A stretch of 64,000 nucleotides of DNA from Thaumarchaeota archaeon casp-thauma3 (GTDB lineage: Archaea; Thermoproteota; Nitrososphaeria; Nitrososphaerales; Nitrosopumilaceae), in contig LFEY01000014.1 of assembly GCA_001510275.1 (NCBI GenBank), positions 1 through 64,000 of the forward strand, given 5' to 3'. The notes under the pieces are model-generated. The model did no database searches. It was given only the letters and a program-made list of their open reading frames with translations, and was not told the origin of the DNA. The stretch's first letter is position 1. Each line of letters opens with the position of its first letter. Positions 1-64,000 of the stretch are shown one piece after another. The position numbers and the translations under genes were made by a program.

Positions 1-3
1 TCT

Positions 4-897
4 ATGAAGACTAAAGCAATTTGCTCTTTCTTCGTACTATTTGCTATCGTAGCTGGTATGATTACAACAGTACCAGCTGCTTTTGCAGATCATTCAGAAG
101 TAACAATCACAACAGTAGATGGTTCTGGTTTTGGTCAGGACTGTGCACTAGCTAATGGCGGTTCAGGATGTTATGTTACACTAGAAGCAACAGTTGATGT
201 TGGTGGAAAGGTAATATTCTCAAATCCTGATGCTTCACCACATACATTTACAGCAGGAACCATAGATGGTTTTGCTCAATCTCCAAGTGGTGAATTTGAT
301 ACTTCTATTCTAATGCAAGACGAATCAGGTGAATGGATACCAGATACTGTAGGTACAGTTCCTTACTACTGTTCACTTCATGTTTGGATGACAGGCACGA
401 TCATAGTACAAGAAGCTGCAAAAGAAACTATGGATGAAACTCATGTAGACGAAGTTCGCATAGAAGATAATGTGGAAGTAACTCATGAAGAAGCCATGAT
501 GGAAAACGATGTAGAGTTAATGGTAACAATTACCGACTCAGTTGTATTAGGTGGAACTCAAGTTGATCTTGAATTCAACAAATTACACGTCAACTATGAA
601 ATTACTGCAACACAAAACGGTGAAACAGTTTTACAAGAAACTGCACATTCCATGGAAATGACTGCAAGTCACATGGTAGATGCTGTTGGATCTGATGAAA
701 ATCCAATAATGGTAGAAATAGTTTCTTTAGGAATTGGTGCACCAGGTGCTGAAGCTGATTGGACTGGACCAGTAGGTTCAGTAGCAACTACACAAGTTGT
801 TCCAGAATTTGGTACAATTGCAATGATGATACTAGTTGTCGCAATTATAAGCATCGTAGCAGTAACTGCAAAATCTAGAGTAATTCCAAAATTTTAG
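4..897 (+). CDS. Secreted cupredoxin (plastocyanin-like) with PEFG C-terminal sorting tail
   Basis: Residues 1-28 are a signal peptide ending in an Ala-rich cleavage site. A blue-copper domain follows at about 30-137, with the four type-1 ligands visible: His80 (PHTF), Cys123, His126 and Met129 (CSLHVWM). An acidic linker and a second beta-rich region follow. The tail has PEFG at about residue 267, a hydrophobic helix and a short basic end, the pattern of PEFG-CTERM proteins anchored by archaeosortase-type enzymes. It is probably an extracytoplasmic electron carrier or copper protein; ammonia oxidizers use many copper proteins in place of haem cytochromes. The partner is unknown. The start ATG lies three bases from the window edge, and the signal peptide shows the protein is complete. 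Confidence 0.88.
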   Translation: MKTKAICSFFVLFAIVAGMITTVPAAFADHSEVTITTVDGSGFGQDCALANGGSGCYVTLEATVDVGGKVIFSNPDASPHTFTAGTIDGFAQSPSGEFDTSILMQDESGEWIPDTVGTVPYYCSLHVWMTGTIIVQEAAKETMDETHVDEVRIEDNVEVTHEEAMMENDVELMVTITDSVVLGGTQVDLEFNKLHVNYEITATQNGETVLQETAHSMEMTASHMVDAVGSDENPIMVEIVSLGIGAPGAEADWTGPVGSVATTQVVPEFGTIAMMILVVAIISIVAVTAKSRVIPKF

Positions 898-909
898 GAA
901 TCTCTTTTT

Positions 910-1539
910 CTATTTTCTTTTTACTAAAGCAATTATAGCTAAAATTATAGCTGCTGCAGCAATTGATAATCCAAATATTGCAAAATCATAGGCGGCACCA
1001 CCACCAGACGATACAGAAGTTTCACCAGATTTTAGTTTTGAAACATCTTGTTGAAGAGAGGAAATTGCATTTTTAAGTGCAGTAAGATCTGTTGGGCCTC
1101 CAGTGCTTTTAGGAGGAAAATCTAAAACAGAGGTACTTTCTACATCTTCAATTGGAATTTGTATATCAATAGGGGTTCCATTGATTTCTCCTTTCAAATT
1201 CATAATGTAACTACCAGTTTTAGTTGGAATTACAGGTGAAAAATAGTAACCTGGTCTAACATCAGAATTAATGTCAATTTTTTTGGTGGTACCACCATAC
1301 ATGGCTGTAGCCTCCAAATTTTTGAAAACGCTAGTAATTCCTTTGTAAGTATCCTCAGATTCTCCAGGTTCAGTAATTTTAAAGACAATATCATTTCTAA
1401 TTCCTACAACAGGAGGTTCAATTCCCCAACCTACTTCAATTTTGTATTGCCCAACTTCTACTGTAGTATGAGCAAAAGATGGCACAGCCATTCCAATTAA
1501 AAACAATAATACAATAAAGCCAAAAATTGCTATCTTCAC
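910..1539 (-). CDS. Exported membrane-anchored protein, unknown function, copper-gene neighbour
   Basis: A 209-aa protein with a signal peptide (about 1-23, ending SFAH), an extracellular beta-rich domain (25-150), a short helical Ser/Lys segment and one C-terminal transmembrane helix (about 185-206) followed by a basic end. The mature protein would start near a His, as CopC-like copper binders do, but I cannot assign it to CopC. It converges with the cupredoxin gene and diverges from the CopC-CopD fusion across 102 bp, so a role on the cell surface in copper handling is an inference from context only. Confidence 0.7.
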   Translation of the reverse strand: MKIAIFGFIVLLFLIGMAVPSFAHTTVEVGQYKIEVGWGIEPPVVGIRNDIVFKITEPGESEDTYKGITSVFKNLEATAMYGGTTKKIDINSDVRPGYYFSPVIPTKTGSYIMNLKGEINGTPIDIQIPIEDVESTSVLDFPPKSTGGPTDLTALKNAISSLQQDVSKLKSGETSVSSGGGAAYDFAIFGLSIAAAAIILAIIALVKRK

Positions 1540-1587
1540 GACTATCGTATGATAATTACACGTTATTATCTTTACGTGAATTGGTAC

Positions 1588-1625
1588 AAATTATGAATAT
1601 ATAAAAATTGTTTAAATTATGAATA
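1588..1625. promoter_or_regulatory. 12-bp direct repeat in the divergent promoter region of the CopC-CopD fusion
   Basis: AAATTATGAATA occurs twice, at 1588-1599 and 1614-1625, 26 bp apart from start to start, just upstream of the fusion gene. An inverted repeat CACGT/ACGTG (10-nt spacer) lies at about 1559-1578. Either could be a regulator site. The region is AT-rich, so chance similarity is possible. Confidence 0.35.
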
Positions 1626-1641
1626 ATGACCTGAGGATCAA

Positions 1642-4419
1642 ATGAAAAAATTTCTAATAATTTTATTAATTTTATCATCAATGTCTATTCCATTTGCGGC
1701 AGCACATCCATTTACAGAAGAAACTATTCCTAGTTTAACATCAAATTCACCAACTGGTGTTACAGAAGTTATTGTTTATTTTTCAGAGCCAGTTGAGCTT
1801 AACTTTAGCACACTTAAAGTACTTGACAGCAATGGGAATCAAATTGATAACAAAGATACAAGTTATTATGAAGGAGAAGATTCTCTTATTGTTTCAACTC
1901 CTCCATTAGAAGATGGTGTATACACAGTTTCAACTAGAGTTCTATCAAAAATAGATGGGCATTTAATTCCTGATGCATTTTTGTTTACAGTAGGTAATGT
2001 CATAGTTGACCCTGCATTATTAGGACAAGAAAGACCAACAGAACTGATATTTTTACCAGAAGCAGTAGCTAGATTTCCTGGACTTGTTGGCCAAACAATA
2101 GTTTTAGGAGCTGTAATTGCGTCTCTAATAATCTGGGGAACACAAAACAAACAACTAATCAGAGAAGAATTAGATAAGATAGAATTTTTCCATCATGGAA
2201 AATTTATGTCACTTACAGGAATTGGATTAGGACTTATTTTTATCTCTAATATTTTGATGATTGCAGCACAGACTATTAGATTAGAGGCATCACCCATAGA
2301 TGCAATTCAAACCAATTTTGGCACTACATGGATAATCAGAATGAGTATTACAATAATTTTACTAGGAATCTGGTTTGGATTAGATAGAAAAAAAGTTCTG
2401 TCAAAGAAAAATCAGATACCTATGCTTGTAGCTATGCTTGCAGTAATTGGAACTTCAAGCTTAATTGGACATGGTACAGCTAGTGGAGAAACACCAGCGC
2501 TTGTTTTAGATTACATACATAATTTGGTTTCAGCAATATGGATAGGTGGAATATTCTATTTTGTTTTCACATTATTACCAACATTTTCACAACTAAAAGA
2601 ACCAATACGAGAGAAAATGAGTCTAGTATTAATTCCAAGATTCTCAATTGCATTTATCATTGCAATAGGAGTTGTGATTATTACAGGGCCAACTTTGATG
2701 TGGTTCTTAGAAAGTGATGTTGGATTAATTACTGAATCAATTTATGGTCAATTAATTATTCTAAAAATTGCTATTGCTGCAATAATGATTGGATTAGGAG
2801 GATTTTTTCAGTTTAGAGTGCAAAAAAATGCAGAAAAAAATCTTCAATCAGGAAAAATTGCTGTACACAAAAAGCTAAAGAGATCACTCAAAATTGATGC
2901 AACATTAGGAATTATACTGTTAGGAGTAGTTGCACTGTTAACAAATGGAACATTACCAGCAGGGGAGATACAAAAAGTTGATGCACAAGAGGTTGTATAT
3001 GGATTTAAGACTGTAGAGTTTACTGAGAATGTAAAATTTGATATTGAAATTTCTCCATTTACAAGTGGAGTAAATACAATTAGTGTTAAAGTAAGTGACT
3101 TTAATGATAACCAACTATATGATTCTGATCAAATCAAAGTGAAATTATCAAATCCATCAAGGAATATTTCATCAATTGAAGTACCAATGCCAATTAAAAA
3201 TCTGTCAGACCCAATTGAATATCAAGGTGAATTAACATTTGGATTTTCTGGAGAATGGCAAGTAGAGATTGAAGCTCTAAGAACCGAAAATGCTAATGAA
3301 TCAATAATCATGAATTTACTTGTAAAACCACGACTAACTAACATCCAAACTCAAATTATTGAATATGAATTACCAGAAGACGCAAAACCTCTTTTTCCAT
3401 TATATGATGGAAATAATTCTATCTGGATAAGTGATGCATCATTTCCTCGTTTGTGGCAATTTTCACTTGATACACAAGAATTTTCCTCATATTCATTTAA
3501 TGGATTAGCTACAATATTTCTAACACAAGACAACAAAGGAAGAATTTGGTTTACAGATACTCCAAGAAATCAAATTGGATTCTTTGATCCAGACACCAAA
3601 CAAATTACAACAAAAACAATTCCAAAACTAGACCCAGTAATATCAGATAATTCTCCGATATTTATTCAAGCAGATTTTGATGGAAATATTTGGATTACAA
3701 TTGTCAACAAGGACAAAATTGTAAAATATTTACCAGAACTTGATGTGTTTGAAGAAATTGTATTACCAGATAAACAATCGCTACCATTTGCATTAACAAT
3801 TGATAAAGATGGAAAGATATGGTATTCCACAAGTGGTGCAGGTAAGATTGGATTTATTGATCCAAAAAATAACCAAATAACTCAAATCTCAAGTGAGTTA
3901 CAACTTCAGTCTCCAGAAGCTTTGATTTTTGATAAGTATGGAAATTTGTGGATTGCAGAACACACAGGTTTATCCATAACTAAATTTAATCCAGTCTTAG
4001 AAACATTTGAAAGAATTTCAGTTCCAGATGAAGAAGCATTACCATTTGGAATGACATTTGATAAGTATGGAAACATTTGGTTTGCACAACATACGGTAGA
4101 TAACATTGGAGTTTATGATCCAGATAACAATAATTTAATTGAAATTCCAGTTCCAACTGAAACATCATTTATTCAATTTATGACATCAGATGGAAATGAT
4201 AATGTATGGTTTGTTGAGCAGCAATCAAACAAAATTGGAACAGTAAAGGCTACAGAAATTCCAGTAATTGCTTCACAAATACAAACAACAAGTAACTTTG
4301 GATTAAAATATACAGAGCTTGCATCACCACTAATTGCATTAGGAATTATTGCAACATCTCTATTTTTTGTAAAAAGTATACAAGACAAAAGAAGATTAAA
4401 TTCTCTGATTAATTCTTAG
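1642..4419 (+). CDS. CopC-CopD copper protein fused to a beta-propeller domain
   Basis: A 925-aa fusion. The signal peptide ends AAA before His22, so the mature N-terminus would be His, as in CopC. The CopC domain (22-118) also has Asp105 and His107 (DGH), the other usual Cu(II) ligands. A CopD-like polytopic membrane domain with about eight helices spans 145-435. An Ig-like beta region (about 445-565) is followed by repeats of roughly 42 residues (G-N/K-I-W-F/I and F-D/P motifs, 575-880) resembling a virginiamycin B lyase/SMP-30/NHL propeller, and a last transmembrane helix (about 893-912). CopC and CopD bind and import copper; the propeller is unusual and may be a surface sensor or binding platform (inference). 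GAGG at 1633-1636 fits a ribosome-binding site. The 3' end overlaps the convergent znuB-like gene by 11 nt. Confidence 0.85.
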   Translation: MKKFLIILLILSSMSIPFAAAHPFTEETIPSLTSNSPTGVTEVIVYFSEPVELNFSTLKVLDSNGNQIDNKDTSYYEGEDSLIVSTPPLEDGVYTVSTRVLSKIDGHLIPDAFLFTVGNVIVDPALLGQERPTELIFLPEAVARFPGLVGQTIVLGAVIASLIIWGTQNKQLIREELDKIEFFHHGKFMSLTGIGLGLIFISNILMIAAQTIRLEASPIDAIQTNFGTTWIIRMSITIILLGIWFGLDRKKVLSKKNQIPMLVAMLAVIGTSSLIGHGTASGETPALVLDYIHNLVSAIWIGGIFYFVFTLLPTFSQLKEPIREKMSLVLIPRFSIAFIIAIGVVIITGPTLMWFLESDVGLITESIYGQLIILKIAIAAIMIGLGGFFQFRVQKNAEKNLQSGKIAVHKKLKRSLKIDATLGIILLGVVALLTNGTLPAGEIQKVDAQEVVYGFKTVEFTENVKFDIEISPFTSGVNTISVKVSDFNDNQLYDSDQIKVKLSNPSRNISSIEVPMPIKNLSDPIEYQGELTFGFSGEWQVEIEALRTENANESIIMNLLVKPRLTNIQTQIIEYELPEDAKPLFPLYDGNNSIWISDASFPRLWQFSLDTQEFSSYSFNGLATIFLTQDNKGRIWFTDTPRNQIGFFDPDTKQITTKTIPKLDPVISDNSPIFIQADFDGNIWITIVNKDKIVKYLPELDVFEEIVLPDKQSLPFALTIDKDGKIWYSTSGAGKIGFIDPKNNQITQISSELQLQSPEALIFDKYGNLWIAEHTGLSITKFNPVLETFERISVPDEEALPFGMTFDKYGNIWFAQHTVDNIGVYDPDNNNLIEIPVPTETSFIQFMTSDGNDNVWFVEQQSNKIGTVKATEIPVIASQIQTTSNFGLKYTELASPLIALGIIATSLFFVKSIQDKRRLNSLINS

Positions 4420-5227
4420 ATAGCAATCCAGCAGATTTTATTCCCATAGTTCCTGCAAGTAAACCAATTGATAACAATACAATAGTTCCTGCAGGAGTAA
4501 TATCAAAGACATATGAGATTAAAATTCCTACAACGACAGAAAATACAGAAAAACTCATAGAGATAATTGCTGTTTGTTTGAAACCTTTACCATACATAAT
4601 TGCAGTTACATTAGGAATTACAAACAAGGCAGAAATTAACAAAACACCTACAAGTTGAATTGATGTAACTACAGTAATTCCTGCCATAAACACAATTAGA
4701 TAGTTAATTTTTTCTACTGGAACTCCACTAACTTTAGCCTGTTCTTCATTGAATGTAGAATACAAGATTTGTCTATACAGTAATAAAATTACAATTAGAA
4801 TAATTCCAGTTAATAATAAAATTAAAACCGTATCATCTACGCTAACAAGAAGTATACTTCCAAACAGGAAACTAAAGATGTCAATTGTAAATCCACCTGA
4901 AAATCCAATAACTACAAGCCCAACTGCTATTCCTGATGATAAAAGTACTGCAATTGATGCATCACCAGATATGTTGAATTTGTCTTTAATTCTTGTAATA
5001 ATTAGTGCACTAACTATTGAAACACCATAAGCTGTCCATAACGGATAGATGCCTGCTAACAAGCCTAATGCAATTCCACCAAATGATGAATGTGCAATTG
5101 CATCACCAAATAATGAATAGCGTCTCAAAACTAGGAATAACCCAACAACTGAACAAAGAATTGCGATTGCAATTCCAGAGATTAGTGCTCTATGCATAAA
5201 ACTGTAAGTTAGAATTTCTAAAGACAT
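4409..5227 (-). CDS. znuB: Metal ABC transporter permease (ZnuB/MntB family)
   Basis: A 272-aa ABC-3 family permease with eight or nine hydrophobic helices and the typical N-terminal region (RALISGIAIAILCSVVGLFLV). A DAIAHSSFGGIALG stretch matches the family's conserved cytoplasmic segment. It is the membrane channel of a high-affinity Zn/Mn/Ni-type importer. The gene follows the ATPase with a 2-bp gap, in the operon order binding protein, ATPase, permease. The metal cannot be fixed from the sequence; zinc is the usual default and the neighbouring NikR-like regulator leaves nickel open. Confidence 0.88.
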   Translation of the reverse strand: MSLEILTYSFMHRALISGIAIAILCSVVGLFLVLRRYSLFGDAIAHSSFGGIALGLLAGIYPLWTAYGVSIVSALIITRIKDKFNISGDASIAVLLSSGIAVGLVVIGFSGGFTIDIFSFLFGSILLVSVDDTVLILLLTGIILIVILLLYRQILYSTFNEEQAKVSGVPVEKINYLIVFMAGITVVTSIQLVGVLLISALFVIPNVTAIMYGKGFKQTAIISMSFSVFSVVVGILISYVFDITPAGTIVLLSIGLLAGTMGIKSAGLLSKN

Positions 5228-5229
5228 GA

Positions 5230-5952
5230 TTAATGATGATGCATGTGTTCTTGCATCGAGGCCTCAGAATATTGCTTAACTAGTTCATCATCAGAAAAGA
5301 ATTTTTCAGATTTTCCATGAAAAAATAATGTTCTGTTTAGACATGCTACATGATTTGCTAGTTGATTAATTGCATCCAAATCATGAGAAGACCAAATAAT
5401 TGTAATTTTTTGCTTAGAGTTTAATTCACGAAGAATACTGTAGAATAATTCTATACTTTGTTGATCAATTCCTGTTACAGGTTCATCTAGAATGAGGATT
5501 TTTGGATTATTTACTAAAGCTTTTGCAATAAAGACTCGTTGTAATTGTCCTCCAGATAATTCACCGATTTGTCTGTTACGAAGTTCATGTATCCATAATT
5601 GTTGTAAAATTTCATCAATCTTATTTTCATCAGATTCATTTCTCAACCCCATTCTTACAACATCGCTAACTGTAGCTGGGAAATTTTTTTCAAAGATTGG
5701 TTTTTGTGGTACAAATCCAATTTCTTTAAGATAGTTTTTTGATTTTCTAATATCTTCTCCAAAAAATTTGATTTCTCCTTTGTACTTTGTGTTGAGTCCT
5801 AGCATTGAATCAAAAAGAGTAGATTTTCCAGCACCATTAGGACCAATTATGCCTAGAAAGTCTCCTTGATTGACTACAAAACTCACATCATCAAGGGCTT
5901 TAACATCTGGATATTGAACCGTAAGATTACTAATTTCAACTGCTCTCAACAT
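5230..5952 (-). CDS. znuC: Metal ABC transporter ATP-binding protein (ZnuC family)
   Basis: A 240-aa ATPase with Walker A GPNGAGKST (about 38-46), signature LSGGQLQR, Walker B ILILDEP and the switch His in SSHD. It powers the permease encoded next to it. The C-terminus ends in a His-rich run (QEHMHHH), which may bind metal and is common in zinc-handling proteins. The start ATG lies 7 bases inside the 3' end of the binding-protein gene, consistent with coupled translation. Confidence 0.9.
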   Translation of the reverse strand: MLRAVEISNLTVQYPDVKALDDVSFVVNQGDFLGIIGPNGAGKSTLFDSMLGLNTKYKGEIKFFGEDIRKSKNYLKEIGFVPQKPIFEKNFPATVSDVVRMGLRNESDENKIDEILQQLWIHELRNRQIGELSGGQLQRVFIAKALVNNPKILILDEPVTGIDQQSIELFYSILRELNSKQKITIIWSSHDLDAINQLANHVACLNRTLFFHGKSEKFFSDDELVKQYSEASMQEHMHHH

Positions 5953-6851
5953 AATGCCTCCTTTAGATTGTCAAGGTTTTCAGTCATTTTAGAAATATAA
6001 TCTCCATCAGAAACAACTTCTAATGTAGATAAAACTAAGACTTTGCCACCTATTTCATTTGCAATTATTTCAGATGTTCTTGCATTAACATTCTCTTCAC
6101 TAAAAATTATTTTAATATTTAATTCTCTGGCTGTGGAAATTACATCTTCTAATGTTTTTGCTGTAGCTTCTATATGTGAATTATTTGATGAAATAATTGT
6201 ATGTTGATTCAGATTATATTCATCTGCAAAATATGAAAACGCATTATGAAAAGATAGAAAGTTGTGATTGCAATTAGATAATTCATTTCGAATTTTTGAA
6301 TCAAGTAAATCTAATTGTTCATTGTATTTTACTGCATTGGATTGATAATATTGTTTATTTTCAGGATCTGAATTAGAAAATGCATTTGCAATATTTTGCA
6401 CTTGTATTTTTGCATAAACAGGATTTAACCAGATATGTGGATCTCCAGAAGTGTTAACAATTCCTTCATCAAGATATTTGACTAAAATTTCATCACTGGT
6501 ATCAACTATTATTCCTCGATAATTATTTTCATCTAAACTATCAACCCAATTTTCAAAACCTATTCCATTAGTGATTATTAGATCAGACTTTTGCATCTTT
6601 TGTACATCTTTTATGGTTGGCTCCCAATCATGTGGTTCAACTCCAACAGGAACAAGTAAAGTAACATCCACTTTTTCTTGTCCAACATTTTGTGAAAATT
6701 CATGAAGAGGGTAAAATGATGAGATAACTTGTAGTTTAGAATTATCAATTGTTGTAAATTGCTGATTTGAATCAGTTACATAAATTACAAGTGAGCTTAA
6801 TGGAATTACTACAGCTATTGCAATTATTGCAAGTTTGGTCTGTGTATTCAC
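5946..6851 (-). CDS. znuA: Metal ABC transporter substrate-binding protein (ZnuA family)
   Basis: A 301-aa cluster A-I binding protein anchored by an N-terminal hydrophobic segment (7-25) with no lipobox Cys. The metal ligands of the family are visible: His74 in EPHDWEP, His139 in DPHIWLNP, His202 in FHNAFSYF and an acidic residue in FSEENVNAR (252/253). The long His-rich loop of many zinc-specific ZnuA proteins is absent, so manganese or nickel cannot be excluded. Translation starts at GTG (6849-6851), immediately next to a perfect 15-bp palindrome that may be its operator. Confidence 0.88.
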   Translation of the reverse strand: MNTQTKLAIIAIAVVIPLSSLVIYVTDSNQQFTTIDNSKLQVISSFYPLHEFSQNVGQEKVDVTLLVPVGVEPHDWEPTIKDVQKMQKSDLIITNGIGFENWVDSLDENNYRGIIVDTSDEILVKYLDEGIVNTSGDPHIWLNPVYAKIQVQNIANAFSNSDPENKQYYQSNAVKYNEQLDLLDSKIRNELSNCNHNFLSFHNAFSYFADEYNLNQHTIISSNNSHIEATAKTLEDVISTARELNIKIIFSEENVNARTSEIIANEIGGKVLVLSTLEVVSDGDYISKMTENLDNLKEALC

Positions 6852-6866
6852 ACATCAATTTGATGT
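6852..6866. promoter_or_regulatory. Perfect 15-bp palindrome, candidate operator of the metal importer
   Basis: ACATCAA-T-TTGATGT is an exact inverted repeat with 7-bp arms and a one-base centre. It abuts the GTG start of the binding-protein gene and lies in the divergent region shared with the NikR-like regulator. A second exact palindrome, GGCATATGCC (6937-6946), covers the regulator's own ATG, and a TATA-like CTTATAAG sits about 25 bp upstream of that ATG. Assignment to the NikR-like protein is inferred from position. Confidence 0.5.
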
Positions 6867-6941
6867 AAATTATTAATAAATCTATAAAATCTTAATAATT
6901 TTAATTGCTAAACTTATAAGATAATTAATAACATTAGGCAT

Positions 6942-7325
6942 ATGCCAATAGTCTCAATCTCCTTAAATGAAGAAATTCTATCTGAATTAGACAAGCTACA
7001 ATCAAGTATGGGATTTTCAGGTAGATCTGAAGCTATCAGAGCAGGAATTAGAGCATTCGTTTCTGAAGAAAAACAAAAAGCAAATTTATCTGGAAATATT
7101 CATGCCATTCTTTTAGTTGTACACAATGATGAGTATGATCATGTTGTTTCAGGAATTACTCATAATTTTGAGGATCTAATTACAACACATCTTCACAGTA
7201 AGATTGAGAAAGAAAAATGTATGGAATTATTTTTAATCAATGGTGATGCAGAAAAAGTCTCTACAATAACAAAAGATTTTCAAACAAATAAAAACATGGA
7301 TACTGTAAAGCTTGTTACACTTTAG
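6942..7325 (+). CDS. nikR: NikR-like ribbon-helix-helix metal-responsive repressor
   Basis: A 127-aa protein. Residues 1-45 form a CopG-type ribbon-helix-helix (VSISLNEEILSELDKLQ, then GRSEAIRAGIRAFV). Residues 52-127 form an ACT-like metal-binding domain with His74, His83, His85 and Cys93, matching the NikR ligand pattern H/HxH/C. The gap between HxH and Cys is eight residues rather than the six of E. coli NikR, so metal preference may differ. It diverges from the ZnuABC-like operon across 90 bp holding two palindromes, so it probably controls that importer and itself. The TATA-like box about 25 bp from ATG suggests a leaderless mRNA. Confidence 0.85.
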   Translation: MPIVSISLNEEILSELDKLQSSMGFSGRSEAIRAGIRAFVSEEKQKANLSGNIHAILLVVHNDEYDHVVSGITHNFEDLITTHLHSKIEKEKCMELFLINGDAEKVSTITKDFQTNKNMDTVKLVTL

Positions 7326-8692
7326 ATACTAAATCTAAATGAATTTTGTCTTGTAACAAAAATCACCCCAATAATTGAGGTAGTTAATATGAGTAATGCA
7401 ATAGTACCAAATTCCGGAACAACAACCATTCCAAATTCAGTTTCTTGTCCAGTGTTTCGAATATTTTCAAATTTTATTATCATAGGACCTGTCTGATCTT
7501 CAGCAAATGTAAATTTTTCAAATTCACCACCAATTTGTGCAATTCCAAATGCACGATGAATTTCTTTTCCATTTTGAATTATAATAAATGTGTAATCAGA
7601 ATTTCTTAATGGCTCATTAGTTCTACCATCTCTAATAGTAAAAATAAAGTTTGTACTAATTCCTGGTTCTGTCTCTAAAGGATCCCATGAAAGATTTACT
7701 TTAAAGTCCTCACTTTTCGTATATGCCTCTAAGGGAAAACCTATTTTTTCACTTGTAGATAGAGTAAACACAATATTATCAGGTAACGGTTCATCTAATT
7801 TTTTCATTTCATTTTTTAAATATCTCAAATGATCTTGCAGTAAAATAAAGTGAACAATTCTTTCATTATCTTCTGTATAATCATCAATTGATACTGAAGA
7901 TTTGAATAGTTCAATTCCATTTACATACCCAGAATAACTAGGAGGTAAAAATTCAGCAAAATCTTTTGGAAAATGAATTTCTTCATGTACTACTGATACG
8001 TGAGACATTTGTTTTTCACTCCAGTCAAATGACATCTCAAATGTTACTTGTTTAGCCTCAGAGTCATACTCAAAATTTGAAATTGTATCAAAATATGACT
8101 TCAAACGAAATTCTACATCTTGGTTTTCTGCATCTTTTTGAATGTAAGAGTTAGTCTCAATTATGCTCAAATCAGCATTATAGATGCCAGAGTTTTCTAT
8201 GATATTAGTAGGCTCATCAATAGTTCTTACTTCAATCTCAAAATTGTACAAGCCACCTGAATCAAATAATGCTCCTGTAATTTCTATAGGATTAGAGTCA
8301 GTTCCATGCCATGCTCCAAGCAAAGAGTCTTGTTCACCATGAATTGTAACTTCTTCTTGTGTTGGGGTTATTTTAATTGGCAAGATTCCATCTTCTGTAA
8401 AGAAATAATTTCTAAAGATCATTTCATCATTATGAAATAAACCAATTAGGAATGTAATATTTTTTGCATTTTCTTTTGTTTTATCTTCAGTTGCAGTAAT
8501 TGTGATTTGTTCTTGATCATTTTCAAAATACATTGGCATCTCTACTGAAATTGAAATTTCTTTTCCTTGAATATTTATTGAGGAGATTGTATCAATTCCT
8601 AATCCATGTCCATAAACACTATTTGCTGAAAACAATAAACATGCAACAATTGTAAATATTCCAAATTTTGTTAGAGATAACATTATTTTCAT
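7322..8692 (-). CDS. Secreted surface protein with PEFG sorting tail, unknown function
   Basis: A 456-aa protein with a signal peptide (1-29, ending VYGHG), a long all-beta extracellular region and a C-terminal PEFG at about 426 followed by a hydrophobic helix and a basic end, the PEFG-CTERM layout. The mature start would again lie close to a His. No catalytic motif was recognised. It converges with the NikR-like gene with a 4-nt overlap and lies 10 bp downstream of the LON-domain gene in the same direction. Confidence 0.78.
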   Translation of the reverse strand: MKIMLSLTKFGIFTIVACLLFSANSVYGHGLGIDTISSINIQGKEISISVEMPMYFENDQEQITITATEDKTKENAKNITFLIGLFHNDEMIFRNYFFTEDGILPIKITPTQEEVTIHGEQDSLLGAWHGTDSNPIEITGALFDSGGLYNFEIEVRTIDEPTNIIENSGIYNADLSIIETNSYIQKDAENQDVEFRLKSYFDTISNFEYDSEAKQVTFEMSFDWSEKQMSHVSVVHEEIHFPKDFAEFLPPSYSGYVNGIELFKSSVSIDDYTEDNERIVHFILLQDHLRYLKNEMKKLDEPLPDNIVFTLSTSEKIGFPLEAYTKSEDFKVNLSWDPLETEPGISTNFIFTIRDGRTNEPLRNSDYTFIIIQNGKEIHRAFGIAQIGGEFEKFTFAEDQTGPMIIKFENIRNTGQETEFGMVVVPEFGTIALLILTTSIIGVIFVTRQNSFRFSI

Positions 8693-8702
8693 TCCATCAT
8701 GG

Positions 8703-9413
8703 TTATTTTACTGTCAGTAGTTCCTCAACTTTTTGAATTAAAGCATCCATTGTTGTTACCTCCAAGATAGGTTGAAGATCATTTGGATCATTTGCTCCAA
8801 GTGCAGCTAATGAATAAATGTAATCAGTTGTAGGCATATCAGTAGTAAGATAGTATTGCTCTAAAACGTGTTCTAATGAATGTGGTTCAACAACTTGGGG
8901 TAATGCTTGTGTAACAACTTTGTTTTTCCATAATTCAACTAGTCTTTTCCACTGTTCTAATGTAATATTCTCATCAATTTCTGGAATCATTTCAACTTCA
9001 GCTTGAATGTACATTTTCTCTTCAGTTCCAATTTTTTCATGAATTTCAGATATTTCCTTATGTCCTTCTACTGAAAGTGGATCATAGTTTGCAGGTTGAG
9101 GAATGGATGGTGGAATAATTTTTTTAATTTTAAATGAATTTCTGCCTATGGTCTCAATGTGTAGTTGTAATCCATCAATCTCTACATCTTCACATTTTGT
9201 AATTTTGGCAATAGTTCCAATTAATTTAGGAGAATTCCAGCCATTTATAGAATTTTTTTCATCAATCAAACATACACCAAACTGACCATCACCTAACATA
9301 CAATCATCAACTAATTGTTTGTAACGAGGCTCAAAGATTCGAAGTGGAAGTTCTTGTCTAGGAAATAAAACCAAATCTAATGGAAATATCGGAATTACTT
9401 TTGTTTGTGTCAA
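8703..9413 (-). CDS. LON substrate-binding (PUA-like) domain protein
   Basis: A 236-aa protein matching the N-terminal domain of Lon proteases without the AAA+ and protease parts: it begins with IPIFPLDLVLFPRQELPLRIFEPRYKQLV, whose FPL...L.P...LRIFE.RY pattern is diagnostic, and continues with FGVCLI and GTIAKI strands. Stand-alone LON-domain proteins occur in many bacteria and archaea with poorly known roles, probably binding proteins. The start is TTG. Confidence 0.82.
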   Translation of the reverse strand: MTQTKVIPIFPLDLVLFPRQELPLRIFEPRYKQLVDDCMLGDGQFGVCLIDEKNSINGWNSPKLIGTIAKITKCEDVEIDGLQLHIETIGRNSFKIKKIIPPSIPQPANYDPLSVEGHKEISEIHEKIGTEEKMYIQAEVEMIPEIDENITLEQWKRLVELWKNKVVTQALPQVVEPHSLEHVLEQYYLTTDMPTTDYIYSLAALGANDPNDLQPILEVTTMDALIQKVEELLTVK

Positions 9414-9466
9414 CTAGTCATATTGAAATGTCTCTAGATATATGGAATACGAATTCTAAAAATAAA

Positions 9467-10396
9467 TCAAAAACCGTTCTCATTAAGTATCAGGCCTAAT
9501 AGAGCTGCACGTGTATGTTTTCCATATTCAGCTTGCTCAAAGTATTTGGCATTTTTTGTATTATCAACATCATTTGAGATTTCATCTATTCTTGGAAGAG
9601 GATGCAAAATTATAGAATCATCTTTCATCTGTTTTAGCAAATCTAATCCTACAACATAGCTTCCTTTGACTTTGAGATATTCTTCTTCATCAGGGAATCT
9701 CTCCTTTTGTATTCTTGTTACATAAAGAACATCAAGATCATCAATGTGTTCTGTTATATCAGTAGATTCTGTATAGGACAATCTCTTTTTGATTTCGTAA
9801 ACTGAATCAGATCTTATTCTAAGTGACTCTGGAGAAATTAGACGAACATCAACATCATAGTTTCCAAGTCCATACAAAAGAGAATAAACAGTTCGTCCAT
9901 ATTTTAGATCTCCAACAATTCCAATCTTAAGACCATCAATCTTTTTCTTTTCTTTTTTGATTGTGAACAAATCTTGAATTGCCTGTGTAGGATGTTCTTC
10001 TGTTCCACTTCCAGCATTAATTACAGGTTTTTCTGAAACTTCAGCTGCAAATCTACTTGAACCATCTAAGGTGTGTCGTAAAACAAGAACATCAGAGTAA
10101 ATGGACATTATTCGTACAGTATCAGCAAGGCTCTCACCTTTTTGTGTAGAAGAGGAATTAATATCAGAGATTCCTAATGAATTACCGCCAACTGATGCCA
10201 TAGCAGAATCAAAACTAAGACGAGTTCTAGTACTTGGCTCATAAAATAGGTAAGCTAAAGTTTTGCCTTTGCAAATCTCCCTTCGTTCTGTGGGGTTTAG
10301 TTGTATTATCTTGTCTGTTGCTGCAAAAATTTTCTCTAGTTTTTCTTTATCAAATTCCTTAATTGATATGATATCTTTTTGATAGAACTCGTTCAT
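9467..10396 (-). CDS. pyrB: Aspartate carbamoyltransferase catalytic chain
   Basis: A 309-aa protein joining carbamoyl phosphate and L-aspartate, the committed step of pyrimidine synthesis. Seen motifs are the carbamoyl-phosphate loop YEPSTRTRLSFDSAM (about 52-66), the HPTQAIQDL segment and HPLPRIDEI near the C-terminus. Length and motifs match PyrB throughout. The gene is divergent from the regulatory-chain gene with 41 bp between the starts, whereas archaea usually carry pyrB and pyrI in the same direction. Confidence 0.95.
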   Translation of the reverse strand: MNEFYQKDIISIKEFDKEKLEKIFAATDKIIQLNPTERREICKGKTLAYLFYEPSTRTRLSFDSAMASVGGNSLGISDINSSSTQKGESLADTVRIMSIYSDVLVLRHTLDGSSRFAAEVSEKPVINAGSGTEEHPTQAIQDLFTIKKEKKKIDGLKIGIVGDLKYGRTVYSLLYGLGNYDVDVRLISPESLRIRSDSVYEIKKRLSYTESTDITEHIDDLDVLYVTRIQKERFPDEEEYLKVKGSYVVGLDLLKQMKDDSIILHPLPRIDEISNDVDNTKNAKYFEQAEYGKHTRAALLGLILNENGF

Positions 10397-10437
10397 TCTT
10401 TCAATAATATATACCAGAGACTATACAAAGTATTCTG
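10397..10437. promoter_or_regulatory. Compact bidirectional promoter between pyrB and pyrI
   Basis: Only 41 bp separate the two divergent starts. The segment contains AATATATACC and CTATACAAAG, TATA-like on either strand. Both subunit genes must be transcribed outward from here, probably as nearly leaderless messages, which could keep the two chains in balance. Confidence 0.5.
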
Positions 10438-10899
10438 ATGGAACAGTCCGAACTTATGGTTCGACGAATCAAAGAAGGTACTGTAATTGATCATATTGAT
10501 GAAGGTAAGGGCCTTCAGGTCCTCAACGCATTAAGAATTGATGGTAAAGATGGAAGTTTGATCACCATAGCCTTGAATGTTCCAAGTGGCAAATTCAAAA
10601 AAAAAGATATCATTAAGGTAGAAAACAAGTTCCTAAAAGATGACGATACAAACAAACTTGCAGTCATTGTGCCACAGGCAACAATTAACATTATCAAAAA
10701 CTACAAACTAGTTGAAAAGAGAAGGGTTGCTCTTCCAAATGAGGTTGATAGAATATTTCGTTGTTCAAATCCAGAATGTATTACAAACAGTACTGAACAC
10801 ATAGAATCAGTAATGGATGTTATTGACAAAGAAGGAAGAGTGCTTAGATGTAGATATTGTGCAAGAATACTAGATGTAAAGCAGTTAAAATATAATTAA
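10438..10899 (+). CDS. pyrI: Aspartate carbamoyltransferase regulatory chain
   Basis: A 153-aa regulatory subunit that binds CTP/ATP and tunes PyrB. The N-terminal allosteric domain starts LMVRRIKEGTVIDHIDEGKG. The C-terminal zinc domain has the four Cys ligands as C-x4-C (CSNPEC) and C-x2-C (CRYC). Length matches the family. The 3' end faces atpK across a 24-bp T/A-rich gap. Confidence 0.95.
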   Translation: MEQSELMVRRIKEGTVIDHIDEGKGLQVLNALRIDGKDGSLITIALNVPSGKFKKKDIIKVENKFLKDDDTNKLAVIVPQATINIIKNYKLVEKRRVALPNEVDRIFRCSNPECITNSTEHIESVMDVIDKEGRVLRCRYCARILDVKQLKYN

Positions 10900-10923
10900 A
10901 TTTAAAAAATATGTTTTTGGCAC
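10900..10923. terminator. Short T/A-rich bidirectional terminator between pyrI and atpK
   Basis: The 24 bp between the convergent stops contain a run of five T on the plus strand and six T on the minus strand, the pyrimidine-tract signal archaeal polymerase uses to stop. No stable hairpin is visible. Confidence 0.4.
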
Positions 10924-11235
10924 TTATTGTCCTAAGATGATAAACATCATGACTATACCATAGATAGCAATTGATTCTACCATACCTACAAAGATGAATA
11001 CTTTAGACTGTAATGCTGGATTCTCACTAATTACTGCAAGACCTGCTGCACCAACTTGACCTAAACCAACACCGGCACCACCTGCTGCAACACCAAATGC
11101 GATACCAGCACCAATTAATTTGGAGCCATCACTCATACTGCCAGTTCCTTCTTCTTGAGCATATGCCACATCTGTAAAACCTGCAGCTACGAATGCAATG
11201 GCTGCTACTGATAACAATAAAACAATAGGTTTCAT
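10924..11235 (-). CDS. atpK: A-type ATP synthase subunit K (rotor c-ring proteolipid)
   Basis: A 103-aa proteolipid with two transmembrane helices (about 39-67 and 78-101). The ion-carrying carboxylate is Glu87 in FVGMVESIAIYG. The first helix carries the Gly-rich GAGIAFGVAAGGAGVGLG packing motif. Residues 1-27 look like a cleavable signal peptide (VAYA then QEEG), an addition not universal in c-subunits. It is the last gene of the minus-strand operon and has a GAGGAATT ribosome-binding site upstream. Confidence 0.92.
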   Translation of the reverse strand: MKPIVLLLSVAAIAFVAAGFTDVAYAQEEGTGSMSDGSKLIGAGIAFGVAAGGAGVGLGQVGAAGLAVISENPALQSKVFIFVGMVESIAIYGIVMMFIILGQ

Positions 11236-11286
11236 CTGTCTGAATTCCTCATAATTCCATATTTAAATCATGATGATATTAGATCA

Positions 11287-11418
11287 CTAAATTTTATCAA
11301 GTGTTTTCTTTTTGAATGATGTTAGATCATTTTTAATAGATTTAACAAAATTTTCATGATCTTGATCTAATGTCTTCTTAGAATCTTCAAGTAATTTTTT
11401 GATTTCTTCTTTTGTCAT
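11287..11418 (-). CDS. 43-aa charged helical protein inside the ATP synthase operon
   Basis: An ORF of 43 codons starting MTKEEIKKLLEDSKK and ending KKKTLDKI. Its ATG shares one base with the TAA stop of atpD (TAATG), the signature of coupled translation. The protein is almost all Lys, Glu, Asp and Leu with heptad-like spacing and should form one amphipathic helix. Position between subunits D and K suggests an accessory or stalk role (subunits H/G of other rotary ATPases are charged helices), but it is much shorter than subunit H and no homology can be claimed. Confidence 0.6.
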   Translation of the reverse strand: MTKEEIKKLLEDSKKTLDQDHENFVKSIKNDLTSFKKKTLDKI

Positions 11419-12050
11419 TATTTTCTACTTTCCATCTTAGCTTTGACTTTTTTTAACTTTGCGAATTCTTCTCTTTCTCTTTCTTCAAGAGTTGCAAGAA
11501 TAAATCGAATTTTTTGTTGATATTGAGGAATAATGACGTTTTCTAAAGCATTAAGCAACTTTTGTGTCTTTTCAAGTGCTTTTGCAAGGCTAAATATTGA
11601 ATTTTCATATTCTGCTGCTTTACAAATTTGTGGAAGTAGTTCTTTGATCTGTTTTGCTGCTCTATCAATTGAAGAATTTGTATCTGCAAATCCATAAGGC
11701 ATTGATTTTGTATCTTTTTCAGTTACTGTAAGTGCAGGGATCTTTACATCAACTACTCTGCGTATGTTAACTTCCACTTGCATTACAGGTGGTGTGGATT
11801 CAGCAACAGAGTCAACTGTTCCTGTTCCTAATGCAAGGTATGCTTCATTGACAGATTTGTAAATGTCTTGTAGTGGATCCCAAATACCACCTCTTGTTTT
11901 AGAAGCCTTTTCAATCATCTCCTCAATATTTTTTAAGAGAACTTTACGTTTATCATCTAAAATTTTTTGAACCATTGTTGCAACTTGGCTAGATTTTTTG
12001 AATTTGAGAAGTTCAATTTTTGTAGCAGAAACATTTTGTCCAAATGACAT
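11418..12050 (-). CDS. atpD: A-type ATP synthase subunit D (central stalk)
   Basis: A 210-aa protein, the coiled-coil rotor shaft linking the A3B3 head to the membrane ring. The N-terminal and C-terminal long helices are visible (LLKFKKSSQVATMVQKILDD..., and the last 60 residues rich in K/E/R with VIIPQYQQKIRFILATLEERERE). Length matches subunit D. The start is 4 bp downstream of the subunit B stop and the stop overlaps the 43-aa ORF. Confidence 0.92.
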   Translation of the reverse strand: MSFGQNVSATKIELLKFKKSSQVATMVQKILDDKRKVLLKNIEEMIEKASKTRGGIWDPLQDIYKSVNEAYLALGTGTVDSVAESTPPVMQVEVNIRRVVDVKIPALTVTEKDTKSMPYGFADTNSSIDRAAKQIKELLPQICKAAEYENSIFSLAKALEKTQKLLNALENVIIPQYQQKIRFILATLEEREREEFAKLKKVKAKMESRK

Positions 12051-12054
12051 TTTG

Positions 12055-13440
12055 TTATTCTTCCTTGTAATACTGATCTACGAATTTATCTTTAATTTTA
12101 GTAATCTCATTCTTTGGTAGCTTAGAAACAATTTTCCATAAAATTCCAAGTGTTTCTTCAATAGTTCTGTTTTCATCAGTTGCTTGTGTAAGAAATTCTT
12201 TTTCAAAGATATCACCAACATCCATGTATTTCAAGTCAATTTCAGTTAGTCCTGCTTTACCTACAATACCTGCTAATGCTCTTACTTCTTGTGCTCTAGA
12301 ATACGCATCATAAACTTGATTAGCAACTTCAGCATGATCTGCTCTAGTACTTCCTTCACCAATTCCGTCTTTCATCAATCTACTAAGACTCATCAAAATA
12401 TTGATTGGGGGATAAATTCCTTGTCTGAATAAATCTCTACCAACTACTATTTGTCCCTCTGTAATGTAACCAGTAAGATCAGGAATTGGGTGAGTAATAT
12501 CATCAGATGGCATTGATAAAATTGGAACTTGGGTTACACTTCCTTTTCTTCCGTTTAGTTTACCTGCTCTTTCATAAATTGTTGAAAGGTCAGTGTAAAG
12601 ATAACCAGGATATCCTTTTCTTCCAGGAACTTCTTCTCTTGCTGCACTAATCTCTCTTAGTGCTTCTGCATAGTTTGTCATGTCAGTCATTACAACTAGA
12701 ACGTGCATTCCTAAGTCAAATGCCAAATATTCAGCGACAGTTAAAGCCACACGTGGGGTGATAATTCTTTCAATTGCAGGATCATCTGCTGTATTTAGAA
12801 ATAGAACACTTCTCTTTAGTGCACCAGATTCTTCAAGACTTCGTCTGAAATATTCTGCTTCACTGTATTGCACACCAATTGCTGCAAATACTACAGCAAA
12901 GTCATCTTGTGTTCCAACAACACTTGCTTGTCTTGCAATTTGTGCTGCCAAAAGATTGTGAGACATACCAGAACCTGAAAAGATTGGAAGTTTTTGTCCT
13001 CTAACTAGGGTCATCAATCCATCAATTACAGATACACCTGTTTGAATGAAATCCTTTGGATATTCACGTTGTTCTGGATTCATTGGTTCACCATTAATGT
13101 CAACAAATTTATCAGCAATTGGATCTGGTAGTCCATCTTTTGGTCTACCTAATCCATCAAAAACTCTACCAAGTACTTCTTTTGATACTGGCATTTCCAT
13201 GACTTTACCAACAAATTTTGCATTAGTTCCAGCGATGGATAATCCATTTGTTCCCTCAAAAACCTGAACGATTGCTTTACCAAATCCTACTTCGAGAACT
13301 TTACCTAGTCTTCTTTCTCCTTCATTAGTTTCAATTTCAACAAGTTCATCAAATGCTGCATTTTCAACATCACCTACAATTACTAGAGGGCCTTTAATTT
13401 CGGCAATCTTATTGTATTGAACCCCACCTTCTGTTGTCAA
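12055..13440 (-). CDS. atpB: A-type ATP synthase subunit B
   Basis: A 461-aa non-catalytic nucleotide-binding subunit of the A3B3 hexamer. It lacks a Walker A motif at the expected place ([15 protein letters not shown] replaces it), which identifies it as B rather than A, and has the family segments [20 protein letters not shown] and [22 protein letters not shown]. It starts with TTG overlapping the subunit A stop (TTGA). Confidence 0.96.
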
Positions 13441-15215
13441 TTTGATACTTTCACTCCTGTAATTGATTTGAATTGTTCTTGCATCTCTATGTCTAGTTGA
13501 TCAAGTTTTGGCATCTCATCATCTTTGACATCCATTCTTGCTTTTAGTAACGAACTAATAACTGACATTGCACGGATATCAGATATTGGTGTACCCTCTT
13601 TGATTGCTTGTTGACCTCTCTTGTAAAAGTCAACTAATAATTTCATTAATTTGTACTGTTTTTCTGGACTACAAAAAGTGTCAACATCATCAAATGAGTT
13701 TTGTTGTAAAAGACCAATCTTAATCATTCTTGCAACTTCAAGAATTAGTTTTTCTTCATCAGGTAATGCTTCTGGACCTAAAAGTCTAACAATTTCTTTT
13801 AGTGTGTCTTCTCTTTGTAAAATGCTATAAGCTTCACTTCTTATACTAAACCAATCTTCACTAATGTTTTCTCTCCACCATTTTGCAATGTCAGCAAGAT
13901 AACCAGAATAACTGTTCATCCAATTGATTGATGGATAGTGTCTAGAGTATGCAAGTTTTGCATCCAAAGCCCAGAAAGTTTTGATGAATCTCATTGTGTG
14001 AGTTGTAACTGGTTCTGTAAAGTCACCACCTGATGGAGATACAGCACCAATTAGAGTAACTGAGCCATCACGGTCTGGACTCCCAACTGCTTTAACACGA
14101 CCTGCTCTTTCATAAAATTCTGCTAATCTTGATGCAAGATATGATGGATAGCCTTCTTCTGCGGGCATCTCTTCTAGTCTACCACTCATTTCTCTGAGTG
14201 CTTCAGCCCATCTACTTGTAGAGTCTGCTACAAGTACAACGTCTTTACCCATATCTCTATAATATTCTGCAATTGTTACACCAGTGTAGATACTTGCTTC
14301 TCTTGCTGCTACTGGCATGTTACTTGTATTTGCAACAAGGACAGTTCTATCCATGAGTGGTTTTCCACTACGTGGATCTTTGAGGTGTGGGAATTCAACT
14401 AGTACTTCAGTCATCTCATTTCCTCTTTCACCACAACCGATGTAAACAACAACTTGTGAATCAGCCCATTTTGCAATTTGGTGTAACGTAACTGTCTTTC
14501 CTGTTCCAAATGCCCCAGGAATTGAACCAGTTCCACCTTTTGCAATTGGGAAAAATGTGTCTATAACACGTTGTCCAGTTAGTAGTGGTACAGTTGGATC
14601 GTATCTGGCTTTGTATGGACGTGGTTTTCTTACAGGCCATTTATGATACATCTTAAGTGAAATAGTTTGTCCATCTTTCTCAGATGTAGCTATTTCTGTT
14701 TCTAAATCATAATCTCCTTCTGAAACGATATTTGTAATTTTTCCGCCTGGATTATCTGGTGGGACCATAATTGAGTGTTCAATAAGATCGGTTTCTTGTA
14801 CAGTTCCAAGTACATTTCCTCCAGCAACTTCATCACCGACACTAGTAGTGGGTACAAAATGATATTTTTTTGTCATATCGACTGGAGTAGTAGTAATACC
14901 TCTACCGATAAAGGAACCAGATGCTTTTGATAACTCTCTTAGGGGTCTTTGAATTCCATCATAAAGTTGTCCAATAATACCAGGGCCTAACAAAACACTA
15001 AGTGGATTTCCAGTACCAATTACAGGCTCACCTGGTTTTAATCCACTAGTTGATTCATAAACTTGAATAAATGCTACATCACCAGTTAATCGAATTACTT
15101 CACCTACTAATTTTGAATTACCAACAGTTACAGTTTCATACATCTTTGCTTCAGACATACCATCAGCTCTAACTGCAGGGCCACTTACCCAAACAATTCT
15201 ACCTTTAGCTGCCAT
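13437..15215 (-). CDS. atpA: A-type ATP synthase catalytic subunit A
   Basis: A 592-aa catalytic subunit. Walker A GAFGTGKT and the catalytic-glutamate region [11 protein letters not shown] are intact, as are the A/V-type non-homologous region (about 95-200) and the SMP...[19 protein letters not shown] segment. No intein interrupts the P-loop, a common insertion site in archaeal atpA. Translationally coupled to E upstream (3-bp gap) and B downstream (4-nt overlap). Confidence 0.97.
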
Positions 15216-15218
15216 ATT

Positions 15219-15821
15219 CTAATTTCCCACTCCGAATGTGGATGCAATTGATTTCCTTATTAAAGGCTTCAAGCGTTCAATTCTTGCATCGATTGTATTG
15301 TTAAATGTCATTGCACCATCTTTTGATTTTATTATAATTCCACCAAGACAATCAATTGTATCAGATGCTAATTCAGCTCCTGAGAATTGAGATAATGCAG
15401 CTTGTACTACGTCTTTATCTTTATCATTTGTAAAAACTGTAACTTCAGTTGTACCTAAAATTTTAGTTGCTTCATCTAACAAAGTCTTAATCAGATTTGA
15501 GTAATCGCCACTTCGATCAGTATTTGCTATTTGATCTAATGCTTTTGAAAAGACTTTGTTAACTCCTTCTTCCAATAACAAAAGTTGTTTATTTCTAACG
15601 TCTAGATCAGAACTACCAACAATCTGTTTTTCAATTTTTTCAGCTTCTTTTTTTCCATCTGAGATAATTTTATCATATTCATGTTCTAATTTAGGAAGTG
15701 AATTATCTAGAGTATGTTTAGAATCTGAACCGGAATTTTCGAGATCTGATAGAATTTCTTTCTCTGTTTTCTTAAGAATTTTGTCAATAGATTGTTCTAA
15801 TGATGAATTAGGTGCCAACAT
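15219..15821 (-). CDS. atpE: A-type ATP synthase subunit E (peripheral stalk)
   Basis: About 200 aa. The N-terminal half is a long charged helix (KILKKTEKEILSDLENS..., KKEAEKIEKQIV) that would form the peripheral stalk; the C-terminal half is the globular domain contacting the head (LGGIIIKSKDGAMTFNNTIDARIERL is family-typical). First gene of the E-A-B-D-43aa-K operon. An upstream in-frame TTG at 15836 would add five residues; the ATG is preferred here. Confidence 0.9.
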   Translation of the reverse strand: MLAPNSSLEQSIDKILKKTEKEILSDLENSGSDSKHTLDNSLPKLEHEYDKIISDGKKEAEKIEKQIVGSSDLDVRNKQLLLLEEGVNKVFSKALDQIANTDRSGDYSNLIKTLLDEATKILGTTEVTVFTNDKDKDVVQAALSQFSGAELASDTIDCLGGIIIKSKDGAMTFNNTIDARIERLKPLIRKSIASTFGVGN

Positions 15822-15962
15822 GAGGAAGTCATTCAATAATAGATTTTAATGTTTGGGAGGAACTGAATAATTTTAAAAAAAATTCATATTTTCAATTTGG
15901 ACTTAGAAAGATATTATAATGTAATAATCGTCGTTGGAAGTGTGACTGTTGCAGATCTTTTG

Positions 15963-18044
15963 ATGGGCAGTGTTATACTACCAAGAACTGAATCTCCAAA
16001 AGCAATATCACGTCTAACTGAGTTTGAATGGTTTCACAAAATGGAGATGGAAAATGAGACATCTACTCCTGAAATAGATGATCTTCTTTTACGGGCACAA
16101 AAAACACATCAATTTGTTGAAGATGTGATCAAAGGATTGAATATTCCTCTACGAGTTGGTATCATGGAAATTCTTTTCAAAGGTACTGTGATAAAAAAGA
16201 GAAATTATAACATTGATGAGATTGAAAATTTGATTGCAGATTTAGAGAAAACTCCGGATAGTATAACTAAAGCATCTAAAGTATTAGAAGAAAATTCAAA
16301 GGTTAATCATTCTCTAGAAGAATACAAATCATTAAAAGAAACATTACAAGTTGCAAACAAGTTAAAAGTTGATCTAAGTGGTTTTGGATCCATGAACTAT
16401 TTTTATACAAATCTATTTGTCATTAATTCCTCTGATTACGGAGAAATTGAACGATCATTAGAAGGCATTCCAATTTTCAAATACAATTTAGAATCTAAAG
16501 AAAAAACAGCTATTATAATAATTTCAGATATTGATGACTCTGATAAAATTCTCAAAGTTATGCGAGCTCTTAACTCTAATCCATTTAGTATACCCAAAGA
16601 TTTTCCTCAAATTCCAAGTGAAGCATATTCCTTAGCCGAATCAAAGATAAAGGGACTTACAACAAAACAAAAATCTCTTTCAAAAGAGTTAGATTCTATT
16701 ACAAAAAAAATTCGTGGTCAAATTCTAACGATGCATGAAAATGCGTTTGTAGCAAAAGAGGTTCTTGAAACATTACGTAAACCAGGAGGTACCAAAAATT
16801 TTGCAGTTATTCAAGGATATATCCCCAAGAAAATGGAAAAAAAATTCAAACAAGTAACAAGCCAATGGACATCAATAACTGAAGAAATAAAAGATGAAGA
16901 GGTGCTTTCAGATCTTCCAGTTTATTTGGATAATCCCAAATGGGTTAGAACATATGAAGTAATTACTACTAGTCAAGGAATTCCTAGGAAAGGAGAGTTT
17001 GATCCAACATGGATGATTGCACTAATGTGGCCTATATTTTACGGATTAATGTTTGCAGATTTAGGTCATGGATTATTGTTAATGGGTTTAGGACTATTAT
17101 TCAAATTCAAAGGACAGGGCACACTATCAAGATGGGGAATGTTACTTGCAATGTCTGGCGCAGCAGGTGCGGTTGCCGGAGTTTTTCAAGGAGAGGCATT
17201 TGGTTTTCATTTAGAACACTTTGCAGGTTTTGAAGCTTTGCTACATGAAGGTGGTCCACTTCATTCAGTATCGTGGTTGATAGGTGCTATCAGTGTAGCA
17301 GAATTAACATTTGAACAAGTAATCATGATTCTCAAAGTATCAATATTCTTAGGAGTTATTCATCTAGGGTGGGCTTTCCTTTTACGAATTCGTAACTATG
17401 CAAAAAAGAAAGATAAGGATGCATTGATTTTTGAGGCTATCCCCAATTTGTTCATGTGGTTAGGAGTTTTTGGAGTAATGATGGGAGCAATAGGTTCTGG
17501 ATATGATGTTATGAATATGTATTCCAAAATTCACACAGAAGCTGTTCCTTGGGTCTCTGTACTTGTTGGAGAATGGGCAGTGGTATGGTTAGTTGTTAGA
17601 GTTTCAATAATTATCATACTTGCATGTGTTGTATTGATGATAATTGGTGGAATAAGACACAACAAAAAACATCCAGATGATGGTGGAGACATGGTAAGTG
17701 TCATAATGGAAGTTTTACTTGGAAAAACCATTGAATGTCTAGCGCATACAATCAGCTATGCTCGAATAGGAATTATGCTTCTAGTGCATGCAGCTCTTTT
17801 GCTTACAGTTAACAAAGCCTATGAGTCCATGGGAGGACTTGATGCACCAGCTTCTCTCATACTAATTGTAGGAGGACAAATAGGAATTATGATGATTGAA
17901 GGTTTGATTGTATACATACAGTCTCTAAGGCTTCACCTCTATGAGTTCTTTACAAAATGGTATGATGGTGGTTCTCAACCATTCAAACAACTAGTTCCAG
18001 AAATGGTTTACAATTCATATTCTTGGAAGAATAAAAAAGGGTAG
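15963..18044 (+). CDS. atpI: A-type ATP synthase subunit I (membrane stator a-subunit)
   Basis: About 693 aa from this ATG. A soluble, partly coiled-coil N-terminal half (1-340) binds the peripheral stalks. The C-terminal half has seven or eight transmembrane helices, including TIECLAHTISYARIGIMLL, the region holding the essential Arg of the proton channel. Reading starts earlier at TTG 15897 or GTG 15942, but the family's first strand begins at MGSVILPRTESP, so ATG 15963 fits best. It diverges from the E-A-B-D-K operon, an unusual split of the stator from its complex. Confidence 0.92.
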   Translation: MGSVILPRTESPKAISRLTEFEWFHKMEMENETSTPEIDDLLLRAQKTHQFVEDVIKGLNIPLRVGIMEILFKGTVIKKRNYNIDEIENLIADLEKTPDSITKASKVLEENSKVNHSLEEYKSLKETLQVANKLKVDLSGFGSMNYFYTNLFVINSSDYGEIERSLEGIPIFKYNLESKEKTAIIIISDIDDSDKILKVMRALNSNPFSIPKDFPQIPSEAYSLAESKIKGLTTKQKSLSKELDSITKKIRGQILTMHENAFVAKEVLETLRKPGGTKNFAVIQGYIPKKMEKKFKQVTSQWTSITEEIKDEEVLSDLPVYLDNPKWVRTYEVITTSQGIPRKGEFDPTWMIALMWPIFYGLMFADLGHGLLLMGLGLLFKFKGQGTLSRWGMLLAMSGAAGAVAGVFQGEAFGFHLEHFAGFEALLHEGGPLHSVSWLIGAISVAELTFEQVIMILKVSIFLGVIHLGWAFLLRIRNYAKKKDKDALIFEAIPNLFMWLGVFGVMMGAIGSGYDVMNMYSKIHTEAVPWVSVLVGEWAVVWLVVRVSIIIILACVVLMIIGGIRHNKKHPDDGGDMVSVIMEVLLGKTIECLAHTISYARIGIMLLVHAALLLTVNKAYESMGGLDAPASLILIVGGQIGIMMIEGLIVYIQSLRLHLYEFFTKWYDGGSQPFKQLVPEMVYNSYSWKNKKG

Positions 18045-18051
18045 AAATATC

Positions 18052-18138
18052 ATGTCAAAAGAAGCCATAATAACCATAATTCCTGCAGTCATTATGCTTG
18101 GTTTTGTAATGTTTGGAATAAGTGTAATTAAGCCATAG
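18052..18138 (+). CDS. 28-aa single-helix membrane peptide downstream of atpI
   Basis: A short ORF starting seven bases after the atpI stop. It begins MSKEAIITIIPAVIMLG, forms one hydrophobic helix (about 5-25) and ends IKP. Spacing suggests cotranscription with atpI. Tiny single-helix proteins are associated with several rotary ATPases and respiratory complexes, but no family is recognised here; the call rests on position and on a clean hydrophobic helix with a charged start. Confidence 0.5.
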   Translation: MSKEAIITIIPAVIMLGFVMFGISVIKP

Positions 18139-18162
18139 TATTTTGTGGAATTGAAAATCAAA

Positions 18163-18939
18163 TTATTTTTCTACAGGTAAATCTAGCTTATTTCCCCATT
18201 CTCCCCAAGAACCAAGATAAACACGAATGTTTGTAAATCCAAGTTTTTTTAGTGCAAGAAATGCATTGGCAGCACGATATGCTCCTTGGCAATAAGTCAC
18301 AATCTCAGAATCTTTTGGTATTTGGTATAACTCAGATAGTTCATTATCTGATTTGAAAGTACCATCATCACCAATATTGAGATTCCAGTCAATATTGACA
18401 GATTTTGGAATATGGCCTACTTGAGCTGCCCTTACAATATCTCCATTATATTCTTGAATAGATCTAGCATCGATAATCTTGAGAGTATCAATATTATCTA
18501 AAATGTATTCATAACCGGAAATAATTTCAGGATTGACTTTTCCAGAAAATTTTGAGGGTTGAAATGGATTTGATTTTGTCTCAAGGGAAAAATTATCTTT
18601 TTGCCATTTTGTAATTCCACCATCTAACATTACAGTATCTGGATGAGAAAAATACATCGACATCCAAACTCCTCTAGCAGCAAGCATTCCTGATACTTGA
18701 TCATAAAATACAACTTTTTTTTCATTGGTAATTCCAACAAATGAAAATAGAGTCTGTGTTTGTTTATTGAAATTTTCAATTCCATCTGGACTAGTATCTA
18801 TCCAATGAAATGCAAATAGATCTAAATTCACAGCACCTGGAATATGACCTTCTGAGTATTCCTTAAAAGAACGAGTATCAATTATCAAAATATTGGGATC
18901 ACTAAGAATTGAATTTAATTTAGTTGTAGAGATTAGCAT
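18163..18939 (-). CDS. Two-domain thiosulfate/3-mercaptopyruvate sulfurtransferase (rhodanese)
   Basis: A 258-aa protein with tandem rhodanese domains (about 1-125 and 135-258). The C-terminal domain has the catalytic loop TYCQGAYRA with Cys217; the N-terminal domain has no Cys at the equivalent loop (YDQVSGM), as is normal for the inactive half. Family motifs DTR-F-EY-EGHIPGAVNLD and W-EWGN-L-LP are present. The enzyme moves sulfane sulfur to cyanide or thiol acceptors; the loop does not decide between thiosulfate and mercaptopyruvate. Confidence 0.88.
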   Translation of the reverse strand: MLISTTKLNSILSDPNILIIDTRSFKEYSEGHIPGAVNLDLFAFHWIDTSPDGIENFNKQTQTLFSFVGITNEKKVVFYDQVSGMLAARGVWMSMYFSHPDTVMLDGGITKWQKDNFSLETKSNPFQPSKFSGKVNPEIISGYEYILDNIDTLKIIDARSIQEYNGDIVRAAQVGHIPKSVNIDWNLNIGDDGTFKSDNELSELYQIPKDSEIVTYCQGAYRAANAFLALKKLGFTNIRVYLGSWGEWGNKLDLPVEK

Positions 18940-18979
18940 GACTTTGATGAATTGATCAAATCTAAATTTATTTGGATTG

Positions 18980-19001
18980 AAAAATAAAAAGAAAAGAAAA
19001 T
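18980..19001 (-). terminator. Pyrimidine-rich terminator after amt
   Basis: On the minus strand a run of T broken only by single A or C bases follows the amt stop by about 10 bp. This matches archaeal oligo-T termination; no hairpin is needed. Confidence 0.45.
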
Positions 19002-19010
19002 AGAGGTTAT

Positions 19011-20573
19011 CTATTCATTGACGTATGCTCTTTCTCCGTGCTGTGCCAAATCAATGCCAATCTCCTCTTCTTTAGGAGTGACTCTGATTCCGCCAGGCCA
19101 TACGGCATCCATTATTTTCAGGATTATCAAGGTAACACCAAAGGCATAGCCTACTGATATTGCAGCACCAATGATGCTGATTGCTTGCTGTTCCATTCCT
19201 TCTGGCGTACCAGTCCATGCGCCAATACCGTCTCCAGTATCCCAAACGTGTGGACTAGCTAATGTACCAGTCAAAATTGCACCTGTAAGACCACCTATTC
19301 CATGTACTCCCCATACATCTAATGCGTCATCCCATTTGCGTGCACTCTTGAATGCAATTGCTGCATAACAAAGTGTACCAGCTGCAATACCGATAATAAT
19401 CGAAGCCATTGGACCTACCCAACCTGAAGCTGGAGTGATTGCTACCAATCCTGCTACTGCACCTGATGCGGCGCCTACAACACTTGGTTTTCCTGTATGT
19501 GCCCAGGACATTAAGACCCAGGTAATTACAGCCATACCAGTTGCGGTATTTGTAACAGTCCATGCACTTACGGTAATGCCGTCTACCATTACTTCACTTC
19601 CTGCGTTGAAACCAAACCATCCAAACCAGAGCATTGAAGCTCCGAGAACTACAAATGGTATATTGTGTGGTTCCATTGGCACTTTGCCATATCCAAGTCT
19701 TCTGCCAAGGACTAAGGCTCCTGCCAACGCAGCAAATCCTGAAGAAATGTGTACTACAGTACCACCAGCAAAGTCTAATGCGTATGATGGAGATAAGTCT
19801 GGATCAAGGTCTAGTGCACCTCCTCCTATGTAACCGCCTCCCCAAACCCAATGTGCTATTGGGTCATAAACGAAGGTTCCCCATAGAAGTACGAATATGA
19901 TTATTGCACTAAATTTGATTCTATCAATCAAACCGCCAATAATTAGAGCTGGTGTGATAATTGCGAATGTAGCTTGGAACATTGCAAATAGTTGGTGAGG
20001 TACTGTACCTGGCCAACCTTGACTACAAACATCTCCTTCTACCATTGCATTCATCTGATAAGCTGCAGACCATGTATCTGCACATGGACCTGCTTCACCA
20101 AGTGGTGCCCATGCTGAGACTTGATTAAATCCAGCATAGTCCAGGTTACCCATGAACATATTTGCATCATTATCAATTCCACCAAATGCTAGTGAGTATC
20201 CCCATAGAACCCATTGTACTGACATTAGACCCATAACAATCATGGTCATACCAAGTACGTTGACGACATTCTTTGATCTGGCTAATCCGCCATAAAAGAA
20301 TCCGACACCGGGAGTCATGAAGAGTACTAATGATGTTGCAGTTAGCATCCATGCCATATCACCTGTATCTACTTTACAAGGTAGCATGTTGCCTTCGCCA
20401 TCATCAAACCAACATTCATTAGGATTACCAGTGTAAATTCCACTGGTTCCTACTACATATCCATCCATACCATCTTCAACACTTTGTGCATATGCTTGAG
20501 ACATAACACCAGTTGCTGTAATGGCTACTGTGACCACAAGTAATAGAGCATACTTATGGTTCCTAGAATTCAT
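19011..20573 (-). CDS. amt: Amt-family ammonium transporter
   Basis: A 520-aa transporter. A signal peptide (to about residue 29) and a short extracellular segment precede 11 membrane helices. The channel His pair is visible in GGTVVHISSG and VWGVHGIGG, with the conserved FGWFGFNAGS helix between. It brings ammonium into the cell, central for an ammonia oxidizer as substrate sensing or nitrogen supply. An extra Cys-containing loop between the first helices (ADTWSAAYQMN..., DVCSQGWPG) is typical of thaumarchaeal Amt proteins as I know them. An inverted repeat touches the start codon. Confidence 0.95.
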   Translation of the reverse strand: MNSRNHKYALLLVVTVAITATGVMSQAYAQSVEDGMDGYVVGTSGIYTGNPNECWFDDGEGNMLPCKVDTGDMAWMLTATSLVLFMTPGVGFFYGGLARSKNVVNVLGMTMIVMGLMSVQWVLWGYSLAFGGIDNDANMFMGNLDYAGFNQVSAWAPLGEAGPCADTWSAAYQMNAMVEGDVCSQGWPGTVPHQLFAMFQATFAIITPALIIGGLIDRIKFSAIIIFVLLWGTFVYDPIAHWVWGGGYIGGGALDLDPDLSPSYALDFAGGTVVHISSGFAALAGALVLGRRLGYGKVPMEPHNIPFVVLGASMLWFGWFGFNAGSEVMVDGITVSAWTVTNTATGMAVITWVLMSWAHTGKPSVVGAASGAVAGLVAITPASGWVGPMASIIIGIAAGTLCYAAIAFKSARKWDDALDVWGVHGIGGLTGAILTGTLASPHVWDTGDGIGAWTGTPEGMEQQAISIIGAAISVGYAFGVTLIILKIMDAVWPGGIRVTPKEEEIGIDLAQHGERAYVNE

Positions 20574-20591
20574 TAAATTTATCGAAATTTA
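20574..20591. promoter_or_regulatory. Inverted repeat directly upstream of amt
   Basis: TAAATTT-ATCG-AAATTTA, exact 7-bp arms, abuts the amt ATG on its 5' side. It could be an operator or a 5' leader hairpin. AT-rich arms weaken the case. Confidence 0.3.
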
Positions 20592-20700
20592 AGAGCATTT
20601 AAGGATTGTAGACATTAAAATTTGTAAAAAAGTAAATTGTTATATTTTAGTATATTCTGATAATAACATAAAATATGAAAATTAAGTCAAGGGTGAATAA

Positions 20701-21366
20701 ATGGGAGTAAAATCAGTCACACAATTAGCAATTTTTGATACATTTAAGACTAAAGGTGATGATCTAACAGGAGAAGCAAATAGACAAAGAGCAATCATTA
20801 CAATACTTGCCAGTAATGCCAATCCCGCAGAAAGAACGAGGACAGGGATTTCTCAAAGAATAGCAAACAAACAAGGAATAGCTTGGAAGAATATCTATTC
20901 AGGAATATTCCGCGATATGGATGAGATTTTACTTCCAATGGAGATAGCAGAGGAACAGGGTAGATTACCTCTAAAAAGAGGTCCAAAGGCTCTACAAGAA
21001 AAAGGAATTCCATATTATCATTTAACAAAAAAGGGCATCTTGATAGCACTATCAATAAGTGAAATTGAAAATAGGGAAAATTTACTAAAAAAGTTTTTCT
21101 CAAAGTCTGAATCTGCTGAAAAAGAATTTGAAAAAATCCTCTCAAGTCTTTTAATGACAAGTCCTAATTTTACATATTCAATTCTTCAAAAATATGTCAA
21201 GGCTTTTTGTAATAAAAAAATTAATCTTCTTCCTTTTGATCTATCAAAACTTAGAGAGATTTCCGATGAATCTTTAGGTATTCAAAAGGAGTTTTTAGAG
21301 GCTTTTTTGAAACTATCCAAACAGGAAAAAGAAGATGCCGTCAAATTCCTCAATAAAATAACCTGA
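20701..21366 (+). CDS. Conserved-looking helical protein, possible DNA-binding regulator
   Basis: A 221-aa soluble protein. The first 130 residues have a winged-helix flavour: helices around RQRAIITILASNAN and TRTGISQRIANKQGIAWKNIYSGIFRDMDEILLP resemble a recognition helix, then a K/R-rich wing (LPLKRGPKALQEKGIPYYHLTKKGILIAL) like that of PadR/ArsR proteins. The C-terminal 90 residues are all-alpha. It diverges from amt and precedes atpC by 41 bp, so control of amt is an attractive but unproven idea. Confidence 0.6.
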   Translation: MGVKSVTQLAIFDTFKTKGDDLTGEANRQRAIITILASNANPAERTRTGISQRIANKQGIAWKNIYSGIFRDMDEILLPMEIAEEQGRLPLKRGPKALQEKGIPYYHLTKKGILIALSISEIENRENLLKKFFSKSESAEKEFEKILSSLLMTSPNFTYSILQKYVKAFCNKKINLLPFDLSKLREISDESLGIQKEFLEAFLKLSKQEKEDAVKFLNKIT

Positions 21367-21422
21367 CTACAACCACGACAACGCCAAACATTAAAATCAG
21401 TTATTTATTGAGATCAATCAAA

Positions 21423-22457
21423 ATGGGTGGATCTAAAAATGTATTTGCATCTGTCAAATCCTATAGTAAAAGAGGAAAATTATTAAAAAAAGTTGATTTT
21501 CAAACTTTAGCAGAATCAAGAGATCTTGATGAGTTAGTGACTCGAATTAAAAATACAGTTTATGGAGAGGCATTATCTGAAGTAGAGAAACCTTACACAT
21601 CACATGGTATTGAATCTGCTCTAAGGAGTCATCTAGCTGAGGTTCATTATAGCATAGCAAAAACTGCTGGTGAATCACGTATTTTAGATGCTTATTATTT
21701 GAAATTTATTATTTCTAATTTAAAACAAATTCTAAAAGGAAAAGTTTTGGGAAAATCTCAAGAGGAGATTGAAACTCACGTTAATCTTCGTGCTGAAGAA
21801 CTAATCAAACAAAGAGATATTGTAATCAAAGCACTTGTTGCAAAAGATCTGGAAGAAACAGTTGCAAGTTTAAACCAAGTACAATTTGGGGAAGAGGTTG
21901 CAAAAGCAGCAGCTTTGTATGCAGATAAAAAAAATATTCAAATTTTTGATACATATTTTGATAAAATTTTGTATACACGTCTTGTAAAAGCTCTCAAGTC
22001 TGGAGATATAGATGCAAGTAAATTAATTGGAATGGATGTTGATTTTTACAATATTCTAAGTGTAATTAGAGGAAAGTTTTGGGGACTAGATGAACAACAA
22101 ATTCAGGATTTAATTATAATTCAGTCTCCAGCTGCAAAAGATTTGCTAGGAAGAATGATGTCAGCTGGAACAATAAGAGATGCATTTAATGAACTTTCTA
22201 ACACAAAATATAGGGATTTGGTTCCTCAAGTTGAAAATGAATTAGATGCAATAGCTGAATTTGAAAGAGCTTTTGAAATGGCAATTTATCAAGCATCACT
22301 AAACTCTTTCACAAAGATGTTTAGTTTAGCAACAACAGTAGGAATTACAAAACTAACTGCATATGAGGTAAGAAATCTTGCAGCAATTGCTTATGCAGTT
22401 GAACAAAAGATACCAACAGAAACTACTATGTCAAAATTGATTTTAGAGACAGAATAA
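21423..22457 (+). CDS. atpC: A-type ATP synthase subunit C (V-ATPase d/AC39 family)
   Basis: About 344 aa, all-alpha, built of three pseudo-repeated helical bundles joining the central shaft to the c-ring. Motifs such as VNLRAEELIKQRD, LIGMDVDFYNILSVIRGKFWGL and a C-terminal ITKLTAYEVRNLAAIAYAVEQKIP match the AC39 family. ATG 21423 is preferred over the upstream TTG 21408. It is separated from the main ATP synthase operon by the rhodanese, amt and regulator genes. Confidence 0.9.
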   Translation: MGGSKNVFASVKSYSKRGKLLKKVDFQTLAESRDLDELVTRIKNTVYGEALSEVEKPYTSHGIESALRSHLAEVHYSIAKTAGESRILDAYYLKFIISNLKQILKGKVLGKSQEEIETHVNLRAEELIKQRDIVIKALVAKDLEETVASLNQVQFGEEVAKAAALYADKKNIQIFDTYFDKILYTRLVKALKSGDIDASKLIGMDVDFYNILSVIRGKFWGLDEQQIQDLIIIQSPAAKDLLGRMMSAGTIRDAFNELSNTKYRDLVPQVENELDAIAEFERAFEMAIYQASLNSFTKMFSLATTVGITKLTAYEVRNLAAIAYAVEQKIPTETTMSKLILETE

Positions 22458-22470
22458 TCTGGTATAAAAT

Positions 22471-22701
22471 ATGAGTAAATTTCCAACAAAAAAAAATGAA
22501 ACATCAATTGATATTCTTACAAATTGGGTAAGTATTTCCATGGCATTGATTTTTGCTCTACCATCACTAGGAGTATTTTTGGGAGTTTACTATGGAACTG
22601 GAAATCTGATTATAGGTGCAGTATTAGGATTTGGAGTTCATTTTATCACACTTGCATTTTCAAGCAGAATTTCAAAGTATCTAAATAAAATTATGAATTA
22701 A
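22471..22701 (+). CDS. 76-aa two-helix membrane protein after atpC
   Basis: Begins 13 bp after atpC on the same strand. Two transmembrane helices (about 20-42 and 46-67) connected by a Gly-rich turn, with a basic C-terminus. The layout recalls AtpI/AtpZ-type accessory proteins of F-type ATP synthases (two helices, encoded next to the synthase), but no sequence match is claimed. Confidence 0.6.
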   Translation: MSKFPTKKNETSIDILTNWVSISMALIFALPSLGVFLGVYYGTGNLIIGAVLGFGVHFITLAFSSRISKYLNKIMN

Positions 22702-22733
22702 CCTATATTGATCTAATTTCAAGATGATATATT

Positions 22734-23381
22734 ATGATGGGAGATAGGGATTTTCAAAGCATCATACAAAGTGCAATAGGTTCTATAGGAAAAGAATTAG
22801 AAATTGAGGTAGATTCAAAAGATATTCAAACTATTCATCTTCATGAAGTAGTCCGATGTCTAAGACGTTCATATTATGACAGGATAGACCCTAATGAGAT
22901 TGAAAGAAGAGGATTCAATGAACTTCTTTCAGGATTATTAAGAAAATTACAGTATGGAAGTGAACCAAAAGAATTTGCTATAGAGAATATCAAGCTAAGG
23001 GGACAAGTCGATATGATAGTAGATGATTCTATTCTTTTATTCAGATCAGCAATTGAAGAGTTAGAAAGTCCTCAAGCAAATGATATTCTATATCTTAATG
23101 CATGTATGTGGATATATGACAAAGTTGATGGGATGATTGTATACATTACTGGAGATAGAAAAGAAACAAGTTTTTCATTAGCACGTAACAAAAAGATGTT
23201 TGAGGAAGTTATTAGAAGAGTCAGAGTACTAAATGATCTTCTTAAAGAACAAAAAACACCTATCTTAGAACCATCATCTGAATGTTCTGATTGTCAATAT
23301 TATGAAAGATGTTTCATGAAAAAGAGATTTACTAAACAAATATCCCTAGAAAAAATGTTTGGACTAAGCAAACAAGATTAA
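22734..23381 (+). CDS. Cas4-like Fe-S protein with degenerate nuclease motif
   Basis: A 215-aa protein with the Cas4/RecB layout: an N-terminal Cys (Cys42 in RCLRRSYYDR), GQVD with Asp93, and a C-terminal triple Cys C-x2-C-x5-C (Cys184, 187, 193), the four ligands of the Cas4 iron-sulfur cluster. The E-x-K motif that should follow GQVD reads LLFRSA here, so the PD-(D/E)XK site looks broken, and the usual Q-x3-Y helix reads LYLNACMWIY. No cas genes or repeats are nearby. It may be a structural or single-strand DNA binding protein in repair. Confidence 0.7.
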   Translation: MMGDRDFQSIIQSAIGSIGKELEIEVDSKDIQTIHLHEVVRCLRRSYYDRIDPNEIERRGFNELLSGLLRKLQYGSEPKEFAIENIKLRGQVDMIVDDSILLFRSAIEELESPQANDILYLNACMWIYDKVDGMIVYITGDRKETSFSLARNKKMFEEVIRRVRVLNDLLKEQKTPILEPSSECSDCQYYERCFMKKRFTKQISLEKMFGLSKQD

Positions 23382-23425
23382 CCTAAATAAATGAAAAATA
23401 TGAAAAAAAGGAATTATTCCTTTGT

Positions 23426-23536
23426 TTAATCTAGTGGTTCCGGATGTCCTTTACCACGAAGAGCGAAACACACTACTGCTAGTGCAATTGCGACTCCTAT
23501 TGCTGAGCCAAATGCGGCCATACCTGCTTCTGCCAT
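23426..23536 (-). CDS. 36-aa Gly/Ala-rich single-helix membrane protein
   Basis: Starts MAEAGMAAFGSAIGVAIALA, forms one helix (about 6-26) and ends in a polar RGKGHPEPLD tail. Small-residue spacing (G-x3-A-x2-G) suits tight helix packing inside a membrane complex, recalling c-subunit helices or small subunits of membrane enzymes. It stands alone in a 253-bp gap. Third-position base choice and clean topology support a real gene; function unknown. Confidence 0.6.
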   Translation of the reverse strand: MAEAGMAAFGSAIGVAIALAVVCFALRGKGHPEPLD

Positions 23537-23600
23537 TTGATAAAAACTCACTTTACGGGCTTTTATAACTTTGCCAATATTTTTGCTCTAAAAACAAATT

Positions 23601-23624
23601 ATCATAATTTTGAAATTTTATGAT
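23601..23624 (-). terminator. Hairpin with T-run, likely terminator of the WHy-domain gene
   Basis: ATCATAA and TTATGAT form exact 7-bp arms separated by 10 nt, just past the stop of the minus-strand gene at 23635. On that strand the hairpin is followed by TTTGTTTTT. The alternative is an element upstream of the 36-aa gene. Confidence 0.45.
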
Positions 23625-23634
23625 ACAGTAGTCG

Positions 23635-24192
23635 TTATTTGATAAATTCAAAATGAAGTTCATTTTCTTGACCACTTGTCATAGAGCTTAGGTTGTAAAA
23701 TACATCCCCAGTAATTCTCCAAGTTGCAGAATTATCTTCAAGATGAGTCCATAATTCAGGAGTATTTCCAGAGTTTTTTAGCGAAATAGTGTCTTTTAGT
23801 ATAATTGAGTTATCACCAAGAAGAACATAGTAGTTTGAGCCAAATTCTAGCATCCCCTCAGGTCTACTTCCTATTTCACCACCTGAAATTTGTTCAGACT
23901 CAGAAAAACTTGTTTCAAATAATTGATAATCCATAGTTTGAACGATCACAGCAGCAGAGTTAGGATTAGAAATTTTGAATGCAATCTTAATTGTAGCTGA
24001 TCGTTGTGAAATTTTTGTAACAGAAATATCCTCTAGTTCAATTTGAAGAGGTTCTACTTGTATAGCATTTTGAGTGTCATAAAGAGTTTCATCTTGAGAT
24101 TCTACAATCATTGTAGGTCCCATCAAAAGAATCCCCCCCAATATAGCAACAAACGTTGCAATTGCAATGCCAACAAAGATTTTAGGATTCAT
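23635..24192 (-). CDS. Membrane-anchored LEA14/WHy-type protein
   Basis: A 185-aa protein with one N-terminal transmembrane anchor (5-27) and an extracellular beta domain. The core (about 45-180) has the LEA type 2/WHy pattern: IQVEPLQIELEDISVTKISQRSATIKIAFKISNPNSAAVIV then a tyrosine-containing strand, where the S/N-NPN turn is characteristic. Two further proteins in this window (51495-51989 and 57448-57900) have the same design. Role unknown; such domains are linked to stress tolerance elsewhere. Confidence 0.7.
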   Translation of the reverse strand: MNPKIFVGIAIATFVAILGGILLMGPTMIVESQDETLYDTQNAIQVEPLQIELEDISVTKISQRSATIKIAFKISNPNSAAVIVQTMDYQLFETSFSESEQISGGEIGSRPEGMLEFGSNYYVLLGDNSIILKDTISLKNSGNTPELWTHLEDNSATWRITGDVFYNLSSMTSGQENELHFEFIK

Positions 24193-24262
24193 TATTTTTG
24201 CTTACTCTCTAGATATCTTAAATGTTGAGATAGTTATTATATCATTGTAGATAGAAAAAATC

Positions 24263-24619
24263 ATGCAGTACTTTCAAGCAGTACAACAAGGAAAACAAAG
24301 AGCCAGTAAATCACAAATGAAGATGTTTGAAGTAGCTGGATTTGGGATGTTGACTTTGACAACCAAAAAAGTTGATGGAAAATTTCAACCAGTTGGAGAG
24401 GAAGAATTTACAGCTGTAATTGATTCTCCAAATGGACATGTAGCAATAATTGTAGATAAAGATGGTTTTACAAAAGCTCAATCAAGGGCACTAGAAAAAG
24501 AAGAAGCTATATCAATTTTTAAAAAACTCAGAGAATCAGGAATTTCTGAATATTCAGGAAAAGAGATTCAGATCTGGTCTGAAACAAGACCAACAATTCA
24601 AAACGAAATTTCTGAATAA
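24263..24619 (+). CDS. 118-aa soluble protein, unknown function
   Basis: An alpha/beta protein without signal or membrane segment. It starts MQYFQAVQQGKQRASKSQ and contains beta strands FTAVIDSPNGHVAIIVDKDG followed by helix AQSRALEKEEAISIFKKLRESG. No motif I recognise. It converges with pyrH with no gap and diverges from the LEA14-like gene across 70 bp. Confidence 0.6.
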   Translation: MQYFQAVQQGKQRASKSQMKMFEVAGFGMLTLTTKKVDGKFQPVGEEEFTAVIDSPNGHVAIIVDKDGFTKAQSRALEKEEAISIFKKLRESGISEYSGKEIQIWSETRPTIQNEISE

Positions 24620-25303
24620 TTATTTTGAAGGGAAAATAATTTCAGTACCTACATCTTCACCCTTAATGGCTTTTTCAATAATTTTTGGAGTAGCCTTTAT
24701 GATTCTTGTTTTGATTTTAGAGCGCTCAATGATTTTTAGAGCAACAATATCCATCAGGTCATATCCGCCTGCAACAGAATCTTCATGAACTAACATATTT
24801 CTTAAATTTTTTAGTTCAATTCTTTTGAATTTTTTTGCTTTTTTGAATTTGTTTGGATCCCTATCATAAACCCCATCAACGTCAGTGGCATTAAGGAATT
24901 GTTCAGCTTGTATTTTTTCAGCAATCAATGCAGCAGTACCATTAGTGCTTTGACCAGGATGTAAGCCACCTGTTACAACTATTAATCCATCATCTACTGC
25001 ATGCCTGACTTCCTGTAAAGTAGCTGGTGGATGTGAATAAGCCCTATTCTTTAGAGCATAAATCAGCAGTTTTGCATTAAGTTTTGAAATTTCGATTCCA
25101 AGTTCATCAAGAGTAGATTCATCTGCACCAGAAGATCTTGCATGAGAAATGTAATGTCTTGCAATATTTCCACCCCCAGCAACAACAATTGGTTGACAAA
25201 TCTTACTGATTTTTACTAGAAATTGGGCATAGTCTTTTAGTGCTTTAACATTATCAGTACCAAAAACTTTTCCAGATAATTTGATAACAATTCTTTTTTT
25301 CAC
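24620..25303 (-). CDS. pyrH: Uridylate kinase (archaeal UMP kinase)
   Basis: A 227-aa amino-acid-kinase-fold enzyme phosphorylating UMP to UDP. Family features are the N-terminal [25 protein letters not shown] and the nucleotide segment [14 protein letters not shown]. The short archaeal form lacks extra regulatory domains. Its GTG start overlaps the stop of the HD-domain gene (GTGA), making it the last gene of a nucleotide operon. Confidence 0.94.
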
Positions 25304-26535
25304 TTTAGATCACCAATGATTGATTTTGCGGCAATTTCAACTTTTTTTCTGTTCTTTTGATGGGTATAGATTCTAAGAATATTCATAAATCCAGATATTG
25401 CTGAAACTACAGGAATTTCTGAAATTGGCATCTCCTTTGCTGAGGATTTTCCATTCTCATTTGTAATCAGAATAATAGATTTTGATTCGTTTTTGGATGG
25501 TGCAAGAGGAATTGATGGGGTAACAGAACTATCTACAAAAATTTCATTTTCATCAACTTTCGATTTTTTAGATATGGCAGTCCTAAGTTCATCAGTTCGT
25601 GTTTTCTTCAAGTTAGTTCTACTTGTCAAGATTCTCTCAAATACACATTTTAGTAATTTTCTATTTTGATAATCAAGTGCAAATTGTCTAGCACGTTTTA
25701 ATTTTGAAGATTTTGATGAGATTAGAGTTGATAAAACGTATTCATCTGTAAGTTTAACATATTCATTTAGATTAAAAGTAGTAAAGCCAAATTCATCATC
25801 TGATAATCTTAAGGCTTCAATTAACATAACTTCTGCTGCTCTTACAGTTTTATGAAAATATACTGCTTTGAACATTTGATATCTAGAATGCATCATTGAT
25901 TCAAAAGAGTACAATGCAGAACGTTCCAAGGCTAATTTTTTTTGATATACATCAAGTGATTGTGTAATTCTTTTATGATCAATTTTTGCATGTTCTGCTC
26001 CTGTAAAATAACCATCTCTAAGCAAATAATCCATCATATCTGCACTAAGTGCACCTGAAACAATTTCATTCATGTATTGAAATTTAGAATACCCAAACGC
26101 AATTCGAGTTATGAGTTTTTTATCAAACCCATTTTTTGATAAACTATCACCGATTTCAGATTTAAGAATAATTTCTTTACCAAAGTCTTCATGTGAAATT
26201 TTTTTTTCTTGGATTATTTCCTCAAAAAGATGAGAAAATGGTCCATGACCTATATCATGTAAAAGACCAGATAACCTAAGTATTTCAACATCATCTAATT
26301 TTAAAAATCCTTTTTCATTTAATGCATGACCTGCTTGACTTGCAATGTGCATGACTCCTAATGAGTGCTCAAATCTTGTATGTTGAGCTGCTGGATATGT
26401 TAAATGAGCACCAGAAAGTTGTCTAATTCGTCTTAATCTCTGAAACATAGGATTATCAATTATTGATAGTTCATGTTCGTAGACACGAATAAAATCATGA
26501 ATTGGATCTATTATATCTAGATATTTTTTTTTCAT
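25300..26535 (-). CDS. HD-domain phosphohydrolase (SAMHD1/dNTPase-like)
   Basis: A 411-aa protein. The metal-binding HD motif is complete: H[11 protein letters not shown] near residue 53-65 and [12 protein letters not shown] near 90-101, with the [17 protein letters not shown] segment typical of SAMHD1-like enzymes. Such proteins hydrolyse dNTPs to nucleosides. The overlap with tmk (ATGA) and pyrH (GTGA) places it in pyrimidine nucleotide balance. Substrate is inferred from family and context. Confidence 0.88.
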
Positions 26536-27113
26536 AACCCTATTTTCTTTGAAAATATTTTCAAAATTTCTTCATGTATTTCTTGTTTAGACTTTGATGC
26601 ATCAATTATTTTCCAATGTTTTTTCTGGGCAGTTGTTCGATAGATTTTAGAGATTTTTCTTAAAAACTCTTCATTTTTTTCAAACTTGTCTCTATGAGTT
26701 TTCTGTCTACGAAATGATTCTTTTTGAGTAACATCAAGTAAAATTACAAGATCAGCTTTTGGTAGACCAACATCAAGATTCTCAAGCCATTTTTGCTTCA
26801 TACCGTTTACTATTCCATAAACCAAATTAGAATGATAATACCGATTCATAATTAGAATAGAATTTTTCTCTTCTGCCTCTAAAATTTGATTTAGTTTTTC
26901 CCATCTATTTGCAGCCAAAAGACAATGAATTACTTGTGGAAGAAATTTTCTTTTTCCATCCAAATATTTTCTGATTTCTTTCCCTATTGGGGTTTTATAG
27001 TCAGGAAAATGGAATAGTTTTGTTTTGATCTTTCTTTTTTTAAGCGCTTTTTCTAGTAAAGTTGATTGTGTTAACTTACCTGCTTGATCTCCACCTTCAA
27101 TTACAATTATCAT
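26532..27113 (-). CDS. tmk: Thymidylate kinase
   Basis: A 193-aa enzyme converting dTMP to dTDP. The P-loop reads EGGDQAGKLTQS (about 6-17) in the position of the canonical GxDGxGKST, with Ala-Gly-Lys and Leu replacing part of the consensus. The DR-x-like motif NRYYHSNLVYG is present, as is the LID region RRQKTHRDKFE. First gene of the tmk-HD-pyrH overlapping operon. Confidence 0.9.
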   Translation of the reverse strand: MIIVIEGGDQAGKLTQSTLLEKALKKRKIKTKLFHFPDYKTPIGKEIRKYLDGKRKFLPQVIHCLLAANRWEKLNQILEAEEKNSILIMNRYYHSNLVYGIVNGMKQKWLENLDVGLPKADLVILLDVTQKESFRRQKTHRDKFEKNEEFLRKISKIYRTTAQKKHWKIIDASKSKQEIHEEILKIFSKKIGL

Positions 27114-27205
27114 AAGTTATCAAAATAGAGAAATTAATTGATTAAAAATCTATCATGTTTGATTAATTACGAATTGTTTAATACGCCCTTTACCAATTTT
27201 CCATC

Positions 27206-27322
27206 ATGGCTGACAAGTATACATGTCCTTATTGTGAATCAATTTTTGAGGATAAGGAAGATCTTTCAAAACACATAGATAGAATTCATGGAGATTCCGG
27301 AATTCTTGAAGGCTCTAGATAA
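27206..27322 (+). CDS. 38-aa single C2H2 zinc-finger protein
   Basis: The ORF begins MADKYTCPYCES and encodes one finger: Cys7, Cys10, His23, His28 (C-x2-C-x12-H-x4-H), followed by an eleven-residue tail. The spacing is that of classical nucleic-acid-binding fingers with Phe14 and Leu20 as core residues. It stands alone between tmk and the Hsp20 gene. Single-finger proteins of this size are common in archaea and easily missed by annotation. Confidence 0.75.
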   Translation: MADKYTCPYCESIFEDKEDLSKHIDRIHGDSGILEGSR

Positions 27323-27437
27323 ATCTAAACTCTTTTTGTTTTTCTAAAATATTTTCATATAGAATTCAAATTTGAGTTCAAGTATGTTAACCAAATTCTA
27401 TAAGATTTATAACTAAAAATTGAACACATATCACAAA

Positions 27438-27818
27438 ATGGGACTTGTAAAAGAAGTAATCAAGGAGATTGGAAATAAATCTAGAGAATTCTATGAATTT
27501 GTCTTACCACCAATTGACATGTATCTAAATGAAGATAGTCTTAAGGTAGTAATAGATATTCCAGGATTTGCCAAAAATGATATTGAGTTGATTCTATGTG
27601 GAGATATACTTTCTATCAAAGCTCAAAAAACAATTGATGAAAAAGAATCTGAATCATTAATTTCAAATCAAAGACCAAATATTATAGATAAAAAAATTAG
27701 ACTTCCTATTAATATTAAACAAGGTGAAGAAAAAATTAAATCGGCAAAATATCAAAATGGGGTTCTTACAATAATTATTCCTGTAATAAAAAAAGGAAAA
27801 AATATCTCAATTGAATAA
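27438..27818 (+). CDS. Hsp20/alpha-crystallin small heat-shock protein
   Basis: About 126 aa. The alpha-crystallin domain spans roughly 27-120: PPIDMYLNEDSLKVVIDIPGFAKNDIEL, then YQNGVLTIIIPV, which matches the family's A-x-x-x-NGVL-x-x-x-P signature. The IXI-like tail is ISIE. The N-terminal arm is short. It acts as an ATP-independent holdase. ATG 27438 is preferred over the upstream TTG 27420. Confidence 0.88.
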   Translation: MGLVKEVIKEIGNKSREFYEFVLPPIDMYLNEDSLKVVIDIPGFAKNDIELILCGDILSIKAQKTIDEKESESLISNQRPNIIDKKIRLPINIKQGEEKIKSAKYQNGVLTIIIPVIKKGKNISIE

Positions 27819-27819
27819 A

Positions 27820-29364
27820 CTAATATTTTCTAAACAAACTTGATGCGACCATTATCAAACCAGAAGTAATCATTCCAACTAAACCAAGAAGATCATTGGA
27901 TTGATACAAAAATGTTGAACCAATGAAAAGTGCAGAAGCAAATATGCTTCCACTGATTAAAACCACAGGTTTTCTTTTTTTCATATGGATCTGAATTTCA
28001 TCCATAAGTTTTTTCATATCAGGTCCAATTCGAAGTACAGTGTCAATTGATTTTGCAAAAATATCAAAAGAGATCTTTAATTCTTCAACATATGCTCGTG
28101 TGATCAAATTTTCTTCTTCAAGTATATTTTTTAAGACTTTGACAAACTTAAAATCTACATCATGTGTTTTATAGATTCCTTCAATTATCGATGCCATTCT
28201 CATATACAAGGCTAAATTTTTTGGCAGTATAAATGGGAATTTACTCATAGTTTGATTTGCAAGCTCCATCAAGCTTTGCACTTCCATTTCATCAGGCTTG
28301 TTTCCATGCATGGCACGAATTGAAAGTTCTATTCCCTTTTCAATTACTGTTCTATTATATCCAGGAGTTAGCATTCCAAGATCATTCATAGCATTAACAA
28401 CTCTTGGAGGATTTTTTTCAACTAGTGCAAGATACAGTCTGATTAGCTTGAATCTTGTTTCATCATTTATCCGTCCAACCATTCCATAGTCATACAAGAT
28501 GAGTTTTCCATCATCAGTTACCGAGATGTTTCCAGGGTGAGGATCTGCATGAAAAATTGAATGTTTGAGAAGCATAGTGAAGAAGACTTTATGAACATCA
28601 ATGACTAGTTGTTCTCTATCAATTCCCTTCTCATCAAGAGCCTGTACATTTGTAACTTTGATCCCTGGGAGATATTCCATTGTTAGTACATTTTTTGAGG
28701 AAAAATCATCAAAAACTGAGGGTACAACTACTTTGTTGGTATTTCCCATATCACTTTTGATTTTTTTGAGGTTTTCAGATTCAATAGTATAATCCATTTC
28801 TTCGTAAATGGTTTCAATAAATTGAGAAAGCATAGCTTTTGCTGAATATCGTAAGTTTGGATCAACAAATCTTAATGCTAGTGGAAGAATTTTTTTTAAA
28901 ACTTTGAGATCTCTTGCTACAACTTTTTCAATGCCAGGTCTTTTTACTTTGATAGCAATTTGCTGACCAGAAATTGAACCTCGATAAACTTGTCCCAATG
29001 ATGCACCTGAAATACAATTAGGATCTATTTCGTCAAATTTTTCATCAATTGGTCCAAGATCTTTTTCAATTATTGGTTTAACTTGATCAAAAGGAGCAGC
29101 AGGAACACTGTCCTGCAGTTTTGCAAGCTCCTCTAAGTAAGGTTGAGGTAAGATATCTGCTCTGGAAGAAAGCCATTGTCCTAATTTAATGTAGACAGGT
29201 CCTAATGAAATGAATGTGTCAAGTACCTTACGAGCATTTTTTCGAAATTGCTCTAAATCTATTTCATTTCCCTCATGGTGAATCCATTTTTTTCTATCCC
29301 TACGTAATGCAAAGATTGATGGTAGTAGTTTGATGAGTACATTGATGGTTCTAATAATAGACAT
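27820..29364 (-). CDS. UbiB/ABC1 (ADCK) family atypical protein kinase
   Basis: A 514-aa protein with the KxGQ motif (YIKLGQWLSSRADILP), the Ala-rich loop SGASLGQVYRG, a VKRPGIE segment, HADPHPGNI catalytic loop and YDYGMVGRI, all diagnostic of UbiB kinases. Two C-terminal membrane helices lie at about 465-510. Homologues support quinone synthesis or isoprenoid lipid metabolism. It is the last gene of a minus-strand run starting at the ABC permease, five bp after the 127-aa gene. Confidence 0.92.
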   Translation of the reverse strand: MSIIRTINVLIKLLPSIFALRRDRKKWIHHEGNEIDLEQFRKNARKVLDTFISLGPVYIKLGQWLSSRADILPQPYLEELAKLQDSVPAAPFDQVKPIIEKDLGPIDEKFDEIDPNCISGASLGQVYRGSISGQQIAIKVKRPGIEKVVARDLKVLKKILPLALRFVDPNLRYSAKAMLSQFIETIYEEMDYTIESENLKKIKSDMGNTNKVVVPSVFDDFSSKNVLTMEYLPGIKVTNVQALDEKGIDREQLVIDVHKVFFTMLLKHSIFHADPHPGNISVTDDGKLILYDYGMVGRINDETRFKLIRLYLALVEKNPPRVVNAMNDLGMLTPGYNRTVIEKGIELSIRAMHGNKPDEMEVQSLMELANQTMSKFPFILPKNLALYMRMASIIEGIYKTHDVDFKFVKVLKNILEEENLITRAYVEELKISFDIFAKSIDTVLRIGPDMKKLMDEIQIHMKKRKPVVLISGSIFASALFIGSTFLYQSNDLLGLVGMITSGLIMVASSLFRKY

Positions 29365-29369
29365 AAAAT

Positions 29370-29753
29370 TTACTCCAAATAATTTTTAATTTTTTTTGTT
29401 ATTGTATATCCTAGATATCCAGAAATAATTGATGAGATCAAACCAGAAGTAAAAGTTATTTTTTTTGATTTTTTATTGAGAAACTTTTTTGCAATTTGTG
29501 AACCACCAAAAACTGCACATGCTAAACCAATTAAAACTTCTGGTGCATCATAAACTAAATGCCCAATTGGATCTTTTCTCGGATCAATCTTATCAGTGTG
29601 AACTAAAAATTTATCATCATATTCTCTGATGTGTAAATTACCATAACGATATTGCTTGTATGCACCATTTTTTTGCCCAAGAAGTGTTTCTTTGGCTTCT
29701 TCTAACATAAATTCTCGTAATTCCTTTGGAACCTCAATTTCATATCCCAGCAT
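29370..29753 (-). CDS. 127-aa protein with C-terminal membrane helices, unknown function
   Basis: A soluble N-terminal part (1-70, beginning MLGYEIEVPKELREFMLEE and containing YKQYRYGNLHIREYDDKF) and two short hydrophobic helices (about 72-90 and 100-120). No family recognised. The 5-bp gap to the UbiB kinase gene suggests they act together. Confidence 0.6.
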   Translation of the reverse strand: MLGYEIEVPKELREFMLEEAKETLLGQKNGAYKQYRYGNLHIREYDDKFLVHTDKIDPRKDPIGHLVYDAPEVLIGLACAVFGGSQIAKKFLNKKSKKITFTSGLISSIISGYLGYTITKKIKNYLE

Positions 29754-29807
29754 GATCGCAAGGTCTAGTAATTGCTTATAATCTTACGGTCTAGAAAGTG
29801 CTTCAGC

Positions 29808-30140
29808 CTAAGGTTTAGATTCAATTTCTGATAGTTTTTTGATAACTTGTTCAAGTTCTTCCTTGTTTTTATTAACAACTTGTTTTATTACTTCGATCTC
29901 TTCATTTAGTTGATCTAAATGAACATCATCTGAGTTTTTGAATTGTTTTTCTAATTCTTCTAGGATTTGCTGATTATATTGATTAAGTTTTTCTAATTCA
30001 TTCTTGTATTTTTCTAAATTTTCATATTGATTAGAGAGTTCAGAGATCTCAACATATTCTTGATTTGTAAGAAAACCTAGAAAAATTACAATACTCCCAA
30101 CAACTAAAACAGAAATTAGGACAACAATACTTGATCTCAA
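29808..30140 (-). CDS. Membrane-anchored coiled-coil protein
   Basis: A 110-aa protein: one N-terminal transmembrane helix (5-25), then an unbroken Glu/Lys/Leu/Asn-rich coiled coil (about 30-108). No catalytic features. It lies between the CARDB-like surface protein and the 127-aa gene in the same direction. Confidence 0.65.
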   Translation of the reverse strand: MRSSIVVLISVLVVGSIVIFLGFLTNQEYVEISELSNQYENLEKYKNELEKLNQYNQQILEELEKQFKNSDDVHLDQLNEEIEVIKQVVNKNKEELEQVIKKLSEIESKP

Positions 30141-30185
30141 TTTGACTTAATCTTATTTTTCTATTTTAGATTTATAATTTAATCT

Positions 30186-31490
30186 CTAACTTGCCTCGAT
30201 TGTTGCTTTTTTACGCCTACGCATAATGTAAATTCCTGCTACAATTGTCAGAATGATTGGGATAATTATCATTGTTAAATCAGTATTGTCTTTTTCATCA
30301 TTTGATAATTCTTGAACAAAGATTGTAGCATTGTGAGTTAGAAAGATCTCATCTCTAACACTGTCTTTGTATCTTACAGTAATGGTAATTTCGTGTTCTC
30401 CATATTTTGGTTCACCATCAAATTCAATTGGTAAATTAAATGGTACAGGTGCATCAACTTCAATTTCATCAATAAATTGAGTAGTTGATTTGATATTAGA
30501 ATCACCACGAGGATCAATAGTTACAAAACCAAACAATCCATCATCATTTCCTTCATTAATGATTTCTCCAATTACCATCTGTGTGCCAGATAATTCAATT
30601 ACATCTATATTAAGAATACTAAGATCAATTAATCCTTTAATGTAAAAATCAACAATCTTTGAAATACTCATTTTATCACCATGTGTATTATAATATGAAA
30701 TTGATAAAGGAATTCGTAAAGTATCACCTTTAAGTTCTTCAGGTACATATACTGTTGCCGTAAGGTATCTAACCGATTTTGGAGCAATGTTTCCAATATC
30801 CCAGCTTGATTCTAAGATAACAACATTTTCTATATTAGTAGTTGATGATGATGTTGATGCAAGTTCTGTTTGTGTGTTAGTCACAACAATATCTACACCA
30901 GAAATTGGAGCACTCCCATCATTTGCAATTTCAATTATTACATCATTTGATCTTAAAGATGTAAGAAATGGCTCTAGTGCTCTTACATTGATCACACTAT
31001 CACCTGTTACTTTAAAATCAAAATCAGAAAATGCTGTTCGAACACCAGATTCTCTTAATCTAGAGTAATCAACTTTTACAGTTCCAGGATACTGTTGAAT
31101 TTTTACATTTTTATCAAGATTTACAAAAAAAGTCAGATGAAAATTTGCTCCTGCTAATGAATTAGAATCACTATCTGCATGAATTATAGCGCCAGGACCA
31201 TCAGATGCAGAAAAACCAAATGGCAATGATAGTTGACCTTGAATTCCTGTAATATCTTGAGTTCCTACATTTGCAAATACAACTGTAAATGGAACATTAC
31301 CATCTCCTGCTTCAACTTCAATTTTTTGATTTAATGTACCAAAGTATGCATCTAAAAATTTGACATCCCCAAAGTCTCTTTTAAAAGGAGACTCACCAAA
31401 TCCACCAGATGTTATTTGAGCAAATGAGTTATCAAAAACAAATGGTGCAAGTGCAATAATAGACAATGAGAAGAATAGTTTAAGATTCAA
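30186..31490 (-). CDS. Extracellular CARDB/COG1361-like protein of an ABC export operon
   Basis: A 434-aa protein with a signal peptide (1-24), several Ig-like CARDB-type repeats (VRALEPFLTSLRSNDVIIEIANDGSAPISGV and VIELSGTQMVIGEIINEGNDDG show the N-x-G pattern) and a C-terminal transmembrane helix followed by RRRKK. Its TTG start directly follows the stop of the ABC ATPase, so it is probably the extracytoplasmic partner of that transporter, comparable to the adaptor role of MacA although unrelated in sequence. Confidence 0.78.
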   Translation of the reverse strand: MNLKLFFSLSIIALAPFVFDNSFAQITSGGFGESPFKRDFGDVKFLDAYFGTLNQKIEVEAGDGNVPFTVVFANVGTQDITGIQGQLSLPFGFSASDGPGAIIHADSDSNSLAGANFHLTFFVNLDKNVKIQQYPGTVKVDYSRLRESGVRTAFSDFDFKVTGDSVINVRALEPFLTSLRSNDVIIEIANDGSAPISGVDIVVTNTQTELASTSSSTTNIENVVILESSWDIGNIAPKSVRYLTATVYVPEELKGDTLRIPLSISYYNTHGDKMSISKIVDFYIKGLIDLSILNIDVIELSGTQMVIGEIINEGNDDGLFGFVTIDPRGDSNIKSTTQFIDEIEVDAPVPFNLPIEFDGEPKYGEHEITITVRYKDSVRDEIFLTHNATIFVQELSNDEKDNTDLTMIIIPIILTIVAGIYIMRRRKKATIEAS

Positions 31491-32195
31491 TTATGCAATA
31501 ACCTCCATTTCAGATGGCTGATCACCTTCAAAGGCTTTACCATCTTTTATTGTTATTACCCTATCTGTATTACCAAAGTGTTGTCTATCATGTGTAACTA
31601 TGATGAATGTTTGATTAAGTTTTTTTGCCATTGATTTCATTAATTGGACAATTGTATCTGATGTTACTGAGTCAAGGTTACCAGTTGGCTCATCTGCTAA
31701 AACAATTGAAGGTTTATTGATTAATCCTCTTGCAATTGCTACTCTTTGAGATTGCCCACCTGAAATTTTGTTTGCACGTTTATGCATTTGATCTTCAAGT
31801 CCAACTGCTTTTAGTAAATCTCTAGCCTCTTTTTCAGCAGTACTGCTAGTTCCAGCAATTTGTTTTGGTAATAATATATTTTCCAGTACTGAAAGATCAC
31901 TAAGTAAATTGGAAAATTGAAAGATAAAGCCTAATTTTTTATTTCTAAATGAGGAAATGTTATTGTCACTAAGTGTTGTGGTATCAATTCCATCAATGAA
32001 GATCTTTCCATTTGTTGGATGATCTAATAATCCAATCATGTTAAGTAATGTTGATTTACCAGATCCAGAACTTCCAACAATTAGAACAACTTCGCCCTGT
32101 TCAATTGAAAGTGATACATTATCAAGAGCTTTTACTTTATTGTCTCCTTCTCCGTAAATCTTACTCAGATTAGTAATTTCAAGTACCTTAGACAG
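31491..32195 (-). CDS. MacB/LolD-type ABC transporter ATPase, CTG start
   Basis: 234 aa if read from CTG at 32193-32195. The frame has Walker A GSSGSGKST, signature ISGGQSQR, Walker B IVLADEP and the H-loop THD. The first ATG (32039) lies just after Walker A and would give a dead protein. In frame, a TGA lies two codons before the CTG, and no ATG, GTG or TTG occurs between it and Walker A. Read from CTG the N-terminus is SKVLEITNLSKIYGEG, exactly the normal family start. The CTG overlaps the permease stop by 8 nt, so coupled translation could favour the rare start. Confidence 0.85.
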   Translation of the reverse strand: MSKVLEITNLSKIYGEGDNKVKALDNVSLSIEQGEVVLIVGSSGSGKSTLLNMIGLLDHPTNGKIFIDGIDTTTLSDNNISSFRNKKLGFIFQFSNLLSDLSVLENILLPKQIAGTSSTAEKEARDLLKAVGLEDQMHKRANKISGGQSQRVAIARGLINKPSIVLADEPTGNLDSVTSDTIVQLMKSMAKKLNQTFIIVTHDRQHFGNTDRVITIKDGKAFEGDQPSEMEVIA

Positions 32196-33375
32196 TTCTC
32201 ATCGCCTCCACGGGTAACAGCTTAGTTGCCCTATACGATGGATATAGAGATGCAATAATTGCCAAAATAAATGAAGTTAAAGCAGTTTGTATGACCTTTT
32301 CCCAGTTGTAAGTGACTTCAAGTGGGAGGCTGTTATTGAATGACATTTTTGTTTCCTTTGCATAAAATGTATAGCCTAATCCTGTTGCAGTTCCTACCCC
32401 AGCTCCAATTGCTCCAATAATCATTCCTTGAAAAATGAAAATGATTAGAATATCTTTTCTTTTAGCTCCAATTGCTCTCATGACACCAATTTCTCTAGTC
32501 TTACCATTAACTAACATCATCTGAATTGTAACAATAGCAAATGCAGATGACATCATTCCAAAGTACCCTATCATATTGATCATTGCAATTCCAGATCTAA
32601 AACCAGCAAGTTGCTGTTCAGCTGACTCTTCTATAGTTTCCGCAATAAAGTCATCATTAGGAAATGAACGCAAAAAGAATTCTTTTACTTCAAATGCTTT
32701 GGAAGGATCATTAAGTTTTACCATTAACGAACCTGTATCACCAGGTCTATTCATCATATCACGTAAAGTATCAATATGTACAACAGCTGTATAATCAAAT
32801 CCTTGACCACCGGGTGATGTAGCAATACCAGATACGGTAAATCTTCTAATTTGATCTTCTCCCCATCTATCAACTACAAGAACTTTAACACTATCACCTA
32901 CTTCAGCTCCTCCAAGATCTTGTGCCACATTTGATCCCAATACAATAGAATTTCTTGAAAATACATATTTTCCATCTAAAACAGTTTCGTGAACAGTAGA
33001 TGCTCTAATATCACGAAACGGATCAACACCTACAATTGGTATTCTTGTTTCTTCAATTAGTTTTCCATTTTTTGTCATATTCATTTCTGCCGTTGATGAA
33101 AGCCGCGGTGTTGCCGCTTCAACAAATGGAATTCTTTCAAACCAATTTACAAGTGATAAATCAGATTTATCGATATAATCAGCTTCATCAGTTACTAAAA
33201 TATCACCATTTCGATAATCACTGATATCTCTAACTATAGCATCAAACAATCCTTGAAATATTACAAAATTTACATGGATTACTAAAATTCCAATGGTTAC
33301 AGCTAAAACTGCACCAATCAAACTGCCTTTTTTATTGAATAGCATTCTTTTGGCTAATCTTAATCGATAATCCAC
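32188..33375 (-). CDS. MacB/FtsX-type ABC transporter permease
   Basis: A 395-aa permease with the MacB topology: one N-terminal helix (about 15-40), a large extracellular MacB_PCD domain (about 45-260) and three C-terminal helices forming the FtsX domain (GYFGMMSSAFAIVTIQMMLV, then REIGVMRAIGAKRKDILIIF, the coupling region). Such transporters use ATP to push substrates or lipoproteins outside the membrane or to transmit mechanical signals. First gene of the operon; an inverted repeat lies 15 bp upstream. Confidence 0.9.
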   Translation of the reverse strand: MDYRLRLAKRMLFNKKGSLIGAVLAVTIGILVIHVNFVIFQGLFDAIVRDISDYRNGDILVTDEADYIDKSDLSLVNWFERIPFVEAATPRLSSTAEMNMTKNGKLIEETRIPIVGVDPFRDIRASTVHETVLDGKYVFSRNSIVLGSNVAQDLGGAEVGDSVKVLVVDRWGEDQIRRFTVSGIATSPGGQGFDYTAVVHIDTLRDMMNRPGDTGSLMVKLNDPSKAFEVKEFFLRSFPNDDFIAETIEESAEQQLAGFRSGIAMINMIGYFGMMSSAFAIVTIQMMLVNGKTREIGVMRAIGAKRKDILIIFIFQGMIIGAIGAGVGTATGLGYTFYAKETKMSFNNSLPLEVTYNWEKVIQTALTSFILAIIASLYPSYRATKLLPVEAMRTV

Positions 33376-33390
33376 AGGGGTAATAAAATA

Positions 33391-33413
33391 GTCTAATATA
33401 TAATGTATTAGAC
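33391..33413. promoter_or_regulatory. Inverted-repeat operator between ABC exporter and Lrp-like regulator
   Basis: GTCTAATA-TATAATG-TATTAGAC: exact 8-bp arms with a 7-nt centre, in the 115-bp divergent region. It is placed 15 bp upstream of the permease start and 77 bp upstream of the regulator. Lrp/AsnC proteins bind palindromic sites of this size, so the regulator encoded next door is the natural candidate. Confidence 0.55.
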
Positions 33414-33490
33414 GTGTAATATTATCATTATAGACAATTTTATATCAAATAAGTAATTTCTATATTCTATGGAGTTAATTAGATGATAAA

Positions 33491-34393
33491 ATGGACAATT
33501 TAGATATAAAAATTCTAAGTAGACTTTTGAATAATTGCAGAGAATCAGACAGACAAATAGGCATAGAATTAGACTTGTCTGGTGGAGCAGTACATACTAG
33601 AATTCAAAAAATGGAAGAAAAAGGGATAATTGAAGAATTTTTCATTAAAGTCGAACCACCCGTCTTAGGTTATGGGGTTTTGTATTTTGTTGTATCAGGT
33701 GAAAGCATTAACAAGATTTTAGAACAAGTAAGTCTTGTAGGTGAACCATATTTTGTAGTACCATGTATAGGAGGAATTACAGTTTGTAGCATTGTTGTAA
33801 AAGAGAATTTAAAACAAAAAATTGAACTTGTAAGTAAATTAATGAAGGATGTTAGAGTTCTATCAATTTTTGAAGCAGAGAATCCAGGATTTAATTCCAA
33901 TCTTACAAAAACAGATTTAGAAATATTAGAAGAATTAATTAAAGATCCTAGACAGAAAATTGAAAATATTGCAAAGAATACAAACATGGCAACAAAAACA
34001 ATAACTAGATGTATTGAAAAATTACAGGAAAATGATGGAATTCAATTTACTTTAATTTATGATCCTAAAAAAATTGATAATTTTATTCCACATGTTATTC
34101 TTACTTGGATAGAAGGTAAATTAAAAGAAACATTAGAAAATATGAATAATATATTTTCTGAATCATATTTACAAATTCCTTTTATTGCAAAAAATCAAAT
34201 TGTCTTGTTTATGTATAGTGATAGTATTTTCAAGATGGATGAGTTAACACAAAAAGTTAGAACTATTGAAAATGTAAAATCAGCTGATTTATTCATTCCA
34301 AAAAAAATTTCCATTTATATCAAATGGTTAGAAAACGCTATTAGTGATTTCAAAAAATCATCTAGACTACATCTAACATATCAAACAAATTAA
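33491..34393 (+). CDS. Lrp/AsnC-like transcription regulator with two HTH domains
   Basis: A 300-aa protein with duplicated AsnC-type units. HTH 1 (about 2-55): LDIKILSRLLNNCRESDRQIGIELDLSGGAVHTRIQKMEEKGII. HTH 2 (about 140-195): TDLEILEELIKDPRQKIENIAKNTNMATKTITRCIEKLQENDGI. Each is followed by a RAM-like alpha/beta segment. Most Lrp proteins have one such unit, so this is effectively a covalent dimer. It diverges from the ABC export operon and likely controls it through the inverted repeat between them. Confidence 0.82.
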   Translation: MDNLDIKILSRLLNNCRESDRQIGIELDLSGGAVHTRIQKMEEKGIIEEFFIKVEPPVLGYGVLYFVVSGESINKILEQVSLVGEPYFVVPCIGGITVCSIVVKENLKQKIELVSKLMKDVRVLSIFEAENPGFNSNLTKTDLEILEELIKDPRQKIENIAKNTNMATKTITRCIEKLQENDGIQFTLIYDPKKIDNFIPHVILTWIEGKLKETLENMNNIFSESYLQIPFIAKNQIVLFMYSDSIFKMDELTQKVRTIENVKSADLFIPKKISIYIKWLENAISDFKKSSRLHLTYQTN

Positions 34394-34418
34394 ATAATAA
34401 TAACTTCTAGGACTTGTT

Positions 34419-34934
34419 ATGAAGAAGAAGAAAATCTATGAGGGGAAAATTTTAGGTCTTAGTGTATATGATGGTAAAATAGAGGGAAGAAAAGTTAAAC
34501 GTGAGATGATAGAACATAGAGGTGCTGTAGCAATGCTTGCTTTTGATGAAGAAAAGAAGGTAATTCTTGTTAAACAACATAGATTTCTTCATGGATATGT
34601 TTTAGAAATTCCTGCTGGAACATTAGAAAAAAGAGAAAAGCCAATAAAATGTGCATTCAGAGAACTAGAAGAAGAGACGGGATATAGAGCAAAAAAGATG
34701 ACTCCGCTAATTACCTATTACCCATCAATTGGCTATAATACTGAGGCAATTCATTGTTTTGTAGCCTCTGGATTAAAGAAAATTGCTGATTTGAAACTAG
34801 ATGATGATGAGATATTATCTGTAGTAAAAATGGATATGCAAAAACTGCTTAGAATGATAAAATCTGGAAAAATTCAAGATTCAAAAACAATTTGTGCAGT
34901 CTTAACTTATGCTATTAAAAAGAAACTATACTAA
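34419..34934 (+). CDS. Nudix hydrolase (ADP-ribose pyrophosphatase type)
   Basis: A 171-aa enzyme. The Nudix box G-x5-E-x7-R-E-x-E-E is complete (GTLEKREKPIKCAFRELEEE, followed by TGY). The upstream IPAG and downstream YPSIGYNTE resemble ADP-ribose pyrophosphatases, which clear free ADP-ribose. It follows the Lrp-like regulator by 25 bp. Confidence 0.9.
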   Translation: MKKKKIYEGKILGLSVYDGKIEGRKVKREMIEHRGAVAMLAFDEEKKVILVKQHRFLHGYVLEIPAGTLEKREKPIKCAFRELEEETGYRAKKMTPLITYYPSIGYNTEAIHCFVASGLKKIADLKLDDDEILSVVKMDMQKLLRMIKSGKIQDSKTICAVLTYAIKKKLY

Positions 34935-35915
34935 CTATTCATTATAGATAGGCTTTACAAGATCTGCAATATCTGTCCAAGATTGTGCTATTCTTTCAAA
35001 CATATACACTAAATCAAGAAAATCCATTGGAATTTGTTTTTTATTACCAAATGTAGTTCTAAGTTTACTAAGTTTTTCTTCATATTTTTTATGTAATGAT
35101 ATTGCTTCAATAGCTAAAAGTCTATCAGGTTTTGTAAATGCATCAATAAATTTTTCTGCAAGGTTACCAAAATCCTTAACTACATCAAAGATTTTTTTTG
35201 AATGTTCTTTTGATAAAGATGAATTATAAATTAAATTTGAAAGTTCAACAATAGAATCACCTGCATTTTCAAGAAGATTTGCTGCAACTCTATAATCAAG
35301 AACATCAATATTTTCTAAATTAAATGCATTAGCTAATCTTTTATCAACAAGAGCACTACGAATTAAACGAACTAGTAAGAAATATTGTCTATTTACCTCA
35401 ACATCACGATTTGATAATGTTTGTAAGTTAGACTTGTCATCTGAAATTAATCCATTTGATGCATCAACGTACATACCAAGTGAAATTGAGCTCATTCGTT
35501 TGAGAATTTTTTCTGGATTAAGTGTTGTTGCATCTAAAAGAAATTGCATGTTAATATGAGATGCATCTTCTTCAATTATTTCCATTCCGACTAATCGTCT
35601 CATAGAATTACGAATCTTTTCTCTATCTTCTCCGGGAATAATTGATTTTGAATTAATTTCAATAATATCATATCCTAAAAGATAAGCTCCAGTGATGTCA
35701 GCTACAATATTTTCTTCTTTTGGTAAGGGATATGAAATTACAAGTTTTTTTGTTGGGCGTGTCTCTTTATTTGCAGAAATTGAAATACTATCTTGTCCTG
35801 TTTCAATTTCAACTTCACTACTTTTATCTAGATTATGTGCATCAACCCACTCTTTTGGTAATGATACTAGGAGGCTACTTCCAATTCTTTGCAGGCGTCG
35901 AATAAATTTAGTCAA
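34935..35915 (-). CDS. PhoU-domain protein with N-terminal AbrB-type DNA-binding domain
   Basis: A 326-aa protein. Residues 1-45 form a SpoVT/AbrB swapped-hairpin (RRLQRIGSSLLVSLPKEWVDAHNLDKSSEVEIE). Residues about 95-320 are two PhoU-like helical repeats with the E/D-rich metal sites (LLENAGDSIVEL, EAISLHKKYEEKL). The AbrB-PhoU pairing is a known archaeal type of phosphate-uptake regulator; no pst genes are nearby. It converges with the Nudix gene and diverges from the pantoate kinase gene. Confidence 0.88.
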   Translation of the reverse strand: MTKFIRRLQRIGSSLLVSLPKEWVDAHNLDKSSEVEIETGQDSISISANKETRPTKKLVISYPLPKEENIVADITGAYLLGYDIIEINSKSIIPGEDREKIRNSMRRLVGMEIIEEDASHINMQFLLDATTLNPEKILKRMSSISLGMYVDASNGLISDDKSNLQTLSNRDVEVNRQYFLLVRLIRSALVDKRLANAFNLENIDVLDYRVAANLLENAGDSIVELSNLIYNSSLSKEHSKKIFDVVKDFGNLAEKFIDAFTKPDRLLAIEAISLHKKYEEKLSKLRTTFGNKKQIPMDFLDLVYMFERIAQSWTDIADLVKPIYNE

Positions 35916-35980
35916 TTTATATTAATTTAATTAATTTAAGCCATATTCTTATATTTTGTGTAAAATTTAAACTAAGATCA

Positions 35981-36892
35981 ATGGAGGCTACAGCATTTTG
36001 TCCTGCTCACATAACAGGCTTTTTCAAGGCTCATCTAGATGATAATCAAAATTCTTTAGAAAATTTAGGATCTATGGGGGCTGGATTCTCAATAAAACAG
36101 GGGGTTACAACAAGAGTAAAAATAGATACAAAAGATGATCAAGAATCAAACTTTAGAATCACAACAAAGGGGTATCAGTCAGATAAAACAGATGTCTCAG
36201 AATTTGTTTTAAATGAATTCTTAAAGCTTGGAGAATTTTCAAACAAGTTTTTTGATATTGAACATGATATATCAATTCCAGTTGGATATGGTTTAGGTTC
36301 TAGTGGCGCTGTTGCATTATCGCTATCATTTGCATTAGATCAAGCTCTTAAAACAAAATTAGATAAAATAATAATTGGGCAAATCGCACATAATGCAGAG
36401 ATTAATTGTAAAACTGGGTTAGGGGATGTTTTAGCATCATTTCATGGTGGTTTTGAAATTCGTGTGAAACCTGGCGCTCCAGGGATTGGTAGTGTTGAAA
36501 AAATTCTTACAGATAAAATCTCAATAATTATGATCTGTTTTTCTCCAATTTCTACAAATAAATTTATCAAAGAACGTTTATCTCAAATTAATGGTCTTGG
36601 TGGAAAAATGGTAAACAAATTATTAGAATCAAAAAATTATGAACATTTTCAAGACATGTCATTAGAATTTGCAAAATATGTAGATGTTATGACTCCAAGA
36701 ATGCAAAAAGTAGTTAATGAATTATCTAAAAATAATATTAAATGTGGAATTGCATTTTTTGGGGAAACAATTTTCTCAATGATTCCAAAAGAAGATGAAA
36801 GCATGGTTTTAGAGATTTTACAAAAATATCCTGAAGGGATAATAATAAAATCAGAATTAGATGATAATGGTGCAAGAGTTCTTTACAATTAA
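35981..36892 (+). CDS. Pantoate kinase (GHMP family)
   Basis: A 303-aa archaeal pantoate kinase, first step of the archaeal route replacing bacterial PanC/CoaA: pantoate to 4-phosphopantoate. GHMP features are the N-terminal FCPAHITGFF and the ATP loop PVGYGLGSSGAVALSLS (about 96-112). It opens the PoK-PPS-PanB-CoaBC cluster, and the context makes the substrate call strong. Confidence 0.9.
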   Translation: MEATAFCPAHITGFFKAHLDDNQNSLENLGSMGAGFSIKQGVTTRVKIDTKDDQESNFRITTKGYQSDKTDVSEFVLNEFLKLGEFSNKFFDIEHDISIPVGYGLGSSGAVALSLSFALDQALKTKLDKIIIGQIAHNAEINCKTGLGDVLASFHGGFEIRVKPGAPGIGSVEKILTDKISIIMICFSPISTNKFIKERLSQINGLGGKMVNKLLESKNYEHFQDMSLEFAKYVDVMTPRMQKVVNELSKNNIKCGIAFFGETIFSMIPKEDESMVLEILQKYPEGIIIKSELDDNGARVLYN

Positions 36893-36902
36893 TTGAAATT
36901 AT

Positions 36903-37667
36903 ATGCCTTTAATTCCTAAATCACATCCAAGAGCAAAATCACTTTTAATCCGTGAAAAATTAGTAAATGGATTTGATAATGGATTAGTTGCAAAAGAAGG
37001 ACTCTTGGCTCAAGGAAGAGGAGAAGCCTTTGATTATTTACTAGGAGAAAAAACTGGCAAAGCTGCAAAGCAGGCCATCAAAGCTGCAGCAGCACAACTT
37101 CTTTTGGCAGATATGCCTGTAATCTCAGTTAATGGAAACATAGCTGCATTATGTCCCAAACAAATTGTAAGACTATCAAAGCAGATCAAGGCAAAACTTG
37201 AGGTAAACCTGTTTTATGCTAATGAGAAGAGAAAGCAGGCAATAATTAAGACGCTCAAAAAGAATGGGGCAAGAGAGATTTTAGGTACAAGTCTTGCTTC
37301 ATCTACAAAACTACCAGGTATTGATTCAGCTAGAAGGATTGTAGATAAAAATGGAATTTTTGTAGCTGATGTTGTAGTTGTACCTCTAGAAGATGGAGAT
37401 AGAACAATGGCACTTAGAAAGGCAGGAAAGATAGTTATCACATTTGATCTAAATCCTCTTTCTAGAACTTCGCAAACTGGTAACATTACAATTGTAGATA
37501 ATGTTACACGAGCAGTTGATTTGTTAATTGATGAATCTAAAAAACTGGCTAAAAAGAATCGGAATATTCTTCAAAAAATTGTTAATGATTTTGATAACAA
37601 AAAAAACCTTACAGAGAATATTATTCAAATAAAAAATAATCTTACAAGGAGAGCTAGAATTGCATAA
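36903..37667 (+). CDS. 4-phosphopantoate--beta-alanine ligase (phosphopantothenate synthetase)
   Basis: A 254-aa enzyme of the archaeal PPS family joining 4-phosphopantoate and beta-alanine to form 4'-phosphopantothenate. The family segments IPKSHPRAKSLLIREKLV, AAAAQLLLADMPVISVNGN and VVVPLEDGDRTMALRKAGK are recognisable. It lies 10 bp after pantoate kinase and its 3' end carries the AAGGAG ribosome-binding site (37646-37651) of panB. Confidence 0.92.
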   Translation: MPLIPKSHPRAKSLLIREKLVNGFDNGLVAKEGLLAQGRGEAFDYLLGEKTGKAAKQAIKAAAAQLLLADMPVISVNGNIAALCPKQIVRLSKQIKAKLEVNLFYANEKRKQAIIKTLKKNGAREILGTSLASSTKLPGIDSARRIVDKNGIFVADVVVVPLEDGDRTMALRKAGKIVITFDLNPLSRTSQTGNITIVDNVTRAVDLLIDESKKLAKKNRNILQKIVNDFDNKKNLTENIIQIKNNLTRRARIA

Positions 37668-38499
37668 AACAGTACAAGATATTACAAATATGAAAAAAGG
37701 GAAAAAGAAAATTTCGGTAATTACAAGTTATGATTATACTCTAGCTTCATTATGTGATAAAGCAGGAATAGATGTATTGTTAGTTGGAGATAGTGCAGGA
37801 ATGGTAATGCTTGGTTATGAAAATACAATTCCAGTGACAATGGATCAAATGTGTATGTTTACAGAAGCAGTTAGTAGGGCAAGGCAAAACTCGTTACTAG
37901 TATCAGATTTACCATTTATGTCATACCAAGCAAGCATAGAAGATGCCATCAATAATTCTGGTAGATTAATCAAAGCAGGGGCTGATGCTGTAAAACTTGA
38001 AGGAGGTTCAATAATGTCTGAAACAATTAGTGCAATTGTAGATATAGGAATTCCAGTAATGGGTCATATTGGATTACAGCCTCAAACAACAATGCTTTCA
38101 CAGGGATACAAAGTACAAGGAAAAACAAAAGACACTGCAATGAGGTTAATTGAGGATGCAAAAGAGCTTGAAGAAGCAGGTGTGTTTAGTATTGCATTAG
38201 AGATGATAAGTCATGAGGTAGCAGAGATAATTTCTGAAACTGTTAGTATTCCCACAATAGGAATTGGTTCAGGAGTAAACTGTGATGGACAAGTACTAGT
38301 TGTTCAAGATTTACTAGGAATGTACGATAAGATAAAACCAAAATTTGCAAAAAGATACATGAATTTATCAGAAGATATTGTAAGATCACTAGAGAATTAT
38401 AAAAAAGATGTAGAATCAGGTACGTTTCCTGCAGCAGAGAATTGGTTTTCAATGGATGATGAAGAGTTTAAAAAATTACGTGAGCAAATTGGTAGCTAA
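37660..38499 (+). CDS. panB: 3-methyl-2-oxobutanoate hydroxymethyltransferase
   Basis: A 279-aa TIM-barrel enzyme making ketopantoate from 2-oxoisovalerate and methylene-tetrahydropterin. Motifs: ITSYDYTLASLCDKAGIDVLLVGDSAGMVMLG, DLPFMSYQ, KLEGG, MGHIGLQPQT and GIGSGVNCDGQVLVVQDLLG. The TTG start overlaps the PPS stop and is supported by AAGGAG eight bases upstream. Confidence 0.95.
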   Translation: MHKTVQDITNMKKGKKKISVITSYDYTLASLCDKAGIDVLLVGDSAGMVMLGYENTIPVTMDQMCMFTEAVSRARQNSLLVSDLPFMSYQASIEDAINNSGRLIKAGADAVKLEGGSIMSETISAIVDIGIPVMGHIGLQPQTTMLSQGYKVQGKTKDTAMRLIEDAKELEEAGVFSIALEMISHEVAEIISETVSIPTIGIGSGVNCDGQVLVVQDLLGMYDKIKPKFAKRYMNLSEDIVRSLENYKKDVESGTFPAAENWFSMDDEEFKKLREQIGS

Positions 38500-39787
38500 A
38501 AAAAAGATAAAGAAAAAAGATCACCCATCTTTAGATATTGTTAATTCACATGGAGTAGAATTATCTGGAAAAAGAATTGTACTTTGTGTTGCAGGTAGTG
38601 TTGCAGCATACAAAGCAATTGAACTTGCAAGATTACTTATGAGACATGGGGCAGATGTAACATGTGTTACAAGTAATGCAGTTACAAAATTAATACAGCC
38701 TGATTATTTCAAATGGGCTACTGGAAACGAAGTAATTACAAGACTTACAGGAGAACTAGAACATATTAGATTAGCAGATTATAATCAATCAGATCTAGTA
38801 ATAGTATATCCTGCTACTGCAAATACATTAGGAAAACTAGCAAATGGAATAGATGATACACCAATTTCTACTATACTTACTGTGGGATTTGGATCAAAGA
38901 TTCCAATCTTAATGTGTATGGCAATGCATGAATCAATGTATGACAATGCAGCAATAAAAAAGAATATAGAATTTCTAAAAAATAAGATTGAATTTATCTC
39001 TCCTCAAATGATTGAAGGAAAAGCAAAAGCACCAGAACCAGAAGATGTTTTAGAACATGTTTTAAAAAAATTTGGATTCTCATCAATATTAAAAAATAAA
39101 AAAGTGTTAATGACTGCAGGACCGACAATTGAACACATAGATCCTGTACGAGTAATTACAAATCAAAGTTCAGGAAAAACAGGGGTAACTTTAGCATCTG
39201 AATTAATTTCTGCAGGGGCCAAAGTTACTTTTGTGTATGGTCCTGGAGAAGAAAAACCTCCAAAAGGTGCAAAAATTATCAATGTTACATCTAGCAAAGA
39301 AATGCTCAATGCTGTAAAAACAGAATTAAAGAAAAAATTCGATATTGTAATTATGGCAGCAGCGATTGCAGATTATATTCCTGCAAATCCAAGTAAGGAT
39401 AAAATTAAAAGTTCAAAAAATGAGTTAAAGATTAGCCTCAAAAAAGCACCAAAAATTATAGATCAAATAAAAAAATATCAAAAAAATGTACTGCTAGTAG
39501 GTTTTAAGGCAGAAACAAATCTTACAAAAAAACAATTAATCAAGTCAGCTCAAATAAAATTAAAAGAATCATCTTCAGATATGATAATAGCAAACGACAT
39601 TGGTTCACCTAAATATAAAAAAAATCCTCAAAACAATCAGGTAGTCATTGTAGATTCTGAAAAAGTTGTTACATCTGGATGGATGAGAAAACAGAAAATT
39701 GCAAAGTTTATCAAAAAACAAATTGAGCATAGGTACTATCATGAAACTGGCAGAATGTTAAAATCTGATCTCAAAGAGATTACATAA
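38489..39787 (+). CDS. coaBC: Phosphopantothenoylcysteine decarboxylase/phosphopantothenate-cysteine ligase
   Basis: A bifunctional enzyme of about 430 aa. The CoaC flavodoxin-like half (1-195) has GSVAAYKAIELARLL, the active-site region (VIVYPATANTLGKLANGIDD) and MCMAMHESMYDN. The CoaB half (about 200-400) has TAGPTIEHIDPVRVITNQSSGKTG and AAAIADY. It makes 4'-phosphopantetheine. Possible starts are ATG 38456, GTG 38480 and TTG 38489; the last gives an 11-nt overlap with panB, typical of this cluster. Confidence 0.93.
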   Translation: MVAKKKIKKKDHPSLDIVNSHGVELSGKRIVLCVAGSVAAYKAIELARLLMRHGADVTCVTSNAVTKLIQPDYFKWATGNEVITRLTGELEHIRLADYNQSDLVIVYPATANTLGKLANGIDDTPISTILTVGFGSKIPILMCMAMHESMYDNAAIKKNIEFLKNKIEFISPQMIEGKAKAPEPEDVLEHVLKKFGFSSILKNKKVLMTAGPTIEHIDPVRVITNQSSGKTGVTLASELISAGAKVTFVYGPGEEKPPKGAKIINVTSSKEMLNAVKTELKKKFDIVIMAAAIADYIPANPSKDKIKSSKNELKISLKKAPKIIDQIKKYQKNVLLVGFKAETNLTKKQLIKSAQIKLKESSSDMIIANDIGSPKYKKNPQNNQVVIVDSEKVVTSGWMRKQKIAKFIKKQIEHRYYHETGRMLKSDLKEIT

Positions 39788-39804
39788 AATACATCATAGA
39801 ACAA

Positions 39805-40659
39805 GTGATTTTACAAATGAAATTGAATCATTCTGATTACAAACAAAGAAATATGAAAATTTGGAATGAGGTTGCTCCTCGTTATCATAAAAGATGGGCT
39901 AGTGTAAGTAAAGGACCATTTCAAAGTACTACAAAATTAATAGAATTAGTAAACATCAACAAAGGCAACATAGTATTAGATCTTGCATGTGGTACAGGTG
40001 TAGTAACAAAGAAAATTCGAAATAAGGTTGGGAATTTAGGATATGTAGTAGGTGCTGATACTTCTACTACAGCAATTAAAATAGCAAAAAAGTGGAATGG
40101 AAAAAAATCAAATTTAGATTTTGTAAATATTGATGCAGAAAAGTTTAGTTTTTTAAAAAAATTTGATGTTGTAACTTGTCAGTATGCATTGTTCTTCTTT
40201 CCAAATGCCCAAAAAGCATTAAAAAATATTAGAAATAGCCTCAAAAAATCAGGTAAAATAGGAATTTCAGTTCATGGAAGTAAGGAAAAAGTTCCTTTTT
40301 TTAGTAGTATTTTAGATTCTGTAACCCAATACATTCCAGATTATGTACCACCTGGTTCACCAAATCTTGATAGATTTGGTACAAAATCTGCATTAAAAAA
40401 AGAGATTAGCAGAGCTGGGTTCTCAAAGATTACAGTAAAGGAATTTGTTTTTCATTATAGTCCTGGAAAATTTGAAGATTATTGGAAAAATTACATCAAA
40501 TACATTGCAACTCCTCTAAAAGAAAAGCTAGATGCATTAGAATATTCAGAAATAAAAGGATTGAAACAGTTAGTAAAAGAGAAAACCATTCAATACACAA
40601 AGAAAAATGGAGAAATTCTATTTCCATGGCAAGTTTTAATTTTAACTGCAAAATACTAG
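39805..40659 (+). CDS. SAM-dependent class I methyltransferase
   Basis: About 284 aa with a Rossmann methyltransferase core: motif I VLDLACGTGVVTKKI (about 53-67), VGADTST for motif II and a VTCQYALFFFPNAQKALKNI strand IV region like UbiE/MenG enzymes. The substrate cannot be read from the sequence. The start may be GTG 39805 or ATG 39817. It lies 17 bp downstream of coaBC. Confidence 0.85.
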   Translation: MILQMKLNHSDYKQRNMKIWNEVAPRYHKRWASVSKGPFQSTTKLIELVNINKGNIVLDLACGTGVVTKKIRNKVGNLGYVVGADTSTTAIKIAKKWNGKKSNLDFVNIDAEKFSFLKKFDVVTCQYALFFFPNAQKALKNIRNSLKKSGKIGISVHGSKEKVPFFSSILDSVTQYIPDYVPPGSPNLDRFGTKSALKKEISRAGFSKITVKEFVFHYSPGKFEDYWKNYIKYIATPLKEKLDALEYSEIKGLKQLVKEKTIQYTKKNGEILFPWQVLILTAKY

Positions 40660-40677
40660 AGATTCGGAGAAATAAGA

Positions 40678-41160
40678 ATGGGTAAAGATAGGAAAGAGAA
40701 AGAAAAAAAACCAAAAAAATCTGATTTTAAAGCATTTCTTAGAAAAAGAGCACCAATTTATCTTGGTTTGATTGGATTGTTTGTAATTTTCATAGTTCCT
40801 GATTTAATGAAAGGGGATTTGGAAAGTAGTTTCCCAGAACTTTCATCTGAAGAACAACAAATAGTTGATATCTTAATGGGGTATAATGGCCCAAATGAAG
40901 CTGGATTAACTGTGATGGATGCAATTTCAAAGAAAATTAGTGAAGAATATCCTGATGAGAAAATTTACAACAACAAAAAAACTGTTGTAGACCTTACTGT
41001 ATCAAGTATAGATTCAGAAGAATATCAAGTTGTTTTGAATTTTGAGTCACATAAAGGAAAAATTAATTATGATTGGAATATAGATATGGGTTCTGGAGAA
41101 ATCACATCAAATAATCAAGAATCAAAATACATTATTGATTTAGTAGACTTTTATGATTAG
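40678..41160 (+). CDS. Membrane-anchored protein, unknown function
   Basis: A 160-aa protein: a Lys-rich cytoplasmic start, one transmembrane helix (about 27-45) and an acidic extracytoplasmic alpha/beta domain with VTVMDAISKKISEEYPDE-like and VVLNFESHKGKINYDWNIDMGSGEI segments that resemble a small PepSY-like fold. The fold suggestion is weak. It lies 18 bp after the methyltransferase. Confidence 0.6.
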   Translation: MGKDRKEKEKKPKKSDFKAFLRKRAPIYLGLIGLFVIFIVPDLMKGDLESSFPELSSEEQQIVDILMGYNGPNEAGLTVMDAISKKISEEYPDEKIYNNKKTVVDLTVSSIDSEEYQVVLNFESHKGKINYDWNIDMGSGEITSNNQESKYIIDLVDFYD

Positions 41161-41162
41161 GC

Positions 41163-42227
41163 TCAAAGCGTAACTAAATCTTTAGTAAATTTGTGCATTA
41201 CAATTGGTTTTTCTTTAACAATTAGAGAATCTTCTATTCTAATTCCAAATTTATTTTCAATATAGATTCCAGGCTCTATAGTAATTGCCATATTTTTTTT
41301 TAATTTTGTATCACTTCTATAGGAAACAGTTGGAAGTTCATGTACTTCTAATCCAATTCCATGACCAGTAGAGTGAATAAAGTATTGGCCATAATTTTTT
41401 TCTTCAATGTATTTTCTACATGCAGAATCTACATCTTTACAATCTACATTTGGTTTAACCGCTTTTAGACCAAGTTTTTGAGATTCTTTAACAATTTCAT
41501 ATGCTTCATTTGCTTGAGATGAAATTTTTCCAAGTGCAAATGTTCTGGTTGCATCAGAAACATATCCTTTGTATCGTAATGTAAGGTCAGTAACTACAAG
41601 ATCACCTTTTTTGAATTTTCTTGATGAAACTTGAGCATGAGGTAGTGCACCATTAGGACCTCCAGCAATAATTAGAGGGTTAAGTGTTGATTTGTATCCA
41701 GTGTCAAACATTTGTTGTTCCATTGCATATTGCATCAAAATTGTTTGTAATTCTGATTCTTTTTGACCTACTTTCATCTTTTTTGAGCAAATCTTGAACA
41801 TTTCGTCAATGATTTTAGAAGCTTTTTTGAGTATTTGGAGTTCTTTTTCGTCTTTAATTATACGAGAATTGTAAAATGGTTCTGTAGATGATTTTATTTT
41901 TGGAATAGATTTTTTCAAAGACATCATAATAGAATAATTTTGACAATCAGTACAAACACGATTTTTCTTAATTTTTTTTATTAGAGAGGTAATCAAGCCA
42001 GTTCCACGTTCTGCTGTAATTACATCACATTCTTCAGATTCTTCTCTTGCCCTTCCTACTTCAAGTTCTGGAGCAATAATGGTTGTTTTTCCATTCTTTT
42101 CAAGTAATCCTATTGCTTCGCCCCAAAATCCAGTCATGTAAAACAAGTTCTCAGGCTCAAATGTAACTAGTGTATCACAACCAATCTTTTGGGCATATTT
42201 TAGAAGATTTTTTCTCCGCTGTTTCAC
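41163..42227 (-). CDS. M24-family Xaa-Pro aminopeptidase
   Basis: A 354-aa creatinase/prolidase-type peptidase. The N-terminal domain spans 1-120; the pita-bread domain has the five metal ligands in the expected places: TDLTLRYKGYVSDATRTFAL (two Asp), the HSTGHGIGLEVHE His, and IEPGIYI plus IRIEDS Glu residues. It probably releases residues N-terminal to proline, using two divalent metals. Confidence 0.92.
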   Translation of the reverse strand: MKQRRKNLLKYAQKIGCDTLVTFEPENLFYMTGFWGEAIGLLEKNGKTTIIAPELEVGRAREESEECDVITAERGTGLITSLIKKIKKNRVCTDCQNYSIMMSLKKSIPKIKSSTEPFYNSRIIKDEKELQILKKASKIIDEMFKICSKKMKVGQKESELQTILMQYAMEQQMFDTGYKSTLNPLIIAGGPNGALPHAQVSSRKFKKGDLVVTDLTLRYKGYVSDATRTFALGKISSQANEAYEIVKESQKLGLKAVKPNVDCKDVDSACRKYIEEKNYGQYFIHSTGHGIGLEVHELPTVSYRSDTKLKKNMAITIEPGIYIENKFGIRIEDSLIVKEKPIVMHKFTKDLVTL

Positions 42228-42298
42228 ACAAAAAAATCTCTGTTTCTCAATTTATGTATGATGTAAAGTTTGTATATGGAAATTTAGGCCAGATCGTT

Positions 42299-43312
42299 GT
42301 GACAGAAGAAAGAGAGAAGAAAAAAGTAGTTGCATTACTATCAGGAGGTTTAGATAGTCAACTTGCAGTCAGAATGATGCAAGAACAAGGTTTTGAGGTT
42401 TCAGCTGTTGCAATAAAAACTCCTTTTTGTGATTTTGATTGTGGACGAGGGTGTGGATTTGAAATTAGAGAAAGAGCTGATGATCTTAATGTTAATTTAA
42501 AGACAGTTTATCTTGGTGATGAATACATTGAGATGTTAAAGCATCCAAAACATGGAATTGGTGCTGGCTTTAATCCATGTATTGATTGTAGAGCCATGAT
42601 GTTTGATGCTGCAAAAAAACACATGGAAGAAATTGGTGCAGAGTTTATTATTTCAGGTGAAGTATTAGGTCAACGTCCAATGAGTCAACATGGGCCTGCA
42701 TTAAGAATTATTGAAAAAGAATCAGGCCTTGTTGGAAAAATTGTAAGACCATTGTCAGCTGGTTTACTACCAGAAACAGATGCTGAGAAAGAAGGACTAA
42801 TCAAAAGAGAAAATCTTGGAATGATTAAAGGTAGAACAAGAAGAACCCAATTACAGATGGCAAAAAAATATGGGATTGAAAATCCACCTAATGCAGGTGG
42901 TGGTTGTTTGTTAACAGAACCCCAATTTGGAATTAAAGCAAAAGATTTGTTTAGTCATATTGAAACTCCAACGATTAATGATGTTGATTTGTTAAAGATT
43001 GGAAGACATTTTAGATTAGATGAAGAAACAAAATTTGTTGTTGGAAGAAACAAAGATGAAAATGAAATGATCAAAGCAATAGCATTGCCAGGAGATATTT
43101 TACTTGAAGTTAAAGATCATATGGGACCAGTTTCAATTTTACGTGGTAAAAATGCAAGAGATCATGTAAAATTTGCATCATCTATAACTGTAAGATATTC
43201 AGATGTGCCAAAAGATCAACAAGGAATTGTCACAGTCAAAGATGATAATTCTTCTAGAGAAATCAGTACAGAAAGTATAGAAGAACAATCTTACATTAAA
43301 TTTAGAATGTAG
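42299..43312 (+). CDS. PP-loop tRNA sulfurtransferase (ThiI/MnmA-like)
   Basis: About 337 aa. The ATP-pyrophosphatase loop LLSGGLDSQLA is near the start, followed by a Cys-rich segment (CDFDCGRGCGF), CIDC and GGGCLLTEP, Cys pairs likely to carry sulfur or an Fe-S cluster. Archaeal relatives introduce sulfur into tRNA uridines. GTG 42299 is preferred because a TATA-like GTATATGG lies about 27 bp upstream; ATG 42254 is an alternative. Confidence 0.85.
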   Translation: MTEEREKKKVVALLSGGLDSQLAVRMMQEQGFEVSAVAIKTPFCDFDCGRGCGFEIRERADDLNVNLKTVYLGDEYIEMLKHPKHGIGAGFNPCIDCRAMMFDAAKKHMEEIGAEFIISGEVLGQRPMSQHGPALRIIEKESGLVGKIVRPLSAGLLPETDAEKEGLIKRENLGMIKGRTRRTQLQMAKKYGIENPPNAGGGCLLTEPQFGIKAKDLFSHIETPTINDVDLLKIGRHFRLDEETKFVVGRNKDENEMIKAIALPGDILLEVKDHMGPVSILRGKNARDHVKFASSITVRYSDVPKDQQGIVTVKDDNSSREISTESIEEQSYIKFRM

Positions 43313-43385
43313 GCGTGAAATTTTTAAAAAATTAGTTAGAATTAAAGAAGAGTTTTTGAAGGAGTAGATCGCATTTCCATCGAGG

Positions 43386-43664
43386 ATGCAAAAACAAGAA
43401 ACCCCTACATATCTAAAGGCTATAACGATTAGAGACATCAGTGATGTTCATTCTATCAAAGAAGATATCAAAAAGGGGATGATTTTGATTCTAAGAGTTA
43501 CACCATTAGCACAAAAAGATGTAGAACAACTTCGTAAAGTAGTTGAAGAGTTGTATTCTATTGCAAAAACTGCTGATGCAGATATTGCAAGATTAGGAGA
43601 AGAGAGAATTATTGTTGCTCCATCTAGTATAAAGATCTGGAAACCAGAATACGATCTAAAATAA
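43386..43664 (+). CDS. sepF: SepF-like cell-division protein
   Basis: A 92-aa protein with the compact alpha/beta SepF core: TYLKAITIRDISDVHSIKEDI, GMILILRVTPL, then a helix and a final strand ending RIIVAPSSIKIW. SepF anchors FtsZ to the membrane in archaea; thaumarchaea combine it with Cdv proteins. The usual N-terminal amphipathic helix is very short here. It converges with FttA with a 9-nt overlap. Confidence 0.8.
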   Translation: MQKQETPTYLKAITIRDISDVHSIKEDIKKGMILILRVTPLAQKDVEQLRKVVEELYSIAKTADADIARLGEERIIVAPSSIKIWKPEYDLK

Positions 43665-45593
43665 TTTTATTGCTTCTTGAATTTGAGGATAATGAGCAGG
43701 TATTCTATACATTCGTCTAATATTCATAGCAAGATTTTCTGATTTCTTACGTTCTCCATGGTTAACTAGAACTCTTCGAAGTTTTGGTCTTAGTCTTTGT
43801 ACAAAGGACATTAATTGATTATAATCACTGTGACCACTGAATCCATCTAGTTTTTCAACACCACAGTTGATAGTAACAACTTCAACTTTACCTTCTTTTC
43901 CTAACATGGATACTTGTTTAGAACCATCAAGTACTCTTCTTCCCATAGTTCCATTAACTTGGTAAGAAACAAACAATACTTTGTTCTTTTTATCTGGTGC
44001 AATGTTTTTGAAGTATTCTAAAACAGGACCACCTTCTAACATTCCTGATGTTGCTAAGATAATACATGGTGAATTTTCTCTCATTGGTTCTTCCCTAGTA
44101 TCTGCATGCTCAATATTGGTGAAATATTCAGAATCAAATGGATTATCATCAGTCTCCAAGATCTTCTGTTTGAGTTCTCTTGCTAGATATTCTGGATAGG
44201 ATTCATGAATAGCTGATGCTTCAGAAATCATTCCTTCTGTAAAGACTGGTGCTTCAACCATTTCTCCTGATTTCATATAGTGATCAATTACCATCATAAT
44301 TTCTTGTGCACGACCAACTGCTGGGATTGGTATCAAAACTTTGCCTCCATCTGCTAAAGTGTTGTTTACTGCATTAATGAAAGCAGATTCTACCTCTTGT
44401 CGACTTGGTTGGATATCTTCTTTAAGACCATAGGTACTTTCGATCAACAATGTTTCCACTCTTGGAAAATTCCAACTAGCAGCTTCAAACAAAATACTTT
44501 TCCCAAATTTAATATCACCTGAATAAACAAAGTTATGATTGCCATTTCCAATATGAAAATGGCATAAGGCAGAACCTAGAATATGGCCTGCATTTGCAAA
44601 AACTAATTTTATGTCAGGAGAAATATCAGTAACAGTTCCATATGGTAAAGTAATTGCTTGTCTCATGATCTGTTTAACATCTCGTTCTGCATAAATTGGA
44701 GTTCTGCCTTGTGCAGTAGCTACTTTGATTGCATCTAATTGAATTAGATTCATCATAGGAAGGGTTGGCTCTGTACAATAGATTGGACCTTTGTAACCAT
44801 ATTTACACAATGTTGGTAAGAATCCAGTATGATCCAAGTGTGCATGTCCAATTACTACTGCATCAAGTTCGTCTAATGTTAGATTTAGAGAATCTAATCT
44901 TGGAAATGCATCCATTGGTGAACGTGCACCAGGATTAATTCCACAATCAATTAAGATCTTGCTTTCAGGAGTAGATAGTAATAAGGAAGATCTACCAACT
45001 TGGCCAAATCCACCAAGAGTATAAAGAGAAACTTCAGTTCTTTCAGATAGTCTAGGTCTGAAAATTTCATCACCAACTTGTTTAAGCTGTTTACTTCTCT
45101 CAGAAGCAGATTGTTTTAGAGTTGCATTTATTGTTTGAATTGTACGTGAAGGTATAGTTGTGGATTTCCTGATACGTAATTTCCATCCTGTTTTCTCAGT
45201 AACTTCAACATGATTGAATTCTTTTGCATCTCTTTGTAGTAACCAAGGTCTTTTTGCTTCTACTGAGACTTCACCAGTAGTTATATCAAATATAGTTCCT
45301 TGTAGGTTTGCTTCTTTTGGAACACATTCTGCAATAATTTTTCTAGCTTCATCTTCAGGTTTTCTAATTGATTCATCAGTCCTTACAACAATTCTTTTTT
45401 TGATCACATTTACAAGATTTGATATTGCTTCATTATTTTCCATCAGATAACGAGGAGTATTTGTATAAAGAGCAATTCGTGGTCCTTCATATTCTATTTT
45501 TGTAACATTCGCTTCTTTGGGAATACTTTGCAGTATGGTGGCCATTATATTTTGGCTAGAAGGTAATTCTTTTTGTAGTTGTTTTCTTTGCAT
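43656..45593 (-). CDS. fttA: aCPSF1/FttA beta-CASP ribonuclease, transcription termination factor
   Basis: About 645 aa. Two N-terminal KH domains (about 1-140) bind U-rich RNA; the metallo-beta-lactamase core has HAHLDHTG and later His/Asp ligands (GHILGSA, SGD), and the beta-CASP part ends SGHSDYNQL, NHGE. It cleaves nascent RNA at U-rich ends and terminates archaeal transcription. ATG 45593 avoids overlap with psmB; an upstream in-frame ATG at 45632 would overlap by 32 nt. Confidence 0.93.
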   Translation of the reverse strand: MQRKQLQKELPSSQNIMATILQSIPKEANVTKIEYEGPRIALYTNTPRYLMENNEAISNLVNVIKKRIVVRTDESIRKPEDEARKIIAECVPKEANLQGTIFDITTGEVSVEAKRPWLLQRDAKEFNHVEVTEKTGWKLRIRKSTTIPSRTIQTINATLKQSASERSKQLKQVGDEIFRPRLSERTEVSLYTLGGFGQVGRSSLLLSTPESKILIDCGINPGARSPMDAFPRLDSLNLTLDELDAVVIGHAHLDHTGFLPTLCKYGYKGPIYCTEPTLPMMNLIQLDAIKVATAQGRTPIYAERDVKQIMRQAITLPYGTVTDISPDIKLVFANAGHILGSALCHFHIGNGNHNFVYSGDIKFGKSILFEAASWNFPRVETLLIESTYGLKEDIQPSRQEVESAFINAVNNTLADGGKVLIPIPAVGRAQEIMMVIDHYMKSGEMVEAPVFTEGMISEASAIHESYPEYLARELKQKILETDDNPFDSEYFTNIEHADTREEPMRENSPCIILATSGMLEGGPVLEYFKNIAPDKKNKVLFVSYQVNGTMGRRVLDGSKQVSMLGKEGKVEVVTINCGVEKLDGFSGHSDYNQLMSFVQRLRPKLRRVLVNHGERKKSENLAMNIRRMYRIPAHYPQIQEAIKLF

Positions 45594-45600
45594 TAAATCA

Positions 45601-46242
45601 CTAAAGTTCGATGACGGATTTCTTTTGTTCATCGGTCAAAAGACGGAATCCGTCTTTATCCATTACTGCGACATTAATTCCATCGCCAGTACCAATATTT
45701 CTAACTATTGCAGATTTAACAGCTCGTAGAGCTATTTTTTTTGCTTCTTCAATTGTAAGATCTTCTCGAAATTCTTCTTCAAGCAAACCATAAGCAACTG
45801 GTGAACCACTACCAGTTGTAACATATGATTTCTCTTCAACAGAACCAAACATATCGATGTTAAACAATGCAGGTCCATTTGCATCATAACCACCAACCAA
45901 GATATCAGCCATGAATGGATAGCCTCTATTTTGATGGAATATCAATGAGCAAAGTCTTGCAAGTGAATGAAGTGAGATTGAATTATGTTTTTCAACTCTG
46001 TGTAAATTAGAATGATAACGTAAAATATCAACAATATTTTGTGCATCTGCCACACCACCAGCCAAGGTTAATCCTGCGTGCAAATCGATTTTTTGAATTT
46101 TCATTGTGTTATTATTTGCAATAAAATAACCTGCACTGGCTCTCATATCAGCACATAATACGACACCGTCTTTAGCCTTGATACCTACAGTGGTAGTCCC
46201 ATGCAAAATTTTTTCTTCAACGTTGTTCGACAAAAAATACAC
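45601..46242 (-). CDS. psmB: Proteasome beta subunit
   Basis: A 213-aa precursor. A 15-residue propeptide ends HG before catalytic Thr16 (TTTVGIKAKDG), and Asp and Lys of the active site follow (LCADMRAS, NTMKIQKI). Autocleavage exposes Thr16 as nucleophile of the 20S core. It lies immediately upstream of fttA, so RNA end processing and protein turnover share one transcript. Confidence 0.95.
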   Translation of the reverse strand: MYFLSNNVEEKILHGTTTVGIKAKDGVVLCADMRASAGYFIANNNTMKIQKIDLHAGLTLAGGVADAQNIVDILRYHSNLHRVEKHNSISLHSLARLCSLIFHQNRGYPFMADILVGGYDANGPALFNIDMFGSVEEKSYVTTGSGSPVAYGLLEEEFREDLTIEEAKKIALRAVKSAIVRNIGTGDGINVAVMDKDGFRLLTDEQKKSVIEL

Positions 46243-46311
46243 CTATTAAGATAAAGTAAGTGGTATGTCACCCTTTTAAATAACTTTTTGATCCCCCTGA
46301 AATCATAAATA

Positions 46312-47376
46312 ATGACAAAAAATCAAGATCGCATGCAATCGCATACGATGGAATTACCTAGACAAATTGTTGTGGGTGAAAAAAATATCAGTGAATTTGG
46401 TACATTTCTATATAATTTAACTAAACCAAAAAAAGTATCTTTAATTTCAGGAATTCATGTAAAAAAAATTCTTAAAGAAAAAATTGAAAAATCACTAAAA
46501 TCAAAAAAAATTCAATTTATTTGGCATACATCAAAAGATAATCAGATTGTCAACCTAAATAAAATTCAAAAGGATGTAAAAAAAGATCATAGTAACATAG
46601 TTGCAGGGATTGGAGGAGGTCGTTCTGTAGATACTGCTAAATTGATTTCTTTTAATTTAGACATACCATTTGTAAGTGTACCAACTGCAGCATCACATGA
46701 TGGAATAGCAAGTCCATTTGTTTCAGTGAAAAGCGATAAACCTCATTCAATTGTTGCAACAGCCCCCTTTGGAGTTTTTGTAGATATTGATATAATTAAA
46801 AAAGCACCAGCTAGGTTACTTGCAAGTGGATGTGGAGATTTAGTAGCAAACATAATTGCAGTCAAAGATTGGCAATTAGGACATGAAAAAACTGGTGAGT
46901 ATTATGGAAGATACTCAGCAGATTTAGCAATGATGAGTGCAAAAATAGTTATGGAGAATTCAAAAAAATATGCCAAAGAAGGACTGGATGCACGAGTTAT
47001 TGTTGAAGCTCTAATTAGTGCAGGAGTAGCATCGTGTATAGCAGGAAGTAGTAGACCATGTTCTGGGGCGGAACATCTTTTTTCTCATGCATTAGATAAG
47101 ATTGCACCAGGAAAAGGATTACATGGTGAAAAATGTGGAATTGGTTCCATAATGATTGCAAAACTTCAAGGTCAAGATTGGAAAAGAATTATGAAAACGT
47201 TAAAAGATGTTGGTGCACCAACAACTGCAAAACAAATTGGTCTAAATGAAGAACAGATAATAGATGCATTGGTCATTGCACAAGACTTGAGACCTGAGAG
47301 ATATACAGTTCTAAAAGAGATAGAAATGACAGAAAGAAAAGCAATGAATCTGGCAAAGAGTACTAAAGTAATTTGA
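46312..47376 (+). CDS. egsA: sn-Glycerol-1-phosphate dehydrogenase
   Basis: A 354-aa enzyme making the glycerol-1-phosphate backbone of archaeal ether lipids from DHAP. The iron-alcohol-dehydrogenase fold is visible: GIGGGRSVDTAKLIS (about 99-113), PTAASHDGIASPF and the zinc ligands in SRPCSGAEHLFSHALD and GLHGEKCGIGS. Confidence 0.95.
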   Translation: MTKNQDRMQSHTMELPRQIVVGEKNISEFGTFLYNLTKPKKVSLISGIHVKKILKEKIEKSLKSKKIQFIWHTSKDNQIVNLNKIQKDVKKDHSNIVAGIGGGRSVDTAKLISFNLDIPFVSVPTAASHDGIASPFVSVKSDKPHSIVATAPFGVFVDIDIIKKAPARLLASGCGDLVANIIAVKDWQLGHEKTGEYYGRYSADLAMMSAKIVMENSKKYAKEGLDARVIVEALISAGVASCIAGSSRPCSGAEHLFSHALDKIAPGKGLHGEKCGIGSIMIAKLQGQDWKRIMKTLKDVGAPTTAKQIGLNEEQIIDALVIAQDLRPERYTVLKEIEMTERKAMNLAKSTKVI

Positions 47377-47377
47377 T

Positions 47378-48124
47378 TTAAGCAGCCTTTTGTTCAGGTG
47401 CTTTTTCTTTTATTTCAGGTTTCTTTTCCTGAATTTGTTTGTTGACGTGTGTTTCGACGAAACTCACCTTTTCCAAAGTTGTAACAAACTTGAATATATC
47501 TAATTGAATAAAATGTTTCATTATTTGTAAACCATCAGCACGTAAAATTTCCTCAGGAACACTAATGCTAACTTCTTTATCCTTCAAGTCAAATGCAATT
47601 TTTGTATCCTCTACTGGAAGTCTGTTTTTAAGAATTCCATCAATCTTATCACTTGGTGAATCAAGGGATTTGATTACGTTTACATCAAATAGAATTGTTT
47701 TTCCTGCGTATCTGTGATTGTAATCCATTTGAACTCTACCAGATCCAATAAAACGAATAATTCCTCTTTTATTATCAACTTCAATACTATCACCTACCGA
47801 AACTTTTTCTGCATCTTCGCCTAATTTTCTAATAGGAATCATTCTAACTTTTTTAGAATCTCTTTCACCAAAACCTTTGTCAGGTGTAACTTCAACTGTA
47901 AGTTTGTCACCTACAGATGTTTTTGCAAGAGCTTCATCTAATCCTTTGAGAACAGGATAAGAAACTTCACCAATGGAAACTAGTTTTGGTTGATATTTGA
48001 TATTTTGCTCATGAATAGAATGTTTTTTTGCATCTTCTTCAATAGTAGTATCAAAGACCTCGCTACTATCTTTTACCTTTGCAGTATAGTTTACTAGAAT
48101 TAGTGAACCTTTATTGAAAGTCAA
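47378..48124 (-). CDS. FKBP-type peptidyl-prolyl isomerase (SlyD-like)
   Basis: A 248-aa protein. The FKBP domain (1-150) starts GSLILVNYTAKVKDSSEVFDTT, contains an IF insert and the GFGERDSKKVRMIPI segment of SlyD-type enzymes, and ends AGKTILFDVNVI. A C-terminal alpha/beta extension (155-235) and a Lys/Glu/Pro-rich tail follow. It assists folding around prolines. Confidence 0.9.
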   Translation of the reverse strand: MTFNKGSLILVNYTAKVKDSSEVFDTTIEEDAKKHSIHEQNIKYQPKLVSIGEVSYPVLKGLDEALAKTSVGDKLTVEVTPDKGFGERDSKKVRMIPIRKLGEDAEKVSVGDSIEVDNKRGIIRFIGSGRVQMDYNHRYAGKTILFDVNVIKSLDSPSDKIDGILKNRLPVEDTKIAFDLKDKEVSISVPEEILRADGLQIMKHFIQLDIFKFVTTLEKVSFVETHVNKQIQEKKPEIKEKAPEQKAA

Positions 48125-48165
48125 TGTGATCGGTCTCGAATTTCCTAATATTAAGTTAACAGGAT

Positions 48166-49329
48166 TTAGAGAGCATTTAGTTTTTCTTCTGCAGTATTGA
48201 GTCCTGCTTTAGCATCTGTATCATACCCCATCATTGCTAATGTAGATGAAATTGCAGAAATGGTTCGCATTACATGATATGAACTAACTTCTCCCATACA
48301 TCCAACTCGGAATACTTTTCCTTTAAGATCTCCAAATCCACCTGCCACTAATACTTTGAATTTGTCTGCTAGTGTATTTCTGAAAGTCTTGTCTTCAAGT
48401 CCATCCAAATAATTTAATGCTACGATTGAAATCGAACGGTCTTCTTCTTTTGCAAATGGTGTTAAGCCAATTGCACTTAATCCCGAGTATAATGCATCAG
48501 AACAAATTTTGTGACGTTTATAGACATTTTGTAGTCCTTCTTCTAACATTATTGATAATGCTTCTCTGTATGCATAAAGTAAAGGTAATGCAGGAGTGAA
48601 AGGAGTATGCTTTGATTCTTCATAATATTGAAAGTATCTTGCTAAATTGAAGTACATTGTTGCTGGAGGATTTTCTATCATGTATTTTTTGGCTTTAGCA
48701 CTTACAGATATTGGTGAAATACCAGGAGGTGCTGCAATTGCTTTTTGTGACCCAGTCATACATACATCAACATTCCATTTATCTACTAAGAGTTCAGCAC
48801 CACCAAGTAAAGAAACAGAATCTACTACATAAAATGCATCATTTCTAGATGTCAAGTCAGATACTTTATCAAGATAATTTACCATTGTTCCAGTAGAAGT
48901 TTCATTGTGAACGACATAGAATGCTTTAACATCTTTATTATTATCAAATGCTTCTTTTACTTGATCAAAAGTTGCATTTTGTCCTGGTGGAGTTTGAAGT
49001 TTAACAACATTAGCTCCTTGACCTTCAATAAGTTGTGATAGTCTGTTACTAAATTCTCCATTTACAGGAATAATAATTTTATCACCTTTTTTAACTAGAT
49101 TTATCACGCTAGCTTCTACAGCACCTGTTCCAGATGCAGATAAAGCTACAATATCATTTTGTGTTTGAAATACTTGCTGAGTTTTTTCAACTACATCAGT
49201 GTATAATTCAACAAAATCATCACTTCTGTGATTAATGATTGGTGCAAGCATTGCCCTCATTACTCTATTAGGTACATTTGTTGGACCTGGAAGCATTGAA
49301 AGGTATTCCATATGATATCTATCTGTCAA
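48166..49329 (-). CDS. Class V aminotransferase (serine/alanine-glyoxylate type)
   Basis: A 387-aa PLP enzyme. The start LSMLPGPTNVPNRVMRAM matches alanine-glyoxylate/serine-pyruvate aminotransferases. The PLP lysine is in CMTGSQKAIAAPPG, with ALSASGTGAVEA for phosphate binding and VDSVSLLGG for the Asp. It probably interconverts serine or alanine with glyoxylate or pyruvate; exact pair not determined. Confidence 0.92.
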   Translation of the reverse strand: MTDRYHMEYLSMLPGPTNVPNRVMRAMLAPIINHRSDDFVELYTDVVEKTQQVFQTQNDIVALSASGTGAVEASVINLVKKGDKIIIPVNGEFSNRLSQLIEGQGANVVKLQTPPGQNATFDQVKEAFDNNKDVKAFYVVHNETSTGTMVNYLDKVSDLTSRNDAFYVVDSVSLLGGAELLVDKWNVDVCMTGSQKAIAAPPGISPISVSAKAKKYMIENPPATMYFNLARYFQYYEESKHTPFTPALPLLYAYREALSIMLEEGLQNVYKRHKICSDALYSGLSAIGLTPFAKEEDRSISIVALNYLDGLEDKTFRNTLADKFKVLVAGGFGDLKGKVFRVGCMGEVSSYHVMRTISAISSTLAMMGYDTDAKAGLNTAEEKLNAL

Positions 49330-49352
49330 TGTAATATGGGGTTTATTTATAA

Positions 49353-49847
49353 TTAGAGATTTTTCAAACGCTTTTTGGCACTAGTATTAATCAAAAAATT
49401 TTTTGTTCCTTCAGGTACAAAATCATCCCATTTTTGATCGCTGAAAATTAGTTTACGTATATTTGTTCCAGATAATACATCTCGTTTCAAAAAGGGAATA
49501 GAAATAATTTGAACATCTCTTTTTGAATACAAATGATTTGTTAGTTCATCATTTGAAAAAACTATATCAAATTTTGGAACAATAGCATCTATTTTTTCAA
49601 CCCATTTAACATGATTATCCAAATCGGGGATAAAATAAATTGAAATTTTGTCTTTCATTGAATCATCAATTGAAGATAAAATCATTTTTCTTCGTTCCTC
49701 AGCCGTGAATGGATTGTTTTTTTGTACAGGTTTATTAGAGCTGCCTAAACCTACCCATAATTTATCAACTTTTGATAGTGCAAATTGTAAGGCCTCAAGA
49801 TGACCCAAATGAAAAGGTTGGAATCTTCCAATTAACAAACCATTCAT
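49353..49847 (-). CDS. nadM: Nicotinamide-nucleotide adenylyltransferase (archaeal)
   Basis: About 164 aa. Nucleotidyltransferase motif GRFQPFHLGHLEAL (HxGH) at the N-terminus and the C-terminal LSGTNIRKLI (ISxTxxR-like) motif identify NadM, which makes NAD from NMN. ATG 49847 places the catalytic loop right at the start as in the family; the longer frame would add 16 residues. It diverges from rtcA. Confidence 0.92.
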   Translation of the reverse strand: MNGLLIGRFQPFHLGHLEALQFALSKVDKLWVGLGSSNKPVQKNNPFTAEERRKMILSSIDDSMKDKISIYFIPDLDNHVKWVEKIDAIVPKFDIVFSNDELTNHLYSKRDVQIISIPFLKRDVLSGTNIRKLIFSDQKWDDFVPEGTKNFLINTSAKKRLKNL

Positions 49848-49897
49848 ACAGAAATATAGAAAATTTCTTTTTAAAAAACTATCATAAAGAGTCATGA

Positions 49898-50935
49898 TTG
49901 GAAAAAACTGTGGATTTTCTAAAAATTAATGGAGAATATGGGGAAGGGGGAGGACAAATAATACGTTCTGCGATTGCTCTTTCGTGTATTACAAAACAGC
50001 CAATTCATTTAGAAAACATAAGAAAGAATAGAAAGGTTCCAGGATTAAGACCACAACATCTTACAGCGATAAAAATTCTTAAAAAAGTTGCAAATGCTAA
50101 AGTAACTGGAGCAGAGATAGGTTCTACAGAATTAAAATTTATTCCAGGTAATATTGGAAATTTAGAATTAGTTGAAGATGTAGGAACAGCTGGAAGTATT
50201 TCTTTAATTTTACAAGTATTAATTCCAGTAGTTGCTATTTCTCAAAAAAAACTAAATTTAACAATTAAGGGAGGTACAGATGTACTTTGGAGTCCTTCTA
50301 TTGATTATACTCAACATGTACTAAGAAATGCATATTCCAGAATGGGGATAGAATTTTCAATTGAATTGAATAAACGTGGTTACTATCCAAAAGGGAATGG
50401 AGAAATAAATTTACAGATATATCCATCTCATGTAAAATCAGCATCATTTTTAGAAAGAAAAACAAATGCTGCTAAATTAATTTGTACATTTTCAAAACTT
50501 CCAATTGAAACGATTGAAAATCAAATTGAAGAGATCAAAAAGAAATTAACTAAAGAAAATTTCATTGTTGAGACAGAAATTAAAAATCAAGAAGCAATAG
50601 ATTCAGGAGCATCTCTACTAATTTATAGTATTGATGAACATTCAGTTATAGGAGTTGATGCATTGTTTGATAAAAAAACACAAAGTTTTGATTTAGATTT
50701 TGATAAATTTATTAAAAATCCATTAGGAGTAGATGAGAATTTGGCAGATATGCTTGTAGTTCCTGCAAGTTTAGGTCAGAAAAAAACAACATTTCAAGTT
50801 AAAGCGATTACAAAGCATTTAGAGACAAATTTGTTTGTAACATCAAAAATTACAGGTTGTAAATATGGAATTGGAAAAATAACTAATGGTTTTGAGGTAA
50901 TTATTGAGGGAATCTTAGACTCCAGCATCAAGTAG
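49898..50935 (+). CDS. rtcA: RNA 3'-terminal phosphate cyclase
   Basis: A 345-aa enzyme forming 2',3'-cyclic phosphate at RNA ends. Signature segments are GEGGGQIIRSAIALS (about 14-28), RPQHLTAI and RGYYPKGNGEI. The catalytic His that is adenylated is probably in the C-terminal AITKHLETN region. TTG start; GTG 49910 is a close alternative. Overlaps the convergent CopD-like gene by 21 nt. Confidence 0.93.
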   Translation: MEKTVDFLKINGEYGEGGGQIIRSAIALSCITKQPIHLENIRKNRKVPGLRPQHLTAIKILKKVANAKVTGAEIGSTELKFIPGNIGNLELVEDVGTAGSISLILQVLIPVVAISQKKLNLTIKGGTDVLWSPSIDYTQHVLRNAYSRMGIEFSIELNKRGYYPKGNGEINLQIYPSHVKSASFLERKTNAAKLICTFSKLPIETIENQIEEIKKKLTKENFIVETEIKNQEAIDSGASLLIYSIDEHSVIGVDALFDKKTQSFDLDFDKFIKNPLGVDENLADMLVVPASLGQKKTTFQVKAITKHLETNLFVTSKITGCKYGIGKITNGFEVIIEGILDSSIK

Positions 50936-51412
50936 AGATGCAAAAAATAGAATTGTTATTGATAAGACTACTGTGATTTCTCCAAGAATGATAATTTTTT
51001 TTCTTAATTTTTGAATTTCATGCTCTGGCATTTGGTTTGACATAATTTTTTCTTCAACATCCTTACGAATTACTCTAACATGTACTGCATATGTAATTAT
51101 TAAAACAATAACAAGAATTATCTTAACAATTAGAAATGTTCCATAACTTGTTGCAACAAGAAGTTCAGGTTTACCAAGCAACATATGTGAACTATACAAT
51201 CCAGTTGCCATTAGAATAATCAATGATGGAACAGCAATTTTGTTAAATCGTCTTCCAACACGAATCATTATTTGCATTCTTTCTTCAAGAGAATCAGTCA
51301 TTGTCTTTAGAAGTGGAGAAAATACAATGCCAATGAAAAGTGAGCCACCTACCCAGATTGCAGCTGAGACAAGGTGAATCCAAGTGAGAATTGCTTGTTC
51401 TAGTGCAGTCAT
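50915..51412 (-). CDS. CopD-like four-helix membrane protein
   Basis: A 165-aa protein with four transmembrane helices. The first carries WIHLVSAAIWVGGSLFIG, the H...WVGG pattern of CopD domains and related haem/copper membrane proteins; the second helix region is followed by a conserved R-x-GRRFN-like loop. It could take part in copper import or be an uncharacterised CopD-family protein; it is separate from the large CopC-CopD fusion. Confidence 0.78.
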   Translation of the reverse strand: MTALEQAILTWIHLVSAAIWVGGSLFIGIVFSPLLKTMTDSLEERMQIMIRVGRRFNKIAVPSLIILMATGLYSSHMLLGKPELLVATSYGTFLIVKIILVIVLIITYAVHVRVIRKDVEEKIMSNQMPEHEIQKLRKKIIILGEITVVLSITILFFASLLDAGV

Positions 51413-51494
51413 AGAATATGATATTTTAAATCAAATATTATGTATTTGGATCTTGACAACCTTTTTTAGTTGTACATAATCTGATAGCAATGAA

Positions 51495-51989
51495 ATGGAA
51501 CTTCAAAGTAGGATGACAGTTTATGCTGCATTTGTTGGAGTACTAGCTATGATGGGAGGAATTGTTTACTATGCTAGTCTAGATAATGTGGATCTTGAGC
51601 AAGTTGAGATTGAATTAACAAATGTGGAACTAAGAGATATTGATACAATAAATAATCAAGCAGAATTTAATGTAATATTTCTTGTAAAGAATCCAAGCGA
51701 TAAAACATTTACAGTTTCATTAATTGAATACCAGCTTTATGGTGATGGAATGCTATTAGGCTCTGGACAGTACTCTACAACAGATATTTCAATGCCTGGA
51801 AGAGCTGCATTTTTTCCAGGTGTAGAAGTTCCTTTGAAAAACATATTTGTTCTTAACAAGTCTGAAGTTGATTCAGAAATTTATCAATCTGCCATAGAAA
51901 ATAGAATCAATGGTTTTTCAGCGGAAGGAATTATCACTACTGAATCTACATGGAGTATTAGTGAAAAAGAGTTCAAAACTGGATTTTAA
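51495..51989 (+). CDS. Membrane-anchored LEA14/WHy-type protein
   Basis: A 164-aa protein: N-terminal transmembrane helix (about 8-28), then a WHy-like beta domain with EIELTNVELRDIDTINNQAEFNVIFLVKNPSDKTFTVS and YQLYGDGMLLGSGQY. The KNPS turn and order of strands resemble the proteins at 23635-24192 and 57448-57900, suggesting a small paralogous set. Function unknown. Confidence 0.7.
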   Translation: MELQSRMTVYAAFVGVLAMMGGIVYYASLDNVDLEQVEIELTNVELRDIDTINNQAEFNVIFLVKNPSDKTFTVSLIEYQLYGDGMLLGSGQYSTTDISMPGRAAFFPGVEVPLKNIFVLNKSEVDSEIYQSAIENRINGFSAEGIITTESTWSISEKEFKTGF

Positions 51990-51999
51990 TTAAAAAAAG

Positions 52000-52073
52000 T
52001 GGGCCGAGAGAGATTCGAACTCACGATCACCGCCGTGTCGAGGCGGTATCCTAACCAGCTAGACTACCGGCCC
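52000..52073 (-). tRNA. tRNA-Val (GAC), with noncanonical C33
   Basis: On the minus strand: acceptor GGGCCGG pairs with TCGGCCC (one G-U), discriminator A, D-arm GTCT/GGAT with the GG pair, anticodon stem CCGCC/GGCGG and loop TCGACAC. Anticodon at 52038-52036 region is GAC (Val). Position 33 is C rather than the near-universal U. The T-stem GTGAG/CTCTC has one T-T mismatch (50-64); T-loop TTCGAAT is normal. CCA is not encoded and there is no intron. Confidence 0.82.
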
Positions 52074-52155
52074 ATTGAAATACAAAACAAAGTGCAGACA
52101 TTATTAACGTTTAACAAAAGAAAGAATGAGTAAAAAGAAAGAAGGTATGAAATAA

Positions 52156-52866
52156 TTGATAGATGATTTTACTGAAGAAGAAAAAATGGGTTTCTATAAG
52201 GCAATTTATTCAAGAAGAGATGTCAGATCTCATTTTACCTCAAAACCCATAGAAGATAATATTTTATCGAAAATTCTTCATGCTGCACATCATGCCCCAT
52301 CAGTAGGATTTTCTCAACCATGGAATTTCATTTTAATTAAAGATGTTGAAACAAAAAAGAAGATCAAAGAATCTTTTGAGGAAGAGAAAAATCGTTCATC
52401 ACAATTAGTTGAGGAACCAAAGAGATCAAAATATCTTTCATTTAAGTTAGAAGGAATTTTGGAATCTCCAGTAAATTTGTGTGTAACATATGATCCTACA
52501 AAATTTGGTCCATTTGTAATTGGTAGATCAAGTATTCCTGAAGCAGGATTATACAGTGTATGTTGTGCAATCCAAAATTTATGGTTATCAGCAAGAACAG
52601 AAGGAATAGGTCTTGGATGGGTGAGCATTCTATCAAATGAAACTCTAAAAGAAACCTTAGCATTACCAGAACATGTTGTGCCTATTGCATACTTATGTTT
52701 AGGATATGTTGATGAATTTAAAGAAAAACCAGATCTTGAAACTGCAGGTTGGTTACCAAGACTTGAACTAAAAGATGTTGTATATTTTGAAAAATGGAAT
52801 GAGAAAGAAAATAAAAATTGGAACAGTATTCAAGAAATGATCAAAGATAATCTTGATTACGCTTAA
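52156..52866 (+). CDS. bluB: Nitroreductase-family protein, probable BluB (DMB synthase)
   Basis: A 236-aa flavin enzyme. The FMN-binding start SRRDVRSHFTSKPI, APSVGFSQPWNFILI and the late AGLYSVCCAIQNLWLSARTEGIGLGWVSIL are typical of BluB, which destroys FMN with oxygen to make 5,6-dimethylbenzimidazole, the lower ligand of vitamin B12. An ordinary nitroreductase is the alternative. A cobalamin gene (cbiH/cobJ) lies 10 kb downstream. The TTG start has an AAGAAGG-like site upstream; ATG 52186 is possible. Confidence 0.78.
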   Translation: MIDDFTEEEKMGFYKAIYSRRDVRSHFTSKPIEDNILSKILHAAHHAPSVGFSQPWNFILIKDVETKKKIKESFEEEKNRSSQLVEEPKRSKYLSFKLEGILESPVNLCVTYDPTKFGPFVIGRSSIPEAGLYSVCCAIQNLWLSARTEGIGLGWVSILSNETLKETLALPEHVVPIAYLCLGYVDEFKEKPDLETAGWLPRLELKDVVYFEKWNEKENKNWNSIQEMIKDNLDYA

Positions 52867-52891
52867 ATAATTAAGAATGTTTTTTTTTGCT

Positions 52892-52984
52892 GGGCTTGTG
52901 GCGCAGAGTCAATTTGACGCGAAACATGGATAGCGTGGTAACCTCCTAAGTTACAGGTCGAGGGATCGAAGCCCTCCAAGCCCG
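52892..52984 (+). tRNA. tRNA-Arg (CCT) with an 18-nt insertion in the D-arm
   Basis: Acceptor GGGCTTG pairs with CAAGCCC, discriminator G. Anticodon stem GTAAC/GTTAC holds loop CTCCTAA; the anticodon CCT is at 52945-52947. T-stem GAGGG/CCCTC with loop ATCGAAG (A instead of T at 54). D-stem GCGC (52901-52904) pairs with GCGT (52933-52936), leaving a 28-nt D-loop. Removing 52907-52924 gives an ordinary loop AGCATGGATA. A TATA-like TTAAATAAT lies about 27 bp upstream. The insert may be a noncanonical intron. Confidence 0.85.
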
Positions 52985-53022
52985 TTGAATTTTAAGTCAT
53001 GGGAATTTAAATACAAAGACAA

Positions 53023-53565
53023 ATGGCTGTAGATATGAAAGTTGTAGTTATTTCTGGAAGTCCAAGAAAAAATGCTCTTACACAAGTTATGATGAAGTAT
53101 GTTTATGATTATGCTAAATCAAAAAACCAAGATACAAAATTGATCAATCTGTCAGATGGTCAAATTGAATGCTACAGAGGATATGATGAAGAATATAATG
53201 AAGCTACAAAGACTGCAGCAAACGACATTATGGATGCAGATATTTGGTTAATAGGAACACCGATCTATAATTCATTTTTTAGTTCAGCATTAAAAAATTT
53301 GTTTGAATATGTCAATTACAAAAAAACTGCCGGAAAAATAGCTGGAATGGCAATTTTAGCTGCTGGAAATATTGGTTTTATTGATGTTCAGACATTGATC
53401 ACACAACTATTATCATATTTTAGAGTAATAACAAACCCAAAGGCTGTATTTCTAACCACAGAAGCTATTACAAATAATTCTATTTCAGATGTGGATGTAC
53501 AAAATAAACTAAAAGAGATGGTAGATGAAACTCTAGATATTGCTTCTAAATTACGTCAAGATTAG
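53023..53565 (+). CDS. NADPH-dependent FMN reductase family flavoprotein
   Basis: A 180-aa flavodoxin-fold protein. The phosphate loop is ISGSPRKNALTQVM (about 9-22), followed by IWLIGTPIYNSFFSSALKNLFEY, which contacts the isoalloxazine ring in this family. It probably reduces FMN, quinones or azo compounds using NAD(P)H. Lies 39 bp after tRNA-Arg. Confidence 0.88.
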   Translation: MAVDMKVVVISGSPRKNALTQVMMKYVYDYAKSKNQDTKLINLSDGQIECYRGYDEEYNEATKTAANDIMDADIWLIGTPIYNSFFSSALKNLFEYVNYKKTAGKIAGMAILAAGNIGFIDVQTLITQLLSYFRVITNPKAVFLTTEAITNNSISDVDVQNKLKEMVDETLDIASKLRQD

Positions 53566-53842
53566 CATCATTGTCAAAAATTTGTATTATAACAGGATGG
53601 TTAGAAGTATGATTTTGAATTGTTCCTTCAACAAATCCTTATGGAAATAAATTAGCTACAAAGATATTCATTCGAATAGTAGATTTTTCAATTCCTATAG
53701 AGTTGTTAATTGATACTAATTTAGTTTGATAATCTATTGATTCTACAAATGGATTTGTATTAGAAAATACAGTAATTAACAAACTATCTATAACAATACT
53801 TGTAAAAATTATATTTTTAGATATTACAGAATAGATCCATAT
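53546..53842 (-). pseudogene. Decayed fragment of a secreted beta-rich protein
   Basis: A minus-strand frame of 99 codons ending TAG at 53546 and broken by one in-frame TAA (53639-53641), with no start codon at its 5' end. The translation is protein-like: NPFVESIDYQTKLVSINNS before the stop and GFVEGTIQNHTSNHPVIIQ after it. The second stretch recalls repeats in secreted thaumarchaeal proteins. It lies in a 365-bp stretch with no intact gene, so it is probably a remnant of a deleted surface-protein gene. Confidence 0.5.
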
Positions 53843-53930
53843 TTAGAATTAAAAAAAATTATCCCAAATCATTTATGTTTAAACTTTAAAAGTAAAATAT
53901 TAACATGGCATAGAAATTATACTATTAAGT

Positions 53931-54044
53931 TTGAAAAAAGATCCAACCGAATTATGTTCATGTAAATGCCATTATGGTGGTGCTGTAAGTTGCCCTAGTT
54001 GCAAGAATAATCATGGTATAATATGTGACCATTGTAAAGATTAG
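53931..54044 (+). CDS. 37-aa Cys-rich zinc-binding protein
   Basis: The ORF starts TTG (MKKDPTELCSCKCHYGG) and has seven Cys and three His in 37 residues: C9-x-C11-x-C13-H, C21-P-S-C24 and C32-D-H-C35. The arrangement could hold two zinc ions or one iron-sulfur site. It ends two bases before the convergent coiled-coil gene. No family recognised; lack of an ATG lowers certainty but the Cys pairing is hard to get by chance. Confidence 0.6.
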   Translation: MKKDPTELCSCKCHYGGAVSCPSCKNNHGIICDHCKD

Positions 54045-54046
54045 AA

Positions 54047-54301
54047 TTATTTACTCTTAGCTTTTCTTTTGGAAGCTAACATTTTTAGATTAGCTAATTC
54101 AGTTTTTAATGATTCAATCTGAACAAGAGTTTGTAGATTAGAAATTTCTTGATTTAATCTTTCAATTTCACTATCTTTTAGTTTCACAGATTCTTTTAGA
54201 TCGTTTAGTTCAGAAGATAGTTTATTTTGAATTTGTTTTATTTCTGAAAAATCAACTTGGTTATCCGTAGTTGTAGTAACAATAGTTTGTGTACTACTCA
54301 A
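54047..54301 (-). CDS. Short coiled-coil protein
   Basis: About 84 aa read from TTG at 54301, which overlaps the stop of the upstream two-helix membrane gene by 8 nt. The body (about 15-75) is one continuous coiled coil rich in Leu, Glu, Ser and Lys (EIKQIQNKLSSELNDLKESVK...), ending in a basic RKAKSK tail. An ATG at 54355 would extend it 18 residues into the upstream gene. Function unknown; coupling to the membrane gene suggests a partner. Confidence 0.6.
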   Translation of the reverse strand: MSSTQTIVTTTTDNQVDFSEIKQIQNKLSSELNDLKESVKLKDSEIERLNQEISNLQTLVQIESLKTELANLKMLASKRKAKSK

Positions 54302-54530
54302 GCTTTTTTTTTCCGTTGTCAGTAGATACTGATACATGTTTATGCATGTAATCATTACTTTTCTGGGATAACCAACACATCAATGTAAGAAACCACGTAA
54401 CAGGAACTGCTATGATAAAGACGATTTGCAATATTGGTGCAAAGTCAACAAAGTATGGCCAAAGTCCAGTTAGAATTACAGCAAAAACACCAACTGTAAG
54501 AGTAGCTAAATGATTTCCTAAATATCCCAT
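54294..54530 (-). CDS. 78-aa two-helix membrane protein
   Basis: Two transmembrane helices (about 10-28 and 33-53) and a polar C-terminal tail ending NGKKKLE. First gene of a two-gene unit with the coiled-coil protein. No recognised family. Confidence 0.65.
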   Translation of the reverse strand: MGYLGNHLATLTVGVFAVILTGLWPYFVDFAPILQIVFIIAVPVTWFLTLMCWLSQKSNDYMHKHVSVSTDNGKKKLE

Positions 54531-54613
54531 TGTTTATTTGAAAAAATCATTGTTTATAACAGTAATGCTAAAAATCATGAAATGATATAATTAAAAAGAA
54601 AAAAGAGTCGAAT

Positions 54614-54844
54614 TTATTCGTCTTGTTCAGATGAAATGGTGGGTTTAGGCATATCAGATTGTAAGATTTGGATCTTTTGCAGTAGTTCAGTTCTCAGATC
54701 TCTTGCAACTCTTCTCACAGTTGGTCTTGGAACACCAAGTTCATCAACAACTTTGGTATAGATATCCTGCTTGTCAGTTACCCCTTTGTCAAGATAAGAA
54801 TTAATCGCTTCTTTAATTATCGTGCTTTGGTTTGTACGATTCAA
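54614..54844 (-). CDS. 76-aa helix-turn-helix protein
   Basis: A small soluble protein with a trihelical DNA-binding look: TIIKEAINSYLDKGVTDKQDIYTKVVDELGVPRPTVRRVARDLRTELLQKIQILQ, where LGVPRPTVRRVARDLR is the likely recognition helix. Ends in an acidic tail. Such mini-HTH proteins are abundant in thaumarchaea. Stands alone with a 244-bp upstream region that holds no convincing gene. Confidence 0.75.
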   Translation of the reverse strand: MNRTNQSTIIKEAINSYLDKGVTDKQDIYTKVVDELGVPRPTVRRVARDLRTELLQKIQILQSDMPKPTISSEQDE

Positions 54845-55088
54845 CGAATTCTAAATTTTATTTGTTCTATATAAGACTATAACTTCTTGAACTTCTAAAA
54901 TATTATATCTAATAGATTAAGATTTTTTACTTGTTAAAAAATAAAAATTCTCAAAGTCCTCAATGATGAATTTATCAACGAAAAACGTATTGATAATTAT
55001 GAATTTTTCAACATACTTGAAATATCTCGAAAAAAATTAAGGGAATTTTCACAAAAGACTCTTATGATAAGATACTAGAGCAATTTTA

Positions 55089-55565
55089 ATGACTACAGTA
55101 AATATTGAAACAAATTTTGGAAAGATTTCATTTAAACTCATACCTGAATTAGCACCAGAAACAGTCAGAAATTTTGAAAAATTAACCAAAGATGGATTCT
55201 ATGATGGAACTCTTTTCCATAGAGTTATTCCTGGATTCATGATTCAGGGAGGAGATCCAAATACAAAAACGGATAACAAAAATTCATGGGGAATGGGAGG
55301 ACCAGGATATAACATCAAGGCTGAATTTAGTTCAAGATCTCATTTGCGAGGCATAGTTTCCATGGCTAGATCACAAGATCCAGACAGTGCAGGCTCACAA
55401 TTTTTCATAGTAACATCGGATAGTACATTCTTGGATAGACAATATACTGTATTTGGTGAAGTAACAGAAGGCATGGATGTTGCAGATAAAATTGTAAATC
55501 TTGAAAGAGATGGTAATGATTGTCCTTTAGAAAAAGCACAAATAACTCATGTAATTATGGAATAA
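55089..55565 (+). CDS. Cyclophilin-type peptidyl-prolyl isomerase
   Basis: A 158-aa single-domain cyclophilin. Active-site segments FHRVIPGFMIQGGDP, SMARSQDPDSAGSQFFI and FGEVTEGMDVADKI are all present. No signal peptide, so cytosolic. The Trp usually binding cyclosporin is replaced in the short prokaryotic form. The stop is 6 bp before the next gene. Confidence 0.95.
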   Translation: MTTVNIETNFGKISFKLIPELAPETVRNFEKLTKDGFYDGTLFHRVIPGFMIQGGDPNTKTDNKNSWGMGGPGYNIKAEFSSRSHLRGIVSMARSQDPDSAGSQFFIVTSDSTFLDRQYTVFGEVTEGMDVADKIVNLERDGNDCPLEKAQITHVIME

Positions 55566-55571
55566 ATTAAT

Positions 55572-56468
55572 ATGAAAATTCTTGGATTTTTAGTAATTCT
55601 ATCAATAATATTTGTTATTCCTGTAGCTGATGCTCAAATTTCACTTGGTCAAAAAGCTGAACAAAAATCAGTAGAGATTATTATAAATTCAGTTGGTGAA
55701 GTTCATGTCAAGCATGTTGTATATCCATCAAATTATCCAAAAGATCTTGAGTTGATTGACGGAACAGTTTCAGATATTTCAGTTACAAATGAAAAGGGAA
55801 AGGAAATACTATTCTCACATAATAAAGATAGTAATATAGTATTGATTCAGCCATCTGATGAAGAATCAATCATTGAATATAACCTTCAAGATGTACTTTC
55901 TCAAAAAAATAATTGGTGGACATGGAATTTTGTTTATACAGAAATAGAAACAATTTCTTTTATTTTACCTGAAGGAGTTGATTCATTATTTCTTAATCAA
56001 AGTCCGGTTTTTTTGGGTGAAAAAAAAGGGATCGCATGTCATTTTTGTAAGATAATTTTAGAATACTCAATTAATGAACCAAGTAATATTAAACAAGTAA
56101 ATTGGGAAGATAACGAATTTCTTGTAGAGATTAAAACTTTTGCAGAAATAGAAAATTTTGATTTTAATCAACCTACAAAAGAAATTAATTTTAAAGTAAA
56201 TGATGATAATCAGTATGTTACTACTATAATTCCATTAGAATTGTTATGGAAACCATATTCAATATTTCTTGATGAAGAAAGAATAATGTATCATGAAATC
56301 ATCAATAATGGAACTCATGTTTGGCTTAGTATGAAACCTGAAACATCAGGCGGAATTTCAATTATAGGAACTACAGTAATTCCTGAATTTCCAATAATTG
56401 CCCCATTAGCAGTAGGATTCTTGATGATTCTTGTTGTACCGTTAGTAAGAAAATTCAATCTCCGCTAG
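55572..56468 (+). CDS. Secreted protein with PEF-type C-terminal anchor
   Basis: A 298-aa protein with a signal peptide (1-20, ending ADAQ), beta-rich extracellular domain and tail PEFPIIAPLAVGFLMILVVPLVRKF, a PEF-CTERM variant with Pro instead of Gly after PEF. A Cys pair (ACHFC) sits mid-protein. No enzyme motif. It probably is a membrane-anchored or sortase-processed surface protein. Confidence 0.75.
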   Translation: MKILGFLVILSIIFVIPVADAQISLGQKAEQKSVEIIINSVGEVHVKHVVYPSNYPKDLELIDGTVSDISVTNEKGKEILFSHNKDSNIVLIQPSDEESIIEYNLQDVLSQKNNWWTWNFVYTEIETISFILPEGVDSLFLNQSPVFLGEKKGIACHFCKIILEYSINEPSNIKQVNWEDNEFLVEIKTFAEIENFDFNQPTKEINFKVNDDNQYVTTIIPLELLWKPYSIFLDEERIMYHEIINNGTHVWLSMKPETSGGISIIGTTVIPEFPIIAPLAVGFLMILVVPLVRKFNLR

Positions 56469-56631
56469 AACCACACGAACAGAAACCAAATTCATCAATT
56501 CTAATATTACAAACTGGGCACTTTTCACCATAATCTACTTCCCATGGCTCCTTTCCAAAAAGTTTGAAATGATCATCAATTTCTAATGGTATGTCCCTTT
56601 TCTTTTCCAATAATTTGTATAAGTATTGCAA
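56455..56631 (-). CDS. 58-aa zinc-ribbon protein
   Basis: ORF from TTG 56631 to the TGA at 56455; a TAG directly precedes the start and an internal TTG (56610) could be used instead. The body is acidic with KLFGKEPWEVDYG, then a zinc ribbon C-P-V-C-x10-C-x-C-G. It converges on the PEF-tailed gene with a 14-nt overlap. The pattern of small zinc-ribbon proteins of unknown function is common in archaea. Confidence 0.6.
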   Translation of the reverse strand: MQYLYKLLEKKRDIPLEIDDHFKLFGKEPWEVDYGEKCPVCNIRIDEFGFCSCGSSGD

Positions 56632-56658
56632 CTATACATACATTATCGGAGAAAAATC

Positions 56659-56850
56659 ATGAAAATTGAATGTGGTTGTCATTGTATAAAGTGCAAAAGT
56701 ACAGATCTAGAATCAAATAAAATTGGAGAAGTTGAGAAAGATGGATATTTTGATATGCATCATACATGTAATCAGTGCAATACACATTTTGATCATTTAG
56801 ATGGAAAAACTTTTTCTAATTGTAAAAAATGTAATTATTCTGTTAGTTAG
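56659..56850 (+). CDS. 63-aa Cys/His-rich zinc protein
   Basis: ATG 56659 follows a CGGAG site. The protein starts MKIECGCHCIKCKSTD and contains four CxC/CxxC units (CGCHCIKC, CNQC, CKKC), enough for two zinc sites. No known family. It is the third tiny zinc-binding gene within 3 kb and overlaps the next convergent gene by 8 nt. Confidence 0.65.
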   Translation: MKIECGCHCIKCKSTDLESNKIGEVEKDGYFDMHHTCNQCNTHFDHLDGKTFSNCKKCNYSVS

Positions 56851-57316
56851 TTATTAATGGTTCTTGAACAAAATAATGAATTCTGTTCTCATGAGAGTTC
56901 TTCATGATTTCTTTATTTGATGCCATTTTTGCTAAAGCCTTTGATACATCTAATAGACTTGCAGCCCAACCATATTCTCTGAGTTGTTGAACAGTTTCAG
57001 TGACTGTTTTTGGAGAATCAAAGAATCTACTTGTTTCTAAAATTCGTAATTTTGATTTAATTTCATGAGAAGTAATGTGTTTTGGTTCATTAAATTCTGG
57101 TTCATATACTTCGGCATCATCCAAGTATTCCAAACCAGATTGAGTTAGATGCCCAGATTGAGCAGATTCAGGTTCATACACAATTTTTGCATGATTTTCT
57201 GGTAAATGGTTTGAAATACTATCTATAACTTCGCCTAGTGTGTGATTATCTACATAGAAATCTCTAGAGTCAACCTCAATTTCATTTTCTCCAAGTTTGA
57301 GTTTAATTTTTGCCAA
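56843..57316 (-). CDS. 157-aa soluble protein with likely winged-helix end
   Basis: Residues 1-45 are beta-rich (KIKLKLGENEIEVDSRDFYVDN), a Glu/Ser/His-rich linker follows, and the last 70 residues form helices (ESIIKSKLRILE-like, KTVTETVQQLREYGWAASLLDVSKALAKMA) that fit a winged-helix fold. A DNA- or protein-binding role is likely but unproven. Confidence 0.65.
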   Translation of the reverse strand: MAKIKLKLGENEIEVDSRDFYVDNHTLGEVIDSISNHLPENHAKIVYEPESAQSGHLTQSGLEYLDDAEVYEPEFNEPKHITSHEIKSKLRILETSRFFDSPKTVTETVQQLREYGWAASLLDVSKALAKMASNKEIMKNSHENRIHYFVQEPLITN

Positions 57317-57447
57317 TAAGAAATAGTCATTAAATTTTGATTTATTTTGTTAGCTCTAAGGAGATTTAAGATTAGATCAAAACTTTTACACAATTTATTG
57401 GGATTTTTTTCCTTTTGAGTTAAAAGGTAATTTTGTAAGAATTAACC

Positions 57448-57900
57448 ATGAAATCATCCAAAAAAGGAGGTCTAATTGTTCTCTTTGTATTAGGCATGAG
57501 TATTTTTGGGTATTCACAATATGCATTAGTATTACAGATAGGAGTAAGCATTACTCAGAGTGAATTATTGAATGAGAATGAAAAAGGTTCCAACTATAAT
57601 ATAGAATTACAATTTGAGAATCCTTCATTATTAATATTAACTGGAGGAGATACTGAATTTTTTATTTTTACTAATAATGAAATAGTTGGTGAAGGTCAGT
57701 TAGAACCATTCACATTACAACCATTAAGCAGTAGTTATGTCAAAGGTACGTTTCATACGAACTCTAACGTTGATGGAGAATCTCAATCTGTAAAAATTAC
57801 TGGAATAACAAAATATGATGTATTCTTTACATCTATTGATGTTCCATTTGTTTATTATCCAACTGATGAACAAGCAAGAGAATTTATACATCAAAATTAA
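57448..57900 (+). CDS. Membrane-anchored LEA14/WHy-like protein
   Basis: A 150-aa protein: N-terminal transmembrane helix (about 8-27), then beta strands in the order seen in the two other WHy-like proteins of this window (YNIELQFENPSLLILTGGDTEFFIFTNNEIVGEGQLEPFTL). The F-x-NPS turn is the best landmark. Lies 11 bp before the PfkB kinase gene. Confidence 0.65.
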   Translation: MKSSKKGGLIVLFVLGMSIFGYSQYALVLQIGVSITQSELLNENEKGSNYNIELQFENPSLLILTGGDTEFFIFTNNEIVGEGQLEPFTLQPLSSSYVKGTFHTNSNVDGESQSVKITGITKYDVFFTSIDVPFVYYPTDEQAREFIHQN

Positions 57901-57911
57901 TTTCTTCTCAA

Positions 57912-58805
57912 ATGCTTACAGTTTTTGGTTCTACGGCATTAGATACAATTAGAACTCCAAAAAAAATATTACGAAATGTTTTAGGTGGGGCAGCAACTTT
58001 TGCAGCAATTTCTGCAAGTAATTTTGTAGATACTGGGTTAATTGCAGTAGTTGGAAAAGATTTTCCAAAACAATATCAGAAGATTTTATCTAAATATCTT
58101 GATTTACAAGGATTGACTATCAAGAAAGGTAAAACATTTCGTTACGATGGAAGTTATGACAATACACTAAGTACTAGATCTACTTTAAAAACTGAATTAA
58201 ATGTACTTGCTGATTTTAAGCCTACTGTTCCTGAAGCTTATAGAAAATCTCAGTTTGTATATCTTGCAAACAATGATCCTGAACAGAATACTTCACTAAT
58301 CAAAGAATTTGATAAAGTAAAATTTTCTATGTGTGATACTATAGATTTTTGGATTTCTACCAAACGAGAGGCAGTGATTAAGATGATAAAATCGGTAGAT
58401 GCAGTTGTAATAAATGATGAAGAAGCCAAGCTCCTTACAAAAGAATTCAACTTAATCAAGTGTGCAAAAAAAATGATGCAGTGGGGAGCAAAATATGTAA
58501 TTATCAAGAAAGGTGAACACGGTTCTCTCATGTTTTTTGATGATGTAATTTTCCCAATTGCAGGTTTTTCGTTAGAAGATGTAGTGGATCCTACAGGAGC
58601 AGGTGATTCTTTTGCAGGAGCAATGATTGGATATCTTGCAAGTAAAAAATCAACTAGTCTTTCTGAAATTAAAAAAGCAGTCGTTTATGGAAATGTATTA
58701 GGATCATTTGCAGTTGAGAGATATGGTTTGGATGGATTACTAAAGATCAAAAAGAATGACATTACAAAGCGAATCAAGGTGTATGAAAAAATGATTCGGT
58801 TCTAA
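57912..58805 (+). CDS. PfkB-family sugar/nucleoside kinase
   Basis: A 297-aa kinase. N-terminal GGAATFAAISASNFV (sugar-binding) and C-terminal DPTGAGDSFAGAMIGYL with the catalytic Asp and anion hole identify the ribokinase family. The substrate is undetermined; archaeal members act on nucleosides, sugars or ADP-dependent substrates. Confidence 0.88.
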   Translation: MLTVFGSTALDTIRTPKKILRNVLGGAATFAAISASNFVDTGLIAVVGKDFPKQYQKILSKYLDLQGLTIKKGKTFRYDGSYDNTLSTRSTLKTELNVLADFKPTVPEAYRKSQFVYLANNDPEQNTSLIKEFDKVKFSMCDTIDFWISTKREAVIKMIKSVDAVVINDEEAKLLTKEFNLIKCAKKMMQWGAKYVIIKKGEHGSLMFFDDVIFPIAGFSLEDVVDPTGAGDSFAGAMIGYLASKKSTSLSEIKKAVVYGNVLGSFAVERYGLDGLLKIKKNDITKRIKVYEKMIRF

Positions 58806-58844
58806 AAAGACTTAAGTTCAATTATTTCTCAAATTAATTTATCA

Positions 58845-59195
58845 TTGTCACAAGAAATATCTGAAAAAGATCGACTAGATACAATATTCAAACTCCAGAA
58901 AGGTCTATCAGAAATGATGAATCTTGATAGATACCCAAAAGATTCTGAAGGAAGAGTTTCTGCCTTGTGTACTGCAATTATGCATGAGGCAGTAGAATTG
59001 CAAAGGACAACAAATTGGAAATGGTGGAAGACACCAACTAAATTTAATGAAGCTGAAGCAAGAGAAGAACTAATTGATATATGGCATTTTGTTGTTCAGG
59101 CATCACTTGAGTTGAATCTTACACCAGATGACATTGTAGATGAGTACAAAAAGAAAAATGAAATTAATCGAAAAAGACAAAAAACTGGATATTAA
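58845..59195 (+). CDS. MazG/dimeric dUTPase-like NTP pyrophosphohydrolase
   Basis: A 116-aa all-alpha protein. The metal-binding motif EAVELQ and EELIDIWHF give the ExxE...ExxD set, and WKWWK plus DEYKKKNEINRKRQ are typical of dimeric dUTPases, which hydrolyse dUTP or dCTP to monophosphate and pyrophosphate and keep uracil out of DNA. The start codon is TTG. It converges with the MtrA-like gene with a 4-nt overlap. Confidence 0.85.
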   Translation: MSQEISEKDRLDTIFKLQKGLSEMMNLDRYPKDSEGRVSALCTAIMHEAVELQRTTNWKWWKTPTKFNEAEAREELIDIWHFVVQASLELNLTPDDIVDEYKKKNEINRKRQKTGY

Positions 59196-59668
59196 GAAAT
59201 TCTAATTTTAGCTAAAATTGTTTCAAAACTAGTTTCATTAATTAAATTTACAAGAGTTATATTATTTTGAAAATATTGTATCTCAGATTTAGAAACAGTA
59301 AGATATGGATCTGGACTAGTTGAATTAATTATTCTGTTATTCTTATCAGATCCATTTTTGTGTAATTCAAACAAGGAATGACCAGCTTTATGCCCCCAAA
59401 CTTCTTTTCCACAAACTATGATAGTTGTAATTTTTTGATTTTTGTTTACATATTTAATAATTGAATCAATTCCTTTATTTTCAGAAAGTAATCGTCCTAC
59501 TATCGATATATGATTTAAAATTTTAGAATTTGCTAATTGTTTGAGTAAATCTATGCTTGAAAGCGTACAAACTGCTATTGATGAACTAGAATTTCCACAA
59601 TAAGACTCCTCAGGAATGGGTAAGATAATCATACATAATTCTCCAATTGTCTTACCTAAAGCATTCAC
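59192..59668 (-). CDS. Stand-alone MtrA-like corrinoid protein
   Basis: A 158-aa protein matching methanogen methyltransferase subunit A: GKTIGELCMIILPIPEESYCG at the N-terminus, then VCGKEVWGHKAGHSLFELHKNG, where His93 aligns by eye with the cobalt-ligating His of MtrA. The membrane helix of methanogen MtrA is missing, and no other mtr gene is near. It starts GTG overlapping the aminotransferase stop (GTGA), so the two are coupled. It may carry cobalamin as a methyl carrier or a store (inference). Confidence 0.75.
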   Translation of the reverse strand: MNALGKTIGELCMIILPIPEESYCGNSSSSIAVCTLSSIDLLKQLANSKILNHISIVGRLLSENKGIDSIIKYVNKNQKITTIIVCGKEVWGHKAGHSLFELHKNGSDKNNRIINSTSPDPYLTVSKSEIQYFQNNITLVNLINETSFETILAKIRIS

Positions 59669-60747
59669 AACATATCACGTATAGTTTTGGCAATAAATTC
59701 AATATTTTTTTGAGTTACTTTTGGATGAATTGGTAAAGAGACAACATGTGAAGCTGCCCAATCAGTAACAGGAAGTTTAGTTTTTAATTTGTAAAAGGGA
59801 GTTTTATGAACTGGTGTAAGATAGTAAGATACAGCACCAATTCCTTTTTCGTTAAGTTTCTTTAAAAGTTTATCACGTTTTTTAGTTGCAATAGTATAAA
59901 GATACCAATTAACATTTTCATTTTTTCTTTGATGGGGAAGTTTAATTTTAAGATCAGAAATCAATTTTGATAAAAGTTTTGCATTCTTTTTTCTAGACTT
60001 TAGAAAGTTTGGAAGTTTTTTTATTTGAATAGTTGCAATGGCAGCATTGATTTCAGGTAATCGTAAGTTTAAGCCAAACATTCTAGTATCATGTCCATGA
60101 ATCATTCCATGATTTCTAATCATCAATAATTTGTCTCTGAGTTTTTTATTATTAGTTACGACAAACCCACCTTCTCCAGAAGTCATTACCTTTGCAGGAT
60201 ACATACTATAACATCCCATTTCAAAGAAAGTACCAGTATGTTTTCCTTTGTAAGTAGAACCTAAAGACTGTGCAGAATCTTCAATAATAGGAAGATTGTG
60301 TTTTTTAGAAATTTCAGAAAGTCGTTCTATATTAGCTACATTTCCATAAAGATGAACAGGGATAATTGCGCGAGTTTTTTTTGTTATCTTTTTTTGTAGA
60401 TCATCTGGATCTATGGTATAGTTTTCTTTTAGAATGTCAACAAAAACGGGTTTTGCCCCTATTGAAACAATAGCATTTGCTGTGGCAACAAAGGTAAATG
60501 ATGGAACCAAAACTTCATCACCTTTTTTGAGAGCTAATGCATAAAGAGCAGCCTGTAATGCAGCAGTACCAGAATTAACGGCAATGGTATATTTTGATTT
60601 TACAAAAGAAGATACAGATTTTTCAAAAGCTTGGACATGTTTTCCTCCTTGGTTAGCAGATGAGGTTAAGATGCCACTTCTAAGCACAGAAGTAACTGTA
60701 GAAATCTCTTCTTTGCCTAATATAGGAATGTTAATTGGAATTTTCAA
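59665..60747 (-). CDS. DegT/DnrJ/EryC1 sugar aminotransferase
   Basis: A 360-aa PLP enzyme. The PLP lysine is in SMYPAKVMTSGEGG, preceded by EDSAQSLGS and followed by RNHGMIHG and LNLRLPEINAAIA, all family hallmarks. These enzymes aminate keto-sugars for glycans or S-layer decoration. It is coupled to the MtrA-like gene downstream and to nothing upstream. Confidence 0.92.
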   Translation of the reverse strand: MKIPINIPILGKEEISTVTSVLRSGILTSSANQGGKHVQAFEKSVSSFVKSKYTIAVNSGTAALQAALYALALKKGDEVLVPSFTFVATANAIVSIGAKPVFVDILKENYTIDPDDLQKKITKKTRAIIPVHLYGNVANIERLSEISKKHNLPIIEDSAQSLGSTYKGKHTGTFFEMGCYSMYPAKVMTSGEGGFVVTNNKKLRDKLLMIRNHGMIHGHDTRMFGLNLRLPEINAAIATIQIKKLPNFLKSRKKNAKLLSKLISDLKIKLPHQRKNENVNWYLYTIATKKRDKLLKKLNEKGIGAVSYYLTPVHKTPFYKLKTKLPVTDWAASHVVSLPIHPKVTQKNIEFIAKTIRDML

Positions 60748-60824
60748 CAGTAATTCTGATTATAACCAAGAGTAATTGTGTATATAATTTACATTTTTAT
60801 GTTTCAAAATTTGGCAAACGCATT

Positions 60825-61397
60825 ATGAAACCACGCCATCTTGAAAAAACTGATACAGGTTACAAGGTTTATCTTTACATTTTTTATGTTTGTGGATTCA
60901 TTATGGCATCATCTCTAATTTTTGGTGTATATGTAACAATGATCGAATGGGTAGAAAATGGTATTTATGTAATGGGAGAAGCAATTCACAATACAATTAT
61001 CCCTTTTGAAAATTTTGCAAGAGTAACAACTTGGATATTTTTTTCTACAATAATTGGATGGTATTGTGTTACTAGAATTGGTTGGAGGCGAACAGCTGGA
61101 AACAAAATTGTTGGTACAAAGATGGCATTACTTCAGTTAATGTTACTAGGATTTTCAATTATTACGCTCTATGAAGTATTATACAATTTTACAGTGTTAA
61201 ATGCACAGATCACTGCAGGAATTATTGATGGAATAGTTCCAGATATTGATAGGTTATCAATTGCTTATCCAGATCCAGATAGGCCATGGAATTTAGTTTT
61301 TGCAACCAAGGTGTTTCTTGCAGGTTTTATCATCAGTACTCATGCATTTTATCTTAGCATAAAACCTAGAAAAAGCTTGGATGAGTCAGGAATATAG
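60825..61397 (+). CDS. Four-helix membrane protein, unknown function
   Basis: About 190 aa from ATG 60825 (MKPRHLEKTDTGYKVYLYIF). Four transmembrane helices at about 16-38, 62-82, 100-120 and 160-180; the loop before the last helix has an acidic DPDRPWN segment. No known family. The longer frame from 60735 overlaps the divergent aminotransferase gene and is not favoured. Confidence 0.65.
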   Translation: MKPRHLEKTDTGYKVYLYIFYVCGFIMASSLIFGVYVTMIEWVENGIYVMGEAIHNTIIPFENFARVTTWIFFSTIIGWYCVTRIGWRRTAGNKIVGTKMALLQLMLLGFSIITLYEVLYNFTVLNAQITAGIIDGIVPDIDRLSIAYPDPDRPWNLVFATKVFLAGFIISTHAFYLSIKPRKSLDESGI

Positions 61398-61457
61398 ATA
61401 AATTTCTAGTTAGTTTTCCTAAAAACTATTTTTTATAGTATGTATAATATTATCAAT

Positions 61458-61646
61458 ATGGGACTATTTAGTTCAAAATCAGATGAATTAAAATGTAAAA
61501 AATGTGGGACAGTTCTTTCTGATCCTGAAAGATTAAAGAAACATCAAGAAAAAGCACATAACAAAAAGAAAGAGAAATGTAGAGTTTGTGAAACTGAATT
61601 TAATACCTCTGATGATTTAAGAAAACATAAGAAAAATTGCAAGTAA
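61458..61646 (+). CDS. 62-aa double C2H2-type zinc-finger protein
   Basis: ATG 61458 gives MGLFSSKSDELKCKKCG. Finger 1 is C-x2-C-x12-H-x4-H and finger 2 is C-x2-C-x12-H-x4-C (final ligand Cys). Basic residues between fingers (HNKKKEK) suit nucleic-acid binding. It parallels the single-finger protein at 27206-27322. Confidence 0.75.
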   Translation: MGLFSSKSDELKCKKCGTVLSDPERLKKHQEKAHNKKKEKCRVCETEFNTSDDLRKHKKNCK

Positions 61647-61703
61647 ATATTTAGAATTGTTTAGAATAACTTTATAGGCTTAGATCTCAAAAGTTGTTTT
61701 GAT

Positions 61704-62750
61704 TTGGATATTTTAGAAAAAGTAGATCTGATTGAAAGACCACCAACTGAAGAGGTAGTAACACATGATGAATTAATTGAATTATTCAAAACAAATTCTT
61801 CACCAAAACATTACATTGGTTTAGAAATTTCTGGTTTTTTACATCTTGGTAGTTTAATCAGCACTGGTTTCAAAATTAATGATTTTGTAAAAGCAGGTGT
61901 TAAATGTACAGTTTTTCTTGCAGATTGGCACACTCTAATTAATGATAAACTAGGTGGGGATTGGGAAACAATCTCAAAAGTTTCAAAATATTATCAAAAT
62001 GCATTCAAACTAGTTTGTCCTGATGCAGAAATTATCTTAGGCTCAAAATTGTACGAAGAGAATACAGAATATTGGCCTGAGCTTATTAAATTTACAAAAC
62101 ATATGTCACTTGCTAGAACAATGAGAACTCTAACAATAATGGGACGTTCTGAAGATGATAAAAAAATTGAACTAGCAAATTTGCTCTATCCTGCAATGCA
62201 AGCAGTTGACATTCATTATTTGGATGTAGACATTGCTCATGCAGGTATGGATCAAAGAAAGATTCACATGTTAGTAAGAGAAATTTTTCCTAAAAAGAAA
62301 TGGAAAGTTCCTGTGGCTGTTCATCATAAACTATTACCAGGACTTGCAAAGCCTGCAGACACTAATAATTCTCAGATATTAGGAAAGATGAGTAAATCAG
62401 ATCCAAATTCAGGTGTCTTTATTCACAATGTAGATGATGAGATAAAGAAAAAGATTAGCAAAGCATGGTGTGAAGAGGCAAATACTCAGAATAACCCATT
62501 ACTAGAGATTGCAAAAACAGTAATCTTTCATGAGTTTAATGAAATAAAGGTTGAAAGGCCTGAAAAATTTGGGGGCAATGTATCATATACAGATTACACT
62601 CAACTAGAAACAGACTTTGCTGAAAAGAAATTACACCCAGGAGATTTAAAACAAACCGTCGGAAATTATTTGGTAAAAATAATTTCTCCAATTAGAGAAA
62701 AGCTAAATCTTAGTGGAGAATTGTACGAAATAATAAAGAAAAGTTACTAG
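61704..62750 (+). CDS. tyrS: Tyrosyl-tRNA synthetase
   Basis: A 348-aa archaeal-type class I synthetase. ISGFLHLGSLISTG holds the HIGH-equivalent HLGS (about 47-50), and GKMSKSDPNS the KMSKS loop (about 228-232). The Tyr-specificity helix DIHYLDVDIAHAGMDQRKIHML is present. The start is TTG. It ends 4 nt inside the convergent cobJ gene. Confidence 0.92.
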   Translation: MDILEKVDLIERPPTEEVVTHDELIELFKTNSSPKHYIGLEISGFLHLGSLISTGFKINDFVKAGVKCTVFLADWHTLINDKLGGDWETISKVSKYYQNAFKLVCPDAEIILGSKLYEENTEYWPELIKFTKHMSLARTMRTLTIMGRSEDDKKIELANLLYPAMQAVDIHYLDVDIAHAGMDQRKIHMLVREIFPKKKWKVPVAVHHKLLPGLAKPADTNNSQILGKMSKSDPNSGVFIHNVDDEIKKKISKAWCEEANTQNNPLLEIAKTVIFHEFNEIKVERPEKFGGNVSYTDYTQLETDFAEKKLHPGDLKQTVGNYLVKIISPIREKLNLSGELYEIIKKSY

Positions 62751-63541
62751 ATTTTGAGATCTGGATTAGTCTGTTCTTCTAAATTGTATTTTGATTTGTA
62801 TCCTCGCGGATTTATCATCAAGTCTTTGTAAGTATATGTAGACGAATTTCCAATAATTACAGTAGTAATCATACCTAATTTGTCTGAATGATTAGGCAAA
62901 TTTTCTAGATCAGTCATAACAATTGTTTCAGATTCTCTAAATGCTCCTTTTATAATTGCAACAGGGGTTGTAGGCTTTCTATATTTTAAAAGAATTTCTC
63001 TAGTGTCTTGTAATTGATGAATTCTTTTCTTGCTAGCTGGATTATAAATTACAATTACAAAATCACCCTGTGCTGCGGCCTCAACTCTTTTTTTAATAAT
63101 TTCCCATGGGACTAACAAATCACTCATACTAACAACTGCAAAATCAGTCATTAATGGTGAACCAACTATGGATGCACAAGAATTTAGTGCAGATACACCT
63201 GGAACAATCTCAACTTGTAGTCCATCTTTAGGATCCCAACCAGTTTCAGCAAGTGTTTCATAGATTAATCCAGCCATCCCATAAATTCCAGGATCTCCAC
63301 TTGATACAAGTGAAACAATTTTTCCTGATTTTGCAAGATCAATACACTGATGAGCTCTTTCAACTTCTTGTGTCATTGCATAACGATAAACTGTTTTGTT
63401 TTCAATTAGATCTTGAACTAGATTCACATAAGTTTCATATCCAACAATTGTATCACTTTCAACAATTACTTCTTTTGCTCGAAATGTCATATGGTCATGA
63501 TTACCAGGACCAACACCAACAATGTAGAGTTTACCAGTCAA
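62747..63541 (-). CDS. cbiH: Precorrin-3B/cobalt-factor III C17-methyltransferase
   Basis: A 264-aa SAM-dependent methyltransferase of the cobalamin pathway. GKLYIVGVGPGNHDHMTFRAKEVIVESDTIVGYETYV is the family start, followed by SSGDPGIYGMA and FVIVIYNPASKKR. It contracts the corrin ring at C17. As a short archaeal enzyme it is likely the anaerobic CbiH type. Fits B12 use by the BluB- and MtrA-like genes. Confidence 0.92.
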   Translation of the reverse strand: MTGKLYIVGVGPGNHDHMTFRAKEVIVESDTIVGYETYVNLVQDLIENKTVYRYAMTQEVERAHQCIDLAKSGKIVSLVSSGDPGIYGMAGLIYETLAETGWDPKDGLQVEIVPGVSALNSCASIVGSPLMTDFAVVSMSDLLVPWEIIKKRVEAAAQGDFVIVIYNPASKKRIHQLQDTREILLKYRKPTTPVAIIKGAFRESETIVMTDLENLPNHSDKLGMITTVIIGNSSTYTYKDLMINPRGYKSKYNLEEQTNPDLKI

Positions 63542-63589
63542 TTTTAAAACAAATCTTTTGTTAAGTAATTTATCCGTTTAGTGAAGTGT

Positions 63590-64000
63590 TTATTGGAATG
63601 GATCTATGAATGGACAATTAACTATATGATCACTATTAGTTGGTCGTGCAATGCTTACAGATATCAAGTCATCTACACGAAATGAGTCAATATCAGATTT
63701 TGTCTCTAGAATTTTTGCTGATTTTGCATCATTCCATTCAACTAGATAAATTCGCCACATTGGACTATAATTTACATCTCCAAGAGCAGCACCAGCAATT
63801 CCTGCTTGAAATCCTAATGGGCCAGAGCCTTTAATTCCATTTTTAAATTGAAAAAGATCAGCGGCCCCAGAATTAGCTATTAGATTTGCAGAAGTAGGAG
63901 ATGAGACAACACCCATAGTTTCTGCAGGTCCCAAGGGAGTAGCATCAGTAACAATATAGTAAATGGTTCTTCCATCAGGCCCCCAACCTCTATGAGCTAC
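63590..64000 (-). CDS. C-terminal part of a protein cut by the window edge
   Basis: The minus-strand frame is open from the window end at 64000 to the stop at 63590 (136 residues seen). Segments RGWGPDGRTIYYIVTDATP, MGVVSSPTSANL and SVSIARPTNSDHIVNCPFIDPF look like a secreted thaumarchaeal surface protein; no start or signal peptide is visible here. A TTG at 63934 could be mistaken for a start. The family is not identified with certainty. Confidence 0.7.
   Translation of the reverse strand, partial: VAHRGWGPDGRTIYYIVTDATPLGPAETMGVVSSPTSANLIANSGAADLFQFKNGIKGSGPLGFQAGIAGAALGDVNYSPMWRIYLVEWNDAKSAKILETKSDIDSFRVDDLISVSIARPTNSDHIVNCPFIDPFQ

Follow-up and report, generated by a model that had tools for sequence, protein, structure and literature searches.

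A short D-loop insert in the tRNA-Arg(CCT) gene of a Nitrosopumilus-like archaeon, read as a non-canonical tRNA intron

The tRNA-Arg(CCT) gene and its D-arm insert

The window (the whole 64,000-nt stretch of DNA analysed here) carries a tRNA-Arg(CCT) gene whose cloverleaf was read directly from the sequence (Table 1). It is the sole detectable tRNA-Arg(CCT) gene of this Nitrosopumilus-like marine ammonia-oxidising archaeon, and no second copy was found in its own genome, a draft that is 96.6% complete in 31 contigs. The acceptor strands are GGGCTTG (52892–52898) and CAAGCCC (52977–52983) with a discriminator G at 52984, the anticodon CCT lies at 52945–52947 and the T-stem is GAGGG/CCCTC; the acceptor, anticodon and T stems are all perfectly paired. 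The D-stem halves, GCGC (52901–52904) and GCGT (52933–52936), are 28 nt apart, and the 18-nt D-arm insertion described in an earlier note on this DNA was confirmed by direct reading. The same note considered A at position 54 of the T-loop to be odd, a feature that proved ordinary, as the T-loop sequence ATCGAAG is common to three other tRNAs of the genome, namely tRNA-Arg(TCT), tRNA-Arg(TCG) and one tRNA with the anticodon CAT.

The unspliced gene was not called by ARAGORN, and the sole ARAGORN call in the window was a normal, intronless tRNA-Val(GAC) gene found approximately 0.8 kb away (51999–52073, minus strand). When bases 52907–52924 were deleted in silico, a 75-nt cloverleaf was obtained that ARAGORN called as tRNA-Arg(cct), with the predicted spliced D-loop AGCATGGATA; removal of these bases does restore a normal D-loop, as had been claimed. 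The Rfam tRNA model scored the unspliced gene at 25.7 bits, below the gathering score of 29, with a match limited to 52914–52979, and no family other than tRNA was found at this gene in the Rfam scan with E up to 0.1. Read as an intron, the insert shows how tRNA-Arg(CCT) of ammonia-oxidising archaea can escape common tRNA finders. Published lists that give archaeal CNN tRNAs as 'missing' therefore call for caution. A group I or group II self-splicing intron was also considered and rejected, as the insert is only 18 nt long where more than approximately 200 nt would be expected, and Rfam shows the tRNA family only. The AT-rich, TATA-like element upstream of the gene is a putative promoter. A scan for promoters and terminators around the gene detected none using bacterial-type models, which are uninformative for archaea.

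Table 1. Features of the tRNA-Arg(CCT) locus, in window coordinates
Feature	Position	Strand	Remarks
TATA-like upstream element	52863–52879	+	AT-rich, TTAAATAATTAAGAATG; kept before the gene in most same-genus genomes
tRNA-Arg(CCT) pre-tRNA gene	52892–52984	+	93 nt including the discriminator base; CCA not encoded
5′ exon	52892–52906	+	acceptor 5′ strand, U8, G9, D-stem 5′ strand GCGC, A14, G15
Insert (proposed intron)	52907–52924	+	18 nt between tRNA positions 15 and 16: A, hairpin GTCA-ATT-TGAC, GCGA, AA
Inner hairpin of insert	52908–52918	+	helix h′ of the relaxed motif; 52908–52911 with 52915–52918
3′ strand of central helix H	52919–52922	+	GCGA; partner is the D-stem 5′ strand
3′ exon	52925–52984	+	C16 onward: D-loop remainder CATGGATA, D-stem 3′ strand, anticodon arm, variable loop, T-arm, acceptor 3′ strand

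The boundaries of the insert were established by comparison. In families f2, f15 and f21 there are orthologues without the intron whose D-loop is likewise AGCATGGATA. Ten orthologues from other families (L074, L075, L076, L210–L214, L216 and L217) had no D-loop insert and an ordinary 10-nt D-loop AGNNTGGAYA, which in most was exactly AGCATGGATA, and this D-loop recurs in two paralogues from the genome analysed here, tRNA-Arg(TCT) and tRNA-Arg(GCG). As the intronless orthologues carry this sequence, the junction is fixed between tRNA positions 15 and 16. It is also unable to slide, because the insert begins with A where the 3′ exon begins with C, and ends with A where the 5′ exon ends with G. 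The predicted splice sites are therefore 52906/52907 and 52924/52925.

Occurrence of the insert in related archaea

In a DNA search, the 93-nt gene was found full-length in most genomes of the same genus, with 85–99% identity, and the tRNA-Arg(CCT) gene was matched in 43 of the 61 genomes searched. A comparison with related Nitrosopumilus genomes, proposed in the earlier note, showed that 66 of the 72 genomes in the genus have the insert at this site, indicating that it is not a product of chance. One further genome (G025) showed a precise loss and the remaining five had no match to the pattern.

The survey was extended over the class using 296 genomes that were at least 85% complete, with a search pattern whose anchors were the anticodon loop and, because the 3′ ends of the introns imitate an intronless D-loop, also the acceptor stem. 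The insert was present at the D-loop site in 178 genomes and the precise intronless form in 33, and no genome contained both forms. A control with reversed patterns produced no matches for either form. Named carriers include Nitrosopumilus, Nitrosarchaeum, Nitrosotenuis, Nitrosotalea, Nitrosopelagicus and Nitrosocosmicus as well as a Cenarchaeum MAG. The two forms were found within single groups: in genus g33, six of ten genomes were intronless and four had the insert, and in family f8 all ten genomes of genus g51 were without it and several other genera carried it. The insert was also present in family f20, which belongs to a different order (L209, L226 and L227). The distribution is most simply explained by an old intron with recurrent precise loss, though repeated gain at one site may be an alternative. 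One D-loop site that is occupied in two or more orders, and from which the intron has been lost precisely in close relatives, makes a clean natural series for the study of intron persistence and loss, and the class-wide persistence of this single site is the mildly interesting part.

Inserts were also seen elsewhere in the gene. A tRNA-Arg(CCT) gene from another family (L215, G060:C36:19440–19640) seems to be interrupted twice, in the D-loop and again after the anticodon, and one of the intronless D-loop orthologues (L216, in G052) has an insert after the anticodon only.

Pairing within the precursor and the proposed splicing route

The hairpin GTCA/TGAC and its extension CGC/GCG with an AGA bulge, noted earlier, are present in the insert. 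In relatives, the inserts are 14–35 nt long and the only near-constant positions are those of the splice motif. Among the 114 pattern matches in named genomes that were counted for anatomy, 112 shared the form GCGC AG/A-hairpin-GCGN AN/N ATGGAYA (slashes mark the junctions), with rare single-base variants. The other two (Phenylobacterium, L178) were chance-like and lacked the shared anatomy. The first base of the insert was A in 110 of the 114 matches, and AG/A followed by the hairpin creates a 3-nt bulge at the 5′ splice site.

The central helix, formed by the D-stem 5′ strand and the 3′ part of the insert, has three of four base pairs in the window, with a G.A mismatch at position 10; it has all four in relatives with GCGC or GCGT, and in 57 of the 114 named matches. 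Over 74 distinct introns, this register was paired in 88% of cells for the central helix (exon GCGC with intron GCGN) and in 97% of cells for the first three base pairs of the hairpin, far exceeding the slid registers with the exception of a single register likewise permitted by the CGCG repeat. In that competing register, positions 10–12 are paired two bases upstream, which is possible in 57 of 80 distinct introns and impossible in 23; pairs 11–13 (D-stem C11-G12-C13 with the 3′ part of the intron) are possible in all 80. In the same-genus alignment, three pairs were altered on both sides (13:28 C-G to U-A in L066, 17:27 G-C to A-U and 18:26 U-A to C-G, in gene numbering), and none of 500 shuffles reached the observed covariation score. 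When the window sequence was folded alone, the minimum-energy fold was the competing register and the proposed central helix had a probability of 0.06, and for this reason comparative evidence was used to define the motif. In 70 of the 80 distinct introns the proposed register was favoured with a probability above 0.5.

In the sequences read, an outer exon helix is impossible below the 3′ bulge, because the A at position 17 has no partner in the G or A found at position 9. The insert is therefore assigned to the relaxed HBh′ form of the bulge-helix-bulge rather than the full hBHBh′, in line with the earlier suggestion of an incomplete motif. It has the topology of the archaeal splice motif: the 3′ part of the intron serves as partner of the 5′ exon strand, and cleavage is predicted after the second base of the bulge.

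The genome encodes RtcB and two splicing-endonuclease (PF01974) genes. The product of one (G000:C15) aligns with the crenarchaeal catalytic subunits 2cv8 (E 1.4e-42) and 3p1z and keeps the motifs FAVY...GIDHAPY...RKQF, with the Tyr, His and Lys motifs intact. In the other (G000:C17), which has matches among other archaeal endonucleases, the His region is missing. A catalytic and a non-catalytic subunit fit the alpha2-beta2 endonuclease type, for which broad specificity is predicted, and this type has been assigned to Thaumarchaeota in a review (PMC4090602).

We conclude, with a probability of about 0.95, that this short insert is a non-canonical tRNA intron of the archaeal type, located at 15/16 of tRNA-Arg(CCT) and almost certainly removed by the ordinary tRNA-splicing enzyme via the standard mechanism. 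The D-arm intron and its boundaries, as proposed in the earlier note, are strongly supported by the intronless orthologues, the paralogues, the covariation and the phylogenetic conservation; from these we infer cleavage and ligation, and their placement at these phosphates. In the precursor, positions 11–13 of the D-stem 5′ strand would pair with the 3′ part of the intron, joined by position 10 if the intron offers C or U there, so that the bulge A14-G15/A lies beside the small intron hairpin. The endonuclease (catalytic alpha with non-catalytic beta) would then cut after G15 and after the last intron A, and the exons would be joined by RtcB. The freed D-stem strand could then pair with positions 22–25 to form a normal cloverleaf, and excision at 15/16 would leave the mature D-loop sequence AGCAUGGAUA.

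Retention of the insert, which would give a mature tRNA-Arg(CCT) with an enlarged, two-hairpin D-arm, is compatible with the present evidence, all of it at the DNA level, and fits both the genus-wide conservation of the insert in sequence and structure and the stable lone fold of the unspliced RNA (z −2.31). It is nonetheless very improbable, as the conserved pairing occupies the D-stem strand required by the cloverleaf, orthologues in close relatives lack exactly the insert, and constancy is confined to the splice-motif positions in inserts that range over 14–35 nt. A decayed copy, also raised in the earlier note, with a functional tRNA-Arg(CCT) elsewhere, is scarcely credible. A draft genome might miss a second copy, but both forms occurred together in none of 211 genomes, including complete single-contig relatives, and none was found here. 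The perfect acceptor, anticodon and T stems, the conserved upstream element and the compensatory changes, which show selection, also argue against decay. Equally hard to credit is excision at phosphates other than 15/16, in the shifted register that is both the window's own minimum-energy fold and open to most of the distinct introns. The exon junction is fixed by the intronless orthologues and the differing flanking bases do not allow a slide, the register is closed to 23 of the 80 introns, and the U13-A pair in L066 supports the proposed register.

For the intron at 15/16, a function beyond its removal that would account for its class-wide retention, in place of its being a neutral relic, seems unlikely; an example would be a folding switch, with the intron holding the D-stem strand until modification or splicing licenses the tRNA.

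Further inserts were found in other tRNA genes of the genome. The tRNA-Glu(TTC) gene (L230:85–178 approximately, within G000:C5:50780–51010) has a T-loop insert of approximately 14 nt, was called by ARAGORN only once this was removed, and probably contains another non-canonical intron. The tRNA-Val(CAC) gene (L231, G000:C10:24980–25160) has an extra stretch of approximately 16 nt in the variable loop that is likely to be a non-canonical intron. These two suggest that such introns are habitual in this genome. A weak tRNA match on the minus strand (L229, G000:C24:9620–9840) resembles tRNA-Trp with a long anticodon-arm intron holding ATGATG and CTGA. This is perhaps a candidate box C/D guide, presumably akin to the one known from archaeal pre-tRNA-Trp.

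Comparison with known tRNA introns

The D-arm intron, its boundaries and the relaxed motif are the parts of the earlier interpretation that stood. Along with the enlarged D-arm, the decayed copy and the odd T-loop, the implied rarity of a D-arm intron was set aside, as non-canonical introns, including those in the D-arm, are documented in the articles consulted for Thaumarchaeota and allied archaea (PMC8450103, PMC4090602, PMC3293823, PMC6379350), and the insert therefore belongs to a known kind. The main text on tRNAscan-SE 2.0 gives 107 non-canonical introns in the Thaumarchaeota genomes analysed, for which a dedicated covariance model was trained (PMC8450103), D-arm introns are found in Caldiarchaeum subterraneum tRNAs (PMC3293823) and D-loop splice motifs are mentioned in a general review (PMC6379350). 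A link to attachment sites of mobile elements was considered: the text of a thaumarchaeal survey reports integration into tRNA genes and does not name tRNA-Arg. Position 15/16 of tRNA-Arg(CCT) was named nowhere in the main texts of the articles consulted, and this intron may well be catalogued already, probably among the tRNAscan-SE database entries for cultured Nitrosopumilus.

The introns in the tRNAscan-SE 2.0 set share the phylum with the one described here, a comparison made at the level of the main text. Those of C. subterraneum are likewise non-canonical D-arm introns, in a lineage allied to Thaumarchaeota, and are likened here by arm. The closest comparison is with the relaxed forms HBh′ and hBH in the nomenclature of Marck and Grosjean, as reviewed in the main texts of PMC4090602 and PMC6379350, where non-canonical introns are given lengths of 11–129 nt with medians mostly of 12–25. 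Position 15/16 is absent from the examples in the main text of the review (20/21, 22/23, 25/26, 29/30, 'etc.'). The insert is otherwise like these introns in its short length (18 nt), in the pairing of the 5′ exon strand with the 3′ part of the intron, in the 3-nt bulge with a predicted cut after the second base and in having a host with a two-subunit endonuclease.
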